Source of the DNA: Frigoribacterium sp. PvP032
GTDB taxonomy: Bacteria > Actinomycetota > Actinomycetes > Actinomycetales > Microbacteriaceae
Reading direction: 5' to 3'
Assembly (NCBI RefSeq): GCF_017833035.1
Contig: NZ_JAFIBM010000001.1
Location: forward strand, 1,488,001-1,552,000
Length of the DNA stretch: 64,000 nt
The position numbers were made by a program, and so were the translations under genes. Within the stretch, counting starts at the first letter, position 1; the number at the start of each line of letters is the position of its first letter. A model generated the notes under the pieces. That model did not search any database. It saw only the letters and a program-made list of their open reading frames with translations, and was not told where the DNA came from. Of the stretch, positions 1 to 64,000 are shown piece after piece.

Positions 1-722
1 ACACGCAGCCCGACGACGGGCTGCTGTCGCCCCAGGCAGTCATCCAGCGCATCGGCCAGCTCTCCGGCCCCGAGGCGATCTACGCCTCCGGCGTCGGCCA
101 GCACCAGATGTGGGCCGCCCAGTTCATCGAGTACGAGCGTCCCCACGCCTGGCTGAACTCGGGAGGCGCGGGCACGATGGGCTACTCGGTGCCGGCCGCC
201 ATGGGCGCGAAGGTGGCCCAGCCCGACCGCGTCGTCTGGGCGATCGACGGCGACGGCTGCTTCCAGATGACCAACCAGGAGCTCGCGACCTGCGTCATCA
301 ACGACATCCCGATCAAGGTCGCGATCATCAACAACTCGTCGCTCGGCATGGTGCGCCAGTGGCAGACCCTGTTCTACGAGGGCCGCCACTCGTTCACCGA
401 CCTGAACACGGGCCACGAGACGCGGATGGTGCCCGACTTCGTCAAGCTCGCCGACGCGTACGGCGCCCTCGGCATCCGCGTCAGGCGGGAGGACGAGGTC
501 GACGACGCCATCAAGCTGGCACTCGAGACGAACGACCGTCCGGTCGTCATCGACTTCGTGGTCAGCCGCGACGCCATGGTCTGGCCGATGGTGCCCCAGG
601 GCGTGTCGAACTCCGAGATCCAGCACGCCCGCGCGCTCGCGCCCGAGTGGGACGACGAGGCCCCCGGCACCAGCGCCTCCGACACGACCCGTGACGGCGA
701 CATGACAGGAGAGCACGCATGA
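1..722 (+). CDS. ilvB: acetolactate synthase large subunit, C-terminal part (5' truncated by window)
   Basis: Catalytic subunit of acetohydroxyacid synthase, which condenses pyruvate with pyruvate or 2-oxobutyrate in valine, leucine and isoleucine synthesis. The frame is open from base 3, giving 239 residues of the C-terminal thiamine-diphosphate domain. The TPP signature is visible as GDGCFQMT near base 250 followed about 26 residues later by the NN pair of IINNSS. The stop codon overlaps the ilvN start (ATGA at 719–722), the usual large/small subunit coupling. The N-terminal FAD and pyrimidine domains lie outside the window. Confidence 0.97.
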
Positions 723-1228
723 GCCACGTCCTGAGCCTCCTCGTCGAGGACAAGCCCGGTCTGCTGACCCGCGTCGCCGGTCTCTTCGCCCGGCGAGGGT
801 TCAACATCGAGAGCCTCGCGGTCGGCAAGAGCGAGGTCGAGGGCCTCAGCCGAATCACCGTCGTCGTCGACGTCGAAGAACTGCCGCTCGAGCAGGTGAC
901 GAAGCAGCTGAACAAGCTGATCAACGTCATCAAGATCGTCGAGCTCGACTACTCGCAGTCGGTGCAGCGCGAGCACATGCTGATCAAGGTGCGGGTCGAC
1001 GCCACCACCCGGTCCCAGGTGCTCGAGGCCGTCACGCTCTTCCGCGCGTCGGTGGTCGACGTCTCGACCGACTCGCTGGTGATCGAGGTCACCGGCGACA
1101 CCGGCAAGACGACCGCCCTGCTCCGCGTGCTCGAGCCCTACGGCATCCGCGAGATCTCGCAGTCCGGCCTGCTGGCCATCGGCCGCGGCTCGAAGGCGAT
1201 CACCGACCGGGTCCCCAGGGCCCAGTGA
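719..1228 (+). CDS. ilvN: acetolactate synthase small (regulatory) subunit
   Basis: Regulatory subunit of acetohydroxyacid synthase; it activates IlvB and mediates feedback inhibition by branched-chain amino acids. The 169 residues match the family length: an N-terminal ACT domain ([22 protein letters not shown]…, about residues 4–75) and the C-terminal AHAS-small domain. The ATG overlaps the ilvB stop by four bases, so translation is probably coupled. Fits the Ilv operon order ilvB-ilvN-ilvC. Confidence 0.97.
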
Positions 1229-2323
<1,095 letters not shown>

Positions 2324-2351
2324 CGACCCTCTCCACCTCGGCATCACCCGC

Positions 2352-2383
2352 AGGGGCCCTTCTCCACCCGGAGGAGGGCCCCT
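2352..2383 (+). terminator. ilv operon hairpin terminator
   Basis: The 9-base arms AGGGGCCCT (2352–2360) and AGGGCCCCT (2375–2383) are perfect complements, and the stem extends five further base pairs inward with one mismatch. It sits 28 bases after ilvC and 43 before mtlD. No T-run follows, as is common in high-GC actinobacteria. Confidence 0.7.
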
Positions 2384-2426
2384 CGGCCGTCCGGGGCTCA
2401 CGGGCTGTCGTGGCATGATCTAGGGC

Positions 2427-3566
2427 ATGGCAGCGAGCAAGAAGGCAGTGCACTTCGGTGCGGGGAACATCGGTCGGGGCTTCGTGGCGCAGTTCCTGCA
2501 CGCGAGCGGCTACGAGGTCGTGTTCGCCGACGTCAACGACGAGCTGATCGGCCTGCTGCAGCAGCAGCCGTCGTTCGAGGTGCACGAGGTCGGCGAAGAG
2601 AGCCGCACCAACGTCGTCGACGGCTACCGGGCGATCAACAGCCGAACCGACGAGGAGGCGCTGGTCGCCGAGATCGCGACCGCCGACGTCGTCACCACGG
2701 CCGTGGGCGCCCGCATCCTCCCGTTCGTCGCCCCGGTGATCGCCCGCGGGCTCGCCGCGCGCGACGCCTCGCTCCCCGCCCTCGCCGTCATCGCGTGCGA
2801 GAACGCGATCAACGCCACCGACTCCCTGGCCGAGGCCGTCCGTCAGGCCGACCCTGCCGACAACGCCGTCTTCGCCAACTGCGCCATCGACCGCATCGTC
2901 CCCGAGCAGCCCGCCGGCTCGCTCGACGTGACCATCGAGTCGTTCTTCGAGTGGGTCGTCGAGAGCGGGCCCTTCGGTGCCGACCGCCCCGACATCGCCG
3001 GCGTCACCTGGGTCGACGACCTGGAGCCGTTCATCGAGCGGAAGCTCTTCACGGTCAACACCGCCCACGCGGCCGCCGCGTACCACGGCTTCTCCCGCGG
3101 GCTCGGCAGCATCCGCGAGGCGCTGGCCGACGAGTCGGTGCTGGCCGAGGTCCGCGGCGCGCTCCGCGAGACCACCGAGCTGCTCGTCGCCAAGCACGAT
3201 CTCGACCTCGACGAGCAGCAGGCCTACGTCGAGAAGAACCTCGTGCGCATCTCGAACCCCCACCTGCCCGACACGACAGAGCGCGTCGGCCGTGGTCCGC
3301 TGCGCAAGCTCAGCCGCCACGAGCGCTTCGTCGGCCCTGCGACCCAGCTCGCCGAGCGCGGCCTCGGCCACGACGCGCTCGTCCGCGCCGTCCGCGCCGC
3401 CCTCGACTTCGACGTGTCGGACGACTCCGAGAGCGTCGAGCTGCAGGCGCTGCTCACCTCCGGCCTGCCCGATGCAGAGCTGACCGTCACGCTGACGGGC
3501 GTCGAGCAGGGCCACCCGCTCTTCCCGGCCCTGCTGGAGGCGGTCTCGTCGAAGACGGCGGCATGA
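2427..3566 (+). CDS. mtlD: mannitol-1-phosphate 5-dehydrogenase
   Basis: NAD-dependent oxidation of mannitol 1-phosphate to fructose 6-phosphate. The 379 residues match MtlD length. The N-terminal nucleotide-binding loop is GAGNIGRG (residues 11–18) in the typical MtlD opening KAVHFGAGNIGRGF, and the polyol-dehydrogenase catalytic segment ERKLFTVNTAHA is present. No PTS mannitol genes are adjacent. There is no clear ribosome-binding site; CATGAT at 2414–2419 ends seven bases before the ATG, as expected for a leaderless transcript. The stop overlaps the next gene (ATGA, 3563–3566). Confidence 0.93.
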   Translation: MAASKKAVHFGAGNIGRGFVAQFLHASGYEVVFADVNDELIGLLQQQPSFEVHEVGEESRTNVVDGYRAINSRTDEEALVAEIATADVVTTAVGARILPFVAPVIARGLAARDASLPALAVIACENAINATDSLAEAVRQADPADNAVFANCAIDRIVPEQPAGSLDVTIESFFEWVVESGPFGADRPDIAGVTWVDDLEPFIERKLFTVNTAHAAAAYHGFSRGLGSIREALADESVLAEVRGALRETTELLVAKHDLDLDEQQAYVEKNLVRISNPHLPDTTERVGRGPLRKLSRHERFVGPATQLAERGLGHDALVRAVRAALDFDVSDDSESVELQALLTSGLPDAELTVTLTGVEQGHPLFPALLEAVSSKTAA

Positions 3567-4039
3567 CCGACCCGTCCCCGGCCCGCCGAGAGCCTGACGG
3601 GCCCTCGGAGGCCCCCGAGCTCGACGAGCACGACGACGACGCCCTGAGCTGGGGCGACGAGCGGGACACCAGCCACGTCGAGGGCCCCACGCCCGTCGAG
3701 CACGGCGACGCCGAGGCGGACGACCAGCTCCCCGGGGGCATGAGCAGCGCCTCCCTGGTGGGCCACGGCGTCTTCGGCGGCGTCGCGCTGCTCTCGTGCG
3801 TCGGCTGGCTCGTCTCGCGCGACCAGTTCCTGACGTCGTTCGGCGGGACGGCCGTCGACCGCGTGCAGACGGCCCTGTGGCTGCTGGGGGTCGCGCTGGC
3901 GATCGTCGCCCCCGCGGTGTGGTTCGTGACCACGATGCTCCTGGTGCCGCAGTCTCGGTCGTCGCGCCGCCTCCTCGTCTTCGCCGTCGGGGCGGTCGCC
4001 CTCGCCCCCTGGCCGCTGGTCATCGGAGGAGGCGCGTGA
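3563..4039 (+). CDS. small membrane protein with acidic N-terminus, unknown function
   Basis: 158 residues, not recognised. Residues 1–60 are hydrophilic and strongly acidic (EAPELDEHDDDALSW, EHGDAEADDQ), probably disordered and cytoplasmic. They are followed by about three hydrophobic stretches (GVFGGVALLSCVGWLV, ALWLLGVALAIVAPAVWFV, LLVFAVGAVALAPWPLVI). The ATG overlaps the mtlD stop and the stop overlaps the next gene, so it is translationally coupled on both sides. Short actinobacterial membrane proteins like this are sometimes mislabelled DNA polymerase III gamma/tau; there is no support for that here. Confidence 0.75.
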   Translation: MTDPSPARREPDGPSEAPELDEHDDDALSWGDERDTSHVEGPTPVEHGDAEADDQLPGGMSSASLVGHGVFGGVALLSCVGWLVSRDQFLTSFGGTAVDRVQTALWLLGVALAIVAPAVWFVTTMLLVPQSRSSRRLLVFAVGAVALAPWPLVIGGGA

Positions 4040-4437
4040 CCGCCCGCGAGACCGGCCCGGTCATGCAGCCGGCCGGCTCCGCCGAGGCCCCGCGCCGTCG
4101 CGGACCCCGCATCGGCGTCGTCGTGGTCGCCGCAGTGGCCGCGCTCTTCTTCGCCTACGACCTGTACGAGGCGATCACCAACCTCGTGCTCGTGCCGCAG
4201 GACGTCCGCTACCAGAACAACGAGTTCTTCGACGAGGTCGGGGTCGACGGTCTCGCGGCCTCGCCGCCCTGGGCCGCGCTCGTCGCCAACGTGCTGCTGC
4301 CGGTCGTCGCGTGGGTCGGCGCCCTGGTGGTCGCGCGCAGGCGGCCGCTCTGGCAGGTCGTGCTCGCCTTCGTCGCGGGGCTCGCCCTCGTCGGCTCGGT
4401 GTCGCTCACGATCACGGCGTACGTGCTCAGCATCTGA
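4036..4437 (+). CDS. small membrane protein, unknown function
   Basis: 133 residues from a GTG that overlaps the preceding stop; GGAGGA at 4025–4030 supports this start. Three hydrophobic segments are visible: IGVVVVAAVAALFFAYDLY, ALVANVLLPVVAWVGALVV and VVLAFVAGLALVGSVSLTI. Between the first two is a polar loop (DVRYQNNEFFDEVGVDG) that may be extracytoplasmic. It forms a coupled pair with the upstream membrane protein, so the two may work together. Function not recognised. Confidence 0.72.
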   Translation: MTARETGPVMQPAGSAEAPRRRGPRIGVVVVAAVAALFFAYDLYEAITNLVLVPQDVRYQNNEFFDEVGVDGLAASPPWAALVANVLLPVVAWVGALVVARRRPLWQVVLAFVAGLALVGSVSLTITAYVLSI

Positions 4438-4621
4438 TCTGACCTGGCCTGACGTGCTCAGCCCCGGCTCGACGCGCGCCCCGCTGCACGCCTCGACGGC
4501 GGACAGGACAGGGGCGTCATGTGCGCGTGGTGTCCCGCCCGAGTCGATAGAGTGCACAGCAGCCGCGCCCACGGCGCGTCGCGGCGTTCACCCCGACCTC
4601 TCTCGTTAGGACATCGTCTCC

Positions 4622-6211
4622 GTGGCCAAGCCCGTCGTGCTGATCGCAGAAGAACTCTCACCCGCCACCGTCGAGGCCCTCGGCCCCGACTTCGACGTCC
4701 GGTCGGTGGACGGCACCGACCGCACGGCGCTGCTGGCGGCCCTCGCGGGGGCCGACGCGGTCCTCGTGCGCTCGGCGACGCAGATGGACGCCGAGGCCAT
4801 CGCGGCGGCCCCCGGGCTCAGGGTGATCGCCCGTGCGGGCGTCGGGCTCGACAACGTCGACATCAAGGCGGCCACGACGGCCGGCGTCATGGTGGTCAAC
4901 GCGCCCACCTCGAACATCATCTCCGCGGCCGAGCTCACGGTCGGGCACATCCTGAGCCTCGCGCGGCACATCCCCGCAGCGCACTCCGCCCTGTCGCAGG
5001 GGCAGTGGAAGCGCTCGAAGTACACCGGCGTCGAGCTGTTCGAGAAGACGGTGGGCATCGTCGGCCTCGGCCGCATCGGCGCGCTCATCACGGCCCGCCT
5101 GCAGGCCTTCGGGGTGAACGTGGTCGCCTACGACCCCTACGTGACCCCGGCCCGCGCCCAGCAGCTCGGCGTCACGCTGCTCTCGCTCGACGAGCTGCTC
5201 GCCACGGCCGACTTCGTCACCATCCACATGCCGAAGACGGCCGAGACGACGGGCATGATCGGCCTCGAGCAGATGAAGGCGATGAAGCCGACCGCCTTCG
5301 TCGTCAACGTCGCCCGCGGCGGCCTGATCGACGAGGACGACCTCTACACGGCGCTCACCACCGGCGAGATCGCCGGCGCGGGCCTCGACGTCTTCGTCTC
5401 GGAGCCCCCCGTCGACCAGAAGCTCCTCGGCCTCGAGAACGTGGTCGTCACCCCGCACCTCGGCGCCTCGACGGACGAGGCACAGGAGAAGGCGGGCGTC
5501 TCGGTCGCGCGCTCGGTGCGCCTCGCCCTCGGCGGCGAGCTGGTGCCCGACGCCGTCAACGTCGCCGGCGGGGTCATCGACCCCTACGTCCGCCCCGGCA
5601 TCCCGCTGCTCGAGAAGATCGGCCAGGTCTTCGCCGCCCTCGCCGACTCGCCCCTCACCAGCGTCGACGTCGAGGTCCGAGGCGACCTCGTCGAGTACGA
5701 CGTGAGCGTCCTGAAGCTCGCCGCGCTCAAGGGCATCTTCACGAACATCGTCAGCGAGTCGGTCAGCTACGTGAACGCGCCCTTGCTCGCCGAGCAGCGC
5801 GGGATCACCGTGCGCCTGCTCACCGACCCCACGAGCGAGGAGTACCGCAACGTCCTCACCGTGCGCGGCTCGCTCGCCGACGGCGGTCAGATCTCGGTCT
5901 CGGGCACCCTGACGGGCACCAAGCAGGTCGAGAAGATCGTCGAGATCAACGGCTACGACGTCGAGGTCCCGATCGCCGCCCACCACCTCGTGATGGTCTA
6001 CGGCGACCGTCCCGGCATCGTCGCGGTCTACGGCAAGGAGTTCGGCGACGCCGGCATCAACATCGCCGGGATGCAGATCGCCCGCCGCAGCGCCGGTGGC
6101 CAGGCCCTCAGCGTGCTCACGATCGACAGCCCCGCGCCCGACGACCTGCTCGAGAAGGTGCGCACGGCGATCGACGCCGAGGTCCTCCGCGAGATCGACG
6201 TCACGCTGTAG
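4622..6211 (+). CDS. serA: D-3-phosphoglycerate dehydrogenase
   Basis: First step of serine synthesis from 3-phosphoglycerate. The 529 residues match the long actinobacterial form: split substrate domain, Rossmann domain with VGIVGLGRIGALI, catalytic segments VNVARGGLIDEDDL and VTPHLGAS, an intervening domain, then a C-terminal ACT domain (MVYGDRPGIVAVYGKEF…) that in this class senses serine. GTG start at 4622, chosen because the protein opens with the family sequence AKPVVLIAEELSP. Transcribed alone, with a strong hairpin directly downstream. Confidence 0.96.
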   Translation: MAKPVVLIAEELSPATVEALGPDFDVRSVDGTDRTALLAALAGADAVLVRSATQMDAEAIAAAPGLRVIARAGVGLDNVDIKAATTAGVMVVNAPTSNIISAAELTVGHILSLARHIPAAHSALSQGQWKRSKYTGVELFEKTVGIVGLGRIGALITARLQAFGVNVVAYDPYVTPARAQQLGVTLLSLDELLATADFVTIHMPKTAETTGMIGLEQMKAMKPTAFVVNVARGGLIDEDDLYTALTTGEIAGAGLDVFVSEPPVDQKLLGLENVVVTPHLGASTDEAQEKAGVSVARSVRLALGGELVPDAVNVAGGVIDPYVRPGIPLLEKIGQVFAALADSPLTSVDVEVRGDLVEYDVSVLKLAALKGIFTNIVSESVSYVNAPLLAEQRGITVRLLTDPTSEEYRNVLTVRGSLADGGQISVSGTLTGTKQVEKIVEINGYDVEVPIAAHHLVMVYGDRPGIVAVYGKEFGDAGINIAGMQIARRSAGGQALSVLTIDSPAPDDLLEKVRTAIDAEVLREIDVTL

Positions 6212-6242
6212 CCCTTCCCGCGCACGCGCCTCGCGCGACGCG

Positions 6243-6286
6243 ACGACGCCCCGGTGTCGGTCCTCTGACCGCCACCGGGGCGTCGT
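6243..6286 (+). terminator. serA hairpin terminator (copy A of a duplicated hairpin)
   Basis: Perfect 14-base arms ACGACGCCCCGGTG (6243–6256) and CACCGGGGCGTCGT (6273–6286). The 47 bases from 6244 to 6290 recur at 7860–7906 with about five differences. The two copies bracket the lower-GC islet. Confidence 0.8.
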
Positions 6287-6487
6287 GCTGCGCCTCACTG
6301 CTGTCCCCAATCCCTTCCGGAGCATTGATCCGATCCGTGAAACGTGACACTGTGCGTATCGGACGCATCTCGAGTCAGATGAGATCGGAGATCACATGTC
6401 ACATCAGACCGCGATCACTGAAATAGCTCTTGAGGGTGCATCCGCCCTGAGTGCCCGTCGTCAGCCTCGGAGAGCAGGGGCGTCAGC

Positions 6488-7429
6488 ATGAATCGACACG
6501 TGCTCTTCACCGCAGACAGCTCGACTGCACATCGGAGTCGGATGGAGGTGCGTCCTTGGCCCTCGACTGGGCGTCTCATCCCGTTGGCGGTCCTGATGTG
6601 TCTCACCGTGCTGACCGCCAGTGTCGGTCTGGGCGCATCTGCCGTCCACGCTCATGTCGATCCACGATTCGTCGGATCGGAGATCGTCGCGGAGGCTCTC
6701 GAGAACGTCGAGGGTGACTTAGTCAAGGTGCCCCGTGTCGGCCTCCCGACGGCCCTGTCTTCGGATGCGGAAGGAACTGCAACCGATGCCGCGATGGTCG
6801 GTGTCGTCGTGCCTGACGAGGCAACGGACGGAATTACCTTGTCGGCGGGGGACTTCACGATGAACATCGGCCTTCCCAACGCCGATGAGGCGGGACCGAG
6901 CGTGCCCTCGGGGCAGGGGAGCATGGTCTATCCGTCCGCGCACTCGACTGCCAGTGCTGTCATCCCCACAGGTGACGGCGTACAGCTTCTCTCCGTCATC
7001 AATTCCGAGAAGGCCGCGGAGTCGTTCGCGTACGATCTAGGCCTGCTCCCCGGGCACCTCCTCGAGGCGACGGCAGACGGTGGAGCACGCGTGGTCGATC
7101 AGGAGGGTGTCGTCAAGGCCGAGTTCGAGCCAGCATGGGCGCAAGACGCTGCGGGCATCGATGTCCCCACGCGCTATTCCGTGGAGGGGAACACCCTGAC
7201 TCAGATCGTCGACCACAAGGGTCTGGAAGGGGTCGCGTACCCGGTCGTCGCAGACCCGCTGCCAGTCGTCGTGATCGTCATCACTGCCGCAGCGTTGATC
7301 GTCGTTGCAGCGGCTGCTCTAGGCGTGGCCGTGTGGCTCGTGGTCAGCTGGTGGAACACTTGCCGTGCGCAGAACAAGTACCCGCAGCTCTCCACCATCA
7401 ACGGGTTCACAGCACGCTGCGTCCGGTGA
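6488..7429 (+). CDS. exported protein with C-terminal hydrophobic domain, precursor-like, unknown function
   Basis: 313 residues, not a characterised family. There is an N-terminal export signal (LIPLAVLMCLTVLTASVGLG with AVHA before HVDP). A soluble middle region follows, ending in the pattern VPTRYSVEGNTLTQIVDH … AYPVVADP, which I recognise from diverse actinobacterial exported proteins. The last 56 residues are a hydrophobic helix-rich stretch, then WWNTCRAQNKYP and a tail with two cysteines. An alternative start at 6542 (MEVRPWPS) has a better-placed GGAG and leaves the signal peptide intact. GC content is clearly lower than its neighbours. Infer a secreted or membrane-anchored accessory protein, possibly a propeptide plus a C-terminal active peptide. 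Confidence 0.7.
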   Translation: MNRHVLFTADSSTAHRSRMEVRPWPSTGRLIPLAVLMCLTVLTASVGLGASAVHAHVDPRFVGSEIVAEALENVEGDLVKVPRVGLPTALSSDAEGTATDAAMVGVVVPDEATDGITLSAGDFTMNIGLPNADEAGPSVPSGQGSMVYPSAHSTASAVIPTGDGVQLLSVINSEKAAESFAYDLGLLPGHLLEATADGGARVVDQEGVVKAEFEPAWAQDAAGIDVPTRYSVEGNTLTQIVDHKGLEGVAYPVVADPLPVVVIVITAAALIVVAAAALGVAVWLVVSWWNTCRAQNKYPQLSTINGFTARCVR

Positions 7430-7454
7430 CATGAGGAAGCGCGAAGGAGGCATC

Positions 7455-7760
7455 ATGGACACGGAGAGAGGCTCGGGCTTGGCGGTGGGACTCGTCTCGG
7501 CGTGTTCCCTGGTGATGGCGATACTGGTCTTGGGCACGGTCGCCATGTTGCTCGCGGCTCAAGCCTTCACGAACGGAAACACGATCGGCATCCCCGTCCT
7601 GGTCACCTTCGACGGGTCCAGAGCCATGGTCGACGCGCCGAGCGTCCACATCAGCGGTTCCGTGGCCGGCATGGTCGGCTCCGTCCTTCTTCTCGCGCTC
7701 CCACTTCCGCTCTGGTTCATCGGGCTCACCCGGCGCGAGCAGACAGCAACGAGTGAGTAA
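7455..7760 (+). CDS. small two-helix membrane protein
   Basis: 101 residues. ATG chosen because AAGGAGG (7444–7450) lies four bases upstream; an in-frame ATG at 7431 is the alternative. Two hydrophobic segments (LAVGLVSACSLVMAILVLGTVAMLLAA and VAGMVGSVLLLALPLPLWFIGL) flank an extracytoplasmic-looking loop of about 35 residues. It starts 25 bases after the exported protein and shares its lower GC content. The pairing and size suggest an accessory or immunity-type partner, but no homology supports a specific role. Confidence 0.65.
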   Translation: MDTERGSGLAVGLVSACSLVMAILVLGTVAMLLAAQAFTNGNTIGIPVLVTFDGSRAMVDAPSVHISGSVAGMVGSVLLLALPLPLWFIGLTRREQTATSE

Positions 7761-7859
7761 AGGCAGCCGCTGCAGCGACGAGGGGCTTCAGGGGAACGGC
7801 TGGTCACCCGTGAAGAACGCTTGAGAGGCGAGTGCTCCAGAAAAAGATCAGCAACGATG

Positions 7860-7906
7860 CGACGCTCCGGTGTCGGTCCTCGGACCGGTGCCGGGGCGTC
7901 GTGCTG
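7860..7906. terminator. hairpin terminator (copy B of the duplicated hairpin)
   Basis: Near-copy of 6244–6290 (about 42 of 47 positions). The long imperfect stem runs GACGCTCCGGTGTCGGTCC against GGACCGGTGCCGGGGCGTC, with a three-base loop. It lies between the islet genes and the convergent hydrolase, so it could terminate both. Confidence 0.75.
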
Positions 7907-7934
7907 TGCGGGGGGAGCGGGGGAGCGGCTGCGC

Positions 7935-8570
7935 CTAGAGCTCGATGGACTCGTGCGCCGCGAGCTGCACGGCGTCGCCGCCGACCGACTGCGCGCTCGC
8001 CTTCATCCGGTCGAAGTGCATCGCCAGACCGGGGCCGGAGAGGGTCTGCTCGTGCGTCGGGAAGGCCAGCGCCGGCTTCACCGCCGCCACGTAGTCGATG
8101 ACCTCGGACACCTTCAGCCACGGAGCGCCCACCGGTGTCGCGAGCGTCTGGACAGGCACGTTCGGGACGGTGAACTGGTCGCCCGGGTAGAACAGCGACC
8201 CGTCGACCATGACGCCGACGTTGTCGATCACAGGGATGCTCTCGTGGATCACCGCGTGCCGCGTGCCGTGGAACGACAGGCTGAAGGGCCCGGCCTCGAC
8301 AGTGTCGCCGTCGGTGACGACGTGGACCTCGAACCCGTCGGCCGCGTCCGCGACGCCCTGCGGCCCGTACAGGACCGCGTCGGGGTTCGTCTCGCGGAGG
8401 TGGGCGAGCTGGTCGGGCGTCCAGTGGTCGGCGTGCTCGTGGGTCACGACGACGGCGTCGACGTCGTGCAGGTCGACGAGGGGAGCGGTGAACGAGCCGG
8501 GATCGATGACGAGCTTGCGCCCGTCCTTCTCGACGACGAGGCAGGCGTGTTCGAGTTTCGTGAGGCGCAT
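7935..8570 (-). CDS. MBL-fold metallo-hydrolase (UlaG/YtnP-like)
   Basis: 211 residues with the metallo-beta-lactamase signature THEHADHW (His44, His46, Asp48, His49), further metal ligands in the FHGTRHA and FYPGD segments, and a C-terminal THEQ histidine. The opening MRLTKLEHACLVVE is typical of small single-domain MBL proteins that keep the YPGDQF motif. Substrate unknown. The start is the ATG at 8570; no good Shine-Dalgarno is visible. It is convergent with the islet genes and divergent from tRNA-Glu. Confidence 0.85.
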   Translation of the reverse strand: MRLTKLEHACLVVEKDGRKLVIDPGSFTAPLVDLHDVDAVVVTHEHADHWTPDQLAHLRETNPDAVLYGPQGVADAADGFEVHVVTDGDTVEAGPFSLSFHGTRHAVIHESIPVIDNVGVMVDGSLFYPGDQFTVPNVPVQTLATPVGAPWLKVSEVIDYVAAVKPALAFPTHEQTLSGPGLAMHFDRMKASAQSVGGDAVQLAAHESIEL

Positions 8571-8725
8571 GAGGCCGACTGTACGCCCGCGGGGGTTCCC
8601 GACGACCCCTGGCCGCCCCGCCTCCCGCGCGCTCCTGCTGCCTCCTGGACTGCCCGCGACACGCGGGGCGGCCTCGATTTGTGACCGGCTCGACAGCTGT
8701 GGCATACTCGACGAGTTGCAAATAC

Positions 8726-8801
8726 GGCCCCATCGTATAGCGGCCTAGTACGTCGCCCTCTCACGGCGGTAACACGGGTTCGAATCCCGTTGGGGTCACC
8801 A
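8726..8801 (+). tRNA. tRNA-Glu (anticodon CTC)
   Basis: 76 bases with the CCA encoded (8799–8801). Acceptor stem GGCCCCA (8726–8732) pairs with TGGGGTC (8791–8797), with one G·T. The anticodon stem TCGCC/GGCGG encloses the loop CTCTCAC, giving anticodon CTC. The T-arm carries GGTTCGAATCC. A hairpin terminator follows immediately. Confidence 0.95.
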
Positions 8802-8807
8802 CCACGA

Positions 8808-8833
8808 ACCGCCCGGCACTCGCCGGGCGGTTT
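8808..8833 (+). terminator. tRNA-Glu intrinsic terminator
   Basis: The 10-base arms ACCGCCCGGC (8808–8817) and GCCGGGCGGT (8822–8831) are perfect complements with a four-base loop, followed by TT and a T-rich stretch. Six bases after the CCA end. Confidence 0.88.
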
Positions 8834-8878
8834 CGTCGTTCCGGGGCCGGTCTGAAGGCCCCTCCGGTCAGCTCCCGT

Positions 8879-8938
8879 GGCGAGTGGTCAGTTTCGGTCC
8901 TGCCGGTGTCGCGGCAAGACCGCAACTGACCACTCGCC
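8879..8938. repeat. long intergenic palindrome, 27-bp arms
   Basis: Arms 8879–8905 and 8912–8938 are inverted repeats with only two mismatches around a six-base loop; the core half-site is CGAGTGGTCAGTT. It lies between the tRNA-Glu terminator and the convergent ABC transporter operon. It could act as a bidirectional terminator for the operon or be a REP-like mobile palindrome. Confidence 0.85.
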
Positions 8939-9029
8939 GCGCAGCCCGGACGGGGACGGCCCCGGAGGCGTCGAGGTGACGTCGCCGGGGCCGTCCCGCC
9001 AGGCGGCAGGTCGAGCACCGCAGGGCGGT

Positions 9030-10013
9030 CTAGCCCTTCGTGGCGCCGGCCAGCAGGCCGCGGACGAAGAACCGCTGCAGGGCGAAGAACACGATCAGCG
9101 GCACGATGATCGAGATGAACGCCCCGGCCGTGAGCAGCTCCCACGACTGGCCGTACGAGCCCGAGAGGTCCTGCAGGGCCTTGGTGATCGGCAGCCCCTG
9201 CCCCGAGGTGAACACCGTCGCCACGAGCAGGTCGTTCCACACCCACAGGAACTGGAAGATGCCGAAGGAGGCGATGGCCGGCATCGACAGCGGCAGCACG
9301 ATGCGGAAGAAGACCTGGCCGTGACCGGCGCCGTCCATGCGGGCCGCCTCGATCACCTCCGCCGGGATCTCGGAGATGAAGTTGTGCAGCATGAAGATCG
9401 CCAGGGGGAGGGCGAAGATCGTGTGCGCGATCCACACCTTGGCGAACGAGCCGTCGAGCCCGTTCACCCCGAGGCCGGGGAGGATGTACAGGCCGCCGAC
9501 CCGGAGACCGTCGGAGAAGAGCCGGAGCAGCGGCACGAGGGCCATCTGGATCGGCACGATCTGCAGGGCGAAGACGAGCACGAACATCGTGTTGCGGCCC
9601 TTGAAGTCGATCCAGGCGAAGGCGTAGGCCGCGAGGCTGGCGATCGTGATCGGGATGAGCGCCGCGGGCAGCGTGATGACGAGCGAGTTGAAGAACGCCT
9701 TGCCGAGGGTGAGGCTGTCGCCCGAGTTGAACGCGTTGACGTAGTTGTCGAGCGTGAACCCCGGGTTGGCGAAGACGGTCCACCAGCCGGTCGTCTTGAT
9801 GTCGTTCGCGGGGCGGAACGACGAGATGAACAGGCCGGCGGTCGGCAGCGTCCAGATGGCGGCGATGATCAGCGCCGCGATGGTGGCGCCACGGCTCGTG
9901 GTGCCCTTCTTCAGCTTGCCGCTCGAGCTCTCGACGGCGGCGAGGCCGCGCTTCAGCTGGCGCTCGGTGCCCGAGCCGACGGCGACCCCGACGGGGGTGG
10001 GGGTGGCGGTCAT
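9030..10013 (-). CDS. carbohydrate ABC transporter permease (MalG type)
   Basis: 327 residues, six predicted membrane helices after a 40-residue cytoplasmic N-terminus. The EAA loop that contacts the ATPase is visible: AEVIEAARMDGAGHGQVFFRIVLPLSMP region. C-terminal FFALQRFFVRGLLAGATKG is typical of MalG-type permeases. Last gene of the operon; its ATG overlaps the stop of the upstream permease by four bases. No ATPase gene is adjacent, so a shared MsmK/UgpC-type ATPase encoded elsewhere is likely, as is common in actinobacteria. Confidence 0.93.
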   Translation of the reverse strand: MTATPTPVGVAVGSGTERQLKRGLAAVESSSGKLKKGTTSRGATIAALIIAAIWTLPTAGLFISSFRPANDIKTTGWWTVFANPGFTLDNYVNAFNSGDSLTLGKAFFNSLVITLPAALIPITIASLAAYAFAWIDFKGRNTMFVLVFALQIVPIQMALVPLLRLFSDGLRVGGLYILPGLGVNGLDGSFAKVWIAHTIFALPLAIFMLHNFISEIPAEVIEAARMDGAGHGQVFFRIVLPLSMPAIASFGIFQFLWVWNDLLVATVFTSGQGLPITKALQDLSGSYGQSWELLTAGAFISIIVPLIVFFALQRFFVRGLLAGATKG

Positions 10014-11149
10014 CGGATCTCCCTCTGCTTCTGGATCTGGCGGGCGTTGTAGATGACGATCGGCAGGACGAGCACGAACAGGATCACGGCCAGCGCCGAG
10101 CTGTAGCCGGTGCGGCTGCCGAGCTGGAACTGGCGCACCATCTCGAACGCGAGGATGGTCGTGTCGTTCCGGCCGCCGGTCATCGCCGAGACGATGTCGT
10201 AGACCTTCAGCGAGGCGATCGAGATGGTCGTGAGCACGACGATGATCGTGGTGCGGATGCCGGGGACGGTGATGTGCCGGAACGCCTGGAAACCGTTCGT
10301 CCCGTCGAGCGAGGCAGCTTCGAGCTGCTCGGCGGGGACGCCCTTGATGGCCGCGGACAGCACGGTCATCGCGAAGCCGGCCTGGGTCCAGATCAGCACG
10401 ATCACGAGCAGCAGGGTGTTCCACGGCTCGAGGCCGAGCCAGTCGACGGGCTGGCCGCCGAAGCCGACGAGGATGCCGTTCAGCAGGCCGATCTGGTCGC
10501 CCTGGCGGATGTCGTAGAAGAACTTGAAGATGATCGACGCGCCCACGAACGAGATGGCCATGGGCATGAAGACGAGCAGCTTGAGGAACTTCTCGCCGCG
10601 GCTCTTGTCGATGAACACCGCGTAGGCGAGGCCGATCGCGGTGGCGGTGATCGGGGCGAGCAGCACCCAGACCAGCGTGTTGCCGAAGGCGGTGAGCCCG
10701 TCGGGGCTGGTGAAGACCCAGATGAAGTTGTCGAGGCCGGCGAAGCCCGACCCGTCGTTCTTCATGAACGCCTGGCCTGCCGTGGTGATGGTGGGGTAGA
10801 TCAGGCCGATCAGCAGGAAGAACACGGCCGGCGTCATGAACGCGATGAGCTGGAGCGAGTAGCCGGCCCCGCGCTTCGAGCGGTAGTCGAGCAGGAACAG
10901 CCCGCCGCCGAGGACGGCCGCGATCGCCGCGACCCAGATGACCGACTGGTAGAGGCCGAAGGCGAGCAGCACCACGACGGGCACGACGACGCAGACGGCG
11001 AGGCGGAGGATCGTGTACTGCAGGCCGCGGCGGGGCGCGAACTCGACGAAGACGAGCACGACGCCGACCAGCGCCGCGAAGGCGAGCAGGATCAGGGGGA
11101 TCTGGGCCAGGGGCGGGATGCCCGCCAACCACTGGAAGAAACTGGACAT
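10010..11149 (-). CDS. carbohydrate ABC transporter permease (MalF/AglF type)
   Basis: 379 residues. The start is the ATG at 11149 (MSSFFQWLAGIPPLAQ) preceded by AAAGGGA. About 90 extra N-terminal residues with three or so hydrophobic segments precede the six-helix permease core. The EAA loop AEQLEAASLDGTNGFQAFRHITVP is present. It pairs with the downstream permease as the membrane heterodimer. Length and extra N-terminal helices resemble alpha-glucoside permeases of the Agl system. Confidence 0.92.
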   Translation of the reverse strand: MSSFFQWLAGIPPLAQIPLILLAFAALVGVVLVFVEFAPRRGLQYTILRLAVCVVVPVVVLLAFGLYQSVIWVAAIAAVLGGGLFLLDYRSKRGAGYSLQLIAFMTPAVFFLLIGLIYPTITTAGQAFMKNDGSGFAGLDNFIWVFTSPDGLTAFGNTLVWVLLAPITATAIGLAYAVFIDKSRGEKFLKLLVFMPMAISFVGASIIFKFFYDIRQGDQIGLLNGILVGFGGQPVDWLGLEPWNTLLLVIVLIWTQAGFAMTVLSAAIKGVPAEQLEAASLDGTNGFQAFRHITVPGIRTTIIVVLTTISIASLKVYDIVSAMTGGRNDTTILAFEMVRQFQLGSRTGYSSALAVILFVLVLPIVIYNARQIQKQREIR

Positions 11150-11228
11150 CGCTGTCCCTTTCACGTTCGGGTACCAGGGCGTTCGGGCGCAGGCGAGGGG
11201 AGGGGAGGGCTGCGCCCGACGGGGATGC

Positions 11229-11264
11229 GTGAGGGGCCGCCGCCGCACGGCGACGGCCCCTCAC
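11229..11264 (-). terminator. attenuator-like hairpin between binding-protein and permease genes
   Basis: Perfect 11-base arms GTGAGGGGCCG (11229–11239) and CGGCCCCTCAC (11254–11264). Placed between the solute-binding gene and the permeases. Hairpins here commonly reduce read-through or protect the upstream message, giving an excess of binding protein; that role is inferred. Confidence 0.6.
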
Positions 11265-11278
11265 GGCGGGGTTGCTGG

Positions 11279-12637
11279 CTAGCTGGTGTAGCCGGCCTGG
11301 ATCTCCTCCAGAACCGAGTCGGTGTCCGTGCCGTCGATCCAGTCGACCATGCCCTTCCAGAAGCTGTCGGAGCCGACCGACTTGGGCATCAGGTCGGACC
11401 CGTCGAAGCGGAACGTGGTGTCGGTGCCCTGCAGGATCTCGACGGCGCTCTTCAGCAGGTCGCTGCCGGCGTTCTCCGGGTCGAGGCCCTTGTTGGCCGA
11501 GATGACGCCTCCGAGCGAGACGCGGCTGTTGGCCCAGTCGGCGCTGGCGAGGTACGCCTGCACCTTGGCGGTGTCGTCGTCGTTCGAGAACGCGGCGACG
11601 AACTCACCGCCGCCGGTGACGGCAGCCGGGTCGTCCTCCTTCATCGGCGGGGTCAGGAAGGCCCAGACGTCGCCGTCCTCGGCGACCGTGGCCGGTGTGC
11701 CGTCGGCGTTGTTCGCGGCGGTCAGGAAGCCCTCGAAGAACGAGGCCTGGTGCGTCAGCGCGCAGCTGCCGTTCGCCACGTTCGTGGCGACGTCGCCGAA
11801 CGCCGTGGAGTTGATCGACTTCACGTCGCCGTAGCCGGCGTTGACCATCGTCGGGTCCTGCAGGATCGTGCCGACGGAGTCGAACGCGGCCTTGATCTCG
11901 GGGTCGGTGAACTTCGTGTCGCCCGAGACCCACGAGTCGTAGGCGTCGGGGCCGGCCTCGCGGAGCACGAGGTCCTCGACCCAGTCGGTGCCGGGCCAGC
12001 CCGAGGCCTCGCCCGAGTTGAAGCCGGCGCACCAGGGCGCCGTGCCGGTCTTCTCCTGGATGGTCTTCGAGACCTCGACGAGCTCGTCGTAGGTCTTGGG
12101 GATCTCGACGCCCCACTCCGCGAACTTGGCGGGGGAGTACCAGACGTAGCCCTTGACGCTGGCCATCAGCGGAGCGCCGTACTGGGTGCCGTCGACCTGG
12201 CCGTACTTCTGCCAGTCCTCCGACCAGCCTTCCTTGACGTTCGCGAGCGCGTCGGCCGGGAGCTCCTGCACCTTGCCCGACTTCACCGTGTCGGCGAGCA
12301 GGCCGGGCTGAGGGAAGATCGCGAGGTCGGGGGTGTCGCCGCCCTGGACCTTGATGCCGATCTGCTTCTCGAACTCCTTGTCGCCCGTGTACTTGATGTC
12401 GATGTCGTTCTGCTTCTCCCAGTCCGCCCAGGACTGCTCGAGCAGGGTCGCCTCGTCGCCGTTGATCGTGCCGTAGATGTTCACGACGCCGTCGGCCGTG
12501 CCGACGGATCCGCCCGCGTCGCCGCCGGCGTTCGGGTCGTTGGGGTCCGCGCTTCCGGAGCAGCCGACCAGCAGGAAGCTGGATGCGGCCAGGATGGCCA
12601 GGGGGCCGGTGAACCTGCGGTGCAGGGATGCTCGCAT
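11279..12637 (-). CDS. aglE: alpha-glucoside-type ABC transporter substrate-binding lipoprotein (AglE-like)
   Basis: 452 residues. The lipoprotein signal ends in the lipobox FLLVGC (Cys26), followed by a disordered Gly/Asp linker. The body closely follows my recollection of AglE-type binding proteins, notably TPDLAIFPQPGLLAD, APWCAGFNSGEASGWPGTDW and VEDLVLREAGPDAYDSWV. It would deliver alpha-glucosides (sucrose, maltose or trehalose class) to the two downstream permeases. ATG at 12637 preceded by GAGGAG. First gene of the operon, with promoter and palindromic operator candidates upstream. The exact sugar is not determinable. Confidence 0.9.
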   Translation of the reverse strand: MRASLHRRFTGPLAILAASSFLLVGCSGSADPNDPNAGGDAGGSVGTADGVVNIYGTINGDEATLLEQSWADWEKQNDIDIKYTGDKEFEKQIGIKVQGGDTPDLAIFPQPGLLADTVKSGKVQELPADALANVKEGWSEDWQKYGQVDGTQYGAPLMASVKGYVWYSPAKFAEWGVEIPKTYDELVEVSKTIQEKTGTAPWCAGFNSGEASGWPGTDWVEDLVLREAGPDAYDSWVSGDTKFTDPEIKAAFDSVGTILQDPTMVNAGYGDVKSINSTAFGDVATNVANGSCALTHQASFFEGFLTAANNADGTPATVAEDGDVWAFLTPPMKEDDPAAVTGGGEFVAAFSNDDDTAKVQAYLASADWANSRVSLGGVISANKGLDPENAGSDLLKSAVEILQGTDTTFRFDGSDLMPKSVGSDSFWKGMVDWIDGTDTDSVLEEIQAGYTS

Positions 12638-12711
12638 GGTGATCTCCTCATCGAGTTGCGATGCACCTGACCTGCTCGTGCTGCCGAGCCGGGCCAGTGC
12701 CGCGCACGTCG

Positions 12712-12731
12712 TCGTCGACGCGCGTCGACGA
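12712..12731. promoter_or_regulatory. 20-bp perfect palindrome, candidate LacI-type operator
   Basis: TCGTCGACGCGCGTCGACGA is a perfect palindrome centred on CpG, the hallmark of LacI-family operators. It starts 75 bases upstream of the binding-protein start and abuts a possible promoter read on the minus strand (TTGCGC at 12757–12762, 17-base spacer, GACACT at 12734–12739). It would cover the transcription start. The adjacent LacI-type regulator is the obvious candidate ligand. Confidence 0.6.
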
Positions 12732-12733
12732 TG

Positions 12734-12762
12734 AGTGTCACACACGCGCAGGAGGCGCGCAA
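12734..12762 (-). promoter_or_regulatory. candidate promoter of the agl-type operon
   Basis: On the minus strand, TTGCGC (-35) and GACACT (-10) are separated by 17 bases; the palindrome follows immediately downstream. The match to consensus is moderate. Confidence 0.4.
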
Positions 12763-12771
12763 CAAGGCTTC

Positions 12772-13845
12772 TTAGCGGCGCGCCGCACCGGGACGCTCAG
12801 AAGACGCGGCGGCGGCGCGGGGACCGCTCGACGCCGGCGCCGAGCTGCCCCGCACCACGAGCTGAGGGGCGACCAGGAGGTGCGGCGCGTCCTGACGGCG
12901 CCCCTCCAGCCGGTCGACGAGATGGTCCACCGCGGCCGCCGCGAGCTCGACCCCGGGCGGCGAGACCGTGGTCAGGGGCGGCGAGGTCATGTCCGCGGCG
13001 AGGTCGCCGATGCTCAGGGCCACCACCGACACGTCCCGGGGGACGGAGCAGCCCGCGAAGGCCGCCGCCTGGACGAAGCCGGCCAGCGCGGTCTCGTTGA
13101 ACGCGACCACCGCGGTGGGACGCGCCGGTGACGCCTCGAAGACGTCGAAGGCCGCGCGGCCTCCCGTGACGGAGACGGCGGCGTGGTGCACCTCGAGGGC
13201 GAGGCCGGCGGCGCACGCGGCGTCGCCGAGCGAGCGGGACGCCCGGGCGAGCGGGCCCGAGCCGCGCTCGTGCGGGCCGACCGACTGGCTGAGGAAGAAC
13301 GCCCGCTCGTGGCCGAGGCTCGTCAGGTGCTCGACGGCGAGGCGCCCCAGGGCCTCGTAGTCGGCGTCGACGAACCAGAGGCCGGCCACGTCGTCGGGGC
13401 GGCCGATGTTCGTGAACGGGACCCGCGCCTCCGTCAGGACCGCGACCCGGTCGTCCTCGGGCGTCAGCTCCATCAGCACGACCCCGTCGACGAGGCCCTC
13501 GCTCACGAGGCTCTCGAGACCCTCGACGTCGTCGATCGGCGTCGACCAGAGGAGGAGGTGGTAGCCGCGTTCCCGGGCCCGGTCCGTGGCCGCGGCGACG
13601 TACTCGAACTCCGACGACGTGACGCCGCGCCGCCCGTACGGGTAGTGCAGTGCCAGGATGCCGCCCCGAGACCCGGCGAGGCCCCTGGCGAACGCGTTCG
13701 GCGTGTAGTTGAGCTCGACCATGGCAGCCTCGACCCGGCGCCGGGTCGCGTCCGAGATGGTCCGACGGCCGCTGAGGGCGTACGAGACGGTGCTCGACGA
13801 GACGCCGGCCAGGCGCGCCACGTCGTCACGGGTCGCTGGTGCCAT
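12772..13845 (-). CDS. LacI-family transcriptional regulator
   Basis: 357 residues. N-terminal LacI helix-turn-helix with hinge: TRDDVARLAGVSSSTVSYAL … RRRVEAAMVELNYTPN (residues 5–50). A periplasmic-binding-like sensor domain follows (HYPYGRRGVTSSEF, VDGVVLMELTPEDD, FNETALAGFVQAA). The last 25 residues are a low-complexity Ala/Ser/Arg tail. ATG at 13845 with AGGTGG upstream. It lies directly upstream of, and in the same orientation as, the alpha-glucoside transporter and is most likely its repressor. Its own -10 (TATGCT, 13877–13882) sits inside a GCGCTC/GAGCGC inverted repeat, hinting at autoregulation. Confidence 0.92.
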   Translation of the reverse strand: MAPATRDDVARLAGVSSSTVSYALSGRRTISDATRRRVEAAMVELNYTPNAFARGLAGSRGGILALHYPYGRRGVTSSEFEYVAAATDRARERGYHLLLWSTPIDDVEGLESLVSEGLVDGVVLMELTPEDDRVAVLTEARVPFTNIGRPDDVAGLWFVDADYEALGRLAVEHLTSLGHERAFFLSQSVGPHERGSGPLARASRSLGDAACAAGLALEVHHAAVSVTGGRAAFDVFEASPARPTAVVAFNETALAGFVQAAAFAGCSVPRDVSVVALSIGDLAADMTSPPLTTVSPPGVELAAAAVDHLVDRLEGRRQDAPHLLVAPQLVVRGSSAPASSGPRAAAASSERPGAARR

Positions 13846-13870
13846 GCTCGTCCACCTCGTCGTCGGTCGT

Positions 13871-13889
13871 GCGCTCAGCATACGAGCGC
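13871..13889 (-). promoter_or_regulatory. candidate regulator promoter inside an inverted repeat
   Basis: GCGCTC (13871–13876) and GAGCGC (13884–13889) flank a minus-strand TATGCT, a good -10. The arrangement suggests autoregulation of the LacI-type gene, but the repeat differs from the 12712–12731 palindrome. Confidence 0.35.
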
Positions 13890-13924
13890 AGACCGTGATG
13901 AGCGACGAGCGTCGGGTGGGGGCC

Positions 13925-14018
13925 GCGGCCTGCGCGGGCCACACCGGCCGCGGTGCCTGTTGGTCCAGACCGGCGCGGCCCGCTCCGGCCGTGGGCGGCC
14001 TACGCGGGCCACACCGGT
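13925..14018. repeat. direct repeat spanning the alkB stop codon
   Basis: GCGGCCTRCGCGGGCCACAC plus CGG occurs at 13925–13947 and 13995–14017 with one difference, 70 bases apart. The right copy contains the alkB stop (TAG on the minus strand); in the left copy the stop position reads CAG. The left copy looks like a duplicated alkB 3' end. Confidence 0.7.
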
Positions 14019-14668
14019 CTGAACTGCACGGAGATGCGCGGACCGACGGCCTTGCGGGTCTTGGCGATCGCGTGCTCGTGGGTGCGCTGGCAGCTGCCGC
14101 CCATCACGAGCAGGTCGCCGTGGCCGAGGGGGAAGCGCTGCACCCGGCCCGTGCGCCGTGACCGGACCGCCAGGGTGCGCGGCGCGCCCAGCGACAGGAT
14201 GCCCACCATCGTGTCGCGGTCGATCGTGCGGCCGACCCGGTCGCCGTGCCAGGCGATGCTGTCGTCGCCCGTGCGGTAGAAACAGAGCCCCGCGCGGCGG
14301 AACAGCTGCTCGGCGGGGGCAGCCCGTCGGGTCGAGTACCACTGGTTGAGCTCGTCACGCGCCGTGCCGAGCACGGGGTCGGGCAGGACGTCGTGCTCGC
14401 CGTACGACGACACCAGCCGCGGCACCTCGACCACGCGGTCGTACATCGTCCGGGTGTCGGCCTGCCACGAGACCTCGGCGACGAGGCGCTCGAACATGGC
14501 GTCGCTGCCCGTCGCCCAGCCGGGCACGAGGTCGAGCCACGCGCCGTCGTCGAGGGGCAGGTGCTGCACGGCCCCGTCGAGGTCGCGGAGCCCCGTGCCG
14601 TGCCCCGGTCCGGAGCCTGCCTCGTCGTCGAGGCCGTCCAGCAGCGAGGAGGTGAAGGTCGTGGTCAT
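14000..14668 (-). CDS. alkB: alpha-ketoglutarate-dependent DNA dealkylase AlkB
   Basis: Fe(II)/2-oxoglutarate dioxygenase that removes alkyl lesions such as 1-methyladenine and 3-methylcytosine from DNA. 222 residues. Iron ligands: WHGD gives His141 and Asp143, with a distal His in RTHEHA (197 or 199). The 2-oxoglutarate arginines are in RISVQFR (Arg211, Arg217). FYRTGDDSIAWHGD matches the family's substrate lid/HxD block. ATG at 14668. A perfect SOS box lies 22 bases upstream, so expression should be LexA-controlled. Its 3' end is partly duplicated downstream. Confidence 0.93.
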   Translation of the reverse strand: MTTTFTSSLLDGLDDEAGSGPGHGTGLRDLDGAVQHLPLDDGAWLDLVPGWATGSDAMFERLVAEVSWQADTRTMYDRVVEVPRLVSSYGEHDVLPDPVLGTARDELNQWYSTRRAAPAEQLFRRAGLCFYRTGDDSIAWHGDRVGRTIDRDTMVGILSLGAPRTLAVRSRRTGRVQRFPLGHGDLLVMGGSCQRTHEHAIAKTRKAVGPRISVQFRPVWPA

Positions 14669-14690
14669 GCTCCGCAGCCTAGCCGATCGT

Positions 14691-14706
14691 TCGAACACGC
14701 GTTCGA
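14691..14706 (-). promoter_or_regulatory. LexA (SOS) box upstream of alkB
   Basis: TCGAACACGCGTTCGA matches the actinobacterial LexA consensus TCGAAC-N4-GTTCGA in every fixed position. It lies 22 bases upstream of the alkB ATG, between alkB and the preceding beta-propeller gene, where it can only sensibly control alkB. Confidence 0.85.
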
Positions 14707-14718
14707 TCGACGTGGACG

Positions 14719-16341
14719 TCACCAGCGGGGCGACACGACGTCGCGCGCCGCGGGCCCCGTGAGCTCGTGGGCCACCCCGTCGACGTCGACGTCGACCAGC
14801 ACCCCGCCCCAGAACGACACCTGCAGTCGACCTTGGTAGACCCAGAGCCGTTCGCCGGAGGACCGGTCGAAGGCCACGACCGTCGAGCGGCCGCCCGAGC
14901 TGCCGTAGGCGAACGCGTACCCGACGGTGCGTCCGGTCGCCGCCGGCACCGCACCTCCCGGCAGCTCGACGACCGACGTCGTCGCCCCGTCCGCGCCGTC
15001 GAGCACGCGGAGGGCCAGCGCCCCGTCGCCCCCGGTCGGCGCCGCGGCGAAGAGGTCGTCGTCGGTCTGGCCGGCGAGGCCGTCGACGCTGACGGCTCCC
15101 CGGCGCTCGTGGCTCCAGCGGGTCTCGCCCGTGTCCCAGTCGACGCAGCTCACGCGGTCCTCCGCGACGTCGGTCACCACGAGGCAGCTGCGCGCCGCGC
15201 TCGGCGCCCCCTGCAGCTCGGACGACGTCGTCCACCGGGTGCGACCGTCGAGGTCGACGGCCGTGAAGCCGCCCGAGCGGCCCGACGTCGACACGATCAG
15301 GTCGTCGTGCACGAGCGGCCCGACCAGGGCGTCGAGCCGGGTGCCCCAGTCGCGCTGGCGCCCCGTCGTCGGGTCGACGGCGACCGTGCCCTCCGAGGTC
15401 GAGACCAGGGCGCGGTCCGGCAGCGCGAGGACGACGCCCGTCGTCGTGCCGGCACCCCGCCACGTCACGTGCCCCAGGTCGCTCGCGTCCCGGACCTCGT
15501 AGCGGTAGGCGCCGCCCGCTGACGGCTGCCGTCCCGTGAGGACGACCTGCCCCTCCGACTGGAACTGGTCGCTGTCCGTGGTCCTCCAGGGCGCGGAGCC
15601 GTCGACGACCCTCCCCGTCGCCGGGTCGAGGGACACGAGCTTCGAGAGCGTGCCGCCGGACGTCCGCAGGAGGAGCCGGTCGGGGGCGCCCTCCGGGCCG
15701 ATCGCCGACGCGGACAGCACCTCGGCGCCCTCGAGGTCGCCCAGGTCGTCGAAGTCGTCCCGTGCGTCGTGCACCCAGGCGATCCGGCCGTCCCGCGTGT
15801 CGAGCAGCGCGACCCGCGACCCCACCCGGCTCGTGTCGCTGCCGCAGCCCGAGTCGTTGGCGAACCCGTAGGTCCAGGCCGGGGCGGCGCGCACGAGCAC
15901 GAGGCCGTCGTCGCCGACCGGCACCGACGGGAACCGCAGGCAGAGCGCGGGCGCGCCGGGGGCGAGCGCGCCGGCGAGGTCGGCGGTCCAGCCGGAGGCG
16001 GTCGGCGCCTCCCGCAGGTCGACGGTCGAGGTGCCCTGCCAGGGCGAGAGCCCGCCGTAGACCGGCTGGCCGGGCACGAGGGCGGCGGTGACCGCCACGG
16101 CGGCGACCACCAGGGCGAGGTAGCCGAGCCCGAGGCGACGAGCGGGGGCGAGCCCGCGCCACCACCGCGGGCCGGGCTCCGGCGGACGGCGCGACGGGCT
16201 GCCGGGCGTGGGCGGGTGCTGCTGCCCGGCCGCCGCCTCCTCGGCAGCTGTCGCTCGTCCGTCGGGCGTCGTCGTCGGCTTCTCCCAGACCACGGCGGCG
16301 CTCGGCCGGGAGGGCAGCCACCGGTCGTCCGGCGCCGTCAC
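14719..16341 (-). CDS. membrane-anchored PQQ-like beta-propeller protein (copy 2)
   Basis: 540 residues. A proline-rich cytoplasmic N-terminus (1–65) is followed by one membrane helix (about 71–90, LGLGYLALVVAAVAVTAALV). The large extracytoplasmic part has repeated blades of the PQQ-binding-like type (LDTRDGRIAWVHDA, VDPTTGRQRDWGTR, VDWDTGETRWSHE, FDRSSGERLWVYQ). No catalytic motif is visible. Function unknown; such propellers often bind proteins or wall components. The ATG overlaps the stop of an upstream paralogue by four bases (16338–16341). Confidence 0.8.
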   Translation of the reverse strand: MTAPDDRWLPSRPSAAVVWEKPTTTPDGRATAAEEAAAGQQHPPTPGSPSRRPPEPGPRWWRGLAPARRLGLGYLALVVAAVAVTAALVPGQPVYGGLSPWQGTSTVDLREAPTASGWTADLAGALAPGAPALCLRFPSVPVGDDGLVLVRAAPAWTYGFANDSGCGSDTSRVGSRVALLDTRDGRIAWVHDARDDFDDLGDLEGAEVLSASAIGPEGAPDRLLLRTSGGTLSKLVSLDPATGRVVDGSAPWRTTDSDQFQSEGQVVLTGRQPSAGGAYRYEVRDASDLGHVTWRGAGTTTGVVLALPDRALVSTSEGTVAVDPTTGRQRDWGTRLDALVGPLVHDDLIVSTSGRSGGFTAVDLDGRTRWTTSSELQGAPSAARSCLVVTDVAEDRVSCVDWDTGETRWSHERRGAVSVDGLAGQTDDDLFAAAPTGGDGALALRVLDGADGATTSVVELPGGAVPAATGRTVGYAFAYGSSGGRSTVVAFDRSSGERLWVYQGRLQVSFWGGVLVDVDVDGVAHELTGPAARDVVSPRW

Positions 16342-17942
16342 GACGTGCTCCCGACCCTGGTGCGGTCGACGAGGCGGGTGGCGGCGGCCGTGTCGTCCAC
16401 GACGACCAGCGCGCCGCCCCAGAACGACGCACGGCCGGCCGACGTCGAGGTCCAGAGCCGCCGTCCGCCCGACGCGTCGTACGCGGTGACGGCGTCGGGA
16501 CGGATCCCGGAGTCATCGGTCTCGACGTAGACCACGGTGCGCGACGCGGCGACGACGTCGTCGGACGGGCCGAGCGGCAGGGCGACGCGGCGCGAGCCGT
16601 CCCCGGCGTCGAGAGCGGCGAGCTCGGGGCCGTCGTCCCGCTGCGCCACGACCCAGACGTCGTCCCGCGACTGCCCCGGCACGGGGACGACCCTGGCGGG
16701 GCCGCCGAGGTCGCGGCTCCAGAGCGTGCGGCCGTCGCCGCGGTCGAGGCAGGTCACGGAGGAGGCGTCGGCCGAGAGGGCGAGGACGCACCGGTCCGTC
16801 ACGGCGAGGGCACCTGCCTCGACGGCGGTCGTCCACCGCCGGTCGCCGAGCGGGTCGACGGCCGACACGGTCGGACGGTCCCGCCCCGCCCGCTCGACCA
16901 GGTACAGGGAGTCGTCGCCCGCCGGGCCCGTCGCGGCCGTCTCGACGGTCGTGCCCCTGCCCTGCTCGAGCGGACGGGAGAGGCCCGTCCTCCCGTCGAC
17001 GAACGAGCTGCGGCCGTCGGTCTCGACCACGACTCCCGCGTCCAGCAGCAGGGGCGTCGTGCCGACGTCGGCGCGGCCCTGCCAGACGGGCGAGGTCAGG
17101 TCGCCCGCGTCGACGAGGGAGAAGCGGCGCGACGCGTCGTCGGTCCCGCCGACGGCCCGGAGCTGCAGGCGCCCGACGGCGGCGACGCTCACGGCGGGCA
17201 GGTCGCGGCGCCCGCGCGCCACCTCCTGGGCGGCCCCGTCGGCGATGTCGAGCGCGACCTGGGCGGCGCCGCCGGAGGTCTGGACCTGGACCAGCACGCG
17301 ACGGGCGCCCGGCACGACCTGCGTGGCGGGGATCGCCAGGGCGTCGGCGTCGGGGACGTCCCCGGCGAGGTCGTGCACCCATCGGACACGACCCGTCGCG
17401 GCCTCGACGAGCGCGACGCGGCTCGTGTTCCCGGAGACGGCGGAGCGGCGACAGCCGGTCGCGGACGCCGCGTCGTCGGTCTCGAGGTCGACCGAGGTGC
17501 CGACGGCGACGAGGCCGTCGGCCGCGGCGGAGGGCCAGACGTGCACGCATGCCGGGGGCACGTCGGGCGCCAGGAGGGCCGCGAGGTCGAGGGTCCACGC
17601 GGCGTCCGTCGGCAGGCGCCGCAGCTCGTCGGCCGCCGCCGCGCCGCCCGGCGGGCCGCCGTCCCCGTAGCGGGGGACGACGGCGACGCCGACGACGAGG
17701 ACCAGCGCGGTCGCGGCGGCGAGCGAGAGGTAGGCGGCGCGCAGGCGGGACGACGATGAGGCGGTCGTCCGGCGCCGGCGGCGGGGCGCCTCCTCGACGG
17801 GTGCGACAGGTGCGACGGGTGCGACGGGTGCATCGGGCGCCACGGATGCGACAGGCGCGGCGGGTACGACTGGGCCCGGCTCGTCGGCCCGACGGCCCGC
17901 ACGCGGACGGGGCGGCAGCCAGGGAGCGTCGTCTCGCGCCAT
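16338..17942 (-). CDS. membrane-anchored PQQ-like beta-propeller protein (copy 1)
   Basis: 534 residues with the same plan as the downstream gene: a cytoplasmic Pro/Ala/Val-rich leader with an APVAPVAPV repeat (about 25–50), a membrane helix (about 68–86), then an extracytoplasmic PQQ-like propeller (VEAATGRVRWVHDL, VDPLGDRRWTTAV, LDRGDGRTLWSRDL, YDASGGRRLWTSTS). The pair is clearly a tandem duplication that has diverged, sharing the RASFWGGALVVVDD / VSFWGGVLVDVDV C-terminal motif. ATG at 17942 opening MARDDAPWLPPRP, like MTAPDDRWLPSRP of the partner. Function unknown. Confidence 0.8.
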   Translation of the reverse strand: MARDDAPWLPPRPRAGRRADEPGPVVPAAPVASVAPDAPVAPVAPVAPVEEAPRRRRRTTASSSSRLRAAYLSLAAATALVLVVGVAVVPRYGDGGPPGGAAAADELRRLPTDAAWTLDLAALLAPDVPPACVHVWPSAAADGLVAVGTSVDLETDDAASATGCRRSAVSGNTSRVALVEAATGRVRWVHDLAGDVPDADALAIPATQVVPGARRVLVQVQTSGGAAQVALDIADGAAQEVARGRRDLPAVSVAAVGRLQLRAVGGTDDASRRFSLVDAGDLTSPVWQGRADVGTTPLLLDAGVVVETDGRSSFVDGRTGLSRPLEQGRGTTVETAATGPAGDDSLYLVERAGRDRPTVSAVDPLGDRRWTTAVEAGALAVTDRCVLALSADASSVTCLDRGDGRTLWSRDLGGPARVVPVPGQSRDDVWVVAQRDDGPELAALDAGDGSRRVALPLGPSDDVVAASRTVVYVETDDSGIRPDAVTAYDASGGRRLWTSTSAGRASFWGGALVVVDDTAAATRLVDRTRVGSTS

Positions 17943-18230
17943 GCTCGGTCGACCTCCTCGTCGGGCGGCCCCGTCGCGGAGCGACGATCGACCTGGTACC
18001 AGTCAGGACCCGCAGGGAGGCGGGCGCCCACCTCGTGTTCGGAGACGTCGCCTGCGGCGCTCGCCGTGTCGCTCGCCGCGTCGTCCGACGTGTCGCTCGA
18101 CGTGTCGCTCGACGGGGGAATGCGGCGTGCCAGGAGCCGCGTTGCACCCCGCAGCGCGTCGGGCAGGGGCCGGGAGGCGCTGGCGTAGACTTCGACGATC
18201 ATTCCGACCGAGACACCCGAGGAGAGGGGC
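17943..18230 (+). promoter_or_regulatory. leuC upstream region
   Basis: 288 bases between divergent genes. TAGACT at 18186–18191 is a plausible -10 for leuC, and GAGGAG just upstream of the GTG is its ribosome-binding site. An imperfect 12-base tandem repeat (variants of CGACGTGTCGCT) lies around 18060–18115. No leucine-rich leader peptide was found. Confidence 0.4.
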
Positions 18231-19754
18231 GTGCCCGTGGGCAGGACGCTTGCCGAGAAAGTGTGGGACGACCACGTCGTCGTCAAGGGCGAGGACGGCG
18301 CCCCCGACCTTCTCTACATCGACCTCCACCTCCTCCACGAGGTCACGAGCCCGCAGGCCTTCGACGGGCTCCGGCAGGCAGGGCGGCCGATGCGGCGCAC
18401 CGACCTGACGATCGCCACCGAGGACCACAACACCCCGACCCTCGCGATCGACAAGCCGATCGCCGACCTCACCAGCCGCACGCAGATCGAGACGCTCCGC
18501 CGCAACACGGCCGAGTTCGGCGTCCGCCTGCACCCGCTCGGCGACGCCGAGCAGGGCATCGTCCACGTCGTGGGGCCGCAGCTCGGCCTCACCATGCCGG
18601 GCATCACCGTCGTCTGCGGCGACTCGCACACCTCGACGCACGGCGCGTTCGGCGCGATGGCCTTCGGCATCGGCACGAGCGAGGTCGAGCACGTCATGGC
18701 GACGCAGACCCTGCCCCTCAAGCCCTTCAAGACGATGGCGGTCACCGTCGAGGGCACGTTGCGCCCCGGCGTGACGGCGAAGGACATCATCCTGGCGGTC
18801 ATCGCGCAGATCGGCACCGGCGGCGGGCAGGGCTACGTGCTCGAGTACCGCGGCAGCGCGATCCGCGCCCTCTCGATGGAGGGTCGCATGACGATCTGCA
18901 ACATGTCCATCGAGGCTGGCGCCCGCGCGGGCATGGTCGCTCCCGACCAGATCACCTTCGACTACCTCGAGGGCCGTGACCACGCCCCGACAGGCGCCGA
19001 CTGGGACGAGGCGGTCGCGTACTGGAAGACCCTGCCGACCGACGACGACGCCGTCTTCGACGCCGAGGTGTTCCTCGACGCCGACTCGCTCGAGCCGTTC
19101 GTCACCTGGGGCACGAACCCCGGCCAGGGCGTGTCGCTGAGCGACTCGGTGCCCGATCCGTCGGCCGTCGTCGACCCCAACGAGCGCGCCGCCGCCGAGC
19201 GCGCCCTCGAGTACATGGCCCTCGAGGCCGGCACCCCGATGAAGCAGATCCCCGTCGACGCGGTGTTCATGGGCTCGTGCACCAACAGCCGCATCGAGGA
19301 CCTGCGAGCGTTCGCGTCGATCGTCAAGGGAAAGAAGAAGGCCGACGGCGTCCGCGTCATGGTCGTGCCGGGCTCGGCCCGCGTGCGGCTCGAGGCCGAG
19401 GCCGAGGGCCTCGACGAGGTCTTCACCGACTTCGGCGCCGAGTGGCGCTTCGCCGGCTGCTCGATGTGCCTCGGCATGAACCCCGACCAGCTCGCCCCGG
19501 GCGAGCGCTGCGCGTCGACCTCGAACCGCAACTTCGAGGGTCGCCAGGGCAAGGGCGGGCGCACCCACCTGGTGTCGCCGCTCGTCGCGGCCGCCACCGC
19601 GGTCCGCGGCACCCTGTCGTCCCCGTGGGACCTGTCGGCCGACGAGGCAGGCGCCGGTGGTGCTGCTGCCGGAGCCGGCGACGCCACGGCGACCCCGATC
19701 CACGACCAGGTCGCCGCCGAGCTGGCAGGCCAGACCGCAGGAGGCGCGTCCTAG
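18231..19754 (+). CDS. leuC: 3-isopropylmalate dehydratase large subunit
   Basis: Aconitase-family enzyme isomerising 2-isopropylmalate to 3-isopropylmalate in leucine synthesis. 507 residues. The [4Fe-4S] ligands are in MGSCTNSR and CSMCLG; substrate-binding segments [20 protein letters not shown] and [10 protein letters not shown] are intact. The C-terminal 40 residues (AGAGGAAAGAG…) are a low-complexity extension beyond the enzyme core. GTG start at 18231 with GAGGAG upstream; an in-frame GTG at 18237 is possible. Its stop shares one base with the leuD start. Confidence 0.96.
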
Positions 19755-20350
19755 TGCAGAAGTTCACCGTCGTCACCGGCGTGGCCGCGCCCCTGAAGCG
19801 CTCGAACGTCGACACCGACCAGATCATCCCGGCCGAGTTCCTCAAGCGGGTCACCAAGACCGGCTTCGAGGACGCGCTCTTCTTCTCGGCACGCCAGGAC
19901 CCGGACTTCGTGCTCAACCGCCCGGAGTACCAGGGCGCCCGGGTGCTGGTGGCTGGCCCCGACTTCGGCACCGGCTCGAGCCGCGAGCACGCTGTCTGGG
20001 CGCTCCGCGACTTCGGCTTCGACGTCGTGCTGAGCTCGCGCTTCGGCGACATCTTCCGGGGCAACTCGGGCAAGCAGGGTCTGCTGAGCGCCGTCGTGGC
20101 CGAGGACGACATCGAGCGGATCTGGGCGGTCGTCGAGGCGAGCCCCGGCGTCGAGATCACGGTCGACCTCGCCGCGCAGACCGCCACGGTCGGTGACCTC
20201 ACGGTCTCGTTCGAGGTCGATGCCTACACTAAGTGGCGCCTCCTCGAGGGTCTCGACGACATCGGACTGACCCTCCGCGACGAAGCCGCGATCACAGAAT
20301 TCGAAACCCGCCGCGCCGCCTGGCGCCCGAAGACATTGCCGGTGAAGTAA
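19754..20350 (+). CDS. leuD: 3-isopropylmalate dehydratase small subunit
   Basis: Swivel subunit that completes the LeuCD active site. 198 residues opening [27 protein letters not shown], with the hallmark [17 protein letters not shown] and [17 protein letters not shown]. The GTG start at 19754 overlaps the leuC stop (TAGTG), so the two subunits are translated together. murA begins immediately after its TAA. Confidence 0.96.
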
Positions 20351-21718
20351 GTGAACTCTCTCGTCCAAGACGCAGCAGCTGCAGGGGCCCGTGTCGGCCT
20401 GAAGTCCGATGAGATCGTCATCCGCGGCGGCAAGCCGCTGATCGGTCGGATCGAGGTGCGCGGGGCGAAGAACCTCGCCACGAAGGCGATGGTCGCCGCG
20501 TTGCTCGGCGACACCCCGAGCATCCTGCGCGACGTCCCGGACATCAGCGACGTCAACGTCGTCCGCGGGCTGCTGTCGGTGCACGGCGTCCGCATCACCG
20601 ACCCGGCCCGAGGCGAGATGATCCTCGACCCGGCCAACGTCGAGTCGGCGCACTTCGCCGAGATCGACGCGCACGCGGGCTCGAGCCGCATCCCGATCCT
20701 CTTCTGCGGCCCGCTGCTGCACCGACTGGGCGAGGCGTTCATCCCCGACCTCGGCGGCTGCCGCATCGGCGACCGTCCCATCGACTTCCACCTCGACGCC
20801 CTCCGGGCCTTCGGCGCGGTCGTCGACAAGTCGTACAACGGCATCCACCTGACCGCGCCCGACGGCCTCAAGGGCGCCAACATCGAGCTGCCCTACCCGA
20901 GCGTCGGCGCGACCGAGCAGGTCCTGCTCACGGCGGTGCTCGCCGACGGCGTCACCGAGCTCCGCAACGCGGCCATCGAGCCCGAGATCATGGACCTCAT
21001 CGCCATCCTGCAGAAGATGGGCGCCATCGTCTCGGTCGAGCCGAACCGCGTCATCTTCATCGAGGGCGTGAAGACGCTCCGCGGCTACACGCACCGGGCC
21101 ATCAACGACCGCAACGAGGCCGCCAGCTGGGCCAGCGCCGCGCTGGCGACCAAGGGCGACATCTTCGTCGAGGGTGCCGACCAGAAAGACCTGATGACGT
21201 TCCTCAACGTCTTCCGCAAGGTCGGCGGCGACTTCGACGTCCACGAGGACGGCATCCGCTTCTTCCACCCCGGCGGCGAGCTCAAGCCCGTCGTCGTCGA
21301 GACCGACGTGCACCCCGGCTTCATGACCGACTGGCAGCAGCCGCTCATCGTGGCGCTGACCCAGGCGCAGGGCACCTCGATCGTGCACGAGACGGTCTAC
21401 GAGAACCGCTTCCAGTTCACCGAGGCGCTGAACGACATGGGCGCCGACATCACCGTCCACAAAGAGGGCCTGCCCGGCCACGACCGCCGGGTCGCCCGCC
21501 GCGAGTTCGAGCAGGCGGCCGTCATCAACGGCCCCACCGCCCTGCACGGAGCCGACATCCGCGTGCCCGACCTGCGCGGCGGCTTCAGCCACCTCATCGC
21601 CGCCCTGACGGCCGAGGGCGAGTCCAAGATCAGCAACGTCGGCATCATCAGCCGCGGCTACGAGCACTTCATCGCGAAGCTGCGCAAGCTGGGCGCCGAC
21701 TTCGACTTCCAGGGCTGA
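20351..21718 (+). CDS. murA: UDP-N-acetylglucosamine 1-carboxyvinyltransferase
   Basis: Commits UDP-GlcNAc to peptidoglycan synthesis by enolpyruvyl transfer from PEP. 455 residues. The PEP/UDP pair Lys40-Asn41 is in RGAKNLATK, and the catalytic cysteine is Cys137 in DLGGCRIGDRP, so fosfomycin sensitivity is expected. It is slightly longer than the roughly 420-residue classic form because of an 18-residue N-terminal extension. GTG start follows the leuD stop directly, with no ribosome-binding site of its own apparent; probably in the leuCD transcript. Confidence 0.94.
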   Translation: MNSLVQDAAAAGARVGLKSDEIVIRGGKPLIGRIEVRGAKNLATKAMVAALLGDTPSILRDVPDISDVNVVRGLLSVHGVRITDPARGEMILDPANVESAHFAEIDAHAGSSRIPILFCGPLLHRLGEAFIPDLGGCRIGDRPIDFHLDALRAFGAVVDKSYNGIHLTAPDGLKGANIELPYPSVGATEQVLLTAVLADGVTELRNAAIEPEIMDLIAILQKMGAIVSVEPNRVIFIEGVKTLRGYTHRAINDRNEAASWASAALATKGDIFVEGADQKDLMTFLNVFRKVGGDFDVHEDGIRFFHPGGELKPVVVETDVHPGFMTDWQQPLIVALTQAQGTSIVHETVYENRFQFTEALNDMGADITVHKEGLPGHDRRVARREFEQAAVINGPTALHGADIRVPDLRGGFSHLIAALTAEGESKISNVGIISRGYEHFIAKLRKLGADFDFQG

Positions 21719-21725
21719 TCGCGAC

Positions 21726-22550
21726 GTGAGCGACGCCTCCTCGCCGACCCCGCCGGCCGGCGGCGTCGACGCGCCCCTCGTCCAGACGCCTCGCCGGGTC
21801 GGCCGCTTCGGTCGCGGCAAGGAGAAGAGCGCCGTGTTCCGGGGCGTCGCCGCCGTCGGCGCACCGCTCTTCGACCGGCTCGCCCGGATCGAGGTCCGCG
21901 GCGCCGAGAAGCTGCCGGCCGAGGGCGCGTTCGTGCTCGCGCCGAACCACTACACCAACATCGACCCCGTCGTCGTGGCGCGGCTGATGTGGACGATCGG
22001 GCGCGTTCCGAGGTTCCTCGCCAAGGCCTCGCTGTTCCGCGTGCCCCTCTTCGGCTCGCTGATGCGCGCGATGGGGCACGTGCCCGTCGAGCGCGGCGGA
22101 CGCACGCACGACAGCGACCCCCTCCAGGCCGGCCGTGCGCTGGCGACCAGTGGCGGGGGAGTGATCATCTACCCCGAGGGGACGCTGACGCGCGATCCCG
22201 ACCTGTGGCCCATGAAGGGCAAGAGCGGCGCCGTCCGCCTCGCCCTCCAGGCGGGGGTGCCGCTCATCCCGATGGCGCACTGGGGCAGCCAGCACGTGAT
22301 GGGCCGCTACTCGGCGAAGATCAGCCTGTTCCCGCGCAAGCGCATCGTGGCCGCGATCGGCGACCCCGTCGACCTGTCGCCGTGGCGCGGCCGCCACCTC
22401 GACCAGGCCGCCTACACCGAGGCCACGGCCCTCGTCATGCAGCGCATCACCGAGCTGCTGGCCGGCCTCCGCGACGAGGAGGCGCCCGCCGAGCAGTGGG
22501 ACCCGCACACGAAGCACCAGAAGGAGACCGGACGCTTTGAGCAGCCGTGA
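21726..22550 (+). CDS. 1-acyl-sn-glycerol-3-phosphate acyltransferase family protein
   Basis: PlsC-type acyltransferase for phospholipid synthesis. 274 residues. Catalytic HX4D motif NHYTNID (His75–Asp80), glycerophosphate-binding PEGT (151–153 region) and VPVERGG are present. The N-terminal 30 residues are basic and disordered. GTG start eight bases after murA. The next gene, gpsA, supplies glycerol 3-phosphate, so the pair links to membrane lipid assembly. Its stop lies in a 15-base tandem duplication. Confidence 0.9.
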   Translation: MSDASSPTPPAGGVDAPLVQTPRRVGRFGRGKEKSAVFRGVAAVGAPLFDRLARIEVRGAEKLPAEGAFVLAPNHYTNIDPVVVARLMWTIGRVPRFLAKASLFRVPLFGSLMRAMGHVPVERGGRTHDSDPLQAGRALATSGGGVIIYPEGTLTRDPDLWPMKGKSGAVRLALQAGVPLIPMAHWGSQHVMGRYSAKISLFPRKRIVAAIGDPVDLSPWRGRHLDQAAYTEATALVMQRITELLAGLRDEEAPAEQWDPHTKHQKETGRFEQP

Positions 22551-23676
22551 CGTGAGCAGCCGTGACGTGAACAGCGACGCAGGTCGAGGGGCCGGGTCGC
22601 GGGAGGACGCGATCGGGGCGCTCGGCGAGGGCGCGGTGACGACGGAGGCGATCTCGGTCGTGATGCGCAGCGCGGTGCCCCGTACGGTGGCCGTCCTCGG
22701 CTCGGGCAGCTGGGGCACCACGTTCGCCAAGGTCCTCGCCGAGGGCGGGGCGGACGTCACCCTCTGGGCCCGGCGTCCCGAGGTCGCGCGCGAGATCACC
22801 GAGTCCAAGCGCAACAGCGACTACCTGCCGGGCATCAACCTGCCGCGCACCCTCGTGGCCACGCCCGACGTGGCCGCGGCGCTCCGCGGAGCCGAGCAGG
22901 TCTACCTCTCGGTGCCCAGCCAGACCCTCCGCGAGAACCTGGCCGCGATCCGTGAGCTGGTGCCGTCCGGCGTCCCCGTCGTGAGCCTCATGAAGGGCGT
23001 CGAGAAGGCGACCGGGCTGCGCATGAGCCAGGTCGTCGAGCAGGAGCTCGACATCGACCCCGACCTGATCGCCGTCGCGTCGGGCCCGAACCTCGCCCTC
23101 GAGATCGCGAAGCGCCAGCCGACCGCCGCCGTCGTCTCGTCGCAGAGCCTCGAGACTGCCACGGCCGTCGCCGCGACCGCGACGAACCCGTACTTCCGCT
23201 CGTTCGTGAACACCGACGTGATCGGCACCGAGTTCGGCGGGGTGCTCAAGAACCTCATCGCGGTCGCCATCGGCATCGTCGACGGTGTCGGCTACGGCGA
23301 GAACACCAAGGCCTCGATCATCACGCGCGGCCTCGCCGAGATGACCTCGTTCGCCGTCTCGTTCGGGGCGAAGGCCGAGACGCTCGCGGGGCTCGCTGGC
23401 CTCGGCGACCTGATCGCGACGTGCGAGTCGCCGCTGTCGCGCAACAACACGGCCGGCCGCCTCCTCGGCCAGGGCTACGCCTTCGGCGACGTCGTCCGGC
23501 AGATGAACCAGACGGCCGAGGGGCTCAGCTCGGTCGCGCCGATCCTCGAGCTGGCTCGCTCACGAGGCGTCGACATGCCCATCGTGCAGCAGGTCGCCGA
23601 GGTGCTCGCCGGTACGCTCGACCCGCGGAACATCGCGCCGCACCTGACCGAGACCGACGAGCCCCAGGGCGAGTAG
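22537..23676 (+). CDS. gpsA: glycerol-3-phosphate dehydrogenase [NAD(P)+]
   Basis: Reduces dihydroxyacetone phosphate to glycerol 3-phosphate for phospholipids. The NAD(P) loop is VLGSGSWGTTFAK, and the catalytic lysine region is GTEFGGVLKNLIAVA. Two starts are possible: TTG at 22537 (379 residues) has AAGGAG at 22521–22526, ten bases upstream; ATG at 22663 (337 residues, the usual family length) has GGAGG at 22644–22648. The extra 42 residues are disordered and begin SSRDVSSRDV because of a 15-base tandem duplication. The long form overlaps the acyltransferase stop by 14 bases. Confidence 0.92.
   Translation: MSSRDVSSRDVNSDAGRGAGSREDAIGALGEGAVTTEAISVVMRSAVPRTVAVLGSGSWGTTFAKVLAEGGADVTLWARRPEVAREITESKRNSDYLPGINLPRTLVATPDVAAALRGAEQVYLSVPSQTLRENLAAIRELVPSGVPVVSLMKGVEKATGLRMSQVVEQELDIDPDLIAVASGPNLALEIAKRQPTAAVVSSQSLETATAVAATATNPYFRSFVNTDVIGTEFGGVLKNLIAVAIGIVDGVGYGENTKASIITRGLAEMTSFAVSFGAKAETLAGLAGLGDLIATCESPLSRNNTAGRLLGQGYAFGDVVRQMNQTAEGLSSVAPILELARSRGVDMPIVQQVAEVLAGTLDPRNIAPHLTETDEPQGE
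22539..22568. repeat. 15-bp perfect tandem duplication at the plsC-family stop / gpsA start
   Basis: GAGCAGCCGTGACGT occurs twice in a row (22539–22553, 22554–22568). The first copy holds the acyltransferase TGA stop; in the gpsA frame it encodes SSRDV twice. Confidence 0.9.
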
Positions 23677-23683
23677 CGGCACA

Positions 23684-23718
23684 AGGCGCGGCGTCCGTCA
23701 CGGACGCGACCTGCGCCT
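23684..23718 (+). terminator. gpsA downstream hairpin
   Basis: Nested inverted repeat: GCGTCCG/CGGACGC (23691–23697, 23701–23707) inside AGGCGC/GCGCCT (23684–23689, 23713–23718). It begins eight bases after the gpsA stop, before ddl. Confidence 0.55.
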
Positions 23719-23769
23719 CCTGCCCGCTCACGCCGGGCCGCGGCGCCGAACCACCCGAAGGGCCCCTCG

Positions 23770-24918
23770 ATGACCACCACCACCCCCGCCACGGCTGCGG
23801 CCCCTGCGACCGAGGCTCCGGCGCCTGCCGAGAAGCAGACCGTCGTCGTCCTGTTCGGCGGCCGCTCGAGCGAGCACTCGATCAGCTGCGCCACCGCCGG
23901 CGGAGTGCTCGCCGCGATCGACCGCGACCGCTTCGACGTGGTGCCCGTCGGCATCACCCGCGAGGGCGCCTTCACGCTGCAGCCCGACGACGCGGCCCTC
24001 TTCGCGCTCGACGCCGAGTCACTGCCCGAGGTGCGGGACAACGGCACCCGCGTCCGCTGGCCCGAGACCGCCACGAGCCGGGGGCTGAGCGTCGTCGAGC
24101 CCGACGGCGACGTCCGCCTCCTCGGCGACGTCGACGTGGTGTTCCCGATCCTGCACGGCAGGTTCGGCGAGGACGGCACCGTGCAGGGCCTGCTCGAGCT
24201 CGCCGGGCTGCCCTACGTGGGCGCGGGCCTGCTCGCCTCGGCCGTCGGCATGGACAAGCACTTCACCAAGACCGTGCTGCAGCAGGCCGGCATCGCTGTC
24301 GCCCCCTGGCGGACGGTGCGCCGTGCCGAGTGGACCAGCGCTCCGGAGGCGGTGGCCGCCGAGGTCGCACAGCTCGGCTTCCCGCTCTTCGTCAAGCCCG
24401 CCCGTGCCGGGTCGAGCGTCGGCGTCTCGCGCGTCGACGGCCCAGAGCAGCTGGCCGCCGCCATGGAGGTCGGCCTCGCGGAGGACCACAAGGTGCTCGT
24501 CGAGGCTGGCGTCGTCGGCCGCGAGATCGAGTGCGCGGTGCTCGGCGGGCGCGACGGGGGAGCGCCGCGCACCTCCGTCGCCGGCGAGATCGTGCTCGGC
24601 GACGAGACCTTCTACGACTTCGAGTCGAAGTACCTGGGCGGTGCCGGCGCCGACCTGCTGTGCCCGGCGCCGCTGTCGGACGACGAGCTCGCCGAGATGC
24701 AGCGCCTCGCCGCGCTCGCCTTCGAGTCCATCGACGGCACCGGGCTCGCCCGGGTCGACTTCTTCCTCACCGACGAGGGGTGGGTCGTCAACGAGGTCAA
24801 CACGATGCCCGGCTTCACGCCGATCTCGATGTTCCCGGCCTGCTGGCTCGCGAGCGGCCTGAGCTACCCCGAGCTGATCACGGAGCTCGTCGAGCTGGGG
24901 CTCGCCACCGACCGCTGA
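23770..24918 (+). CDS. ddl: D-alanine–D-alanine ligase
   Basis: ATP-grasp ligase making the D-Ala-D-Ala dipeptide for peptidoglycan. 382 residues: an 18-residue Ala/Pro/Thr-rich leader, the N-terminal domain (VVVLFGGRSSEHSISC), the ATP-grasp core (GMDKHFTKTVLQQAGI, KPARAGSSVGVSRV) and the metal/substrate end VNEVNTMPGFTPISM. All family signatures are intact. ATG at 23770 with a weak GAAGGG upstream. Faces the DUF3515 gene convergently across a long palindrome. Confidence 0.96.
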   Translation: MTTTTPATAAAPATEAPAPAEKQTVVVLFGGRSSEHSISCATAGGVLAAIDRDRFDVVPVGITREGAFTLQPDDAALFALDAESLPEVRDNGTRVRWPETATSRGLSVVEPDGDVRLLGDVDVVFPILHGRFGEDGTVQGLLELAGLPYVGAGLLASAVGMDKHFTKTVLQQAGIAVAPWRTVRRAEWTSAPEAVAAEVAQLGFPLFVKPARAGSSVGVSRVDGPEQLAAAMEVGLAEDHKVLVEAGVVGREIECAVLGGRDGGAPRTSVAGEIVLGDETFYDFESKYLGGAGADLLCPAPLSDDELAEMQRLAALAFESIDGTGLARVDFFLTDEGWVVNEVNTMPGFTPISMFPACWLASGLSYPELITELVELGLATDR

Positions 24919-24981
24919 GCCGGCCGCCGCGCCCCCAGGCGAGCACCGCGCTGGCGCGCACCGCAGCGGGTCTCGGACACG

Positions 24982-25041
24982 GCACCGGGTTTCGTACATC
25001 GCACCGCGTCCAGACCCGGTGCAGTGTACGAAACCCGGTGC
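24982..25041. repeat. long intergenic palindrome between convergent genes
   Basis: Outer perfect 17-bp stem: GCACCGGGTTTCGTACA (24982–24998) with TGTACGAAACCCGGTGC (25025–25041). After a two-base internal loop, a six-bp inner stem GCACCG/CGGTGC (25001–25006, 25017–25022) closes a ten-base loop. Situated between ddl and the DUF3515 gene, so it may terminate both. Confidence 0.85.
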
Positions 25042-25079
25042 GGCAGCGACTGCCGCAGGCGGCTGAGGCCGAAGCCAGC

Positions 25080-25637
25080 TCAGGGGGCGGGCGACTCCGA
25101 GGGCACGTCGGTCGACGTGTCGGCCGGGTCTCCGACGCTCGGCAGGTCGTCGACGCCGACGCAGCCGCGGCCGTCCTCCGGCAGGTAGCCGACGGCGTCC
25201 GCGAGGTCGAAGAGCGCGGTGCTGCCGACCTCGGCGCTGACGACGACCTGCACGGCGGGCGTCCGGCCGTAGGTCGTGAAGGTGAAGGTGTCGCCGTCCT
25301 CAGGGCCGTCGTCGGACAGCCAGTCGACGCCCTGCACGTCGTTGCACGGCAGGTCGGAGATCGCGGGCGACTCGACGCCGCAGCGCAACAGCACAGTCGA
25401 GGGCGTGCCCCAGGCCCCGGTGCCCTGCGCGTCGGTCTCGCGCCGCTGCTGCGGGTCGGAGTCGGGCCCGACCGTGTCGGGCAGGTGCACGACGACCTGG
25501 GCGCAGTCGGGGTCGTTCGCACCGTCGGCCGACTGCATCGGCACGGCGGCCGTGCAGCCCGAGAGGATCGACACGGCGACCACGCCGAGGGCGGCGACGA
25601 CAGAAGGGCGCAGGAGGCGGCGGTACGGTGCGGACAT
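25080..25637 (-). CDS. DUF3515-family lipoprotein
   Basis: 185 residues. Signal peptide with lipobox SILSGC near residue 28, so probably membrane-anchored and surface-exposed. The DUF3515 pattern is visible: PDCAQVVVHLPDTVG, WGTPSTVLLRCGVESP, TFTTYGRTPAVQVVV and four to five conserved cysteines that may form disulfides. Function unknown. This family typically sits beside ddl and thiL in actinobacteria, as here. ATG at 25637; only 24 bases separate it from the divergent thiL start. Confidence 0.88.
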   Translation of the reverse strand: MSAPYRRLLRPSVVAALGVVAVSILSGCTAAVPMQSADGANDPDCAQVVVHLPDTVGPDSDPQQRRETDAQGTGAWGTPSTVLLRCGVESPAISDLPCNDVQGVDWLSDDGPEDGDTFTFTTYGRTPAVQVVVSAEVGSTALFDLADAVGYLPEDGRGCVGVDDLPSVGDPADTSTDVPSESPAP

Positions 25638-25661
25638 CCCGGCCAGGCTACCGTCGACCCC

Positions 25662-26726
25662 ATGGAACGATCCTCCAGGTCTCTCGACGCTGCCGACACC
25701 GCCGACGCTGCCGACACCGTCGATTCTGCCGACGCCGCTGCTGCCGACACCGTCCAGTCCGTCGGCGAGCTGGCGACCCTCGCGCGCATCCTGCCCCGCC
25801 TGCCGCGGGGTCTCGACACGCAGCTCGGCCCGGGCGACGACGCGGCCGTCGTCGCCGCGCCCGACGGCCGCTTCGTCGTGACGACCGACCTGATGGTGCA
25901 CGGGCCGGACTTCCGGCGTGCGTGGTCGACGCCGCACGACCTCGGCTGGAAGGCCGCCGCCTCGAACCTCTCGGACGTGGCGGCGATGGGGGCCCGGCCC
26001 ACGGCTCTCGTCGTCGCCCTGGCCGTGCCGGGCGACACGCCCGTGGCCGACCTGGAGGGGCTCGCCGACGGGCTCCGCGACGCCTGCGCGGCCATGGCGC
26101 CGGGGTGTGGCGTCGTCGGCGGCGACCTCTCCGTCTCGGCGGTCTTCACCGTCGCGGTCACGGCGTTCGGCGACCTCGACGGGCATCACCCGGTCCGGCG
26201 CGACGGAGCCGGCGTCGGCGACGTGGTCGCCGTGTCCGGGCCGCTCGGCCGGGCGGCGCGGGGCCTCGACCTGCTCTTCCGTCTCGGCGTCGACCACGAG
26301 GGCGTCCCCGACGCTGGCCTCGCCCGTGAGGTGCGCGACCGCGACGCCGACGTCGGCTGGCAGCTCGCGCCGACGCCCCCGATCGCCGACGGGCCTGCCG
26401 CCGCCCTGGCCGGCGCGACGGCGATGCTCGACCTCTCCGACGGCCTCGCGCTCGACGCGTCCCGGCTGGCCCGCGCCTCCGGCGTCGTGCTCGACCTCGA
26501 GTCCTCCGCGCTCGGAGCCGATCCGCACGCCGCCCTCGCCGGAGGAGAGGACCACTCCCTGCTCGCGACGTTCCCGGCGGGGACCGACCTGCCGGGAGGC
26601 TTCCGGCCTGTCGGCACGGTCCGCGACCTCGCAGGAGGCGCCCCCCGCGTCGCCGTCGACGGCCGCGACCTCGGCGAGCCCGGCGGCTGGGACCCCTACC
26701 GCCTCTGGACCGGCCAGCAGGGCTGA
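25662..26726 (+). CDS. thiL: thiamine-monophosphate kinase
   Basis: Phosphorylates thiamine monophosphate to the active diphosphate. 354 residues. Motifs: GPGDDAAVV, TTDLMVHGPDF, GWKAAASNLSDVAAMGA, VVGGDLS and MLDLSDGLALD. Residues 10–32 are a low-complexity Ala/Asp/Thr segment from imperfect GCCGACACC repeats, not part of the enzyme. ATG at 25662; TACCGT at 25649–25654 lies seven bases upstream, consistent with a leaderless transcript. Divergent from the DUF3515 gene. Confidence 0.94.
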   Translation: MERSSRSLDAADTADAADTVDSADAAAADTVQSVGELATLARILPRLPRGLDTQLGPGDDAAVVAAPDGRFVVTTDLMVHGPDFRRAWSTPHDLGWKAAASNLSDVAAMGARPTALVVALAVPGDTPVADLEGLADGLRDACAAMAPGCGVVGGDLSVSAVFTVAVTAFGDLDGHHPVRRDGAGVGDVVAVSGPLGRAARGLDLLFRLGVDHEGVPDAGLAREVRDRDADVGWQLAPTPPIADGPAAALAGATAMLDLSDGLALDASRLARASGVVLDLESSALGADPHAALAGGEDHSLLATFPAGTDLPGGFRPVGTVRDLAGGAPRVAVDGRDLGEPGGWDPYRLWTGQQG

Positions 26727-26782
26727 CCAGCCCCCGCCGCGCCTCCTCGTGCCCCGCCGCGTCCCCCCTCGGCCCCGACGAT

Positions 26783-26884
26783 CTCGCTGCCCCGTAATTT
26801 GAGAGTCATCCGCCCCGAGGGGTGCCCGGGGCCTGCCTGCGGCGGCCCTGCCGAGGCGGATCTGTCTCGCATTGAGATCCTGCG
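26783..26884. repeat. dispersed structured intergenic element, copy 1
   Basis: Shares three blocks, in the same order and spacing, with 53648–53759: CTCGCTGCCCCG; AATTYGAGAGTSATCCG; and GCGGATCTGTCTCGC, starting exactly 55 bases after GAGAGT in both copies. The interior is not conserved. GAG…ATCCGCC can pair with GGCGGAT…CTC, giving a hairpin. Lies between the convergent thiL and rsmD genes. Confidence 0.65.
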
Positions 26885-26894
26885 GGTCCCTCAG

Positions 26895-26985
26895 CGGCAG
26901 CTGCAGCCGCACCCACGGCGGCAGCCGCACCGGCACCGGCACCGGCATCCGCAGCCGCAGCCGCACCCACAGCAGCCGCAACCGC
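26895..26985. repeat. low-complexity GCAGCCGCA/CCGGCA repeat tract
   Basis: Degenerate six- and nine-base units (GCAGCCGCACCCAC, CACCGG) run between the structured element and the rsmD stop. No coding potential supported. Confidence 0.6.
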
Positions 26986-26988
26986 CCC

Positions 26989-27558
26989 TCAGGCGTCGCG
27001 CGTCGCGAACCAGACCGTCGTGTCGCCGTACGACTTGCGGGCGTCGAGCGTGAGCCCGGCGGGCCAGCCGGGCTCCCCGTCTCGGGAGGCGCGCTCGACG
27101 ACGACCAGCGCCTCCTCGGCCAGCGACGGCAGCAGGGCGGCGAGGTCGGCGGCGAGCTCGGCCGCCGACAGCTCGTAGGGCGGGTCGAAGAACACCAGGT
27201 CGACGACCGAGGCGCCGCCCGCGAGGTACGACCTGACCGGCTGGGCGACGACGTCGACCCGTGGCGCCCGCCCGGCGGGGGCCCGCCGCACGACCGCGTC
27301 GACGTTCTTCCGCAGCGCCTTCGCGGCAGCGGGCGCCTTCTCGACGAGCACGACCGAGGCAGCACCGCGCGACGCCGCCTCGAGCCCGAGCCCGCCCGTG
27401 CCGGCGTAGAGGTCGAGCACGCGGCGTCCGGCGATCTCGTCGCGGGCGTCGAGCGACGAGAACAGCGCCTCGCGCACCCGGTCGCTCGTCGGTCGCGTGC
27501 CCGTCTTCGGCACGGCCAGGGTCAGGTTGTCGGCGAAGCCGGAGATGATGCGGGACAC
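26989..27558 (-). CDS. rsmD: 16S rRNA (guanine(966)-N2)-methyltransferase RsmD
   Basis: Methylates G966 of 16S rRNA. 189 residues from the GTG at 27558 (MSRIISGFADNLTLAVPKTG, the usual RsmD opening); an upstream ATG at 27576 would add six residues. SAM-binding segment VLDLYAGTGGLGLEAASRG and catalytic DPPY (in LVFFDPPYEL) are present. Genes rsmD, recG and coaD are commonly neighbours in actinobacteria. Confidence 0.94.
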   Translation of the reverse strand: MSRIISGFADNLTLAVPKTGTRPTSDRVREALFSSLDARDEIAGRRVLDLYAGTGGLGLEAASRGAASVVLVEKAPAAAKALRKNVDAVVRRAPAGRAPRVDVVAQPVRSYLAGGASVVDLVFFDPPYELSAAELAADLAALLPSLAEEALVVVERASRDGEPGWPAGLTLDARKSYGDTTVWFATRDA

Positions 27559-27688
27559 GCCCCCATCCTGGTGCATCGCCGCAGCCGTTCGAGCAAGTCG
27601 ACAACGCGGCCCCGAGGAGGCGCGCGACCGGTCGTGGGACCCGCACAAGCGAGTTGTCGGCCGTCTCGACGGCAGGCACGATCGCCCC

Positions 27689-29395
27689 ATGACCAGCGTC
27701 GATCGAATCGTCCGCCCCTCCTTCACCAAGTCGCTCTTCGCGGGGCGGATCGCGTCCGAGCTCGTCTTCCCGTACCCGCACATGTCGGCGGCTGAGGCAG
27801 CGAGGGTCGAGACGGTCTCCGCGTCGGCGCGCGAGGTGCTGGCCGACTACGACCCGCTGCGCGCCGAGCGCGAGGGCTGGATCGGCGACGACACGGTGCG
27901 GGCCCTCGGCGAGCGAGGGCTGATGGGCCTGTTCGTCTCCGAGGAGTACGGCGGGCTCGGCCTCAGCCAGAGCGCCTACTGCCGCGTCTACGAGGAGTTC
28001 GGCCGGGTCGACGGCACCCTCGCCACCGTGATGGGCGTGCACCAGTCGATCGGCACGAAGCCGCTGCACCTGTTCGGCACGGACGACCAGAAGGCCCGCT
28101 GGCTGCCCGACCTGGCGAGCGGCCGCAAGCTGGCCGCGTTCGTCCTCACCGAGCCGAACGTGGGCAGCGACGCCTACGCGCTCGAGACGAGGGCCGAGCG
28201 GCAGAGCGACGGCAGCTGGCTGTTGAACGGCGAGAAGCGCTGGATCGGCAACGGCGACAAGGACGTCCTGACGGTCTTCGCCCAGAGCGACCTCGGGCAC
28301 GTCGCCCTCATCGTCGAGAAGGGCATGGACGGGCTGAGCACCGGCCCGCGCTTCGAGACGCACGGCCTGAAGGCCAACCACCTCCAGCGCGTGCACTTCA
28401 AAGATGTGAGGGTGCCCGCCGAGAACCTGCTCGGCGAGCCGGGCGACGGCTTCCGCATCGCGGTGAACACGCTGAACAACGGCCGGATGTCGATGGGGAC
28501 GGCCATCGCGGGCGGCATGAAGCGGTTCCTCGAGCTGAGCCTCACGCACACGGAGGCGCGGCACCAGTTCGGCCGCCCCCTCGCCGACTTCGAGATGGTC
28601 GGCGACAAGCTCGCGTGGATGACGCAGCAGATCTACGGCGTCGAGTCGATGTCGTACCTGACCACCGGCCTCGTCGACCGCGGCGACACCGACTTCGCCC
28701 TCGAGTCGGCCATGACGAAGGTCACGGCCAGCGACACCGGCTGGTACGCGCTCAACCGCGCCGTCCAGCTGCACGGCGGCGAGGCCTACATGGAGGGGCA
28801 CCCGCTGTCGAAGGCCCTGCGCGACTTCCGCATCTTCCCGATCTTCGAGGGCGCGAACGACGTCCTCCGTGCCTTCGTCGCGCTCAACGGCCTCAAGGCG
28901 CTCAGCGAGGAGCTGCCCGACGTCGCGTCCCTGAGCATCGGCGATCCCGGTCGAGCGATCGGCGTGCTTGCCCCCTACGTGACCGGCCGCGTCCAGCGGC
29001 GCATCAAGCCGGAGCGGCCGGTGGGCGTTCACCCGCAGCTCGCGCGTGCCGCGGCGCAGGTGGGCGAGCAGGTCTCCCAGCTGCGCGAGCGGGCCGAGGG
29101 CGCCCTCCGCAAGCACGGCAAGCGCGTCCAGGAGGCCCAGCTGGTGCAGAAGCGCCTCGCCGACGCGGCGTCAGGCATCTACGCGCAGACGGCCGTGCTC
29201 TCGCGGGCGTCGGTCGCCCTCGAGGAGGCGCGGGCCGACTCCGACGCCGAGCGTCACCTGGCGATCGGGTTCTGCAAGCAGTCTGCCCGCCAGGTCGCAC
29301 GGCAGCTACGGGCGCTCGAGGTGAACGACGACCGGCACGTGACCGCGCTCGCGGCGTCGACCCGCGCCTCCGGCGGCTACGCGTTCCGGCTCTGA
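27689..29395 (+). CDS. acyl-CoA dehydrogenase, very-long-chain-type with C-terminal extension
   Basis: FAD-dependent alpha,beta-dehydrogenation of acyl-CoA in fatty acid degradation. 568 residues, about 180 longer than classical ACADs, with a helical C-terminal domain as in VLCAD/ACAD9-like members. Core motifs: FVLTEPNVGSDA, GEKRWIGNG, RHQFGRPLADFE, VQLHGGEAYMEGHPLSKALRD and IFEGANDVLR, whose Glu is the probable catalytic base. ATG at 27689; CACGAT ends six bases upstream, consistent with leaderless expression. Its 3' end is duplicated downstream. Confidence 0.88.
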   Translation: MTSVDRIVRPSFTKSLFAGRIASELVFPYPHMSAAEAARVETVSASAREVLADYDPLRAEREGWIGDDTVRALGERGLMGLFVSEEYGGLGLSQSAYCRVYEEFGRVDGTLATVMGVHQSIGTKPLHLFGTDDQKARWLPDLASGRKLAAFVLTEPNVGSDAYALETRAERQSDGSWLLNGEKRWIGNGDKDVLTVFAQSDLGHVALIVEKGMDGLSTGPRFETHGLKANHLQRVHFKDVRVPAENLLGEPGDGFRIAVNTLNNGRMSMGTAIAGGMKRFLELSLTHTEARHQFGRPLADFEMVGDKLAWMTQQIYGVESMSYLTTGLVDRGDTDFALESAMTKVTASDTGWYALNRAVQLHGGEAYMEGHPLSKALRDFRIFPIFEGANDVLRAFVALNGLKALSEELPDVASLSIGDPGRAIGVLAPYVTGRVQRRIKPERPVGVHPQLARAAAQVGEQVSQLRERAEGALRKHGKRVQEAQLVQKRLADAASGIYAQTAVLSRASVALEEARADSDAERHLAIGFCKQSARQVARQLRALEVNDDRHVTALAASTRASGGYAFRL

Positions 29396-29427
29396 GGAAC
29401 GGGCCGAGCCGCGTTCCGGCTCTGAGG
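29381..29427. repeat. direct repeat spanning the acyl-CoA dehydrogenase stop codon
   Basis: GCGTTCCGGCTCTGAGG occurs at 29381–29397 (containing the TGA stop) and at 29411–29427, with a 30-base period. The last codons and stop have been duplicated into the intergenic gap. Confidence 0.85.
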
Positions 29428-29486
29428 TCAGCTCCCTGGCCGGCTGCGGGCCGGTCCCTGTCGGGGGCGCGCAGTAGCGTGGAGGC

Positions 29487-31712
29487 GTGCCTGCGCCCCT
29501 GCCCGACCCGTCGCCGCTCGACGCCGCGCTCTCGAGCGCGCTCGGCGGCCGCACGGCGCAGGCGATGCAGAAGGCGTTCGGCCTGCGGACGGTCGGCGAC
29601 CTGCTGTCGCACTACCCGCGGCGGTACGCCCGTCGGGGCGAGCTGACGGCGCTCGACTCCCTGCCGCTCGGCGAGTCCGTGACGATCGTCGCCGAGGTGC
29701 TCGACGTGCGCGAGCGCACGATGCGTGCCCGCCGCGGGTCGATCCTCGAGGTGCGCATCGGCGACGGCGAGGGCATCCTCACGCTCACCTTCTTCAACCA
29801 GGCCTGGCGCTCGCGCGACCTCGTGCCCGGCGCTCGCGGCATCTTCGCCGGCAAGGTGGGCGACTACCGCGGCCTGCGGCAGCTGGCGCACCCCGACTAC
29901 GAGCTGTTCGACGCGTCGCACGAGGCCGTGGCCGGGGTCGGCGACGCCGAGGCGCAGGCCTTCGCCCGCCAGCCGATCCCGATCTACCCGGCCAGCGCCT
30001 CCGTGGCGTCGTGGCAGGTGCAGAAGTCGGTCGAGGTGGTGCTCGACACGCTGCCGCCCCTCGACGACCCCGTGCCGGCGTCGGTCCGTGCCGAGCTCGA
30101 GCTCGTCCCGCTGCGTGAGGCGCTCGAGCTGGTGCACCGGCCCGACAAGGACAGGGACCACCTGAGGGGTCGAGACGCCCTCCGCTTCCAGGAGGCGTTC
30201 GTGCTGCAGAGCGCGCTGCTGCAGCAGCGGGCCCTGCTCCGCAGGACGAAGGCGACCGCGCGCTCGGCACGGCCGGGCGGCCTGCTCGAGCGCCTCGACG
30301 CGGCGCTGCCGTTCGAGCGCACCGCCGACCAGGTGCTGGTCGGCTCCGAGATCGACCGCGACCTCGCGGCCGACGTCCCGATGAACCGCCTGGTGCAGGG
30401 CGAGGTCGGCTCGGGCAAGACCCTCGTGGCGCTCAGGGCGATGCTCGCCGTCGCCGAGAGCGGCGGCCAGTCGGCGCTGCTCGCCCCGACCGAGGTGCTC
30501 GCCGGGCAGCACCTGCGCTCGATCGTGCGGTCCCTCGGCCCGGACCTCGCGGCCGAGCTGCGCCCCGTGCTGCTGACCGGGCAGATGAGCACCGCCGAGC
30601 GCCGCAAGGCCACCCTCGCCGTGGTCAGCGGGCAGGCCAGGATCGTCGTGGGCACGCACGCCCTGATCAGCGACGCCGTCGAGTTCTGGGACCTCGGCCT
30701 CGTCGTCGTCGACGAGCAGCACCGCTTCGGCGTCGAGCAGCGCGAGGCGCTCCGCCGCAAGGGGGCCGCCCCGCCGCACGTGCTCGTGCTCACTGCGACG
30801 CCCATCCCGCGCACCGTCGCGATGACCGTCTTCGGCGACCTCGACGTGTCGACCATCACCGAGCTGCCGGCCGGTCGCCAGCCGATCGAGTCGTTCGTCG
30901 TGCCGCTCGCCGACCGGCCCGGCTGGGCCGACCGCATCTGGCAGCGCTCCGCAGAAGAGATCGCGAAGGGACGCCAGGTCTTCGTGGTCTGCCCGGCCAT
31001 CGACGCGGCGACCGTCGAGCAGGGCGAGCCGGCCGCCGAGGCCGGTGCGGGGCCTGCCGCGGCCGAGGGGCCCGGGGGAGGCGCGCCTCCTGCCCCGGAA
31101 CGCGCCAGCGTCGAGGCCGTCACGGCCCTCGCCCGCTCGCTGCCCGTGCTCGCGGGCGCCAGGGTCGAACCGCTGCACGGCCGCATGTCGGCCGACGAGA
31201 AGGACGACGTCATGCAGCGCTTCGCGCGCGGCGAGATCGATCTGCTCGTGGCCACGACGGTGATCGAGGTCGGCGTCGACGTGCCCAACGCCTCGACGAT
31301 GGTGGTGCTCGACGCCGACCGGTTCGGCATCTCCCAGCTGCACCAGCTCCGCGGCCGCGTCGGTCGCGGCGGTCACCCCGGCCTCTGCCTCCTCGTGACG
31401 CACGCCCCCGTCGACTCGACGGCGCGCGAGCGGGTCGACGCCGTCGCCGCCACCCTCGACGGCTTCGAGCTCGCCCAGGTCGACCTCGAGCTGCGGCGCG
31501 AGGGCGACGTCCTCAGCAGCCTGCAGTCGGGCGGCCGGTCGTCGCTGCGACTGCTGCGGGTGACGACCGACGGCGACCTGATCGGCATCGCGCGCGAGCA
31601 CGCGGCCGAGCTGCTCGAGGCCGACCCGACGCTGACCGAGCACCCCGCGCTCGCAGCGGCCATCGCGCGCCGACTCGACGACTCGAGCCGCGACTTCATG
31701 GCGGCGGGCTGA
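29487..31712 (+). CDS. recG: ATP-dependent DNA helicase RecG
   Basis: Branch-migrating helicase for stalled forks and recombination intermediates. 741 residues: N-terminal wedge/OB domain, helicase motif I GEVGSGKT, motif II DEQH, TATPIPRT, and the C-terminal helicase domain with ATTVIEVGVDVPNAS and QLHQLRGRVGRG. An unusual insertion of about 35 Ala/Gly/Pro/Glu-rich residues (EPAAEAGAGPAAAEG…) interrupts the second RecA-like domain. GTG start; TAGCGT six bases upstream suggests leaderless transcription. Confidence 0.96.
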   Translation: MPAPLPDPSPLDAALSSALGGRTAQAMQKAFGLRTVGDLLSHYPRRYARRGELTALDSLPLGESVTIVAEVLDVRERTMRARRGSILEVRIGDGEGILTLTFFNQAWRSRDLVPGARGIFAGKVGDYRGLRQLAHPDYELFDASHEAVAGVGDAEAQAFARQPIPIYPASASVASWQVQKSVEVVLDTLPPLDDPVPASVRAELELVPLREALELVHRPDKDRDHLRGRDALRFQEAFVLQSALLQQRALLRRTKATARSARPGGLLERLDAALPFERTADQVLVGSEIDRDLAADVPMNRLVQGEVGSGKTLVALRAMLAVAESGGQSALLAPTEVLAGQHLRSIVRSLGPDLAAELRPVLLTGQMSTAERRKATLAVVSGQARIVVGTHALISDAVEFWDLGLVVVDEQHRFGVEQREALRRKGAAPPHVLVLTATPIPRTVAMTVFGDLDVSTITELPAGRQPIESFVVPLADRPGWADRIWQRSAEEIAKGRQVFVVCPAIDAATVEQGEPAAEAGAGPAAAEGPGGGAPPAPERASVEAVTALARSLPVLAGARVEPLHGRMSADEKDDVMQRFARGEIDLLVATTVIEVGVDVPNASTMVVLDADRFGISQLHQLRGRVGRGGHPGLCLLVTHAPVDSTARERVDAVAATLDGFELAQVDLELRREGDVLSSLQSGGRSSLRLLRVTTDGDLIGIAREHAAELLEADPTLTEHPALAAAIARRLDDSSRDFMAAG

Positions 31713-31746
31713 GGGTGTCTCCCGGGCCACCGGCTAGGGTGACGGG

Positions 31747-32229
31747 ATGAGCAGGATCGCCGTCGTCCCGGGGTCGTTCGACCCCGTCACCCTCGGCCAC
31801 GTCGACGTCATCGCGAGGGCTGCGGGCATCTTCGACGAGGTCCACGTGCTGGTCGTGCACAACCCCGACAAGACCGCGCTCCTGCCGCTGCCGCAGCGGG
31901 TCTCGCTGCTCGAGCGCTCGCTCCGCGACGCGGGGCTGCCGAGCACCGTGACCGTGCACAGCTGGAGCGTCGGCCTGCTGGTCGACTACTGCACCGAGGT
32001 CGGCGCGTCCGTGCTCGTCAAGGGCATCCGCTCCCAGGTCGACGTGGCGTATGAAACTCCCATGGCGATCATGAACCGCAGCCTGGCCGGGGTCGAGACG
32101 GTCTTCCTGCTGCCCGACCCGGCCCACGCCCACGTGTCGAGCTCGCTCGTCCGCCAGGTGGCGTCGCTCGGCGGCGACGTGCGGCCCTACGTCCCGACCG
32201 CCGTGGCCGACTACCTCGCGACGGGCTGA
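31747..32229 (+). CDS. coaD: phosphopantetheine adenylyltransferase
   Basis: Fourth step of coenzyme A synthesis. 160 residues, the family norm. Nucleotidyltransferase motif [14 protein letters not shown] at residues 9–22, [20 protein letters not shown] in the middle, and the C-terminal [18 protein letters not shown] at 31747; TAGGGT at 31735–31740, six bases upstream, fits a leaderless transcript. Follows recG as in related genomes. Confidence 0.96.
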
Positions 32230-32386
32230 CCCACCACCGACTCACTGGCCCACCCGACCCACCGCCCGACCCACCTGGCCCACCCGACCCACCTCAGCCG
32301 CACCGCACTCCGAACACACGACGCACCAGATCACGACGCACCACGGACCGATCCAGATCACGCCCGGCACCCGAGAGACGACGACG

Positions 32387-33436
32387 ATGACGACGACCAC
32401 GACCAGCACCCCCGGCAGCGACGCCCGGCGCGAGCGCCGCAGGCCGGAGGCCGCCGTCGCGGGGCCGCCGATGTCGCTCGACGAGGTGCAGCAGAAGGCA
32501 CGCGGCATCCTCGAGGCCGTCGCGACTGTCATCGACGGCAAGGACGGCGCCATCAGCACGGCCCTGACCGTCCTGCTGGCGGAGGGGCACCTCCTGATCG
32601 AGGACGTCCCCGGCGTCGGCAAGACCCAGCTCGCCCGGGCGCTCGCCAAGGCGGTCGACGCGACCGTCACCCGCATCCAGTTCACGCCCGACCTGCTGCC
32701 GAGCGACATCACCGGCGTCTCGGTCTACGACCGGGAGCGGGGCGGCTTCCAGTTCGTCCCCGGGCCCGTGTTCGCGAACGTCGTCATCGGCGACGAGATC
32801 AACCGTGCGTCGCCCAAGACCCAGTCGGCCCTGCTCGAGAGCCTCGAGGAGCGGCAGGTCACGGTCGACGGCATCACGCACCCGCTGCCGCAGCCGTTCC
32901 TCGTCGTCGCGACGCAGAACCCCGTCGAGATGGAGGGCACCTACGCGCTGCCCGAGGCGCAGCGCGACCGGTTCATGGCCCGCATCTCGCTCGGCTACCC
33001 CGACGCCGAGAGCGAGCTGCGGATGCTGCGGCAGCGAGAGCGCACCAGCCCGCTCGACGTGCTGCAGCCGCTGGTCTCGCTCGACGACCTCACCCGCATG
33101 ATCGCCGCGGTGCGCGGCGTCTACGCCGCCGAGGCCGTCGAGCGGTACGCGGTCCGCATCGTGCAGGCGACCAGGGTGCACCCCGACGTCCGGCTCGGCG
33201 CGAGCCCGCGCGCGACGCTCCAGCTGATGCGCGCCGCGAAGTCGTGGGCCGCGCTCAACGGCCGCTCGTTCGTCGTGCCGGACGACGTCGACGCCCTCAG
33301 CGGCCCCGTCCTCGGCCACCGGATCATCCTCGCCGGCCGTGCCGGGGCGGGGGCCGTCACCGCGGCGTACGACCTCGTCGCCGACGTGGTCGAGGCGACC
33401 GACGTGCCGCTCGGCGACCCCGCCGACGCGCGCTGA
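32387..33436 (+). CDS. MoxR-family AAA+ ATPase
   Basis: 349 residues. Walker A GVGKTQ (in IEDVPGVGKTQLARAL), Walker B VIGDEINRASPKTQ, and sensor/arginine finger segments ATQNPVEMEGTYALPEAQRDRF. MoxR ATPases act as chaperones with a partner VWA/DUF58 protein, which is encoded next. The first 25 residues are a Thr-rich leader. The 157 bases upstream contain GACCCACC-type repeats but no recognisable promoter. First gene of a three-gene operon. Confidence 0.92.
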   Translation: MTTTTTSTPGSDARRERRRPEAAVAGPPMSLDEVQQKARGILEAVATVIDGKDGAISTALTVLLAEGHLLIEDVPGVGKTQLARALAKAVDATVTRIQFTPDLLPSDITGVSVYDRERGGFQFVPGPVFANVVIGDEINRASPKTQSALLESLEERQVTVDGITHPLPQPFLVVATQNPVEMEGTYALPEAQRDRFMARISLGYPDAESELRMLRQRERTSPLDVLQPLVSLDDLTRMIAAVRGVYAAEAVERYAVRIVQATRVHPDVRLGASPRATLQLMRAAKSWAALNGRSFVVPDDVDALSGPVLGHRIILAGRAGAGAVTAAYDLVADVVEATDVPLGDPADAR

Positions 33437-33438
33437 CC

Positions 33439-34704
33439 GTGGCGCTCGGGCAGGCGCCGCGCCCCACGGCGCGGGGAGTCGGCGTCGTCGTCGCGGGAGT
33501 CGTCGTCGTGGTGGCCGGCGTGCTCCTCGACTCGACGCCGCTCGTCTTCGCCGGGTTCGTGCTGGTGCTGCTCGTCGTCGCGGTGCTCGTCTCGCTCCTC
33601 CTGCGTCGGCCCGACCTCGACGTCGCCCGGCGCTTCAGCCCCGGCCGTGGCGTCGCGGGCTGGTCGGTCGTCGAGACCCTCTCCCTCACGCCGAGGGGGC
33701 GGAGCCAGGTCGTCGTGCTCCGCGAGGGGCTGCCCTGGAGGGGCGGTCCGTCCGCCGAGTCCGCGACCGTGTCGCTCGAGCCGGGTCGCGCCTCCACCGC
33801 GGTGTTCCGCCACGTCGACCTGATCCGCGGCCGTCACCGCGTCGGACCGCTGACCGTCGACCTCGTCGAGTCGTTCGGCGTCGGCCGTCGCCGGACGTCG
33901 GTGCAGGGCACGCACGAGCTCGTCGTCGTGCCCGAGGTGCTCGACCTCGGTCTCGCCCGCGAGTCGCGGGCCCTCGGCGACGGGGCCCGCCGCCAACGCG
34001 GGCAGAGCCTCACCGGCGCGGAGGACGACCCCGTCACCCGCGAGTACCGCCGGGGCGACCCCATGCGCCGCGTGCACTGGAAGGCCTCCGCCCGGCACGA
34101 CGACCTGATGGTGCGTCAGGAGGAGCAGCACGGCCTGCCGCACGTCCGGCTCGTCCTGCCGACGTCACTCGAGTCCTGGGACGACGCCACGACCGGCCCG
34201 GGAGGCGCGGGCCGGCACAGCGACGCGTTCGAGTGGGCGCTGTCGGTCGTCGCCACCCTCGCGGTCGAGTGGGGCCACGCCGGCTCGGTCGCGCTCCTCA
34301 CGACTCCCGCCGGCGACCTCGTCGCCCGCCACGACCCCGAGACCACGACCGCGTTCCTCGACTCGCTCGCCGACGTCGTCCTCGACGACCCGGCAGGGCC
34401 GCCCGCACCGCCCGCCGCCGCTCGTGAGCCGGTCGTCGCCGTCGTGTCCAGCCTCCGGCGCCGCGACCTCGACGTCCTGCTGCGGTCACGCGCGGTCGGC
34501 GCCTCCGCCGTGGCCGTCGTCGTGTCCCCGACCCTGGGCTTCACCCACACGGGTCGTTCGACCACGGGCGACGGGCGTGACGCGCCGCTCGGTCCCGACC
34601 AGGTCGCGGCCGAGCTGCGGAGCTCCCGGTGGCGGGTCGTCGAGGCGGGGGCGCACGACAGCGTCGCCGACGTCGTCAGAGGGGCAGGGCTGCTCGATGG
34701 CTGA
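33439..34704 (+). CDS. DUF58 domain-containing membrane protein
   Basis: 421 residues. Two N-terminal membrane helices (GVGVVVAGVVVVVAGVLL, LVFAGFVLVLLVVAVLVSLLL) precede a domain with the DUF58 signature VTREYRRGDPMRRVHWKASARHDDLMVRQEE, then a degenerate VWA-like region. It starts with GTG two bases after the MoxR stop and overlaps the next gene by eight bases, so the three products are made together. Likely MoxR client; precise function unknown. Confidence 0.9.
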   Translation: MALGQAPRPTARGVGVVVAGVVVVVAGVLLDSTPLVFAGFVLVLLVVAVLVSLLLRRPDLDVARRFSPGRGVAGWSVVETLSLTPRGRSQVVVLREGLPWRGGPSAESATVSLEPGRASTAVFRHVDLIRGRHRVGPLTVDLVESFGVGRRRTSVQGTHELVVVPEVLDLGLARESRALGDGARRQRGQSLTGAEDDPVTREYRRGDPMRRVHWKASARHDDLMVRQEEQHGLPHVRLVLPTSLESWDDATTGPGGAGRHSDAFEWALSVVATLAVEWGHAGSVALLTTPAGDLVARHDPETTTAFLDSLADVVLDDPAGPPAPPAAAREPVVAVVSSLRRRDLDVLLRSRAVGASAVAVVVSPTLGFTHTGRSTTGDGRDAPLGPDQVAAELRSSRWRVVEAGAHDSVADVVRGAGLLDG

Positions 34705-37048
34705 CCGCACCGCGACCGACCGTGCCGCCGACCGCACCACGACCGACCGTGCCGCCGGCTCCTCGGCGCCGCGCCAGTCGAGTCCGCGTCCGCCGGACCG
34801 TGTGTCGTCCGCCCGCCGGCGCCCGACCTCCCCTCCGACGGGCTGGGCGACGAGCCTGCTCGTCTGGCTCACCCTCGCGGCGTCTCTTGCGAGCCTCTCC
34901 TCCCTGTTCCAGGGAGCCGGCTGGTGGTTCGCGGGAGCCGGCGTCGCGGCCGTCGTGCTGGGCGCCTCCCTCGGAGCCAGGGCGCTGGGCGCCGGCCCGG
35001 TGCTCGGCTGGGTCGCGGGCCTCGTCTCGGGGCTGCTCGTCACGTCGGCGCTCGTCTCGGGCGGCACCGCCGTGCTCGGCGTCGTGCCCACGGCCGCGAC
35101 GCTGCAGCGCCTCCGCGACCTCGGCGACCAGGCGACGACGACGATCGTCGAGGGCACAGCGCCCGTCGAGGTGCAGGACGGCCTGCTCGCCGTCGTGGTC
35201 GCCGCGGTGCTCGGCGTGGCCGTGATCAGCGACCTCGTGTCGACCGTCGGCCGGATGCCGGGGCTCACGGGGGCGTTCCCCGCCGTCGTGCTGGCCGTGC
35301 CCTCGTTCGTGCCCGGCACCTCCGTCCGCTGGCCGTGGGTGGTCCTCGCCGTGCTCTGCTGGATCGCGCTCCTGGCCGTCTCGACGGGACGGCGTCCCAC
35401 CAGGGCGACGGCCGTCGGGGGAGTGGCCGCGGTCGGCGTCGCCGCCCTGCTCACCGCCGTGGTGCCCTTCGGCGGCGTCGCGCCGCTGACCGGCGTCGGC
35501 ACCGGCACCGGGCTGGCGACGGGGGTCAACCCCGTGGTCGACCTCGGCGACGACCTCCGGCGAGGGGCACCGCTGACGGTGCTCACCTACCGGTCGTCCG
35601 ACACCGACGGCACCTACCTCAAGCTGGTCGACCTGGTCGACTTCAGCGGCCGCACCTGGAGCCCCGCCGACGCCGACGTCGACCCGGACGACGGCCTCGA
35701 CGCGATCCCCGACGCGCCGGGCATCGCCGAGGGCACCTCGCGCCGCGTGGTCAGCACCGAGGTGCAGATCGGCGCGCTCCGCAGCCCGTACCTGCCGGTG
35801 CCCGTGCCCCCGCAGACCATCACGGGCCTCGACGACGGCTGGTCGTTCGTCGACCAGTCGGGCGTGACGGTGCGCAGCACGAGCGAGAGCACCCAGGGCC
35901 TCGAGTACACGGTCGAGAGCCGTCCCGTCGACCCGAGCCCTGAGCAGGTCGTCGCCGCGCTGAGCGACCAGGGCACCGACATGTCGACGTACCTCTCGGT
36001 CGACGGCGTGCCCCAGACCGTCGCCGACCTCGCGGCCCAGGTCACGGCCGACGCGGCGAACCCCTTCGACGCCGCGGTCGCCCTGCAGGACTGGTTCCGG
36101 GACGGCGACTTCACCTACTCGGAGGACACCCCGGTCGACGAGGGCTACGACGGCAACGGGCTCGACGCCGTCGAGCGGTTCCTCGAGGTCAAGAGCGGCT
36201 ACTGCGTGCACTTCGCCTCCGCGATGGCAGTCATGGCGCGCACCCTCGGCATCCCGTCACGGATGGCCGTCGGGTTCCTGCCCGGCACGCCCACGGGCTT
36301 CGGGGACGACACCGCCAGGGCCGTCAGCAGCGACGACCTGCACACCTGGCCGGAGCTGTACTTCGAGGGCCTCGGCTGGGTGCCCTTCGAGCCGACGGTC
36401 GGGCTCGGCACGCCGCAGTCGTACCTGCAGGAGACCGGCGTCGAGCCGACGGCCGCGCCCAGCGCACCCGACGAGGCGACCCCGCAGCCCTCGGCCGACG
36501 AGCCCTCCGCCGCGCCGAGCGCGGCAGGCCCGACTGCCGGCGCCGACGAGACGCAGGGCGCGTCCGCGCAGTCGGGCGCCCCGGGGCCCGTGCCCGTGGT
36601 CGGCGGGGCCCTCGGCCTCGCGGTCCTCGCCGCCCTGCTCGTCGTCCCGTCCGGCATGCGTCTCGCGCGTCGCCGGCGTCGCCTCACGGCCAGCCCGCCC
36701 GACCGGGCCCTCGGCGCCTGGCGCGAGGTGCTCGACACCGCCCTCGACCTCGGCGTCGCGCCGCCGGCCGGCGCCACTCCCGCGGTCGCCGCGGCCGCGC
36801 TCGACGGCGTCCTCCGCGGGGCGGCCCGTCCCGACGAGGAGGCGCGACGCGCCCTGGCCTCGCTGGCGGCGGCGCTCGAGGCGGAGCGGTTCGGCGCCGA
36901 CCCTGCCGACAGCCGGGTGGCCGACGACGCGCTCCGGGTGCTCGGTGCCCTCCGCGCCTCCTCGCCCCCGGGTCGCCGCGTGGCGGCCACCCTGGCGCCG
37001 CGCTCGCTCGTGAAGTCCTCGGAGGCGAGATCCGGCGCGGGTGCGTAG
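34697..37048 (+). CDS. membrane transglutaminase-like protein (TgpA/DUF3488 type)
   Basis: 783 residues. A disordered N-terminus with TDRAADRTTTDRAA repeats is followed by about six or seven membrane helices (about 50–260). Then come an extracytoplasmic region and a transglutaminase core, with the catalytic cysteine in KSGYCVHFASAMAVMARTLGIPSRMAVGF and the histidine in DDLHTWPELYFEGLGWVPFEPT. An Ala/Pro/Glu/Ser-rich linker, a final helix and a cytoplasmic DUF4129-like tail complete it. ATG at 34697. The MoxR–DUF58–transglutaminase trio is widespread; a cell-envelope role is inferred. Confidence 0.9.
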   Translation: MADRTATDRAADRTTTDRAAGSSAPRQSSPRPPDRVSSARRRPTSPPTGWATSLLVWLTLAASLASLSSLFQGAGWWFAGAGVAAVVLGASLGARALGAGPVLGWVAGLVSGLLVTSALVSGGTAVLGVVPTAATLQRLRDLGDQATTTIVEGTAPVEVQDGLLAVVVAAVLGVAVISDLVSTVGRMPGLTGAFPAVVLAVPSFVPGTSVRWPWVVLAVLCWIALLAVSTGRRPTRATAVGGVAAVGVAALLTAVVPFGGVAPLTGVGTGTGLATGVNPVVDLGDDLRRGAPLTVLTYRSSDTDGTYLKLVDLVDFSGRTWSPADADVDPDDGLDAIPDAPGIAEGTSRRVVSTEVQIGALRSPYLPVPVPPQTITGLDDGWSFVDQSGVTVRSTSESTQGLEYTVESRPVDPSPEQVVAALSDQGTDMSTYLSVDGVPQTVADLAAQVTADAANPFDAAVALQDWFRDGDFTYSEDTPVDEGYDGNGLDAVERFLEVKSGYCVHFASAMAVMARTLGIPSRMAVGFLPGTPTGFGDDTARAVSSDDLHTWPELYFEGLGWVPFEPTVGLGTPQSYLQETGVEPTAAPSAPDEATPQPSADEPSAAPSAAGPTAGADETQGASAQSGAPGPVPVVGGALGLAVLAALLVVPSGMRLARRRRRLTASPPDRALGAWREVLDTALDLGVAPPAGATPAVAAAALDGVLRGAARPDEEARRALASLAAALEAERFGADPADSRVADDALRVLGALRASSPPGRRVAATLAPRSLVKSSEARSGAGA

Positions 37049-37059
37049 ACTCTCCCCTC

Positions 37060-37632
37060 GTGCCTCACTACACCAAGACCCCCTGGACGCTGTCGGTCTA
37101 CGACCTCCTGCACCGAGCGGGCGAGATGCGCGAGCACTCGGTCGAGGTCGTGGTGCCCGAGCGGCTCGGCGAGGGCCAGGTCGCCGTGCAGGCGGGCGCC
37201 GTGCTCGACCTCGACGTGCGGCTCGAGGGCCTGCACGACGGCATCCTCGTGTCCGCGACCGTCACCGGCACCGCGACCGGCGAGTGCAGCCGGTGCCTGA
37301 AGCCGATCGCCGAGCCTGTCGAAGTCGATATCGCCGAGCTTTTCGCGTACGATGTCGACGAAGCTTTTGACTACCAGGTTCATGAAGACCATGTCGACCT
37401 CGAACCTGTCGTCAGAGACGCAGTGGTCCTGTCACTGCCCTTCCAGCCGGTCTGTCGTCCGGACTGCCCTGGACTCGACCCGGTGACGGGCGAACGAGTA
37501 GAGGACATCCCCGACTACCAGCCCCGTGAAGGCGTCGATCCCCGGTGGTCGGCCCTCGCAGGGTTCCAGGCTGAGGCACCTGCCGACACCGAACCGGGCG
37601 ACACCACGTCGCGGCCCGACACGTCGGCCTGA
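37060..37632 (+). CDS. DUF177 (YceD-like) protein
   Basis: 190 residues. Family markers: the CSRCLKP cysteine pair, ELFAYDVDE, DLEPVVRDAVVLSLPFQPVCRPDCPGL. The four cysteines probably bind metal. DUF177 proteins almost always precede rpmF, as here, and have been linked to rRNA/ribosome biogenesis. GTG start at 37060; TAGACT lies eight bases upstream. The C-terminal 25 residues are disordered. Confidence 0.92.
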   Translation: MPHYTKTPWTLSVYDLLHRAGEMREHSVEVVVPERLGEGQVAVQAGAVLDLDVRLEGLHDGILVSATVTGTATGECSRCLKPIAEPVEVDIAELFAYDVDEAFDYQVHEDHVDLEPVVRDAVVLSLPFQPVCRPDCPGLDPVTGERVEDIPDYQPREGVDPRWSALAGFQAEAPADTEPGDTTSRPDTSA

Positions 37633-37701
37633 GACCACCCGCGTCACCTACCCACGTCAGACCCAGGCCCCCGCGGGGGCCGCAACAGAGAAGAGAACCT
37701 C

Positions 37702-37905
37702 ATGGCCGTTCCCAAGAGGAAGCAGTCACGCTCGAACACCCACGCACGTCGGTCGCAGTGGAAGGCCACTCCCGTCCAGCTGGTGAAGACCATCGAGAAC
37801 GGCAAGGTCACCTACAGCCTCCCTCACCGTGCCAAGGTCGTCGAGGACAGCGCCGGCACCGCCCTGTACATGGAGTACAAGGGCCGCAAGGTCGCCGACG
37901 TCTGA
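37702..37905 (+). CDS. rpmF: 50S ribosomal protein L32
   Basis: 67 residues opening [21 protein letters not shown], the L32 signature. No zinc-binding cysteines are present, so this is a C-minus form that does not require zinc. A 16-base perfect palindrome GGCCCCCGCGGGGGCC (37666–37681) lies just upstream and could be a hairpin in the DUF177–rpmF message. Confidence 0.96.
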
Positions 37906-37916
37906 ACCCGTCACCC

Positions 37917-38648
37917 GTGACCACGTCACACTCCGATCAGCCCGCGTCGAGCATCCGTGCCGACCGGGCTGATCTGTTGTCCCAGCTCGGCATCGAGGTG
38001 CGAGAGGACCTGATCGAGCTCGCCCTCACCCACCGGTCGTACGCGTACGAGCACGGCGGCATCGCCAACAACGAGCGCCTCGAGTTCCTCGGCGACTCGA
38101 TCCTCGGGCAGGCCGTCACGGTCATGCTCTTCACCGAGAACCCCGACCTCGACGAGGGCGAGCTGGCCAAGCGCCGAGCGAGCCTCGTCAGCACGGTCGC
38201 CCTCGCCGAGGTCGCCCGCAACATCGGGCTCGGCGCACACCTCCGCCTCGGTCGCGGCGAAGAGCTGACCGGCGGGCGCGACAAGCCGTCGATCCTCGCC
38301 GACACCGTCGAGGCCATCATCGGCGCTACCTACCTCGACGCCGGGGGCGAGGCCGCCACCGCCTTCGTCCTGCGCCTCGTCGCGCCGCTCCTCGTCGACC
38401 CCGCGCGCTTCGGCGCGGCGATGGACCCGAAGACGAGCCTGCAAGAACTCAGCGCGGCCCGCGGTCGCGGGATGCCGTCGTACCACGTGACCGACAGCGG
38501 GCCCGATCACGACAAGCGGTTCCACGCGGCCGTGCGCCTCGGCGACTCGCCGGACGACGTCGCCCGCGGCACCGGCAGCAGCAAGAAGCAGGCCGAGATG
38601 GCCGCGGCGCTCGAGGCCTGGACGCGGCTCTCGAGCACCGACCGCTAG
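37917..38648 (+). CDS. rnc: ribonuclease III
   Basis: Double-strand-specific endoribonuclease for rRNA processing and mRNA turnover. 243 residues from the GTG at 37917. Catalytic block NERLEFLGDSILGQAV, second acidic cluster DTVEAIIGATYLDAGG, and a C-terminal dsRNA-binding domain (DPKTSLQELSAARGRGMPSY … GTGSSKKQAEMAAALEAW). Eleven bases after rpmF and three before mutM, in one operon. Confidence 0.96.
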   Translation: MTTSHSDQPASSIRADRADLLSQLGIEVREDLIELALTHRSYAYEHGGIANNERLEFLGDSILGQAVTVMLFTENPDLDEGELAKRRASLVSTVALAEVARNIGLGAHLRLGRGEELTGGRDKPSILADTVEAIIGATYLDAGGEAATAFVLRLVAPLLVDPARFGAAMDPKTSLQELSAARGRGMPSYHVTDSGPDHDKRFHAAVRLGDSPDDVARGTGSSKKQAEMAAALEAWTRLSSTDR

Positions 38649-38651
38649 CCC

Positions 38652-39674
38652 GTGCCCGAGCTCCCCGAGGTCGAGGTCGTCCGCGCGGGCCTCGCGCCCG
38701 TCGTGGCCGGCGCCGTCGTCACGGGCGTCACCGTGCTCGACGACCGGTCGCTCAAGCGGCACCGTGGCCCGTCCGACGACTTCGTCGACCGCCTCGTCGG
38801 CGGCACCCTCGACTCGGCGGTGCGCCGTGGCAAGTTCCTCTGGTTCCCGTTCGAGCCTGCCGAGCGGCACGACCATCCCCTCGCCCTCGTGGCGCACCTC
38901 GGCATGAGCGGCCAGGTGCTGCTCCGCAGCTCCGACCACCCTGCCGACCGGCTGATGCGGATCAAGCTCGACGTCGACAGCCCGCAGCTCGGCGCCGTCC
39001 GGCTGGCCTTCGTCGATCAGCGGATCTTCGGCTCGATGGCCCTCGACGAGACCGTGCCCACGCCGGACGGCCGGGCGGCCGGCTACGCGGGGGCGCACCT
39101 GCTCGGGTCGGCAGCGGCGGCGCCTGCCGCTGCTGCAGAGCCAGAGCCAGCGGTAGAGGCAGCGGCACAGGCCGCCGCTCCCGGTCCTCCGACAGGGGAG
39201 TGGCTCGCCCGCGTCCCGCAGCAGGTCGCCCACATCGCCCGCGACCCGCTCGACCCCGCCTTCGACGAGGCAGCCGTCATCACGCGCCTCCTGGCCCGCC
39301 GCACCGGCGTCAAGCGCGCCCTGCTCGACCAGGGCCTGCTCAGCGGCGTGGGCAACATCTACGCCGACGAGAGCCTGTGGGCGGCGCGCGTGCACCCCGA
39401 GCAGCCGACGGAGGCGCTCTCGCGGACCCGCGCGCGCCTCCTGCTGTCCGAGGTCAGGGCCGTGCTGCTCAAGGCCCTCGGCGAGGGCGGCACGAGCTTC
39501 GACGCGCAGTACGTCAACGTCAACGGGCAGTCCGGCTACTTCAGCCACAGCCTCGCCGCCTACGGGCAGCAGGGCCGCCCGTGTCCGCGCTGCGGCACCC
39601 TGATCGTCCGCGAGGCGTTCATGAACCGCTCGAGCCACCTCTGTCCGCGCTGCCAGCGTGTCCGCGTCGCCTGA
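38652..39674 (+). CDS. mutM: formamidopyrimidine-DNA glycosylase (Fpg/MutM)
   Basis: Removes oxidised purines and nicks abasic sites. 340 residues. The start MPELPEVE places the catalytic Pro2/Glu3 correctly; the H2TH helix LLDQGLLSGVGNIYADESLW and the C-terminal zinc finger CPRCGTLIVREAF…CPRCQR are intact. About 45 extra residues, mostly Ala/Pro/Glu (AAAAPAAAAEPEPAVEAAAQ), are inserted between the N-terminal beta-sandwich and the H2TH domain. GTG start. Confidence 0.95.
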   Translation: MPELPEVEVVRAGLAPVVAGAVVTGVTVLDDRSLKRHRGPSDDFVDRLVGGTLDSAVRRGKFLWFPFEPAERHDHPLALVAHLGMSGQVLLRSSDHPADRLMRIKLDVDSPQLGAVRLAFVDQRIFGSMALDETVPTPDGRAAGYAGAHLLGSAAAAPAAAAEPEPAVEAAAQAAAPGPPTGEWLARVPQQVAHIARDPLDPAFDEAAVITRLLARRTGVKRALLDQGLLSGVGNIYADESLWAARVHPEQPTEALSRTRARLLLSEVRAVLLKALGEGGTSFDAQYVNVNGQSGYFSHSLAAYGQQGRPCPRCGTLIVREAFMNRSSHLCPRCQRVRVA

Positions 39675-40049
39675 CGCCCCCGCCGCTAAGCGTCCCGCCG
39701 CGCCCCGCCGCTCCGCGCCCCGCCGCGCCCCGCCCCGCCGCTCCGCGTCCCGCCGCGCCCCGCGCCCGCTCCTCCCTCTGCGCCTCCCGACCCGCGCAGC
39801 CGCGCCCGCGCCGTCGTACCCGCACCCGCACCCCACGTGAGTCGAGGGCGGGTCAACGGCACCGAGGGCGGGTCGCCGCCTACCCGCCCTCGACGCAGTC
39901 GACCCGCCCTCGACGAGATCACGCGGCAGCCGTGCCGGCCTGCGCCGCCCTGCCCGCGCCTCCCGGGCCGGAGGCCGCCGCTCGCCTATCCTCGGAGGGA
40001 CGCCGCAGACCGTGTCGACACGTCACCTGACGGAGGGGAGGAGGGGCGC
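39675..40049. other. 375-base mutM–smc gap: GC-rich repeats, nested palindrome, smc promoter
   Basis: 39691–39770 holds about 2.5 imperfect copies of a 27–30-base CCCGCCGCGCCCCGCC unit. 39841–39914 is a nested palindrome (separate entry). TATCCT at 39987–39992 is a reasonable smc -10, followed by the 12-base palindrome CGTGTCGACACG (40011–40022). Only shadow reading frames occur here; no gene is supported. Confidence 0.6.
39841..39914. repeat. symmetric nested palindrome
   Basis: Outer arms GTCGAGGGCGGGTC (39841–39854) and GACCCGCCCTCGAC (39901–39914) are perfect complements. Eight-base internal loops on each side separate them from an 11-bp inner stem CGAGGGCGGGT/ACCCGCCCTCG (39863–39873, 39882–39892) with an eight-base loop. 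The half-site GAGGGCGGGT therefore occurs four times. Confidence 0.88.
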
Positions 40050-43000
40050 GTGCACCTGAAGAGCCTCACCCTCAAGGGCTTCAAGTCGTTCGCCTCGCCG
40101 ACCACCTTCGCGTTCGAGCCGGGCGTCACCTGCGTGGTCGGGCCCAACGGCTCTGGCAAGAGCAACGTCGTCGACGCGCTCGCCTGGGTGATGGGCGAGC
40201 AGGGCGTGAAGTCGCTCCGCGGCGGGACCATGGCCGACGTCATCTTCGCGGGCACCTCGACCAGGGGCCCGCTCGGCCGGGCGCAGGTCGTGCTGACGAT
40301 CGACAACTCCGACGGCGCGCTGCCGATCGACTACGCCGAGGTGACGATCAGCCGCACCCTCTTCCGCAACGGGGGCAGCGAGTACGCGATCAACGGCGAG
40401 GGCTGCCGGCTGCTCGACGTGCAGGAGCTGCTGAGCGACTCCGGCCTCGGCCGCGAGATGCACGTCATCGTCGGCCAGGGCCAGCTCGACGCGGTGCTGA
40501 GGGCCACGCCGGAGGAGCGGCGCGGCTTCGTGGAGGAGGCTGCGGGCATCCTGAAGCACCGGCGCCGCAAGGAGAAGACCCTCCGCAAGCTCGACGCCAT
40601 GCAGGCGAACCTGACCCGGCTGAGCGACCTCGCCGGCGAGATCCGCCGTCAGCTCAAGCCGCTGGGCCGTCAGGCCGAGGTCGCGCGCGAGGCGCAGACC
40701 ATCGCGGCCGTCGTGCGCGACGCGAAGGCGCGCCTCCTCGCCGACGAGGTCGTGGGCCTCCGCGACGTGCTCGCCCGCCAGTCGAGCAGCGAGGCCGAGC
40801 GCCGAAGCGAGCGGAACGTGCTGCAGGAGCAGCTCGACCAGGCGAAGGCCCGCGAGCAGCGGCTCGAGCAGCAGATGGTCGGCGACGCCGTCGACGAGGC
40901 GCGCCGGGTCGCCTTCGGGCTCGAGTCGGTCGAGGAGCGCCTCCGGGGCACCTCGAGCCTGGCCCGTCAGCGACTCCAGCTGCTCGCCGAGCAGTCCGAC
41001 CAGCCCGAGCTGCCCAGCACCGTGAGCGCCGGCATGATCGCCGACGCCCGGGACGAGGCCGAGAGGCTCCAAGGAGGTGTGGCCCAGGGCGAGCAGGCCC
41101 TCGCCGACGCGCGCGCCGCCACCGTCGCCGCCCGGGCCGTGCTCGAGGCGCTCGACGACGAGATCGCCGCCCAGAGCGCGCTCGTCTCCCGACACGACCT
41201 GGTGCTCGGCCAGCTGCGGGGCGCACTCGAGGTCGCGCAGTCGCGGCTGGCGGCCGTCCGAGGCGAGGTGCTCCGGCAGGGGGCGGCGCGGGAGGCGGCG
41301 GTCGCGCGCCGGGACGCGGGCCGGGCCGAGCTCGCCCAGCTCGAGGAGGAACGGGCGGGCGCATCGGCGGGCGACGCCCACAACGACGCGGACGATGCAG
41401 ACGACAGCGCCGACGGGGCCGGCGACGTGGCCGACGGGGCAGGTGGCGACCCGGTCGACCACGAGGCCGTCCGTGCCGAGGCCGAGCGCGCCTCCCTCGA
41501 GCTGCAGGCCGAGGTCGACGACCTCCGCGACCGCCTCCACACGGCCGAGCGCGAGCGCGACGCCCTGGCCGCGCGCCGTGGTGCCCTGACGATGGCGCTC
41601 GACCGAGCGGACGGCACGACGGCCCTCGTGGCCGCCGAACGCCCGGGAGTCCGCGGTGCCGTCGCCGAGCACGTCCAGGTGCGGCCGGGCTACGAGGCCG
41701 CCGTCGCCGCAGCTCTCGGCAGCGTGGTCGACTCCGTCCTCGTCGACGACCTCGACGCTGCGTTCGCCGCAGTCGCGCACGCGACCGACGCCGAGCTGGG
41801 GCGGGTGGAGGTCGTCGTGGCTACGCCCGAGCGGGTGCTGCCCGTCCTCGACGTCGAGCTGCCGCCGGGGGCCGTGACCGCCTCGTCGGTCGTCGACGCG
41901 CCTCCTGGCGTCCTCGGCCTGCTCGCGAGCACGGTCGTCGCCGACGACCTGCCCACGGCCCGCGCCGCCTGGGCTGCCCTGGCCGCGCACCCGCTCCCGG
42001 TCACCGTCATCACGCGCTCCGGCGAGGTGCTCACCGACTTCGTCCTCCGTGGCGGCTCGGGCGTCGAGCGCTCCCGCCTCGAGCTGGTCGCCGAGCGCGA
42101 CGCCGCGGCCGAGCGTCTCGGCGAGGTCGAGGCCGAGGTCGCCCGGCTCTCCGCCCTGCACAGCACCGCGGAGGAGGCGCTGGCCTCGTCCCGCGCAGAG
42201 GCTGCGGAGGCCGCCCGCTCGGCCCGCGAGCAGGCTGCGGAGGCCGCGCGGTCGGCCGCGGAGGCCGCCCGCCTGGCCCGCGAGCAGCAGGCGGCCGTCG
42301 CGGCCGCCGAGCAGCAGCTCGCCCGTCTGCGCGCCCAGGTCGACGCGGCCGAGGCGGAGGAGGCGCGGCTGGGGGAGTCGCTGGCGGCCGCGGAGCAGGG
42401 GGCCGTCACGGCCCAGGCCGCGGTCGACGAGGCCCGCGCCGGGCTCGACGCGCACGCCTCTCGTCCGCGTCCGATCCTCGACGCCTCGGCCCGGGACGGG
42501 GTGCTCGCCGAACTCGAGCAGGCCAGGGCCGCGGAGATCGAGCGCCGGGTGCAGCTCGAGACGATCCGTGAGCGGGTGCGTGCCGAGGCGGCCCGCGCCG
42601 TCGACCTGCAGCGCCAGCTCGACGAGCAGCGGGCCGCCGCCGACGAGCACGCCAGGCGCACCGTCGTCCGTCAGCGCGAGATGCGGCGCACGTCAGGTGT
42701 GCTCGCGGCGCTGCCCGCGGTGCTGGACGCCGTCGGCCGGTCGCTTGCCGAGGCGCGGCGGGAGCTCGCCAGGCAGGAGGCGGCGCGGACGCAGCAGAAC
42801 GAGGAGCTCATGACGCTCCGGCGCGACGAGCGAGCCCTGCGCGAGCGGCTGCACGGCGTGACCGAGAACGTGCACGGCCTCGAGATGGAGATCTACGAGA
42901 AGAAGCTGCACCTCGGGCAGCTGCTGGAGCGCGCGGCGTCCGAGCTCGGGCTCGACGACGAGGTGCTCGTGGCCGAGTACGGCCCCGACGTGCTCGTGCC

Positions 43001-43817
43001 CGTGCCGGGCGCGGGCGCCGGCGCCGGTGCGAGCTCGGCTGACGGCCCCGACGGCGGTCCCGACGGGGCCGCAGCCGAGGGCACGCCGTACGACCGAGCC
43101 GAGCAGACGGCCCGGCTCGAGGCGGCGAGCCGCAAGCTCGCCCAGCTCGGCCGGGTCAACCCGCTCGCCCTCGAGGAGTTCTCGGCCCTCGAGCAGCGCC
43201 ACGCTTTCCTCACCGAGCAGCTCGCCGACCTCACGAGGACGCGGCGCGACCTGCTCGCGATCATCGACGAGATCGACGAGAAGATGCAGACGGTCTTCGC
43301 GAGCGCGTTCGCGGACACGCAGGCCGCGTTCGACCGCGTGTTCCCCGTGCTCTTCCCCGGGGGCAGCGGCTCGCTGCTGCTCACCGACCCCGACGACCTG
43401 CTGACGACCGGCATCGAGGTCTCGGTGCGACCGGCAGGCAAGAAGATCGAGCGGCTGTCGCTGCTGTCGGGCGGGGAGCGCTCGCTGGCCGCGGTCGCAC
43501 TGCTGATCGCCATCTTCAAGGCCCGGCCGAGCCCGTTCTACATCATGGACGAGGTGGAGGCGGCGCTCGACGACGCGAACCTCGGCCGCCTCCTGGCGAT
43601 CTTCGAGGACCTCCGCGAGACCAGCCAGCTCATCGTCATCACGCACCAGAAGCGCACGATGGAGATCGCCGACGCTCTCTACGGCGTCTCGATGCGGCAG
43701 GACGGCGTGAGCGCCGTCGTCGGCCAGCGAGTCGTCACCGACCGCACGACGAGCGACCGTGCCGTCGGGCAGGGGGCCGAGGCCCCGGCCCAGGCCCCGA
43801 CGGGCGCGTCGAGCTAG
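40050..43817 (+). CDS. smc: chromosome segregation protein SMC
   Basis: Condensin ATPase that organises and segregates the chromosome with ScpAB. 1255 residues. N-terminal head with Walker A GPNGSGKSNV; long coiled coils; a hinge near residues 535–650 (GVRGAVAEHVQVRPGYEAAVAAALG); a C-terminal head with signature LSGGERSLAAVALLIAIF and Walker B FYIMDEVEAALDD. The coiled coil has Asp/Gly/Ala-rich breaks (DAHNDADDADDSADGAGD; GAGAGAGASSADGPDGG). GTG at 40050 behind a strong GGAGGGGAGGAGG. Ends convergently, overlapping the phosphatase gene by four bases. Confidence 0.97.
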   Translation: MHLKSLTLKGFKSFASPTTFAFEPGVTCVVGPNGSGKSNVVDALAWVMGEQGVKSLRGGTMADVIFAGTSTRGPLGRAQVVLTIDNSDGALPIDYAEVTISRTLFRNGGSEYAINGEGCRLLDVQELLSDSGLGREMHVIVGQGQLDAVLRATPEERRGFVEEAAGILKHRRRKEKTLRKLDAMQANLTRLSDLAGEIRRQLKPLGRQAEVAREAQTIAAVVRDAKARLLADEVVGLRDVLARQSSSEAERRSERNVLQEQLDQAKAREQRLEQQMVGDAVDEARRVAFGLESVEERLRGTSSLARQRLQLLAEQSDQPELPSTVSAGMIADARDEAERLQGGVAQGEQALADARAATVAARAVLEALDDEIAAQSALVSRHDLVLGQLRGALEVAQSRLAAVRGEVLRQGAAREAAVARRDAGRAELAQLEEERAGASAGDAHNDADDADDSADGAGDVADGAGGDPVDHEAVRAEAERASLELQAEVDDLRDRLHTAERERDALAARRGALTMALDRADGTTALVAAERPGVRGAVAEHVQVRPGYEAAVAAALGSVVDSVLVDDLDAAFAAVAHATDAELGRVEVVVATPERVLPVLDVELPPGAVTASSVVDAPPGVLGLLASTVVADDLPTARAAWAALAAHPLPVTVITRSGEVLTDFVLRGGSGVERSRLELVAERDAAAERLGEVEAEVARLSALHSTAEEALASSRAEAAEAARSAREQAAEAARSAAEAARLAREQQAAVAAAEQQLARLRAQVDAAEAEEARLGESLAAAEQGAVTAQAAVDEARAGLDAHASRPRPILDASARDGVLAELEQARAAEIERRVQLETIRERVRAEAARAVDLQRQLDEQRAAADEHARRTVVRQREMRRTSGVLAALPAVLDAVGRSLAEARRELARQEAARTQQNEELMTLRRDERALRERLHGVTENVHGLEMEIYEKKLHLGQLLERAASELGLDDEVLVAEYGPDVLVPVPGAGAGAGASSADGPDGGPDGAAAEGTPYDRAEQTARLEAASRKLAQLGRVNPLALEEFSALEQRHAFLTEQLADLTRTRRDLLAIIDEIDEKMQTVFASAFADTQAAFDRVFPVLFPGGSGSLLLTDPDDLLTTGIEVSVRPAGKKIERLSLLSGGERSLAAVALLIAIFKARPSPFYIMDEVEAALDDANLGRLLAIFEDLRETSQLIVITHQKRTMEIADALYGVSMRQDGVSAVVGQRVVTDRTTSDRAVGQGAEAPAQAPTGASS

Positions 43818-44380
43818 ACGGTCCGGTCGTTGATCGAGACGACCTTCCAGGCCGACCCGTCCCACTCGACCGTGTTGGCGGCGGCGTTCTCGATGTGCGG
43901 CACCTCGGCGCCCATGATCTCGGCCAGGGTGAAGCGGATGATCGTGCCGTGGCAGACGACGACGATGTGCGCGTCGGGACCGTCGAGCGGCAGACGGGTG
44001 TCGCGGATCATCTCGAGCGCGCCGAGACCGCGTGCGGCGACCGACTCCCGGGGCTCGATGTCGGGGAACGACTCGTTCGGCTCGTCGGGGATGGGGGAGT
44101 CGGGCACCCAGCCCTCACGCGAAGCGTAGTCGCGCTCGATCAGCTCGTCGTAGGCGTCGCCGAGCTCGATGCCGAGCTCGGCCGCGATGATCTGCGCCGT
44201 CTCGCGGGCGCGCATCAGCGGCGACGAGACGATCGCCGACCACTCGGCTCCGGCGAGCACGCGGGCTGCCTCGAGGGCCTGGCCGCGGCCGGTGTCGTTC
44301 AGCGGGACGTCCGACGACCCCTGCAGCTTGTCCTGGCTGTTCCAGTCGGTCTGTCCGTGTCGGATGAGCTCGAGTCGCAT
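43814..44380 (-). CDS. histidine phosphatase family protein
   Basis: 188 residues. Phosphoglycerate-mutase-like phosphatase: RHG motif in LELIRHGQTDWN, arginine in SSPLMRARETAQII, second catalytic histidine in VVVCHGTIIRF. Substrate unknown. The long 5' region contains four perfect copies of an eight-base tandem repeat (44431–44462) and the terC terminator. The 3' end overlaps smc convergently. Confidence 0.9.
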   Translation of the reverse strand: MRLELIRHGQTDWNSQDKLQGSSDVPLNDTGRGQALEAARVLAGAEWSAIVSSPLMRARETAQIIAAELGIELGDAYDELIERDYASREGWVPDSPIPDEPNESFPDIEPRESVAARGLGALEMIRDTRLPLDGPDAHIVVVCHGTIIRFTLAEIMGAEVPHIENAAANTVEWDGSAWKVVSINDRTV

Positions 44381-44430
44381 GTGCCTGTGGTTCCGTCCTG
44401 GTGTCGCGGTCGTGGTGCTGTGGTGTCGCT

Positions 44431-44462
44431 GTCGTGCTGTCGTGCTGTCGTGCTGTCGTGCT
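44431..44462. repeat. octanucleotide tandem repeat, four perfect copies
   Basis: GTCGTGCT repeated four times without error, with partial units on both flanks. Located 50–80 bases upstream of the phosphatase start, in its likely leader. Such repeats are prone to copy-number change. Confidence 0.9.
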
Positions 44463-44495
44463 GTGCCGCCGTGGTGGTGCAGTGGCACCGAGCCG

Positions 44496-44538
44496 AGGAG
44501 GCGGTGCGCGCGTCCCGTGGACGAGCGCACCGCCTCCT
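44496..44538 (-). terminator. terC terminator hairpin
   Basis: Perfect 14-base arms AGGAGGCGGTGCGC (44496–44509) and GCGCACCGCCTCCT (44525–44538) around a 15-base loop, six bases after the terC stop on the minus strand. Confidence 0.8.
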
Positions 44539-44543
44539 GCGCC

Positions 44544-45563
44544 CTAGCGCTCGTCGGCCTCGGCCTCGGCGGTCGTGGCGGGCAGCTTGTTCGGGATGCC
44601 GTCGCGCTTCGTCTTGCGGAGGCTGAGGACCGTCGCGACGGCGATGGTCAGCAGGATGAACCCGAGCGAGAACCAGATGGGGATCTCGGGGATCCACTCG
44701 ATCGGCTGGCCGCCGTTGATGAACGGCACCTCGTTGACGTGCAGGGCGTGGAACACGAGCTTCACGCCGATGAACGCGAGGATGACCGCCAAGCCCTGGG
44801 CCAGGTACACGAGGCGCTCGAGCAGGCCGGAGATCAGGAAGTACAGCTGGCGGAGGCCGAGCAGCGAGAACGCGTTCGCGGTGAAGACGATGTACGCCTC
44901 CTGTGTCAGGCCGAAGATCGCGGGGATCGAGTCGAGGGCGAAGAGGACGTCGGTGAGGCCGATGGCGAGCATCACCAGGAACAGCGGCGTGAAGAGGCGC
45001 TTGCCGTTCACCTTGGTGGTCAGGCGGTCCTCGTCGTAGTCGTCCGACGTGGGGACGATGCGGCGGAGCGTGCGGATGAGCTTGCTGTCCGCCTGGTCGC
45101 CGTCGTCGTGGCCGCCGCGGACCTGGCTGTACGCGAGCCAGAAGAGCAGGGCGCCGAAGAGGTAGAAGACCCACGAGAAGTTGTCGATGATCGCGACGCC
45201 GGCCGCGATGAAGAGACCGCGCGAGATCAGGGCGATCGCGATGCCGACGAGCAGCACCTTCTGCTGGTAGATCCGCGGCACGGCGAAGCTCGTCATGATG
45301 ATGAGGAACACGAAGAGGTTGTCGACCGAGAGGGCCTTCTCCGTGATCCAGCCGGCGAAGTACTCGCCGCCGTAGGTCCAGTTCGAGAAGACGCCGACGC
45401 CGACGCCGAACAGGATCGCGATGCCGATGTAGACGATCGACCAGAAGGCCGACTCGCGGATCGTGGGCTCGTGCGGGGTCTTGACGTGGCTGTAGAAGTC
45501 GAAGATCAACAGCCCGAGGATGCCGGCGATGGTGATCGCCCAGGTGAGGAAGTGGACGTCCAT
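44544..45563 (-). CDS. TerC/Alx-family integral membrane protein
   Basis: 339 residues with about nine membrane helices. The TerC motifs EKALSVDNLFVFLIIM and TDVLFALDSIPAIFG carry the conserved acidic residues in membrane helices. An acidic/basic cytoplasmic loop (HDDGDQADSKLIR) divides the two halves. Members of this family are linked to manganese export and to metallating secreted proteins. The leader carries a yybP-ykoY type element, which supports control by manganese. ATG at 45563 with GGAGGT upstream. Confidence 0.92.
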   Translation of the reverse strand: MDVHFLTWAITIAGILGLLIFDFYSHVKTPHEPTIRESAFWSIVYIGIAILFGVGVGVFSNWTYGGEYFAGWITEKALSVDNLFVFLIIMTSFAVPRIYQQKVLLVGIAIALISRGLFIAAGVAIIDNFSWVFYLFGALLFWLAYSQVRGGHDDGDQADSKLIRTLRRIVPTSDDYDEDRLTTKVNGKRLFTPLFLVMLAIGLTDVLFALDSIPAIFGLTQEAYIVFTANAFSLLGLRQLYFLISGLLERLVYLAQGLAVILAFIGVKLVFHALHVNEVPFINGGQPIEWIPEIPIWFSLGFILLTIAVATVLSLRKTKRDGIPNKLPATTAEAEADER

Positions 45564-45565
45564 GG

Positions 45566-45718
45566 TGTACCTCCAGTACGCGACGGGTACTGAAGGTCTC
45601 TTCCGCCCAGTCGGCCGTCCAGGGAGCCTGGACGATCGAGGACCGACGCACCGGGTCGAGATCGGTCTCTTCCGTATTGACGATGACGCCGCGAGGGAGT
45701 ACTCCCCTTCAACCCGCT
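45566..45718 (-). ncRNA. yybP-ykoY (manganese) riboswitch upstream of terC
   Basis: On the minus strand the leader contains the aptamer hallmark GAAGGGGAGTACTCCC (around 45692–45707), a nearby CGTCATCGTCA segment, and two GGAAGAGACC boxes as seen in actinobacterial members. Just before the start, CAGTAC/GTACTG (45574–45579, 45587–45592) forms a hairpin touching the GGAGGT ribosome-binding site, a plausible expression platform. The family is known to sense Mn2+ and often precedes TerC/Alx genes. Exact boundaries are approximate. Confidence 0.78.
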
Positions 45719-45835
45719 GAGCTTACATGCACTGCAACGGTCTCGGCAGTCGTCGGCCGGGGAACGAGTCCGCGCCGGGTCGCCCCGCGCCGGCCCCGCG
45801 CCGCCCGGCTCGCACGGGTCGTTAGGCTGTGGCGC

Positions 45836-46705
45836 ATGGCTTCCCCCTGGTCCCTGTCCGGTGCCCTCCGCGGCATGTTCGCGAAGAAGACGATCGACGA
45901 CACCACCTGGGACGAGCTCGAGGAGGCGCTGATCGGTGCCGACTTCGGCCCCGACGTCACCGAGCAGGTCGTCGACGACCTGCGCGAGAAGGTGCAGCGC
46001 TACGCGACGACCGACCCGGCCGACCTGAAGCGCATGCTGCGCGAGACGCTGGAGGAGCGCCTGTCGGTGCTCGACTCGACCCTCAAGCTGAGCGCCCGTC
46101 CCGCGGTCGTGCTGATGGTCGGGGTCAACGGCGTCGGCAAGACCACCACCATCGGCAAGTTCGCCAAGTTCCTCCGCAACTTCGACCGCTCGGTCGTCGT
46201 GGGCGCGGCCGACACGTTCCGGGCCGCCGCGGTCGAGCAGGTCGCGACCTGGGCCGAGCGCGCCGGCGCGCAGATCGTCCGGCCGCAGCAGCCCGGCCAG
46301 GACCCGGCCTCGGTCGCCTTCCAGACGGTCGAGTACGCGATGCGCGAGGGCATCGAGATCGTCCTGATCGACACCGCCGGCCGCCTGCAGACCAAGTCCG
46401 GCCTGATGGACGAGCTCGGCAAGATCAAGCGCGTCGTCGAGAAGCAGACCGAGATCGCCGAGGTGCTGCTCGTGCTCGACGCGACCACGGGCCAGAACGG
46501 CCTCGCCCAGGCGCAGGCCTTCATCGAGCACGCCGGCGTCACGGGGCTCGTGCTGACCAAGCTCGACGGCTCGGCCCGCGGCGGGTTCGTGCTCGCCGTG
46601 CAGGAGCAGACCGGCATCCCGATCAAGCTCGTCGGCCAGGGCGAGGGCATCGCCGACCTCACGGGCTTCACGCCCCACGTCTTCGTCCAGAACCTGATCG
46701 GCTAG
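45836..46705 (+). CDS. ftsY: signal recognition particle receptor FtsY
   Basis: SRP receptor GTPase that docks ribosomes at the translocon. 289 residues: the NG core only, without the long acidic N-terminal domain of proteobacterial FtsY. Motifs: GVNGVGKTTT (G1), ADTFRAAAVEQ, DTAGRLQ, TKLDGSARGG, and the family end GEGIADLTGFTPHVFV. ATG at 45836; TAGGCT at 45823–45828 lies seven bases upstream, as for a leaderless message. Convergent with lipA. Confidence 0.96.
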   Translation: MASPWSLSGALRGMFAKKTIDDTTWDELEEALIGADFGPDVTEQVVDDLREKVQRYATTDPADLKRMLRETLEERLSVLDSTLKLSARPAVVLMVGVNGVGKTTTIGKFAKFLRNFDRSVVVGAADTFRAAAVEQVATWAERAGAQIVRPQQPGQDPASVAFQTVEYAMREGIEIVLIDTAGRLQTKSGLMDELGKIKRVVEKQTEIAEVLLVLDATTGQNGLAQAQAFIEHAGVTGLVLTKLDGSARGGFVLAVQEQTGIPIKLVGQGEGIADLTGFTPHVFVQNLIG

Positions 46706-46766
46706 GGCGCCGAGGGCGCCGAGGTCGGCTAGTCCACTCGCGCCCGCGCCCGACCCCGCGCCGGCG

Positions 46767-47753
46767 TCACACGGCCTGGCGCCCCGGCCCTGCGTCGAGC
46801 AGGTGCCGCAGCTCGGGCGGCACCGTCCGCCCCTGGGCGACCGTCGTCCTGGCCCACAGCCGACCAGCGCGGTACGACGACCTGACGAGCGGCCCCGCCA
46901 GCACGCCGCTGAAGCCCATGTCCTCCGCGATCTCGCGGAAGTCGACGAACTCGTCGGGGCGCACCCACCGGGCGACGGGCAGGTGCCGGGGGCTCGGGCG
47001 CAGGTACTGGGTGAGCGTGATGATGTCCGTGTCCGCCTCCCGCAGCCGCTCGAGGGCGTCGATCACCTCGTCGCGTTCCTCGCCCATGCCGAGGATGAGG
47101 TTCGACTTCGTCACGAGGCCGGCGTCGTGCCCCTGCCGGATGACGTCGAGCGACCGCTCGAAGGTGAACGCCGGCCGGATCCGCCGGAAGATGCGCGGCA
47201 CGGTCTCGACGTTGTGCGCGAACACCTCGGGCCGGGCGTCGAACACCAGCCCCAGCAGGTCGGGACGACCGTCGAAGTCGGGCACGAGGATCTCGACGCC
47301 CGTGCCCGGGTTCAGCTCGTGCACCAGCCGGATGGTCTCGGCGTACAGCCACGCGCCTCCGTCGTCCAGGTCGTCGCGCGCGACGCCCGTGACGGTCGCG
47401 TACCGCAGAGCCATCTCGCGGACCGACTCGGCGACGGAGAGGGGCTCGCGCCGGTCGAGGGGGCTCGGCTTGCCCGTGTCGATCTGGCAGAAGTCGCAGC
47501 GCCGGGTGCACTGCGACCCGCCGATCAGGAACGTCGCCTCGCGGTCCTCCCAGCACTCGAAGATGTTGGGGCAGCCTGCCTCCTGGCAGACCGTGTGCAG
47601 GCCCTTGTCCTGCACGAGGTCGGTGAGCGCCCGGTACTCGGGGCCCTGGCGCGCGGTCGTCCTGATCCAGGCGGGCTTCTTCTCGATCGGGGTCTGCACG
47701 TTGCGCGCCTCGACGCGCAGCAGTCGGCGCCCGTCGGGCGCGGTCGGCGTCAT
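46767..47753 (-). CDS. lipA: lipoyl synthase
   Basis: Radical-SAM enzyme inserting two sulfurs into protein-bound octanoyl groups. 328 residues. Auxiliary-cluster cysteines [12 protein letters not shown], radical-SAM CTRRCDFC, and the C-terminal RSSY serine ligand are all present. ATG at 47753 overlaps the lipB stop by four bases, so lipB-lipA form an operon converting octanoyl-ACP into lipoyl proteins. Confidence 0.97.
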
Positions 47754-48436
47754 CGTCGAGCCTCGGCGGGCACGGGGGCCAGGTGCCGGGCCGGCGCGGG
47801 GGAGATCGACGCGAGGTAGGCGACGAGCTCGGACTCGAGGGCGTAGACCACGTCGGCCACGGTGACGAGCCGGCCGGAGGCGCGGGTCAGGCTCGTGACG
47901 CCCGCGTCCGCGATGCCGCAGGGCACGATCCGGTCGAAGGCCCCGAGGTCGGCGTCGCAGTTGAGCGCGACGCCGTGCGTCGTGACGCCCTGGTCGACGC
48001 GCACGCCGACGGCGCCGACCTTCTCGTCGCCGTGCGGGCCCCTGACCCAGGCGCCGCTCCGTCCTCCGACGCGCTCGGCCCGGACCCCGGCCGCCGCGCA
48101 GGTCGTGATGAGGCAGGCCTCCAGGGCGCGGACGTGGGCGACGACGTCGAGCGGCTCGGGCAGCCGCACGATCGGGTAGGCGACGAGCTGGCCGGGGCCG
48201 TGCCACGTGATGCGGCCGCCGCGGTCGACCGTCGTGACCGGCGTCCCGTCGGTCGGCAGGTCGCCCGGCCGCGTCGAGGTGCCCGCCGTGTAGACGGAGG
48301 CGTGCTGGCAGAGCACGAGGGCCCAGTCCACGCCACCCGCCGCCACCTCGGCGTGCAGCCGACGCTGCAGCCGTCGTCCGTCGTCGTGGTGGAGCAGCGG
48401 GCCGGAGAGGCCGAGGCGTCGTGTCGTCGTCGTCAT
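47750..48436 (-). CDS. lipB: octanoyltransferase
   Basis: Transfers octanoate from ACP to the lipoyl domains of dehydrogenases. 228 residues. Substrate-binding [18 protein letters not shown], catalytic lysine in [10 protein letters not shown], and catalytic cysteine in [14 protein letters not shown]. First gene of lipBA, read divergently from ffh. Confidence 0.96.
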
Positions 48437-48540
48437 GGTCGCAGGTTAGCCCCGTTGATGTACCGAGTACAGAAAAGGCGTGCGTGTCGCTCTCGCCCCC
48501 GGATGACGGACGCCGCCCGGTCAGTTAAGATGGGGCCACC

Positions 48541-50112
48541 ATGGCCACATTCGGAACCCTCTCTGACCGCCTCGCGGACACGTTCAAGAACCTCCGCAAC
48601 AAGGGCAAGCTCACGCCCGCCGACGTCGACGGCACCGTCCGTGAGATCCGGCGTGCGCTGCTCGACGCCGACGTCGCGTTCGAGGTCGTCAAGGCGTTCA
48701 CGACCAAGATCCGCGACCGCGCCCTGGGCGACGAGGTGAACAAGGCCCTCAACCCGGCCCAGCAGGTCGTGCAGATCGTCAACGAAGAGCTGATCGAGAT
48801 CCTCGGCGGCCAGCAGCGCCGCCTCGAGTTCGCGAAGAACCCCCCGACCGTCATCATGCTCGCGGGCCTCCAGGGCGCCGGCAAGACGACCCTCGCCGGC
48901 AAGCTCGCGAAGTGGCTCGCGAAGGACGGCCACACGCCTCTCCTCGTGGCCTGTGACCTCCAGCGCCCCAACGCCGTACAGCAGCTCCAGGTCGTGGGCG
49001 AGCAGGCGGGCGCCGCCGTGTTCGCGCCCGAGCCGGGCAACGGCGTCGGCGACCCGGTCAAGGTCGCCAAGCAGGCGATCAAGTTCGCCCGTGACAAGGT
49101 CTACGACACGGTCATCGTCGACACCGCCGGTCGCCTGGGCGTCGACGCCGAGCTGATGAAGCAGGCCGCGAACATCCGCAAGGCGATCGATCCCGACGAG
49201 GTCCTCTTCGTCATCGACGCCATGATCGGCCAGGACGCGGTCGCGACCGCCAAGGCCTTCCAGGCGGGCGTGGACTTCACCGGCGTCGTGCTCTCGAAGC
49301 TCGACGGCGACGCGCGCGGCGGCGCGGCCCTCAGCGTCGCGTCCGTCACCGGCCGACCGATCATGTTCGCCTCGACGGGCGAGACGCTCGACGCCTTCGA
49401 GCCGTTCCACCCCGACCGCATGGCGAGCCGCATCCTCGATCTCGGCGACATCCTCTCCCTCATCGAGCAGGCGCAGGGCGCCTTCGACGAAGAAGAGGCC
49501 AGGGCCGTCGCGGAGAAGATCGCGACCGACAACTTCACCCTCGACGACTTCCTCAAGCAGATGCAGCAGCTGCGCAAGATGGGGTCGATCAAGGGCATGC
49601 TCGGCATGCTCCCCGGCGCGAAGGGCATGCGCGAGCAGCTCGAGAACTTCGACGAGCGCGAGATCGTGCGCACCGAGGCGATCATCCAGTCGATGACCCC
49701 TCAAGAAAGGGCGCTGCCGAAGCTCCTGAACGGCTCGCGTCGACTCCGCATCGCGCGAGGCTCCGGCATGACCGTCACCGACGTCAACCAGCTCGTGCAG
49801 CGCTTCGAGCAGGCCTCGAAGATGATGAAGACCGTCGCCAAGGGCGGCGTGCCGCAGGTGCCAGGCATGGGCCCGATCCCCGGAGCGTCCTACGGCGGCA
49901 AGAAGCAGCAGCCCAAGAAGAAGGGCTCGAAGGCCGGCAACCCCGCCAAGCGCGCGGCGCAGAACGCGGCCCTGGCGTCGGGCGGGTCGGCAGGCGGCTC
50001 CGGCGGCTCGGCGGGCGGCTCGGGCTTCGGCCTGGGCGGCGGCGCGGGTGCAGGCAAGGCACCCAGCGAAGAAGAGCTGGCGTCGCTGCAGAAGATGCTC
50101 GGTCGCGGCTAG
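48541..50112 (+). CDS. ffh: signal recognition particle protein Ffh
   Basis: SRP54 GTPase that binds signal peptides and 4.5S RNA. 523 residues. N domain, G domain (GLQGAGKTTLAGKLAKWL, DTAGRLGVDAELM, SKLDGDARGGAALS), and the methionine-rich M domain (KQMQQLRKMGSIKGMLGMLPG, RIARGSGMTVTDVNQLVQRF). The final 80 residues are Lys- then Gly/Ser-rich and disordered. TAAGAT lies nine bases before the ATG, with no clear ribosome-binding site. The 3' end runs into a 32-base perfect palindrome. Confidence 0.97.
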   Translation: MATFGTLSDRLADTFKNLRNKGKLTPADVDGTVREIRRALLDADVAFEVVKAFTTKIRDRALGDEVNKALNPAQQVVQIVNEELIEILGGQQRRLEFAKNPPTVIMLAGLQGAGKTTLAGKLAKWLAKDGHTPLLVACDLQRPNAVQQLQVVGEQAGAAVFAPEPGNGVGDPVKVAKQAIKFARDKVYDTVIVDTAGRLGVDAELMKQAANIRKAIDPDEVLFVIDAMIGQDAVATAKAFQAGVDFTGVVLSKLDGDARGGAALSVASVTGRPIMFASTGETLDAFEPFHPDRMASRILDLGDILSLIEQAQGAFDEEEARAVAEKIATDNFTLDDFLKQMQQLRKMGSIKGMLGMLPGAKGMREQLENFDEREIVRTEAIIQSMTPQERALPKLLNGSRRLRIARGSGMTVTDVNQLVQRFEQASKMMKTVAKGGVPQVPGMGPIPGASYGGKKQQPKKKGSKAGNPAKRAAQNAALASGGSAGGSGGSAGGSGFGLGGGAGAGKAPSEEELASLQKMLGRG

Positions 50113-50145
50113 CGGCAGACCGGGGGCGCAGGCCCTCGAGAGCGC

Positions 50146-50177
50146 AGGAGGCGCGGGTCGGCCGACCCGCGCCTCCT
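50146..50177. terminator. bidirectional terminator: 32-bp perfect palindrome
   Basis: AGGAGGCGCGGGTCGG (50146–50161) is followed directly by its exact complement (50162–50177), with no unpaired centre. Lies between the convergent ffh and glutamate–cysteine ligase genes and is well placed to stop both. Confidence 0.82.
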
Positions 50178-50182
50178 CTCGT

Positions 50183-51328
50183 TCACGAGGCGGGCGCGAT
50201 CCCCTCGCGGAGCTCGCGCACGAGCGACGAGACGACCGGTCGCAGATCGCCCCCGTGCTGTGCGGAGACGGTGAGCTGCCGCTGGTAGCTCGCGCCGCGC
50301 TCGACGATCGTGTCGACCCCGCGGAGCTGCTCGAGGCAGCCGAGTCGCTCGGCGACCGGCTCGAGGTCGACCAGCAGGTCGCGCAGGTCGTCGGTCACCA
50401 GGCGCTCGTTCCCGGCGGCGTCGAGGATGACGATCGCGTCCATGCCGTAGCGGGCCGCCCGCCACTTGTTCTCGCGGACGAACCAGGGCTGCATCTGCGC
50501 GGGCTCGTGGCCCTGGTCGAGCTTCGTCGACATGTCGTCGACGAGGCACTGGACGAGCGCTGCCATCGCCCCGACCTCCTCGAAGGTGGAGATGCCGTCG
50601 AAGACGCGGGTCTCGAGGGTGCCCCACTTCGGCGAGGGACGGATGTCCCAGCGCAGCTCGCTGTGGTCGTCGATGACGCCGGTGTGGGTCATGTCGGCGA
50701 CCATCTCCTCGTAGTTCGCCCAGGCGCCGAACTGCGGGGGGAGGCCCGCGGTCGGGAGCTGCTGGAACATGAGGGCCCTGTTGGACGCGTAGCCCGTCTC
50801 CTCGCCCACCCAGAACGGGCTCGAGGCGGTGAGCGCCTGGAAGTGGGGGAGCCAGGTGAGCAGGCCGTTGAGGATCGGCAGCACCTTGTCGCGGGAGTCG
50901 ATGCCGACGTGCACGTGGACGCCCCAGATCATCATCTGGCGGCCCCACCAGCGGGTCCGGTCGATCAGCGTCGCGTACCTCTCCTTGTCGGGGGTGACGT
51001 CCTGGTCGGCGTACCGGCTGAAGGGGTGGGTGCCCGCGCACATCAGGTCGGCGCCGAGCAGCTCGGCGCTGGCCTCGACGTGGTCGATGGTCGAGCGGAG
51101 GTCGTCGACGGCGTCGGAGACCCTGCGGTGCACGCCCGTCACGACCTCGACGGTGTTGGTGAGCAGCTCGCCGGTGAGGCGCTCCGGGCCGTCGTCGTTC
51201 AGGTGCGCGAGGTCGGCGAGGACGGCGGGCGCGTGCGGGGCGAGCTCGCCGCTCTGCTGGTCGACGAGGGCCAGCTCCCACTCGACGCCGAGGGTCGACG
51301 GCTCGGAGCTCGTGAAGTCGATGCGCAT
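50183..51328 (-). CDS. GCS2-family carboxylate-amine ligase (glutamate–cysteine ligase-like)
   Basis: 381 residues of the GCS2/YbdK type. Motifs: TLGVEWELALVD at the N-terminus, MIWGVHVHVGID (the HVHVG metal/substrate block), NRALMFQQLPTAG, RWDIRPSPKWGTLETRVFDG, and FVRENKWRAARYGMDA. Known members make gamma-glutamyl-cysteine weakly or act on other amines. Mycothiol, not glutathione, is the usual thiol in this phylum, so the true substrate is uncertain. ATG at 51328. Stops five bases from the 32-base palindrome. Confidence 0.9.
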   Translation of the reverse strand: MRIDFTSSEPSTLGVEWELALVDQQSGELAPHAPAVLADLAHLNDDGPERLTGELLTNTVEVVTGVHRRVSDAVDDLRSTIDHVEASAELLGADLMCAGTHPFSRYADQDVTPDKERYATLIDRTRWWGRQMMIWGVHVHVGIDSRDKVLPILNGLLTWLPHFQALTASSPFWVGEETGYASNRALMFQQLPTAGLPPQFGAWANYEEMVADMTHTGVIDDHSELRWDIRPSPKWGTLETRVFDGISTFEEVGAMAALVQCLVDDMSTKLDQGHEPAQMQPWFVRENKWRAARYGMDAIVILDAAGNERLVTDDLRDLLVDLEPVAERLGCLEQLRGVDTIVERGASYQRQLTVSAQHGGDLRPVVSSLVRELREGIAPAS

Positions 51329-51581
51329 GCTGCCTGCTCTCTCGTCGGGGGCTGCGGAGCCCCGGCTGCACCATCCTGGCAGCCGCGTGCGATCGGGGTC
51401 CGTCGACACGATCGCGGTGGAGTGGCAGATCGGCCTCCGGGTCTGCAACAATGGTGGGTCGAGTCTTCGGTCGTCCGACCCTCTAATCAGGTGGCCGCCA
51501 GACCTCATAGAGCTTTCGAGCCGAGTGTGCCCCCACGCTCACGGCTAGCAACTCGCCCACATCACATCACACAGGAGAATT
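51329..51581 (+). promoter_or_regulatory. rpsP operon upstream region
   Basis: 253 bases between divergent genes. CAACAAT around 51447–51453 may be part of a -10. AGGAGA (51573–51578) is the rpsP ribosome-binding site. The intervening leader of roughly 120 bases could fold but matches no leader I recognise. Confidence 0.35.
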
Positions 51582-52004
51582 GTGGCTGTCAAGATCCGTC
51601 TCAAGCGCATGGGCAAGATCCGTGCTCCGTACTACCGCATCGTCGTCGCCGACTCGCGCACCAAGCGCGACGGTCGTGTCATCGAGGAGATCGGCAAGTA
51701 CCACCCCACCGAGGAGCCCTCGTTCATCGAGGTCGACTCCGAGCGTGCGCAGTACTGGCTCGGCGTGGGCGCCCAGCCCTCCGAGCAGGTCGCCGCCATC
51801 CTCAAGCTGACCGGTGACTGGGGTCGCTTCAAGGGCGACGCCGACGCCGTCAGCACCGTCAAGACCAAGGCCCCGAAAGAGACCTTCGTCGCCGACGAGA
51901 AGAAGAAGCCCGTGCTCGTCCCCAAGTCGGAGAAGCCCGCCAAGGCCGAGCCCGCCGAGGCCCCTGCCGAGGCTGCTGACGACGCCGAGACCACCGAGGC
52001 GTAG
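51582..52004 (+). CDS. rpsP: 30S ribosomal protein S16
   Basis: 140 residues. Residues 1–80 are S16 ([26 protein letters not shown]…). The remaining 60 form a Lys/Pro/Ala/Glu-rich tail ([21 protein letters not shown]) typical of actinobacterial S16. GTG start behind AGGAGA. Heads the rpsP-khpA-rimM-trmD operon. Confidence 0.97.
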
Positions 52005-52007
52005 TCA

Positions 52008-52244
52008 GTGCTCGCACCTGCACTCGAACACCTCGTCCGGGGGATCGTCGATCACCCGGACGAGGTGCAGGTCGTCGAGTCGTCGTCGCCCCGCGGCGAC
52101 GTGCTCGAGGTGCACGTCCACCCCGACGACCTCGGGCGGGTCATCGGCCGCTCCGGCCGCACCGCCAAGGCGCTCCGCACGCTCGTGACGGCGATCGCCG
52201 ACGGGAAGCGCGTCCGGGTCGACGTCGTCGACAGCGACTCCTGA
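52008..52244 (+). CDS. khpA: KH-domain RNA-binding protein KhpA
   Basis: 78 residues: a single KH domain with GRVIGRSGRTAKALRTLV (the GXXG loop) and KRVRVDVVDS. Known KhpA proteins pair with KhpB/EloR and bind RNA to modulate growth and division. GTG start three bases after rpsP, and three bases before rimM, so strictly operonic. Confidence 0.94.
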   Translation: MLAPALEHLVRGIVDHPDEVQVVESSSPRGDVLEVHVHPDDLGRVIGRSGRTAKALRTLVTAIADGKRVRVDVVDSDS

Positions 52245-52247
52245 GCC

Positions 52248-52925
52248 GTGGCAGCCACCGACAAGACCCAGCTCCGCGTGGGCCGGCTCACCAAGGCGCA
52301 CGGCCTGAAGGGCGCGCTCAAGCTCGAGCTCTTCACCGACACCCCCGAGCAGCGCTTCACCCCCGGCGCCTCGTTCACCCTGCAGGTCCCCGAGACCAGC
52401 GAGTGGAGCGGCAAGACCCTCACGCTCGCTGAGCTCCGCTGGTACAACGGCCACCCCGTGGGCTTCTTCGAGGGCGTCGACGACCGCACCGGTGCCGAGT
52501 CCCTCGTCAAGGCGATCCTCTGGGTCGACCAGGATCTCGACGAGCTCCCCGAAGAAGACGACGCCTGGTACCACCACCAGCTCGTCGGCCTCCGGGTCGA
52601 GCGCGACGGCGTCGTCGTCGGCACCGTGGCGCGTGTCGACCACCTGCCCGCGCAGGATCTCCTGGCCGTCGACACCGAGCACGGCGAGGTGCTCGTGCCG
52701 TTCGTGAGCGCGATCGTGCCCTCGGTCGACATCGAGGCCGGCCTCGTGACCGTGACGCCGCCTCCTGGTCTCTTCGAGGACCTCGCGGACGACGCTGCCG
52801 ACGCTGACCCGGCCGCTGCCGACCCGGCCGACGCCGAAACGGCTGATGCCGAGACGGCGGACGGCGCAGCCGAGACCGAGGCGGACGCCGCAGACGACTC
52901 GACCCGCTCCGCCGACGAGAACTGA
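52248..52925 (+). CDS. rimM: ribosome maturation factor RimM
   Basis: Assists 16S 3'-domain assembly and binds S19. 225 residues: N-terminal beta-barrel ([23 protein letters not shown]), PRC-barrel ([24 protein letters not shown] … [21 protein letters not shown]). An acidic Ala/Asp/Glu tail of about 45 residues follows, probably disordered. GTG start. Confidence 0.95.
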
Positions 52926-52935
52926 CGGCGGCGCG

Positions 52936-53628
52936 GTGCGCATCGACATCGTGTCGATCTTCCCGGAGTTCTTCTCCGTGCTCGACATCTCGCTGCTCGG
53001 CAAGGCCCGCCAGCAGGGTCTCCTCGACGTCGCGGTGCACGATCTGCGTGACTTCACGCACGACCGGCACCGCACCGTCGACGACACCCCGTACGGCGGC
53101 GGAGCCGGCATGGTCATGAAGCCCGAGCCGTGGGGCGAGGCGCTCGACCACGTGCTGGGCGACGACGCCGACCCGGCCTCGACGACGGTCATCGTGCCGT
53201 CGCCGGCGGGAACGCCCTTCACCCAGGCGCTGGCGCGCGAGCTCGCCGCCGTGCCGCACCTCGTCTTCACCTGCGGGCGCTACGAGGGCATCGACCAGCG
53301 TGTCGTCGAGCACGCGTCCTCGCGCGTCACCGTGCGCGAGATCAGCCTCGGCGACTACGTGCTGAACGGCGGCGAGGTCGCCGTCACGGCGATGATCGAG
53401 GCCGTGGGGCGTCTCGTCCCCGGCGTCGTCGGCAACCCGGAGAGCCTCACCGAGGAGAGCCACGAGGGCGGCCTGCTCGAGTACCCCAGCTACACGAAGC
53501 CCGCCTCGTGGCGCGGCCTGGACGTGCCGCCGGTGCTGATGGGCGGCAACCACGGCGCCATCGCCTCGTGGCGGCACGAGCAGCAGCTCGAGCGCACGCG
53601 GCGAGTGCGACCCGACCTGCTCGGCTGA
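52936..53628 (+). CDS. trmD: tRNA (guanine(37)-N1)-methyltransferase
   Basis: Methylates G37 of proline, leucine and arginine tRNAs, preventing frameshifting. 230 residues. SPOUT-knot motifs: [79 protein letters not shown] at 52936. Last gene of the rpsP operon. Confidence 0.96.
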
Positions 53629-53997
53629 CCACCGCCTCCTCGCCTGGCTCGCTGCCCCGGGTGCTCTCAAATTCGAGAGTGATCCGGATGCGAGCCCCTG
53701 GTCCGGCCCGGTCCCGACGCCTCGCGGGCGCGGATCTGTCTCGCTCTGGGACGCCTGCGCGATGGTTTCGCAAATGCCGACCGGCGAGGCTGCAACAGCT
53801 GGATATCCGGGTGCTGCAGCACCCTCCCAGGCTGTTCCGTCGGGTTCTGCGGCGTCCCGCCCGGCCTGGGCAGGATCCCTCTCGCTCTGCGGACACCAGG
53901 CGGCGGACTCCAGACGGCCGGCACGGCGAGGTGCGGCGTGCACGTCGAGACGTACCTTCGCAGCCAGTTCTCCGCCGGGCGCCCGTACCCTCGGGGC
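53629..53997. other. 369-base trmD downstream gap with structured element, no gene
   Basis: The first 130 bases hold the second copy of the dispersed structured element. 53808–53823 is a perfect 16-base palindrome GGGTGCTGCAGCACCC. TACCCT at 53986–53991 sits six bases before the next ATG, a likely leaderless promoter. Reading frames through the gap show no recognisable protein. Confidence 0.55.
53648..53759. repeat. dispersed structured intergenic element, copy 2
   Basis: Contains the same blocks as 26783–26884: CTCGCTGCCCCG, AATTCGAGAGTGATCCG, and GCGGATCTGTCTCGC starting exactly 55 bases after GAGAGT. An extra local hairpin CTCTC/GAGAG (CTCTCAAATTCGAGAG) precedes the middle block here. The 43-base interior differs from copy 1. 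Confidence 0.65.
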
Positions 53998-54567
53998 ATG
54001 GCGATCCGTCGAGTCCTGTACCGCCTCCTCTGGCCTGCCGTCTTCGTGCTGCCCCTGTGGGTGCTGTTCGGGCGGGCCTTCTTCGGCGTGCCGCTCGGGC
54101 TGCAGGTCCTCGGGCAGCTCGTGCTGGTGCCGTTGCTCTTCGTCGGCCAGGCCGTGGCCGCCGGCGTCGTCACGGCTCGGCGCAGCGTCCGCGACGAGCG
54201 GGCCGTGTCGTGGATCGACGCTGGCCTGCTCGTGGTCACGTGGGCGGCCCAGCTCGCCCTCGGCTTCTTCCTCGTCGACGGGTCCGCCGCCTCCTCGGCA
54301 TCGTCGGCCTTCACCCGGGTGGTGCCCGGCGGCGACCTCGACCTGTCCAGCGCGCTGTTCGGCCTGTCGGCCGTCGTGACCGTCGCCGGCGGCCTCGGCC
54401 TGCTCGCTGCTGCCGTGTGGCAGTTCCTGGCGGAGGCGCGGCACCGGGTGACGGCGTCGCTCGCCGATCTCGACAGGGTCGCCACGGCTGCCAGGGTCGA
54501 CGCCCGCGCCGCAGGGGTCGCTGCGGGGGACCCCGCCCGGGTCATCCGCATCTCGCCGCGGGAGTAG
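53998..54567 (+). CDS. four-helix membrane protein, unknown function
   Basis: 189 residues with four probable membrane helices ([89 protein letters not shown]) and a charged cytoplasmic C-terminus with a short helix ([20 protein letters not shown]). Family not recognised; similar proteins occur near trmD/rplS in related genomes. ATG at 53998 with TACCCT six bases upstream. Confidence 0.75.
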
Positions 54568-54763
54568 CGCCGGGGCCGCTCGTCCGCACGACCGTCGCGG
54601 TGGCGACAGGGTGCGCGGCTGTGGCATGATTGACGCTTGTGCCTGGGCACGACTCTGCCTCAGGGGAGTCTGCCTCACCAGAGCACGTCATCTTCATCAC
54701 CAGATGGTGGGCATCCACCACGAACGGCAGTCGACCTGTGGCGGCTGCAGAGAGCGAACTACC
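54568..54763 (+). promoter_or_regulatory. rplS promoter and leader
   Basis: CATGAT around 54626–54631 (context TGTGGCATGATTGACG) is a good -10, giving a leader of about 125 bases before rplS. The leader can form an ACCAGATGGT-type local hairpin. It is not recognisable as a known L19 leader. Confidence 0.4.
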
Positions 54764-55111
54764 ATGCACATCCTCGACGCGGTCGACTCCGCCAACCTCC
54801 GCTCGGACGTCCCCGACTTCCGCGCCGGCGACACCGTCAAGGTGCACGTCAACATCATCGAGGGCACGCGCTCGCGAGTCCAGGTCTTCCAGGGCGTCGT
54901 CATCGGCAAGCAGAACGAGGGCATCCGCGAGACCTTCACGGTCCGCAAGGTCAGCTTCCAGGTCGGCGTCGAGCGCACCTTCCCGGTCCACTCGCCGGTC
55001 ATCGACCACATCGAGGTCGTCAGCCGTGGTGCCGTCCGTCGCGCCAAGCTGTACTACCTCCGCGAGCTCCGCGGCAAGAAGGCCAAGATCAAGGAGAAGC
55101 GCGACAACTGA
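54764..55111 (+). CDS. rplS: 50S ribosomal protein L19
   Basis: 115 residues, the family norm: [32 protein letters not shown]… and the C-terminal [18 protein letters not shown]. Located at the 30S–50S interface. Followed by a strong terminator. Confidence 0.97.
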
Positions 55112-55130
55112 CCCCGTCGCACGATCTTCA

Positions 55131-55167
55131 CCGAGCTCCCCGCCCTATACGATGGCGGGGAGCTCGG
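55131..55167 (+). terminator. rplS terminator, loop carries a promoter-like sequence
   Basis: Perfect 14-base arms CCGAGCTCCCCGCC (55131–55144) and GGCGGGGAGCTCGG (55154–55167). The nine-base loop reads CTATACGAT, which contains a -10-like TATACG/TACGAT just ahead of lepB. Confidence 0.85.
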
Positions 55168-55176
55168 GCGGTTAAA

Positions 55177-55929
55177 TTGACTAATGCATCCCTGCGGCGC
55201 CGTCTGCGCCGCCCCCGTCGTGACGACGACCGCAAGCGCGGCATCGGCACGTTCCTGCGCGACGTGGTCATCATCTTCCTCGCCGCGCTCCTCATCTCGT
55301 TCCTGATCAAGACGTTCCTGATCCGGTCGTTCTACATCCCCAGCGGGTCGATGGAGGACACGCTGCAGATCAACGACCGCATCATCGTCAACGAGCTCGT
55401 CCCCGACCTGGTCGACGTGAAGCGCGGCGACGTCGTCGTCTTCACCGACCCGGGCGGCTGGCTCGAGGGCACGGCCCCGGTCGCCCCGGCCTCGGGCGGC
55501 CCCGTCTCCGACGGCCTCTCGTGGTTCCTCACCCAGGTGGGCCTCGGCGCCCAGGACAGCAACGACCACCTCATCAAGCGGGTCATCGGGCTGCCCGGCG
55601 ACACCGTCGAGTGCTGCAACGACTACGGGCAGATGTCGGTCAACGGCGTGCCCGTCGAGGAGCCGTACGTGAAGTTCCCGCCGGGCGAGACGCGGGTGTC
55701 CGGCGACGACTTCTCCGTCACCGTGCCAGAAGGGTCCCTCTGGGTGATGGGCGACAACCGGTACAACTCGAAAGACTCCCGGTACAACCGCGAGACGCCG
55801 AGCCAGGGCTTCGTCCCGATGTCCGACGTGGTCGGCCGGGCCTTCGTGATCAGCTGGCCGTCGACCCGGTGGACGTGGCTGGGCGACTACCCCGAGGTCT
55901 TCCGCGGCACCGAGCGCGACGGCGAGTGA
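55177..55929 (+). CDS. lepB: signal peptidase I
   Basis: Membrane serine protease that removes signal peptides from exported proteins. 250 residues: a basic N-terminus (RRRLRRPRRDDDRKR), one membrane helix (DVVIIFLAALLISFLI), the catalytic serine in YIPSGSMEDTL, the catalytic lysine in HLIKRVIGLPGD, and the GDNRYNSKDSR box. The best start is TTG at 55177 (MTNASLRRR), because no in-frame ATG precedes the helix. The stop overlaps the rnhB ATG. Confidence 0.94.
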   Translation: MTNASLRRRLRRPRRDDDRKRGIGTFLRDVVIIFLAALLISFLIKTFLIRSFYIPSGSMEDTLQINDRIIVNELVPDLVDVKRGDVVVFTDPGGWLEGTAPVAPASGGPVSDGLSWFLTQVGLGAQDSNDHLIKRVIGLPGDTVECCNDYGQMSVNGVPVEEPYVKFPPGETRVSGDDFSVTVPEGSLWVMGDNRYNSKDSRYNRETPSQGFVPMSDVVGRAFVISWPSTRWTWLGDYPEVFRGTERDGE

Positions 55930-56564
55930 TGGCGGTCGTCGATCCCACCCTCGACGTCGAGCGCGAGCTGCACGCCGCCGGTGCCACCTGGGTGATCGGC
56001 TGCGACGAGGTCGGCCGCGGCGCCATCGCGGGCCCCGTGGCCGTCGGCCTCAGCGCGGTGCATGCCGAGTGCGGCGAGATGCCCCTCGGCCTGCGCGACA
56101 GCAAGCTGCTCAGCGAGAAGCGCCGAGAGGCGCTCTATCCCGTCGCGACGAGCTGGGTGCAGGCCCACGCGGTCGGCCTGGCCGAGGCACACGAGGTGGA
56201 CAGGATCGGCATCGTGGCGGCCCTCGGGCTCGCAGGCAGGCGCGCGCTCACCGCGCTGCACGAGGCGGGGGTGGGCATCATGAGCTCGGTCGTCGTCCTC
56301 GACGGCAACCACGACTACCTGTCGCCCGCGCTGACGACCGTGCCCCGCATCACGACCCGCGTCAAGGCCGACCGCGACTGCGCGTCCGTGGCCGCCGCCT
56401 CCGTCATCGCCAAGGTCCACCGCGACCGCATGATGATCGAGGCCGATCTCGAGCACCCCGGCTACGGCTGGGCGGGCAACAAGGGCTACGGCTCGGGAGC
56501 CCACTACGCCGCCCTCGGCGAGCTCGGCCCCTCGCCCCTGCACAGGCTCACCTGGCTGCACTGA
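55929..56564 (+). CDS. rnhB: ribonuclease HII
   Basis: Removes ribonucleotides from DNA and RNA from hybrids. 211 residues. Catalytic acidic residues in GCDEVGRGAIAGPVAVG, LRDSKLLSEKRR, VVLDGNHDY and KADRDCASVAAASVIAKVHRDRMM; C-terminal YGWAGNKGYGSGAHYAAL. ATG overlaps the lepB stop by one base. Confidence 0.96.
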   Translation: MAVVDPTLDVERELHAAGATWVIGCDEVGRGAIAGPVAVGLSAVHAECGEMPLGLRDSKLLSEKRREALYPVATSWVQAHAVGLAEAHEVDRIGIVAALGLAGRRALTALHEAGVGIMSSVVVLDGNHDYLSPALTTVPRITTRVKADRDCASVAAASVIAKVHRDRMMIEADLEHPGYGWAGNKGYGSGAHYAALGELGPSPLHRLTWLH

Positions 56565-56647
56565 GACCCGATCGGCTGAGACCAGGACGACGGCGCCGAG
56601 ACGTCCCGGCGTGACGCCCGCCCGTGGCCGCGTAGGATGACTTCTCG

Positions 56648-56971
56648 ATGGACGAGGACGAGTTCGAAGACTACGACCGTGAGGTCGAGCTCGCGTTGTA
56701 CCGCGAGTACCGGGACGTGGTGTCGCAGTTCCGCTACGTCGTCGAGACGGAGCGGCGCTTCTACCTGGCCAACGAGGTCGATCTCGTGCGCCGCGACACG
56801 GAGCACGACTTCTACTTCGAGCTGACGATGACCGACGTCTGGGTGTGGGACGTCTACAGGTCCGACCGCTTCGTGAAGTCGGTCCGCGTGCTCACCTTCA
56901 AGGACGTGAACGTCGAGGAGCTGACGGCCCGTGACCTCGAGCTGCCCAAGGAGCTCGCGCTCGACGAGTAG
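56648..56971 (+). CDS. DUF2469 family protein
   Basis: 107 residues. Very acidic N-terminus (MDEDEFEDYDREVELALYREYRDVV), then FYLANEVDLV and TMTDVWVWDVYRSDRFVKSVRVLTFKDVNVEEL. This actinobacterial family is invariably found between rnhB and yraN; function unknown. TAGGAT at 56633–56638 lies nine bases before the ATG, so little or no leader. Confidence 0.92.
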   Translation: MDEDEFEDYDREVELALYREYRDVVSQFRYVVETERRFYLANEVDLVRRDTEHDFYFELTMTDVWVWDVYRSDRFVKSVRVLTFKDVNVEELTARDLELPKELALDE

Positions 56972-57076
56972 CTCCTCCCTCCCCAGCTGAGCTGGTCCGG
57001 GCGCCCGTCCCCAGGGACGCGTCCCCGGCGGGCGGGCTCGAGCTCACCTGCGGCACAGTCCGTGCAGGAGGTCGAG

Positions 57077-57439
57077 ATGGCGAAGAAGGACGAGACGGGT
57101 CGGCACGGCGAGGTGCTGGCAGCCCGCTGGCTCGAGGGGCGCGGTCTGCGCGTGGTCGAGCTGAACTGGCGGTGCCGTGAGGGCGAGATCGACGTCGTCG
57201 CGCTCGACGGCGACGAGGTCGTGGTCGTGGAGGTCAAGACGCGGCGGGGGATCGGCTGGGGTCATCCCCTCGAGGCGGTCACCCCCGCGAAGCTGGCCCG
57301 GCTTCGACGCCTGGCCGGGGCGTGGCTCGAGGCCCACCCGGGAACGGGCAGCGGGGTGCGCATCGACGTCGTCGGCGTCGTCCTCGGCCGTACCCCGGCC
57401 GACGACGAGATCTCGCACGTGCAGGGTGCCGGAGCGTGA
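57077..57439 (+). CDS. yraN: YraN/UPF0102 family nuclease-like protein
   Basis: 120 residues with a restriction-endonuclease-like fold signature: GRHGEVLAARWLEGRGLRVVELNWRCREGEIDVVA and VVVVEVKTRRG (the E-x-K active-site strand). Role not established, suspected in DNA processing. ATG at 57077, five bases after AGGAGG (57066–57071). The stop overlaps the next gene. Confidence 0.93.
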   Translation: MAKKDETGRHGEVLAARWLEGRGLRVVELNWRCREGEIDVVALDGDEVVVVEVKTRRGIGWGHPLEAVTPAKLARLRRLAGAWLEAHPGTGSGVRIDVVGVVLGRTPADDEISHVQGAGA

Positions 57440-58965
57440 GCGTCGGTCGGACGAGGGCCGTGTCGCTGCTCGGCCTCGAGGGAGCGCTCGTCGAGGTCGA
57501 GGCGGACATCGGCCCCGGCCTGCCGGCGTTCGTCATCATCGGGCTGCCGGACGCCTCGCTCGGCGAGGCTCGCGACAGGGTGCGGGCGGCGGCCACCAAC
57601 GCCGGGTGCGCCCTCCCGGCGCGCAAGCTGACGGTCAACCTGTCGCCGGCGTCGCTGCCCAAGCACGGCTCGTCGTTCGACCTGGCGATCGCGATGGCGG
57701 CGTTGGCGGCCTCGGGGCTCGTCTCGGCGCAGTCGGTTGAGGAGGCGGTCCACCTGGGCGAGCTCGGCCTCGACGGTCGCGTCCGCCCCGTCGACGGGGT
57801 GCTGCCGGCCGTCCTCGCCGCGCGGCGGGCCGGAGTCTCGACCGTCGTCGTCCCGGCGGACGCGGTCGACGAGGCGTCGTTGGTGCCCGGCATCGTCGTG
57901 GTGGGCGTCGCGAGCCTCCGTGAGGCCGCCATCCGCCACGGCGCCGAGCTCGCCCCCGAGCCCGTCGACGCGATCCGCCGAGCTCGGCCCGACGATCCGG
58001 GGCGCGAGGTCTCCGACCTCAGCGACGTCATCGGCAACTCCGACGCCGTCGAGGCGCTGGTGGTCGCCGCGGCCGGGGGCCACCACCTCCTGATGGTGGG
58101 CCCGCCGGGTGCAGGCAAGAGCATGCTCGCCGCGCGTCTCCCGGGGCTCCTGCCGGACCTCGACGTCGACGAGGCGCTCGAGGTCAGCTCCGTGCGCTCG
58201 TTGTCGGGCCGGCCGGTGGGCGGCGAGCTCGAGAGGCGCCCGCCGTTCGAGGATCCCCACCACACGTCGAGCGCCGCGGCCATGGTCGGGGGCGGCAGCA
58301 GCGTGATCCGCCCGGGAGCAGTCACCCGGGCGAGCCGGGGCGTGCTCTTCCTCGATGAGGCACCCGAGTTCTCGCAGTCGGTGCTCGACTGCCTCCGCCA
58401 GCCCCTCGAGTCCGGACAGGTCGTCATCCACCGGTCCCGGGCCGTGGCCCGCTTCCCGGCGAGGTTCCAGCTCGTGGCCGCCGCCAACCCGTGTCCGTGC
58501 GGGCAGCACGGCACCCGCGACGGCGACTGCGTCTGCACGCCGATCCAACGACGGCGGTACCACGCCAAGTTGTCGGGTCCGCTCGTCGACCGCATCGACA
58601 TCCAGCTGCAGGTCGCCCGCATCAGCTCGGCGCAGTTCCGCCTGGCCGAGACCGCCGAGGTGGTCACGACGGCGGCGGCACGGGCACGGGTCGAGGAGGC
58701 GCGGCGTCGGTCGGCCGCCCGGCTCGCCGACACCCCGTGGCGGCTCAACGCCGAGGTGTCGGGCACCTGGCTGCGGTCTCCGGGCCGTCGCCTCCCGCTG
58801 TCCTCGACCCGGCCGATCGACCGCGCCCTCGAGTCGGGCGCACTCACCATGCGGGGCTACGACCGCGTGCTCAAGGTCGCGTGGACGCTCGCCGACCTCG
58901 ACGGGGTGGACGTGCCGGGTCACGGACACGTCGCCAGGGCACTCGGCCTGCGGCGGTCGCTGTGA
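57436..58965 (+). CDS. comM: YifB/ComM-family Mg-chelatase-like AAA+ protein
   Basis: 509 residues. N-terminal Lon-like domain (VEADIGPGLPAFVIIGLPDASLGEARDRV), AAA+ core with Walker A GPPGAGKSM and Walker B GVLFLDEAPEF, zinc-type cysteines NPCPCGQHG…CVCTP, and the C-terminal Mg-chelatase domain. ComM homologues act as helicases promoting branch migration during transformation. GTG start overlapping yraN; the stop overlaps dprA. Confidence 0.94.
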   Translation: MSVGRTRAVSLLGLEGALVEVEADIGPGLPAFVIIGLPDASLGEARDRVRAAATNAGCALPARKLTVNLSPASLPKHGSSFDLAIAMAALAASGLVSAQSVEEAVHLGELGLDGRVRPVDGVLPAVLAARRAGVSTVVVPADAVDEASLVPGIVVVGVASLREAAIRHGAELAPEPVDAIRRARPDDPGREVSDLSDVIGNSDAVEALVVAAAGGHHLLMVGPPGAGKSMLAARLPGLLPDLDVDEALEVSSVRSLSGRPVGGELERRPPFEDPHHTSSAAAMVGGGSSVIRPGAVTRASRGVLFLDEAPEFSQSVLDCLRQPLESGQVVIHRSRAVARFPARFQLVAAANPCPCGQHGTRDGDCVCTPIQRRRYHAKLSGPLVDRIDIQLQVARISSAQFRLAETAEVVTTAAARARVEEARRRSAARLADTPWRLNAEVSGTWLRSPGRRLPLSSTRPIDRALESGALTMRGYDRVLKVAWTLADLDGVDVPGHGHVARALGLRRSL

Positions 58966-60212
58966 ACGCGCTGCTCTCGGCCAGCTCGGCCGACCTCGTC
59001 GACCTCGTCGCCGGGGTGCGGCCGGACGAGCCGTCCCGGTGCGATCCCGTCGACGCGTTCGGGCTGGCGGCGTGGAGCGGCGTCGCGTCGGACGGCGACG
59101 CGGCGGCGGGTGCCTGCCGCCGGGCCCTGGGGCCGGCCGTCTCGCTCCGGCTGGTGATCGAGTCGCTGGCGTCCCGGCGCTCGGAGCTCGACCCCGGGGT
59201 GCTCGGGGCGCGGATGGTCGAGGCGGGCGTGCCCGAGGTCGACCGCCTCGAGCTGCACCGGGCGCTCAGCCGGTGGGCTCCTCGGGTCGAGGCCGGCACC
59301 GTCCGCGGGTGGTTCCGGTCCGCCACGGCCCTGGGCGTCCGCGTCCTCGTGCCGGGCGACACGTCGTGGCCGTCGGCCCTCGACGACCTCGGCGACCACG
59401 CGCCGGCGGCCCTCTGGCTGCGCGGCGGCGGTCGGCTGCCCGAGACAGGGGCAGGGGTGGCCCTCGTCGGGGCACGGGCGGCGACGTCCTACGGCGAGCA
59501 GGTGGCCGCAGACCTGTCGAGCGGGCTCTCCGACCGTGGGCTGGTCGTCGTCTCGGGCGGCGCGTACGGCGTCGACGGCATGGCCCACCGCGCCGCCGTC
59601 GCCTCGGACGCAGGCACGATCGCGGTCATGGCCGGGGGCGTCGACCGCTTCTACCCGACCGGGCACGACGACCTCCTGCGGGCCGTGCTGCGCGACGGCC
59701 TCATGGTCTCCGAGTCACCGTGCGGCACCATGCCCCACCGTTTCCGGTTCCTCAGCCGCAACAGGCTGATCGCGGCCCTCAGCGCGGTCGTCGTCGTGGT
59801 CGAGGCCGGCCGTCGCTCCGGCTCGCTCAACACGGCCGGCCACGCGACCGCGCTGGGTCGTCCCGTCGGGGCCGTGCCGGGCCCCGTCACGTCTCCGCTC
59901 TCGGCGGGCTGCCACGCGCTCCTCCGCTCGGGCCTCGCGACCTGCGTCACCGGGGTGCCCGACGTCGTCGAGCTGGTGGGCGGGCAGGAAGACCTCGTCG
60001 AGCAGGCCTGGCAGTCAGAGCAGCCCGTCGACGTCAGCCGGGTACAGGACGCCCTCAGCGCGCGGGTCGAGCGCAGCACGGACGAGGTGGCCGCGGCCTC
60101 CGGCCTCTCGCTCACGACGGTGCGGACCCTCCTGGCCGAGATGGAGGCCGACGACCTGGTCGAGAGGCGGCCCGCCGGGTGGCGTCGACGCCCTGCCCCG
60201 CCACGTGGGTAG
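58962..60212 (+). CDS. dprA: DNA-processing protein DprA
   Basis: Loads RecA onto incoming single-stranded DNA in transformation. 416 residues: Rossmann-like core with VALVGARAATSYGEQVA, VVSGGAYGVDGMAHRAA, FRFLSRNRLIAALSAVVVVVEAG, GHATALGRPVGAVPGPVTSPLSAGCHALL. A C-terminal winged-helix domain (STDEVAAASGLSLTTVRTLLAEMEADDLV) follows. GTG overlaps the comM stop by four bases. Confidence 0.95.
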   Translation: MNALLSASSADLVDLVAGVRPDEPSRCDPVDAFGLAAWSGVASDGDAAAGACRRALGPAVSLRLVIESLASRRSELDPGVLGARMVEAGVPEVDRLELHRALSRWAPRVEAGTVRGWFRSATALGVRVLVPGDTSWPSALDDLGDHAPAALWLRGGGRLPETGAGVALVGARAATSYGEQVAADLSSGLSDRGLVVVSGGAYGVDGMAHRAAVASDAGTIAVMAGGVDRFYPTGHDDLLRAVLRDGLMVSESPCGTMPHRFRFLSRNRLIAALSAVVVVVEAGRRSGSLNTAGHATALGRPVGAVPGPVTSPLSAGCHALLRSGLATCVTGVPDVVELVGGQEDLVEQAWQSEQPVDVSRVQDALSARVERSTDEVAAASGLSLTTVRTLLAEMEADDLVERRPAGWRRRPAPPRG

Positions 60213-60221
60213 CCTGACGAC

Positions 60222-60296
60222 GTGCGAGCGACGAGCGGCGGCCCCGGGGCGCGGGAGACGACCGAGGTCGGCCGCGAGGGGCGGCGCAGGCCGTGA
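60222..60296 (+). CDS. possible 24-codon leader peptide coupled to xerC
   Basis: GTG at 60222 lies six bases after TAGCCT (60210–60215), the spacing expected for leaderless translation. The frame gives 24 residues, Arg- and Gly-rich (begins MRATSGGPGARETT, ends RRRP), and its TGA overlaps the xerC GTG (GTGA, 60293–60296). No homology support; it may only couple translation of xerC. Confidence 0.35.
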   Translation: MRATSGGPGARETTEVGREGRRRP

Positions 60297-61234
60297 CGCG
60301 CCTCCTCGGCGACGTCGAGCGGTTCCTCGCCCACCTCCGTGACGGCCGCGGGCTCAGCGAGCACACCGTCCGGGCCTACGCGTCCGACCTCGACGACCTC
60401 GACGCCCACGCCGCCGAGCGGGCCGGCCGGCCGCCGGTCACCGCCGACCTCGACCTCGAGCTGCTGCGCGACTGGCTCTGGCGCTCGACCGAGTCGGGCC
60501 TCGCGCGTACGACCCTCGCGCGGCGGGCCTCGAGCGCCAGGGCCTTCACCCGCTGGCTGGACGAGACCGACCGGACGCCCGCGGACGTGGGCGTGCGACT
60601 GCGCGCCCCCAAGGCGGAGAGCCACCTGCCCCGCGTCCTCACCTCGCCGCAGATCGACGGCGTGCTGCGGTCGCTCGCCGTCAGGGCCGACACGGCCGAC
60701 CCCGGGGCCGTGCGCGACCTCGCCGTCGTCGAGCTGCTCTACGGATCGGGCCTGCGCGTGTCCGAGCTGGTGGGCACCGACGTCGGCGACCTCGACCTCG
60801 GACGGAACACCGTCCTCGTGACGGGCAAGGGCGGCAAGCAGCGGGTCGTGCCCTTCGGGATCCCCGCGGCCGAGGCCCTCGACCGGTGGCTCGCCCTCGC
60901 GAGGCCGGCGCTCGCCGCGGTCGTCCCTGCAGACCCCGGCCGAGCCCACGACGCGCGACGGGCGGCGTTCCTCGGCGCGGGCGGCGCCCGGCTGGGCACC
61001 CGAGCCGTGCACAGGCTCGTGGCGGGACTGCTCGTCGACCTCCCGGGGGGCGGACCGGCCGGCCCCCACGCCCTGCGGCACACCGCGGCGACCCACCTGC
61101 TCGACGGCGGCGCCGACCTCCGCGCCGTGCAGGAGCTGCTCGGGCACGCCAGCCTCGGCACCACGCAGATCTACACGCACGTGTCGACCGAGCGGCTCCG
61201 CGAGAGCTACCGCACGGCCCACCCCCGGGCCTGA
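60293..61234 (+). CDS. xerC: tyrosine recombinase XerC
   Basis: Resolves chromosome dimers at dif. 313 residues: N-terminal SAM-like core-binding domain, then the catalytic domain with Arg in YGSGLRVSELVG, Lys in VTGKGGKQRVVP, HALRHTAATHLL (His-x-x-Arg), LLGHASLGTTQIYTHVS (His and the nucleophile Tyr). The dprA–xer arrangement is standard in actinobacteria, supporting a housekeeping recombinase rather than a phage integrase. GTG start. Confidence 0.92.
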   Translation: MTRLLGDVERFLAHLRDGRGLSEHTVRAYASDLDDLDAHAAERAGRPPVTADLDLELLRDWLWRSTESGLARTTLARRASSARAFTRWLDETDRTPADVGVRLRAPKAESHLPRVLTSPQIDGVLRSLAVRADTADPGAVRDLAVVELLYGSGLRVSELVGTDVGDLDLGRNTVLVTGKGGKQRVVPFGIPAAEALDRWLALARPALAAVVPADPGRAHDARRAAFLGAGGARLGTRAVHRLVAGLLVDLPGGGPAGPHALRHTAATHLLDGGADLRAVQELLGHASLGTTQIYTHVSTERLRESYRTAHPRA

Positions 61235-61278
61235 GCCGTCGGCGCGGCGTCCGCGGGGAGGCCCGTGTCCGTCGTGCG

Positions 61279-61887
61279 TCAGCGGCGGTGCCGCGTGGGC
61301 AGCAGCACCGACGGGCGCCCGAGCCCGAGCATCAGCAGCGGCGAGACGTACTCGCCGTCGATCCGCGCGCCGAGGTGCACGCACTCGACGTCGGGGCAGT
61401 GTCCGGCCTGCACCGTCCCCACGACCTGGCCGCGCACGACGGGATCGCCGGCGACCAGGTCGCTCACGACCGGCTCGAGGCTGCTCAGGACGCCGTCCGG
61501 GTGGCGCATCGAGAGCACCGGGCGGTCGACGACGACGCCGGAGAAGTGCACGACCCCGTCGTCCGGCGCGGTCACGTCCGAGCCCGCCGGCGTGCCCACG
61601 TCGATGCCGCGGTGCCCTGGCGACCACGGGTGCTCGGGGGCCGTGAAGGCCTGCACGACGGGATGCGGCACGGACACCGGCCACGACCACGGCACGACAG
61701 GTGCCGACGGGGCTGACATCGACGAGGCCGCCGCAGCACGCGCCGGGGTGCCGGCGTCCGGCCCCACCGCGGCCAGCAGGCCGACCAGGCCGATCAGGCC
61801 GCCCAGGCCGACTAGGCCGAACAGGCCGAGGAGGCGGGGGAGGGGGCGGCGCTGCCGGGTGCGACCCGGACGACAGGCGGTGTCCAT
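61279..61887 (-). CDS. M23-family peptidase, exported
   Basis: 202 residues from the ATG at 61887. A basic N-terminus, one hydrophobic segment (LLGLFGLVGLGGLIGLVGLLAAVG) with ARAAAASS as likely cleavage region, then an M23/LytM domain: GHRGIDVGTPAGSDVTAPDDGVVHFSG (first zinc ligands His and Asp) and CVHLGARIDG. The usual HxH motif reads His-Leu-Gly, so one zinc ligand appears lost and activity is doubtful. It may instead bind or regulate wall enzymes. Two cysteines (CPDVEC) could form a disulfide. Confidence 0.85.
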   Translation of the reverse strand: MDTACRPGRTRQRRPLPRLLGLFGLVGLGGLIGLVGLLAAVGPDAGTPARAAAASSMSAPSAPVVPWSWPVSVPHPVVQAFTAPEHPWSPGHRGIDVGTPAGSDVTAPDDGVVHFSGVVVDRPVLSMRHPDGVLSSLEPVVSDLVAGDPVVRGQVVGTVQAGHCPDVECVHLGARIDGEYVSPLLMLGLGRPSVLLPTRHRR

Positions 61888-62019
61888 CGTGCGACTCTGC
61901 CGGGTGTGCACCGATCCCGCACCGGGCGTACTGTTCACGCGTGCACGAACACCTGTGCACGACGGATGTGGGGGAGCGACGGCGCGGGCCCGCTCCCCGA
62001 GCAGTGGAACGGAGACCCA

Positions 62020-63486
62020 GTGTCGAACGCGGCGCGATCAACAGAGACGACGAAGAGCCTGAACAGACGGGTGACGGCTCTCGCAGTCGCCGCAGCCGTC
62101 GGCGGCTTCCTCTTCGGCTTCGACTCGTCAGTCATCAACGGAGCGGTGCAGAGCATCACCGACGAGTTCGGGCTCACCGAGTTCGCCTCCGGCTTCGCCG
62201 TGGCCTCGGCCCTGATCGGCTGTGCGATCGGCGCGTACATCGCCGGCCGGCTCGCCGACAAGATGGGCCGCATCAAGGTCATGCTCATCGGCGCGGCCCT
62301 GTTCCTGATCAGCTCGATCGGCGCGGCCTTCGCGTTCGCCGTCTGGGACCTGGTTCTCTGGCGCGTCATCGGCGGCCTCGGCATCGGCATCGCCTCGGTG
62401 ATCGCTCCGGCGTACATCTCCGAGGTCTCGCCGAAGGCGATCCGCGGTCGGCTCGCGTCGTTCCAGCAGCTCGCCATCACCCTCGGCATCTTCGTCGCCC
62501 TGCTCTCCGACCAGCTCTTCGCGGTCACCGCGGGCGGCGCCTCCGAGCCGTCGCTCTTCGGCCTCGCCGCCTGGCGCTGGATGTTCCTGGTGGGGATCGT
62601 CCCCTCCGTCGTCTACGGGTTCCTCGCCTGGCGACTGCCCGAGTCGCCGCGCTACCTCGCCGGAGAAGGGCGGGAGGACGAGGCGAAGGACGTGCTGAAG
62701 AGCATCGTGCCCGCCGAGACCGTCGACACGAGCCTGAAGGAGATCACGGACTCCATAGCGACCGAGGCCGCACTCGACAAGAAGTCGAGCATCCGCGGCA
62801 CGAGGTTCGGCCTGCAGCCGATCGTCTGGGTCGGCATCATCCTCGCCGTGCTGCAGCAGTTCGTCGGCATCAACGTGATCTTCTACTACTCGACGACCCT
62901 CTGGCAGGCCGTCGGCTTCCAGGAGAGCGACTCGTTCACGATCTCGACCATCACCGCCGTGGTGAACGTCGTCGTCACCTTCGTGGCGATCGGCCTGGTC
63001 GACAAGGTCGGCCGGCGCCCGCTGCTGCTGGCGGGCTCGATCGGCATGTTCGTCAGCCTCGCCGTCACGGCGATCTCGTTCAGCCAGTCGGTCGTCGACT
63101 CCAGCGGCGACCCGCAGCTGCCCGGTGCCTGGGGCCCGGTCGCCCTCGTCGCGGCCAACCTCTTCGTCGTGTCGTTCGGCGCCACCTGGGGCCCGCTGAT
63201 GTGGGTGCTGCTCGGCGAGATGTTCCCGAACAGCATCCGTGCGACGGCGCTCGGCGTCGGCAGCATGGCCAACTGGATCGCCAACTTCATCGTCACGGTG
63301 TCGTTCCCGTCGCTCGCCGCCGTCAGCCTCACGCTCTCGTACGGCATCTTCGCGGCCTTCGCCCTGATCTCGTTCTTCTTCGTGCTCGCGAAGATCCCCG
63401 AGACCAAGGGCCGCAGCCTCGAGGAGATGGGCGTCTCCGCCGTCGAGTCCTCCACGGGGAAGTCCTCGGGGAGCGCTCGCGCCTGA
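62020..63486 (+). CDS. MFS sugar porter family transporter
   Basis: 488 residues, twelve predicted helices. Sugar-porter motifs: GFLFGFDSSVINGAV, GRLADKMGRIKVM, RVIGGLGIGIASVIAPAYISEVSPKAIRGRL, LPESPRYLAGEGRE, QQFVGINVIFYYSTTLWQAVGF, DKVGRRPLLLAG and PETKGRSLEEM. Likely proton-coupled uptake of a hexose, pentose or polyol. The start is the GTG at 62020 (MSNAARSTETTK) with GGAG upstream. Followed by a strong terminator. Confidence 0.94.
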   Translation: MSNAARSTETTKSLNRRVTALAVAAAVGGFLFGFDSSVINGAVQSITDEFGLTEFASGFAVASALIGCAIGAYIAGRLADKMGRIKVMLIGAALFLISSIGAAFAFAVWDLVLWRVIGGLGIGIASVIAPAYISEVSPKAIRGRLASFQQLAITLGIFVALLSDQLFAVTAGGASEPSLFGLAAWRWMFLVGIVPSVVYGFLAWRLPESPRYLAGEGREDEAKDVLKSIVPAETVDTSLKEITDSIATEAALDKKSSIRGTRFGLQPIVWVGIILAVLQQFVGINVIFYYSTTLWQAVGFQESDSFTISTITAVVNVVVTFVAIGLVDKVGRRPLLLAGSIGMFVSLAVTAISFSQSVVDSSGDPQLPGAWGPVALVAANLFVVSFGATWGPLMWVLLGEMFPNSIRATALGVGSMANWIANFIVTVSFPSLAAVSLTLSYGIFAAFALISFFFVLAKIPETKGRSLEEMGVSAVESSTGKSSGSARA

Positions 63487-63504
63487 TCTCTGGCATCATC
63501 GACG

Positions 63505-63534
63505 AACGCCCTGCCCGGCACCGGGCGGGGCGTT
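63505..63534 (+). terminator. MFS transporter terminator
   Basis: The 14-base arms AACGCCCTGCCCGG (63505–63518) and CCGGGCGGGGCGTT (63521–63534) pair with one T·G, and a T/C-rich tail follows. Nineteen bases after the MFS stop. Confidence 0.8.
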
Positions 63535-63556
63535 CTCGCTGTGGAAGGACGTTCTC

Positions 63557-64000
63557 ATGAGCCACGCCGACGACTCGACCCCGGTCGAGCCTGCCGACGG
63601 ACCCTCGACGGAGGGCGCGACCGCTGTCGCGTCCCGTGACGAGGAGGCGCCCTCCGGCGCCTCGAGGAAGCGTGCGTTCGCCCCGTGGGTCTTCTGGCCC
63701 GCGGCCGCGATCATCCTCGCGTTCGTGGTGTTCGCGATGCTCTTCCCCCAGATCGCGGAGGGGCTCTTCGGCGCCGTGCAGTCGGGCATCGTCGGCGCGT
63801 TCGGCTGGTACTACGTGCTGCTGGCCGCCGTCTTCGTGGTCTTCGCACTGTGGATGGGCCTCAGTCGCTACGGCGACATCAAGCTCGGCAAGGACGACGA
63901 CGAGCCCGAGTTCTCGCGCGGCTCCTGGCTGTCGATGCTCTTCGCCGCGGGCATGGGCATCGGCCTGGTCTTCTACGGCGTCGCCGAGCCGCTCAGCCAC
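63557..64000 (+). CDS. BCCT-family betaine/choline/carnitine transporter, N-terminal part (truncated by window)
   Basis: 148 codons are visible and the frame is open to the window end. An acidic, Ser/Thr-rich cytoplasmic N-terminus (about 1–38) precedes helix 1 (FAPWVFWPAAAIILAFVVFAML), helix 2 (GWYYVLLAAVFVVFALWMGL) and the family signature SWLSMLFAAGMGIGLVFYGVAEPLSH. These transporters take up compatible solutes with sodium or protons during osmotic stress. ATG at 63557, reading MSHADDSTP; AAGGAC upstream. Confidence 0.93.
   Translation, partial: MSHADDSTPVEPADGPSTEGATAVASRDEEAPSGASRKRAFAPWVFWPAAAIILAFVVFAMLFPQIAEGLFGAVQSGIVGAFGWYYVLLAAVFVVFALWMGLSRYGDIKLGKDDDEPEFSRGSWLSMLFAAGMGIGLVFYGVAEPLSH

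Follow-up and report, generated by a model that had tools for sequence, protein, structure and literature searches.

A predicted closticin-type bacteriocin-immunity islet inserted behind serA in Frigoribacterium between two copies of the serA terminator

Insertion with long target duplication was reportedly described by Nobusato et al. in 2000 for restriction-modification genes of Helicobacter pylori, and closticin 574 of Clostridium tyrobutyricum is said to have been reported by Kemperman et al. in 2003. The minimal mobile elements of Neisseria carry alternative cargo between conserved gene pairs, a likeness to the islets considered here; direct repeats are, to our knowledge, no part of that concept. 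According to excerpts of two papers on insertion with long target duplication of H. pylori restriction-modification genes, the target is single in the other genome (PMC1643837, PMC3031569). Closticin 574 is given in the excerpt of a third paper as a 309-aa preprotein that releases an 82-aa peptide (PMC10888436).

We analysed a stretch of 64,000 nucleotides of Frigoribacterium sp. PvP032, hereafter the window, in which a two-gene islet lies behind serA. With insertion with long target duplication, as far as the excerpts portray it, the islet shares a unit present in one genome, a single target in the other and long, variable direct repeats: here we found an empty site, flanking repeats with a related single terminator in relatives, and, over related islets, repeat lengths varying from 37 to 422 bp. 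It differs from the Helicobacter insertions in its cargo of a bacteriocin-type precursor with immunity, in its host among the Microbacteriaceae, and in that the 3' end of a gene or tRNA, or a terminator, is what is duplicated. We read the islet, with a probability of roughly 0.6, as a horizontally acquired closticin-574-type bacteriocin-immunity pair that was captured behind a gene end with duplication of its target. Among the matches listed, we found no reports of such footprints around closticin-type islets, nor any description of recombinase-free movement by duplicated gene 3' ends, a mode of movement that we hold to be possible and doubtful. The locus is built as follows.

4622 to 6211, plus strand: serA (3-phosphoglycerate dehydrogenase), the left host gene; an open reading frame with an orthologue in congeners, named from an earlier, sequence-only reading and from its sequence.
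6244 to 6293, no strand assigned: H1, the first copy of the terminator hairpin, a direct repeat; from alignment to H2, comparison with congener G011 and RNA folding.
6294 to 7859, no strand assigned: the inserted islet of lower GC, 1566 bp; GC 0.63, absent in 15/15 congeners.
7860 to 7909, no strand assigned: H2, the second copy of the terminator hairpin, a direct repeat; from flank alignment, comparison with congeners and RNA folding.
7935 to 8582, minus strand: an MBL-fold hydrolase gene, the right host gene, convergent with serA; PF13483 at E 8.5e-20.

The serA orthologue is 93-99% identical and adjoins the MBL gene in 15/15 congeners, and an orthologue of the MBL gene is present in 16/16 genomes of the genus (own included). 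In the serA regions of these 15 other genomes the serA–MBL gap measures 80-127 bp and holds no islet, a result (0/15) that rules out a universal presence of the islet genes, P1 and P2, at this locus. Because all 15 congeners lack the islet, it is an insertion, and the terminator here stands on both sides of it. The sequence-only reading had proposed an insertion leaving direct repeats; the empty sites, the two exact matches to the hairpin described below and the presence of the cargo elsewhere, in Microbacterium maritypicum MF109, bear this out. Its observation of lower GC between the hairpins likewise stands up to measurement, GC being 0.630 at 6294-7850 against 0.713 at 4000-6200 and 0.689 at 7935-10100, and GC3 being 0.74 in P1 and 0.84 in P2 against 0.98 in serA and 0.95 in the MBL gene (gene calls in our scripts came from a simple codon model of our own, not from a published gene finder). 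Beyond the islet, downstream of tRNA-Glu (8726-8801), lies an inverted repeat of 30 bp at 8876-8941, its arms 90% complementary and separated by 6 nt; no other copy of its arm was found in the window at up to 3 mismatches.

H1 and H2 are 88% identical over 50 bp (E 1.5e-12, flank against flank; 83% over 59 bp in another alignment), and since they differ by 12%, no exact duplication is visible in the window. The recurrence of a 47-base serA terminator at 7860–7906, noticed from the letters, was recovered with five changes over those 47 bases. Both copies fold into hairpins with stems of about 20 bp each (H1, -42.8 kcal/mol, z -7.7; H2, -38.4, z -5.6). A search of the whole 3,327,708-base genome with the hairpin pattern, whose reach was exact matches and not more diverged copies, returned two matches, H1 and H2 themselves, and its reversed-sequence control 0; the hairpin is thus not a common genomic repeat, and a generic terminator is ruled out. 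Convergent genes often share strong hairpins, and H1 and H2 might accordingly be two terminators alike by chance or members of a generic terminator family. This is extremely improbable in the face of two exact matches in 3.33 Mb, a loop and outer bases common to both copies, and the E-value given above.

It had been expected that strains without the islet would have one hairpin. Most gaps do have one strong hairpin; G014 has two unlike ones, and in G012, G013 and G015 none scored above the limit of the hairpin scan although inverted repeats are visible in these gaps. G001, G011 and G012 have terminators with a clear relationship to H1 as well as H2; the other three congeners compared (G004, G007, G008) do not. 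H1 equals the single terminator copy of G011 at 46/49 aligned bases, and the alignment scores of H1 and H2 are, respectively, 83 and 74 with G011, 74 and 68 with G001, and 54 and 54 with G012. Both copies most likely descend from the terminator of a small clade, that of the relatives G001, G011 and G012. The presence in these three genomes of terminators like both copies, and the inexact, 88% likeness of the copies, also speak for homologous recombination as the only process at work, in which an incoming circle or linear fragment carrying the islet and a piece of the serA–MBL terminator of a near relative would have entered by a Campbell-type event.

The two genes of the islet are those that the sequence-only reading had described, an ORF for a 313-aa precursor-like protein and one for a 101-aa protein with two predicted membrane segments; neither P1 nor P2 has a Pfam or NCBIfam match above cut-off.

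6488 to 7429, including the stop, plus strand: P1, closticin-type precursor of 313 aa (start possibly at 6542), with a signal-like N-terminus, a leader and a C-terminal peptide.
6797 to 7273, plus strand: beta-rich leader domain of P1, in which the conserved PVVADP motif comes close to the end; from AlphaFold2 and the family alignment.
7259 to 7426, plus strand: variable C-terminus of P1, 56 aa, the predicted mature peptide, a hydrophobic helix with a two-cysteine tail; from the end of the family similarity.
7455 to 7760, plus strand: P2, 101-aa two-helix membrane protein, probable immunity protein; from the ORF, membrane prediction and an M. maritypicum homologue in the same position.

P1 is probably a precursor of the closticin 574 type and, as such, a predicted bacteriocin. 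Its tblastn match (E 9e-12) in Paenibacillus phage BN12 is a gene that bears the annotation 'putative closticin', and the closticin name of the P1 family rests on this depositor's annotation rather than on a direct comparison with closticin 574. The BN12 gene aligns with family member L118 through the leader and the motif and into the C-terminus (E 7e-26); the C-termini of L118 and L120 presumably resemble closticin 574 itself, and that of L060 we take to be nuclease-like. In the phage (L186, 3807-4828) the closticin-like gene lies beside a transposase gene, and its annotated start omits part of the leader. P1 shares with closticin 574, as the excerpt presents it, the design of an exported precursor of about 310 aa that releases a C-terminal peptide (PMC10888436). 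It differs in that its own C-terminus, 56 aa long, is not of the closticin type and stands alone in a clustering of 79 family proteins, which fall at E 1e-3 into 24 C-terminal clusters, some nuclease-like (5/85 without the motif and one with too short a C-terminus were left out). Similarity within the family mostly stops at the PVVADP motif, a conserved N-terminal part being joined to unrelated C-termini, among which hydrophobic peptides bearing cysteines close to the end are numerous, and which include a DUF2599 match (E 9.5e-12) and, below the Pfam cut-off, a weak one to the EndoU nuclease family; a Pfam/NCBIfam scan of 11 members gave one match above cut-off (DUF2599), with weak DUF2599 and EndoU matches below. 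The conserved N-terminal part, the exchangeable C-termini and a small downstream partner gene recall polymorphic toxin systems, from which these islets differ in their short precursors, in their two genes and, in the window, in having no secretion apparatus. In one member, L059 (6010-6940), the P1-type ORF ends right after the leader motif, its C-terminus seeming to be continued in a separate small ORF, so that this copy looks broken.

Searches with the P1 sequence found the family in 16/60 genomes, and a profile search, which scored up to 14 candidates per genome, found it in at least 55/249 sampled genomes of the host's bacterial family (own included in both). Carriage of P1 by phages or viruses was rejected: six short peptide patterns found no relative of P1 in viral_contigs, and the other relatives, two records of one phage and six plasmid records, are all below 60% identity. 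An AlphaFold2 model of a 295-aa P1, in which residues 86-244 mostly reach a pLDDT of about 90 or more, places a confidently predicted beta domain ahead of the motif and a helix behind it. No solved-structure relative of the leader was found by sequence at E 1, and the best Foldseek match had E 0.013; the best VIA-align row for 6797-7273, part of a glycoside hydrolase, had Z 10.9 at 3.2 A over 149 residues and stood among many similar rows, and since this Z is only somewhat above that of unrelated models, no relation is drawn.

P1 would be exported by way of its N-terminal hydrophobic stretch, which ends in an A-x-A-like site (read by eye), and its leader may be cut near the PVVADP motif. The excerpt on a closticin-like gene of B. 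altitudinis takes the mature part to start with P-D, on the strength of a primer, which fits a cut inside this motif in the P1 family, and gives no activity of the peptide against two indicators (PMC10888436). The released hydrophobic two-cysteine peptide of 56-57 aa would then attack the membranes of competing bacteria, and P2, probably the immunity protein for this peptide, would protect the producer. A membrane ORF of 40-140 aa directly follows 56/83 P1-family genes against 13/284 control genes; the next ORFs of L069 (EndoU-like) and L060 have no membrane segments. In M. maritypicum MF109 the orthologous P1-P2 pair stands behind a different gene and without a repeat; its P2 is 37% identical over 57 residues, and its P1, 51% identical as a whole, has 7 differences in 57 at the C-terminus (our own count). 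A C-terminus nearly constant within a diverged P1 fits selection on the peptide predicted to be released.

The DNA to the left of each P1-family gene was compared with that to its right in the window and 80 further loci, with a threshold of at least 50 bits. Direct repeats at this threshold flank 14/81 loci (15/85 genes, the two P1-family genes of L110 counting as one locus) against 1/163 control positions in the same loci; the 67/81 loci without a repeat include those where a contig end left <200 bases to one side, which were scored as negative. At the control positions of the window 0/105 reached 50 bits, the largest value being 49.1 bits. As the idea arose from the window and the first 20 loci, a fairer test comes from the 60 loci added afterwards, and 9/60 of these have repeats (p = 4e-5 against the 163 controls), 8 of the 9 being gene ends in our own reading. 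In 12/14 cases, again in our own reading, the repeat, of 37-422 bp, belongs to an adjacent gene or tRNA, being its 3' end or its terminator.

Coding 3' ends: L059, 330 bp; L115, 422 bp; L119, 197 bp; L130, 105 bp; L109, 93 bp; L125, 255 bp; L091, 144 bp.
Terminators: the window, L065, L073, L080.
tRNA: L110, 37 bp, the 3' end of tRNA-Met.

The names given to neighbouring genes (purU, SDR, dsbA, ligase, gatB, hrpA) are those that we take them to have. Two of the 14, L058 (repeats of a surface-protein-like gene) and L118 (the upstream region of a second, decayed islet), were excluded as gene-end duplications, and L112, with a repeat at the 3' end of tRNA-Leu, stayed uncounted at 41.9 bits. At 4508-7061 of L118 there are tandem remains behind the closticin-type pair: the P1 upstream region occurs a second time, together with an orphan immunity-like gene. 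At the end of L073 a stretch resembles a tRNA 3' end truncated by the end of the contig, but ARAGORN detected no tRNA in it, and it is not counted as one. The repeats are exact in L059, L073, L109 and L110 and 88% identical in the window; L065 offers a second empty site, in 14/14 congeners. Islets of the gene-end cases are 1.4-2.2 kb long except in L091 and L110, and islets lie in convergent gaps in 26/62 scorable cases against 38/238 control gaps (p = 4e-5; 23/85 genes without a scorable neighbour on one side were left out).

The sequence-only reading had suggested that the hairpin serves a transferable cassette as its landing site, and here the comparison goes against it, the related repeats being mostly coding or tRNA 3' ends. 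The window, L073 and L080 do have strong hairpins in their repeats, and L065 a weaker one, but 8/12 gene-end repeats lack a strong one, and those of L059, L109, L115, L119 and L130 end 3-13 bp behind the stop codon. With a strong hairpin in only 4/12, the hairpin is ruled out as a general landing site, and a cassette that recognises it is very improbable; in the window it just belongs to the end of the gene.

Under site-specific recombination, a tyrosine recombinase would move a small element in trans, as happens with elements at the 3' ends of tRNAs or genes, and the repeats would be its attL and attR. In its favour, the repeats lie at gene 3' ends, those of L110 and L112 at the 3' ends of tRNA-Met and tRNA-Leu with the truncated copy at the far end, and some are short and exact (37 bp, 76 bp); a trans-acting recombinase may be conceivable above all for the tRNA cases. 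We nonetheless regard this explanation as rather improbable. At E 0.001 no recombinase or transposase family of Pfam was found in the 84 ORFs (at least 90 aa) between the repeats of 13 loci, the 12 and L112, and the absence of a recombinase there and in the window islet sets these loci apart from tyrosine-recombinase integrative elements. Repeat sequences differ from site to site and reach lengths of 330-422 bp, and L119 has retained the native 3' end on its intact gene, whereas elements that bring in a replacement gene end do the reverse. Pfam matches among the 84 ORFs were PadR, DUF2599 and DUF7328, one ORF each; L091 holds the PadR-like regulator and an ORF of 407-452 aa, the latter without a match. 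A comparison by eye of 13 islets (the ParE locus L207 and 12 P1-family loci, L112 among them; L091 left out) showed no terminal sequences in common.

The two copies of a repeat can have different origins. The copy that adjoins the intact gene in L119 shares 98.4% identity with the sister genome G287 and the far copy 89.1%; the far copy is thus foreign, and plain duplication of the target does not account for every repeat. For L115, L157, L158 and L160 resemble the near copy more (e.g. 91.4% against 86.5%), and L159, L161 and L162 resemble the far copy equally or slightly more. The comparison is clear for L119 and partial for L115 and singles out neither copy in L130 or the window (L125 and L059, each the sole genome available for its genus, were left out), and it indicates that the far copy can come from a donor. 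Of the 16 species with the SDR gene of the L130 site, 14 others were compared: one (G319) has a related islet, and the other 13 have no P1-family gene within the 1.5 kb compared, some having other genes. By species (L130 and L230-L243) the 3' end of this SDR gene is empty, occupied by a related islet (L233) or occupied by other genes, and looks like a hot spot.

The foreign far copy of L119, and that of L115 with its lesser likeness to the nearest relative, are again what homologous recombination alone would produce. That process would however leave unexplained both the first arrival of islets behind many unrelated genes and the exact repeats of L059, L073, L109 and L110, and we consider it unlikely as the whole account. 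From the sequence comparison, we read the foreign far copies instead as a sign that the islet, once inserted, went on to spread by homologous recombination.

ParE toxin loci served as a control with other cargo. Repeats were found in 2/40 (places mostly from the upper part of the list, on long enough contigs; the stretch of L198 was shorter), one in a cluster of several ParE genes and the other a duplicated gatB 3' end around 2.6 kb. P1 loci do not differ significantly from ParE loci (p = 0.09 for 14/81 and 0.19 for 9/60); the footprint therefore stands above genomic background, without demonstrated specificity for P1 cargo. This footprint thus recurs around other cargo in L207 (3211-7610), where an intact gatB and a second copy of its 3' part (205 bp, 82%) enclose a ParE toxin-antitoxin pair together with other small genes.

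As to how the duplication forms, we infer that an illegitimate event captures small toxin-immunity DNA behind a gene end and doubles the target in doing so. Where the duplication covers a gene end it would be tolerated with one intact gene copy remaining, and because it leaves that copy intact, the 3' bias may stem from selection alone. Later, homologous recombination at the repeats would let the islet reach other strains that have this gene, or drop out of them. More tentatively, and with considerable doubt, we suggest that recombinase-free toxin-immunity cassettes of actinobacteria insert behind genes and use the duplicated 3' end as a homology arm for excision as a circle and re-entry. If this is true, closticin-type and perhaps ParE-type islets would be the visible cargo of a general route.

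Small islets that encode toxins or bacteriocins lie dispersed across bacterial genomes, and many have no visible means of movement. The duplicated gene 3' end offers a repeatable footprint by which recent insertions can be recognised and dated and their formation tested, and the finding points to a closticin-type precursor family with many C-terminal peptides and few Pfam or NCBIfam matches.
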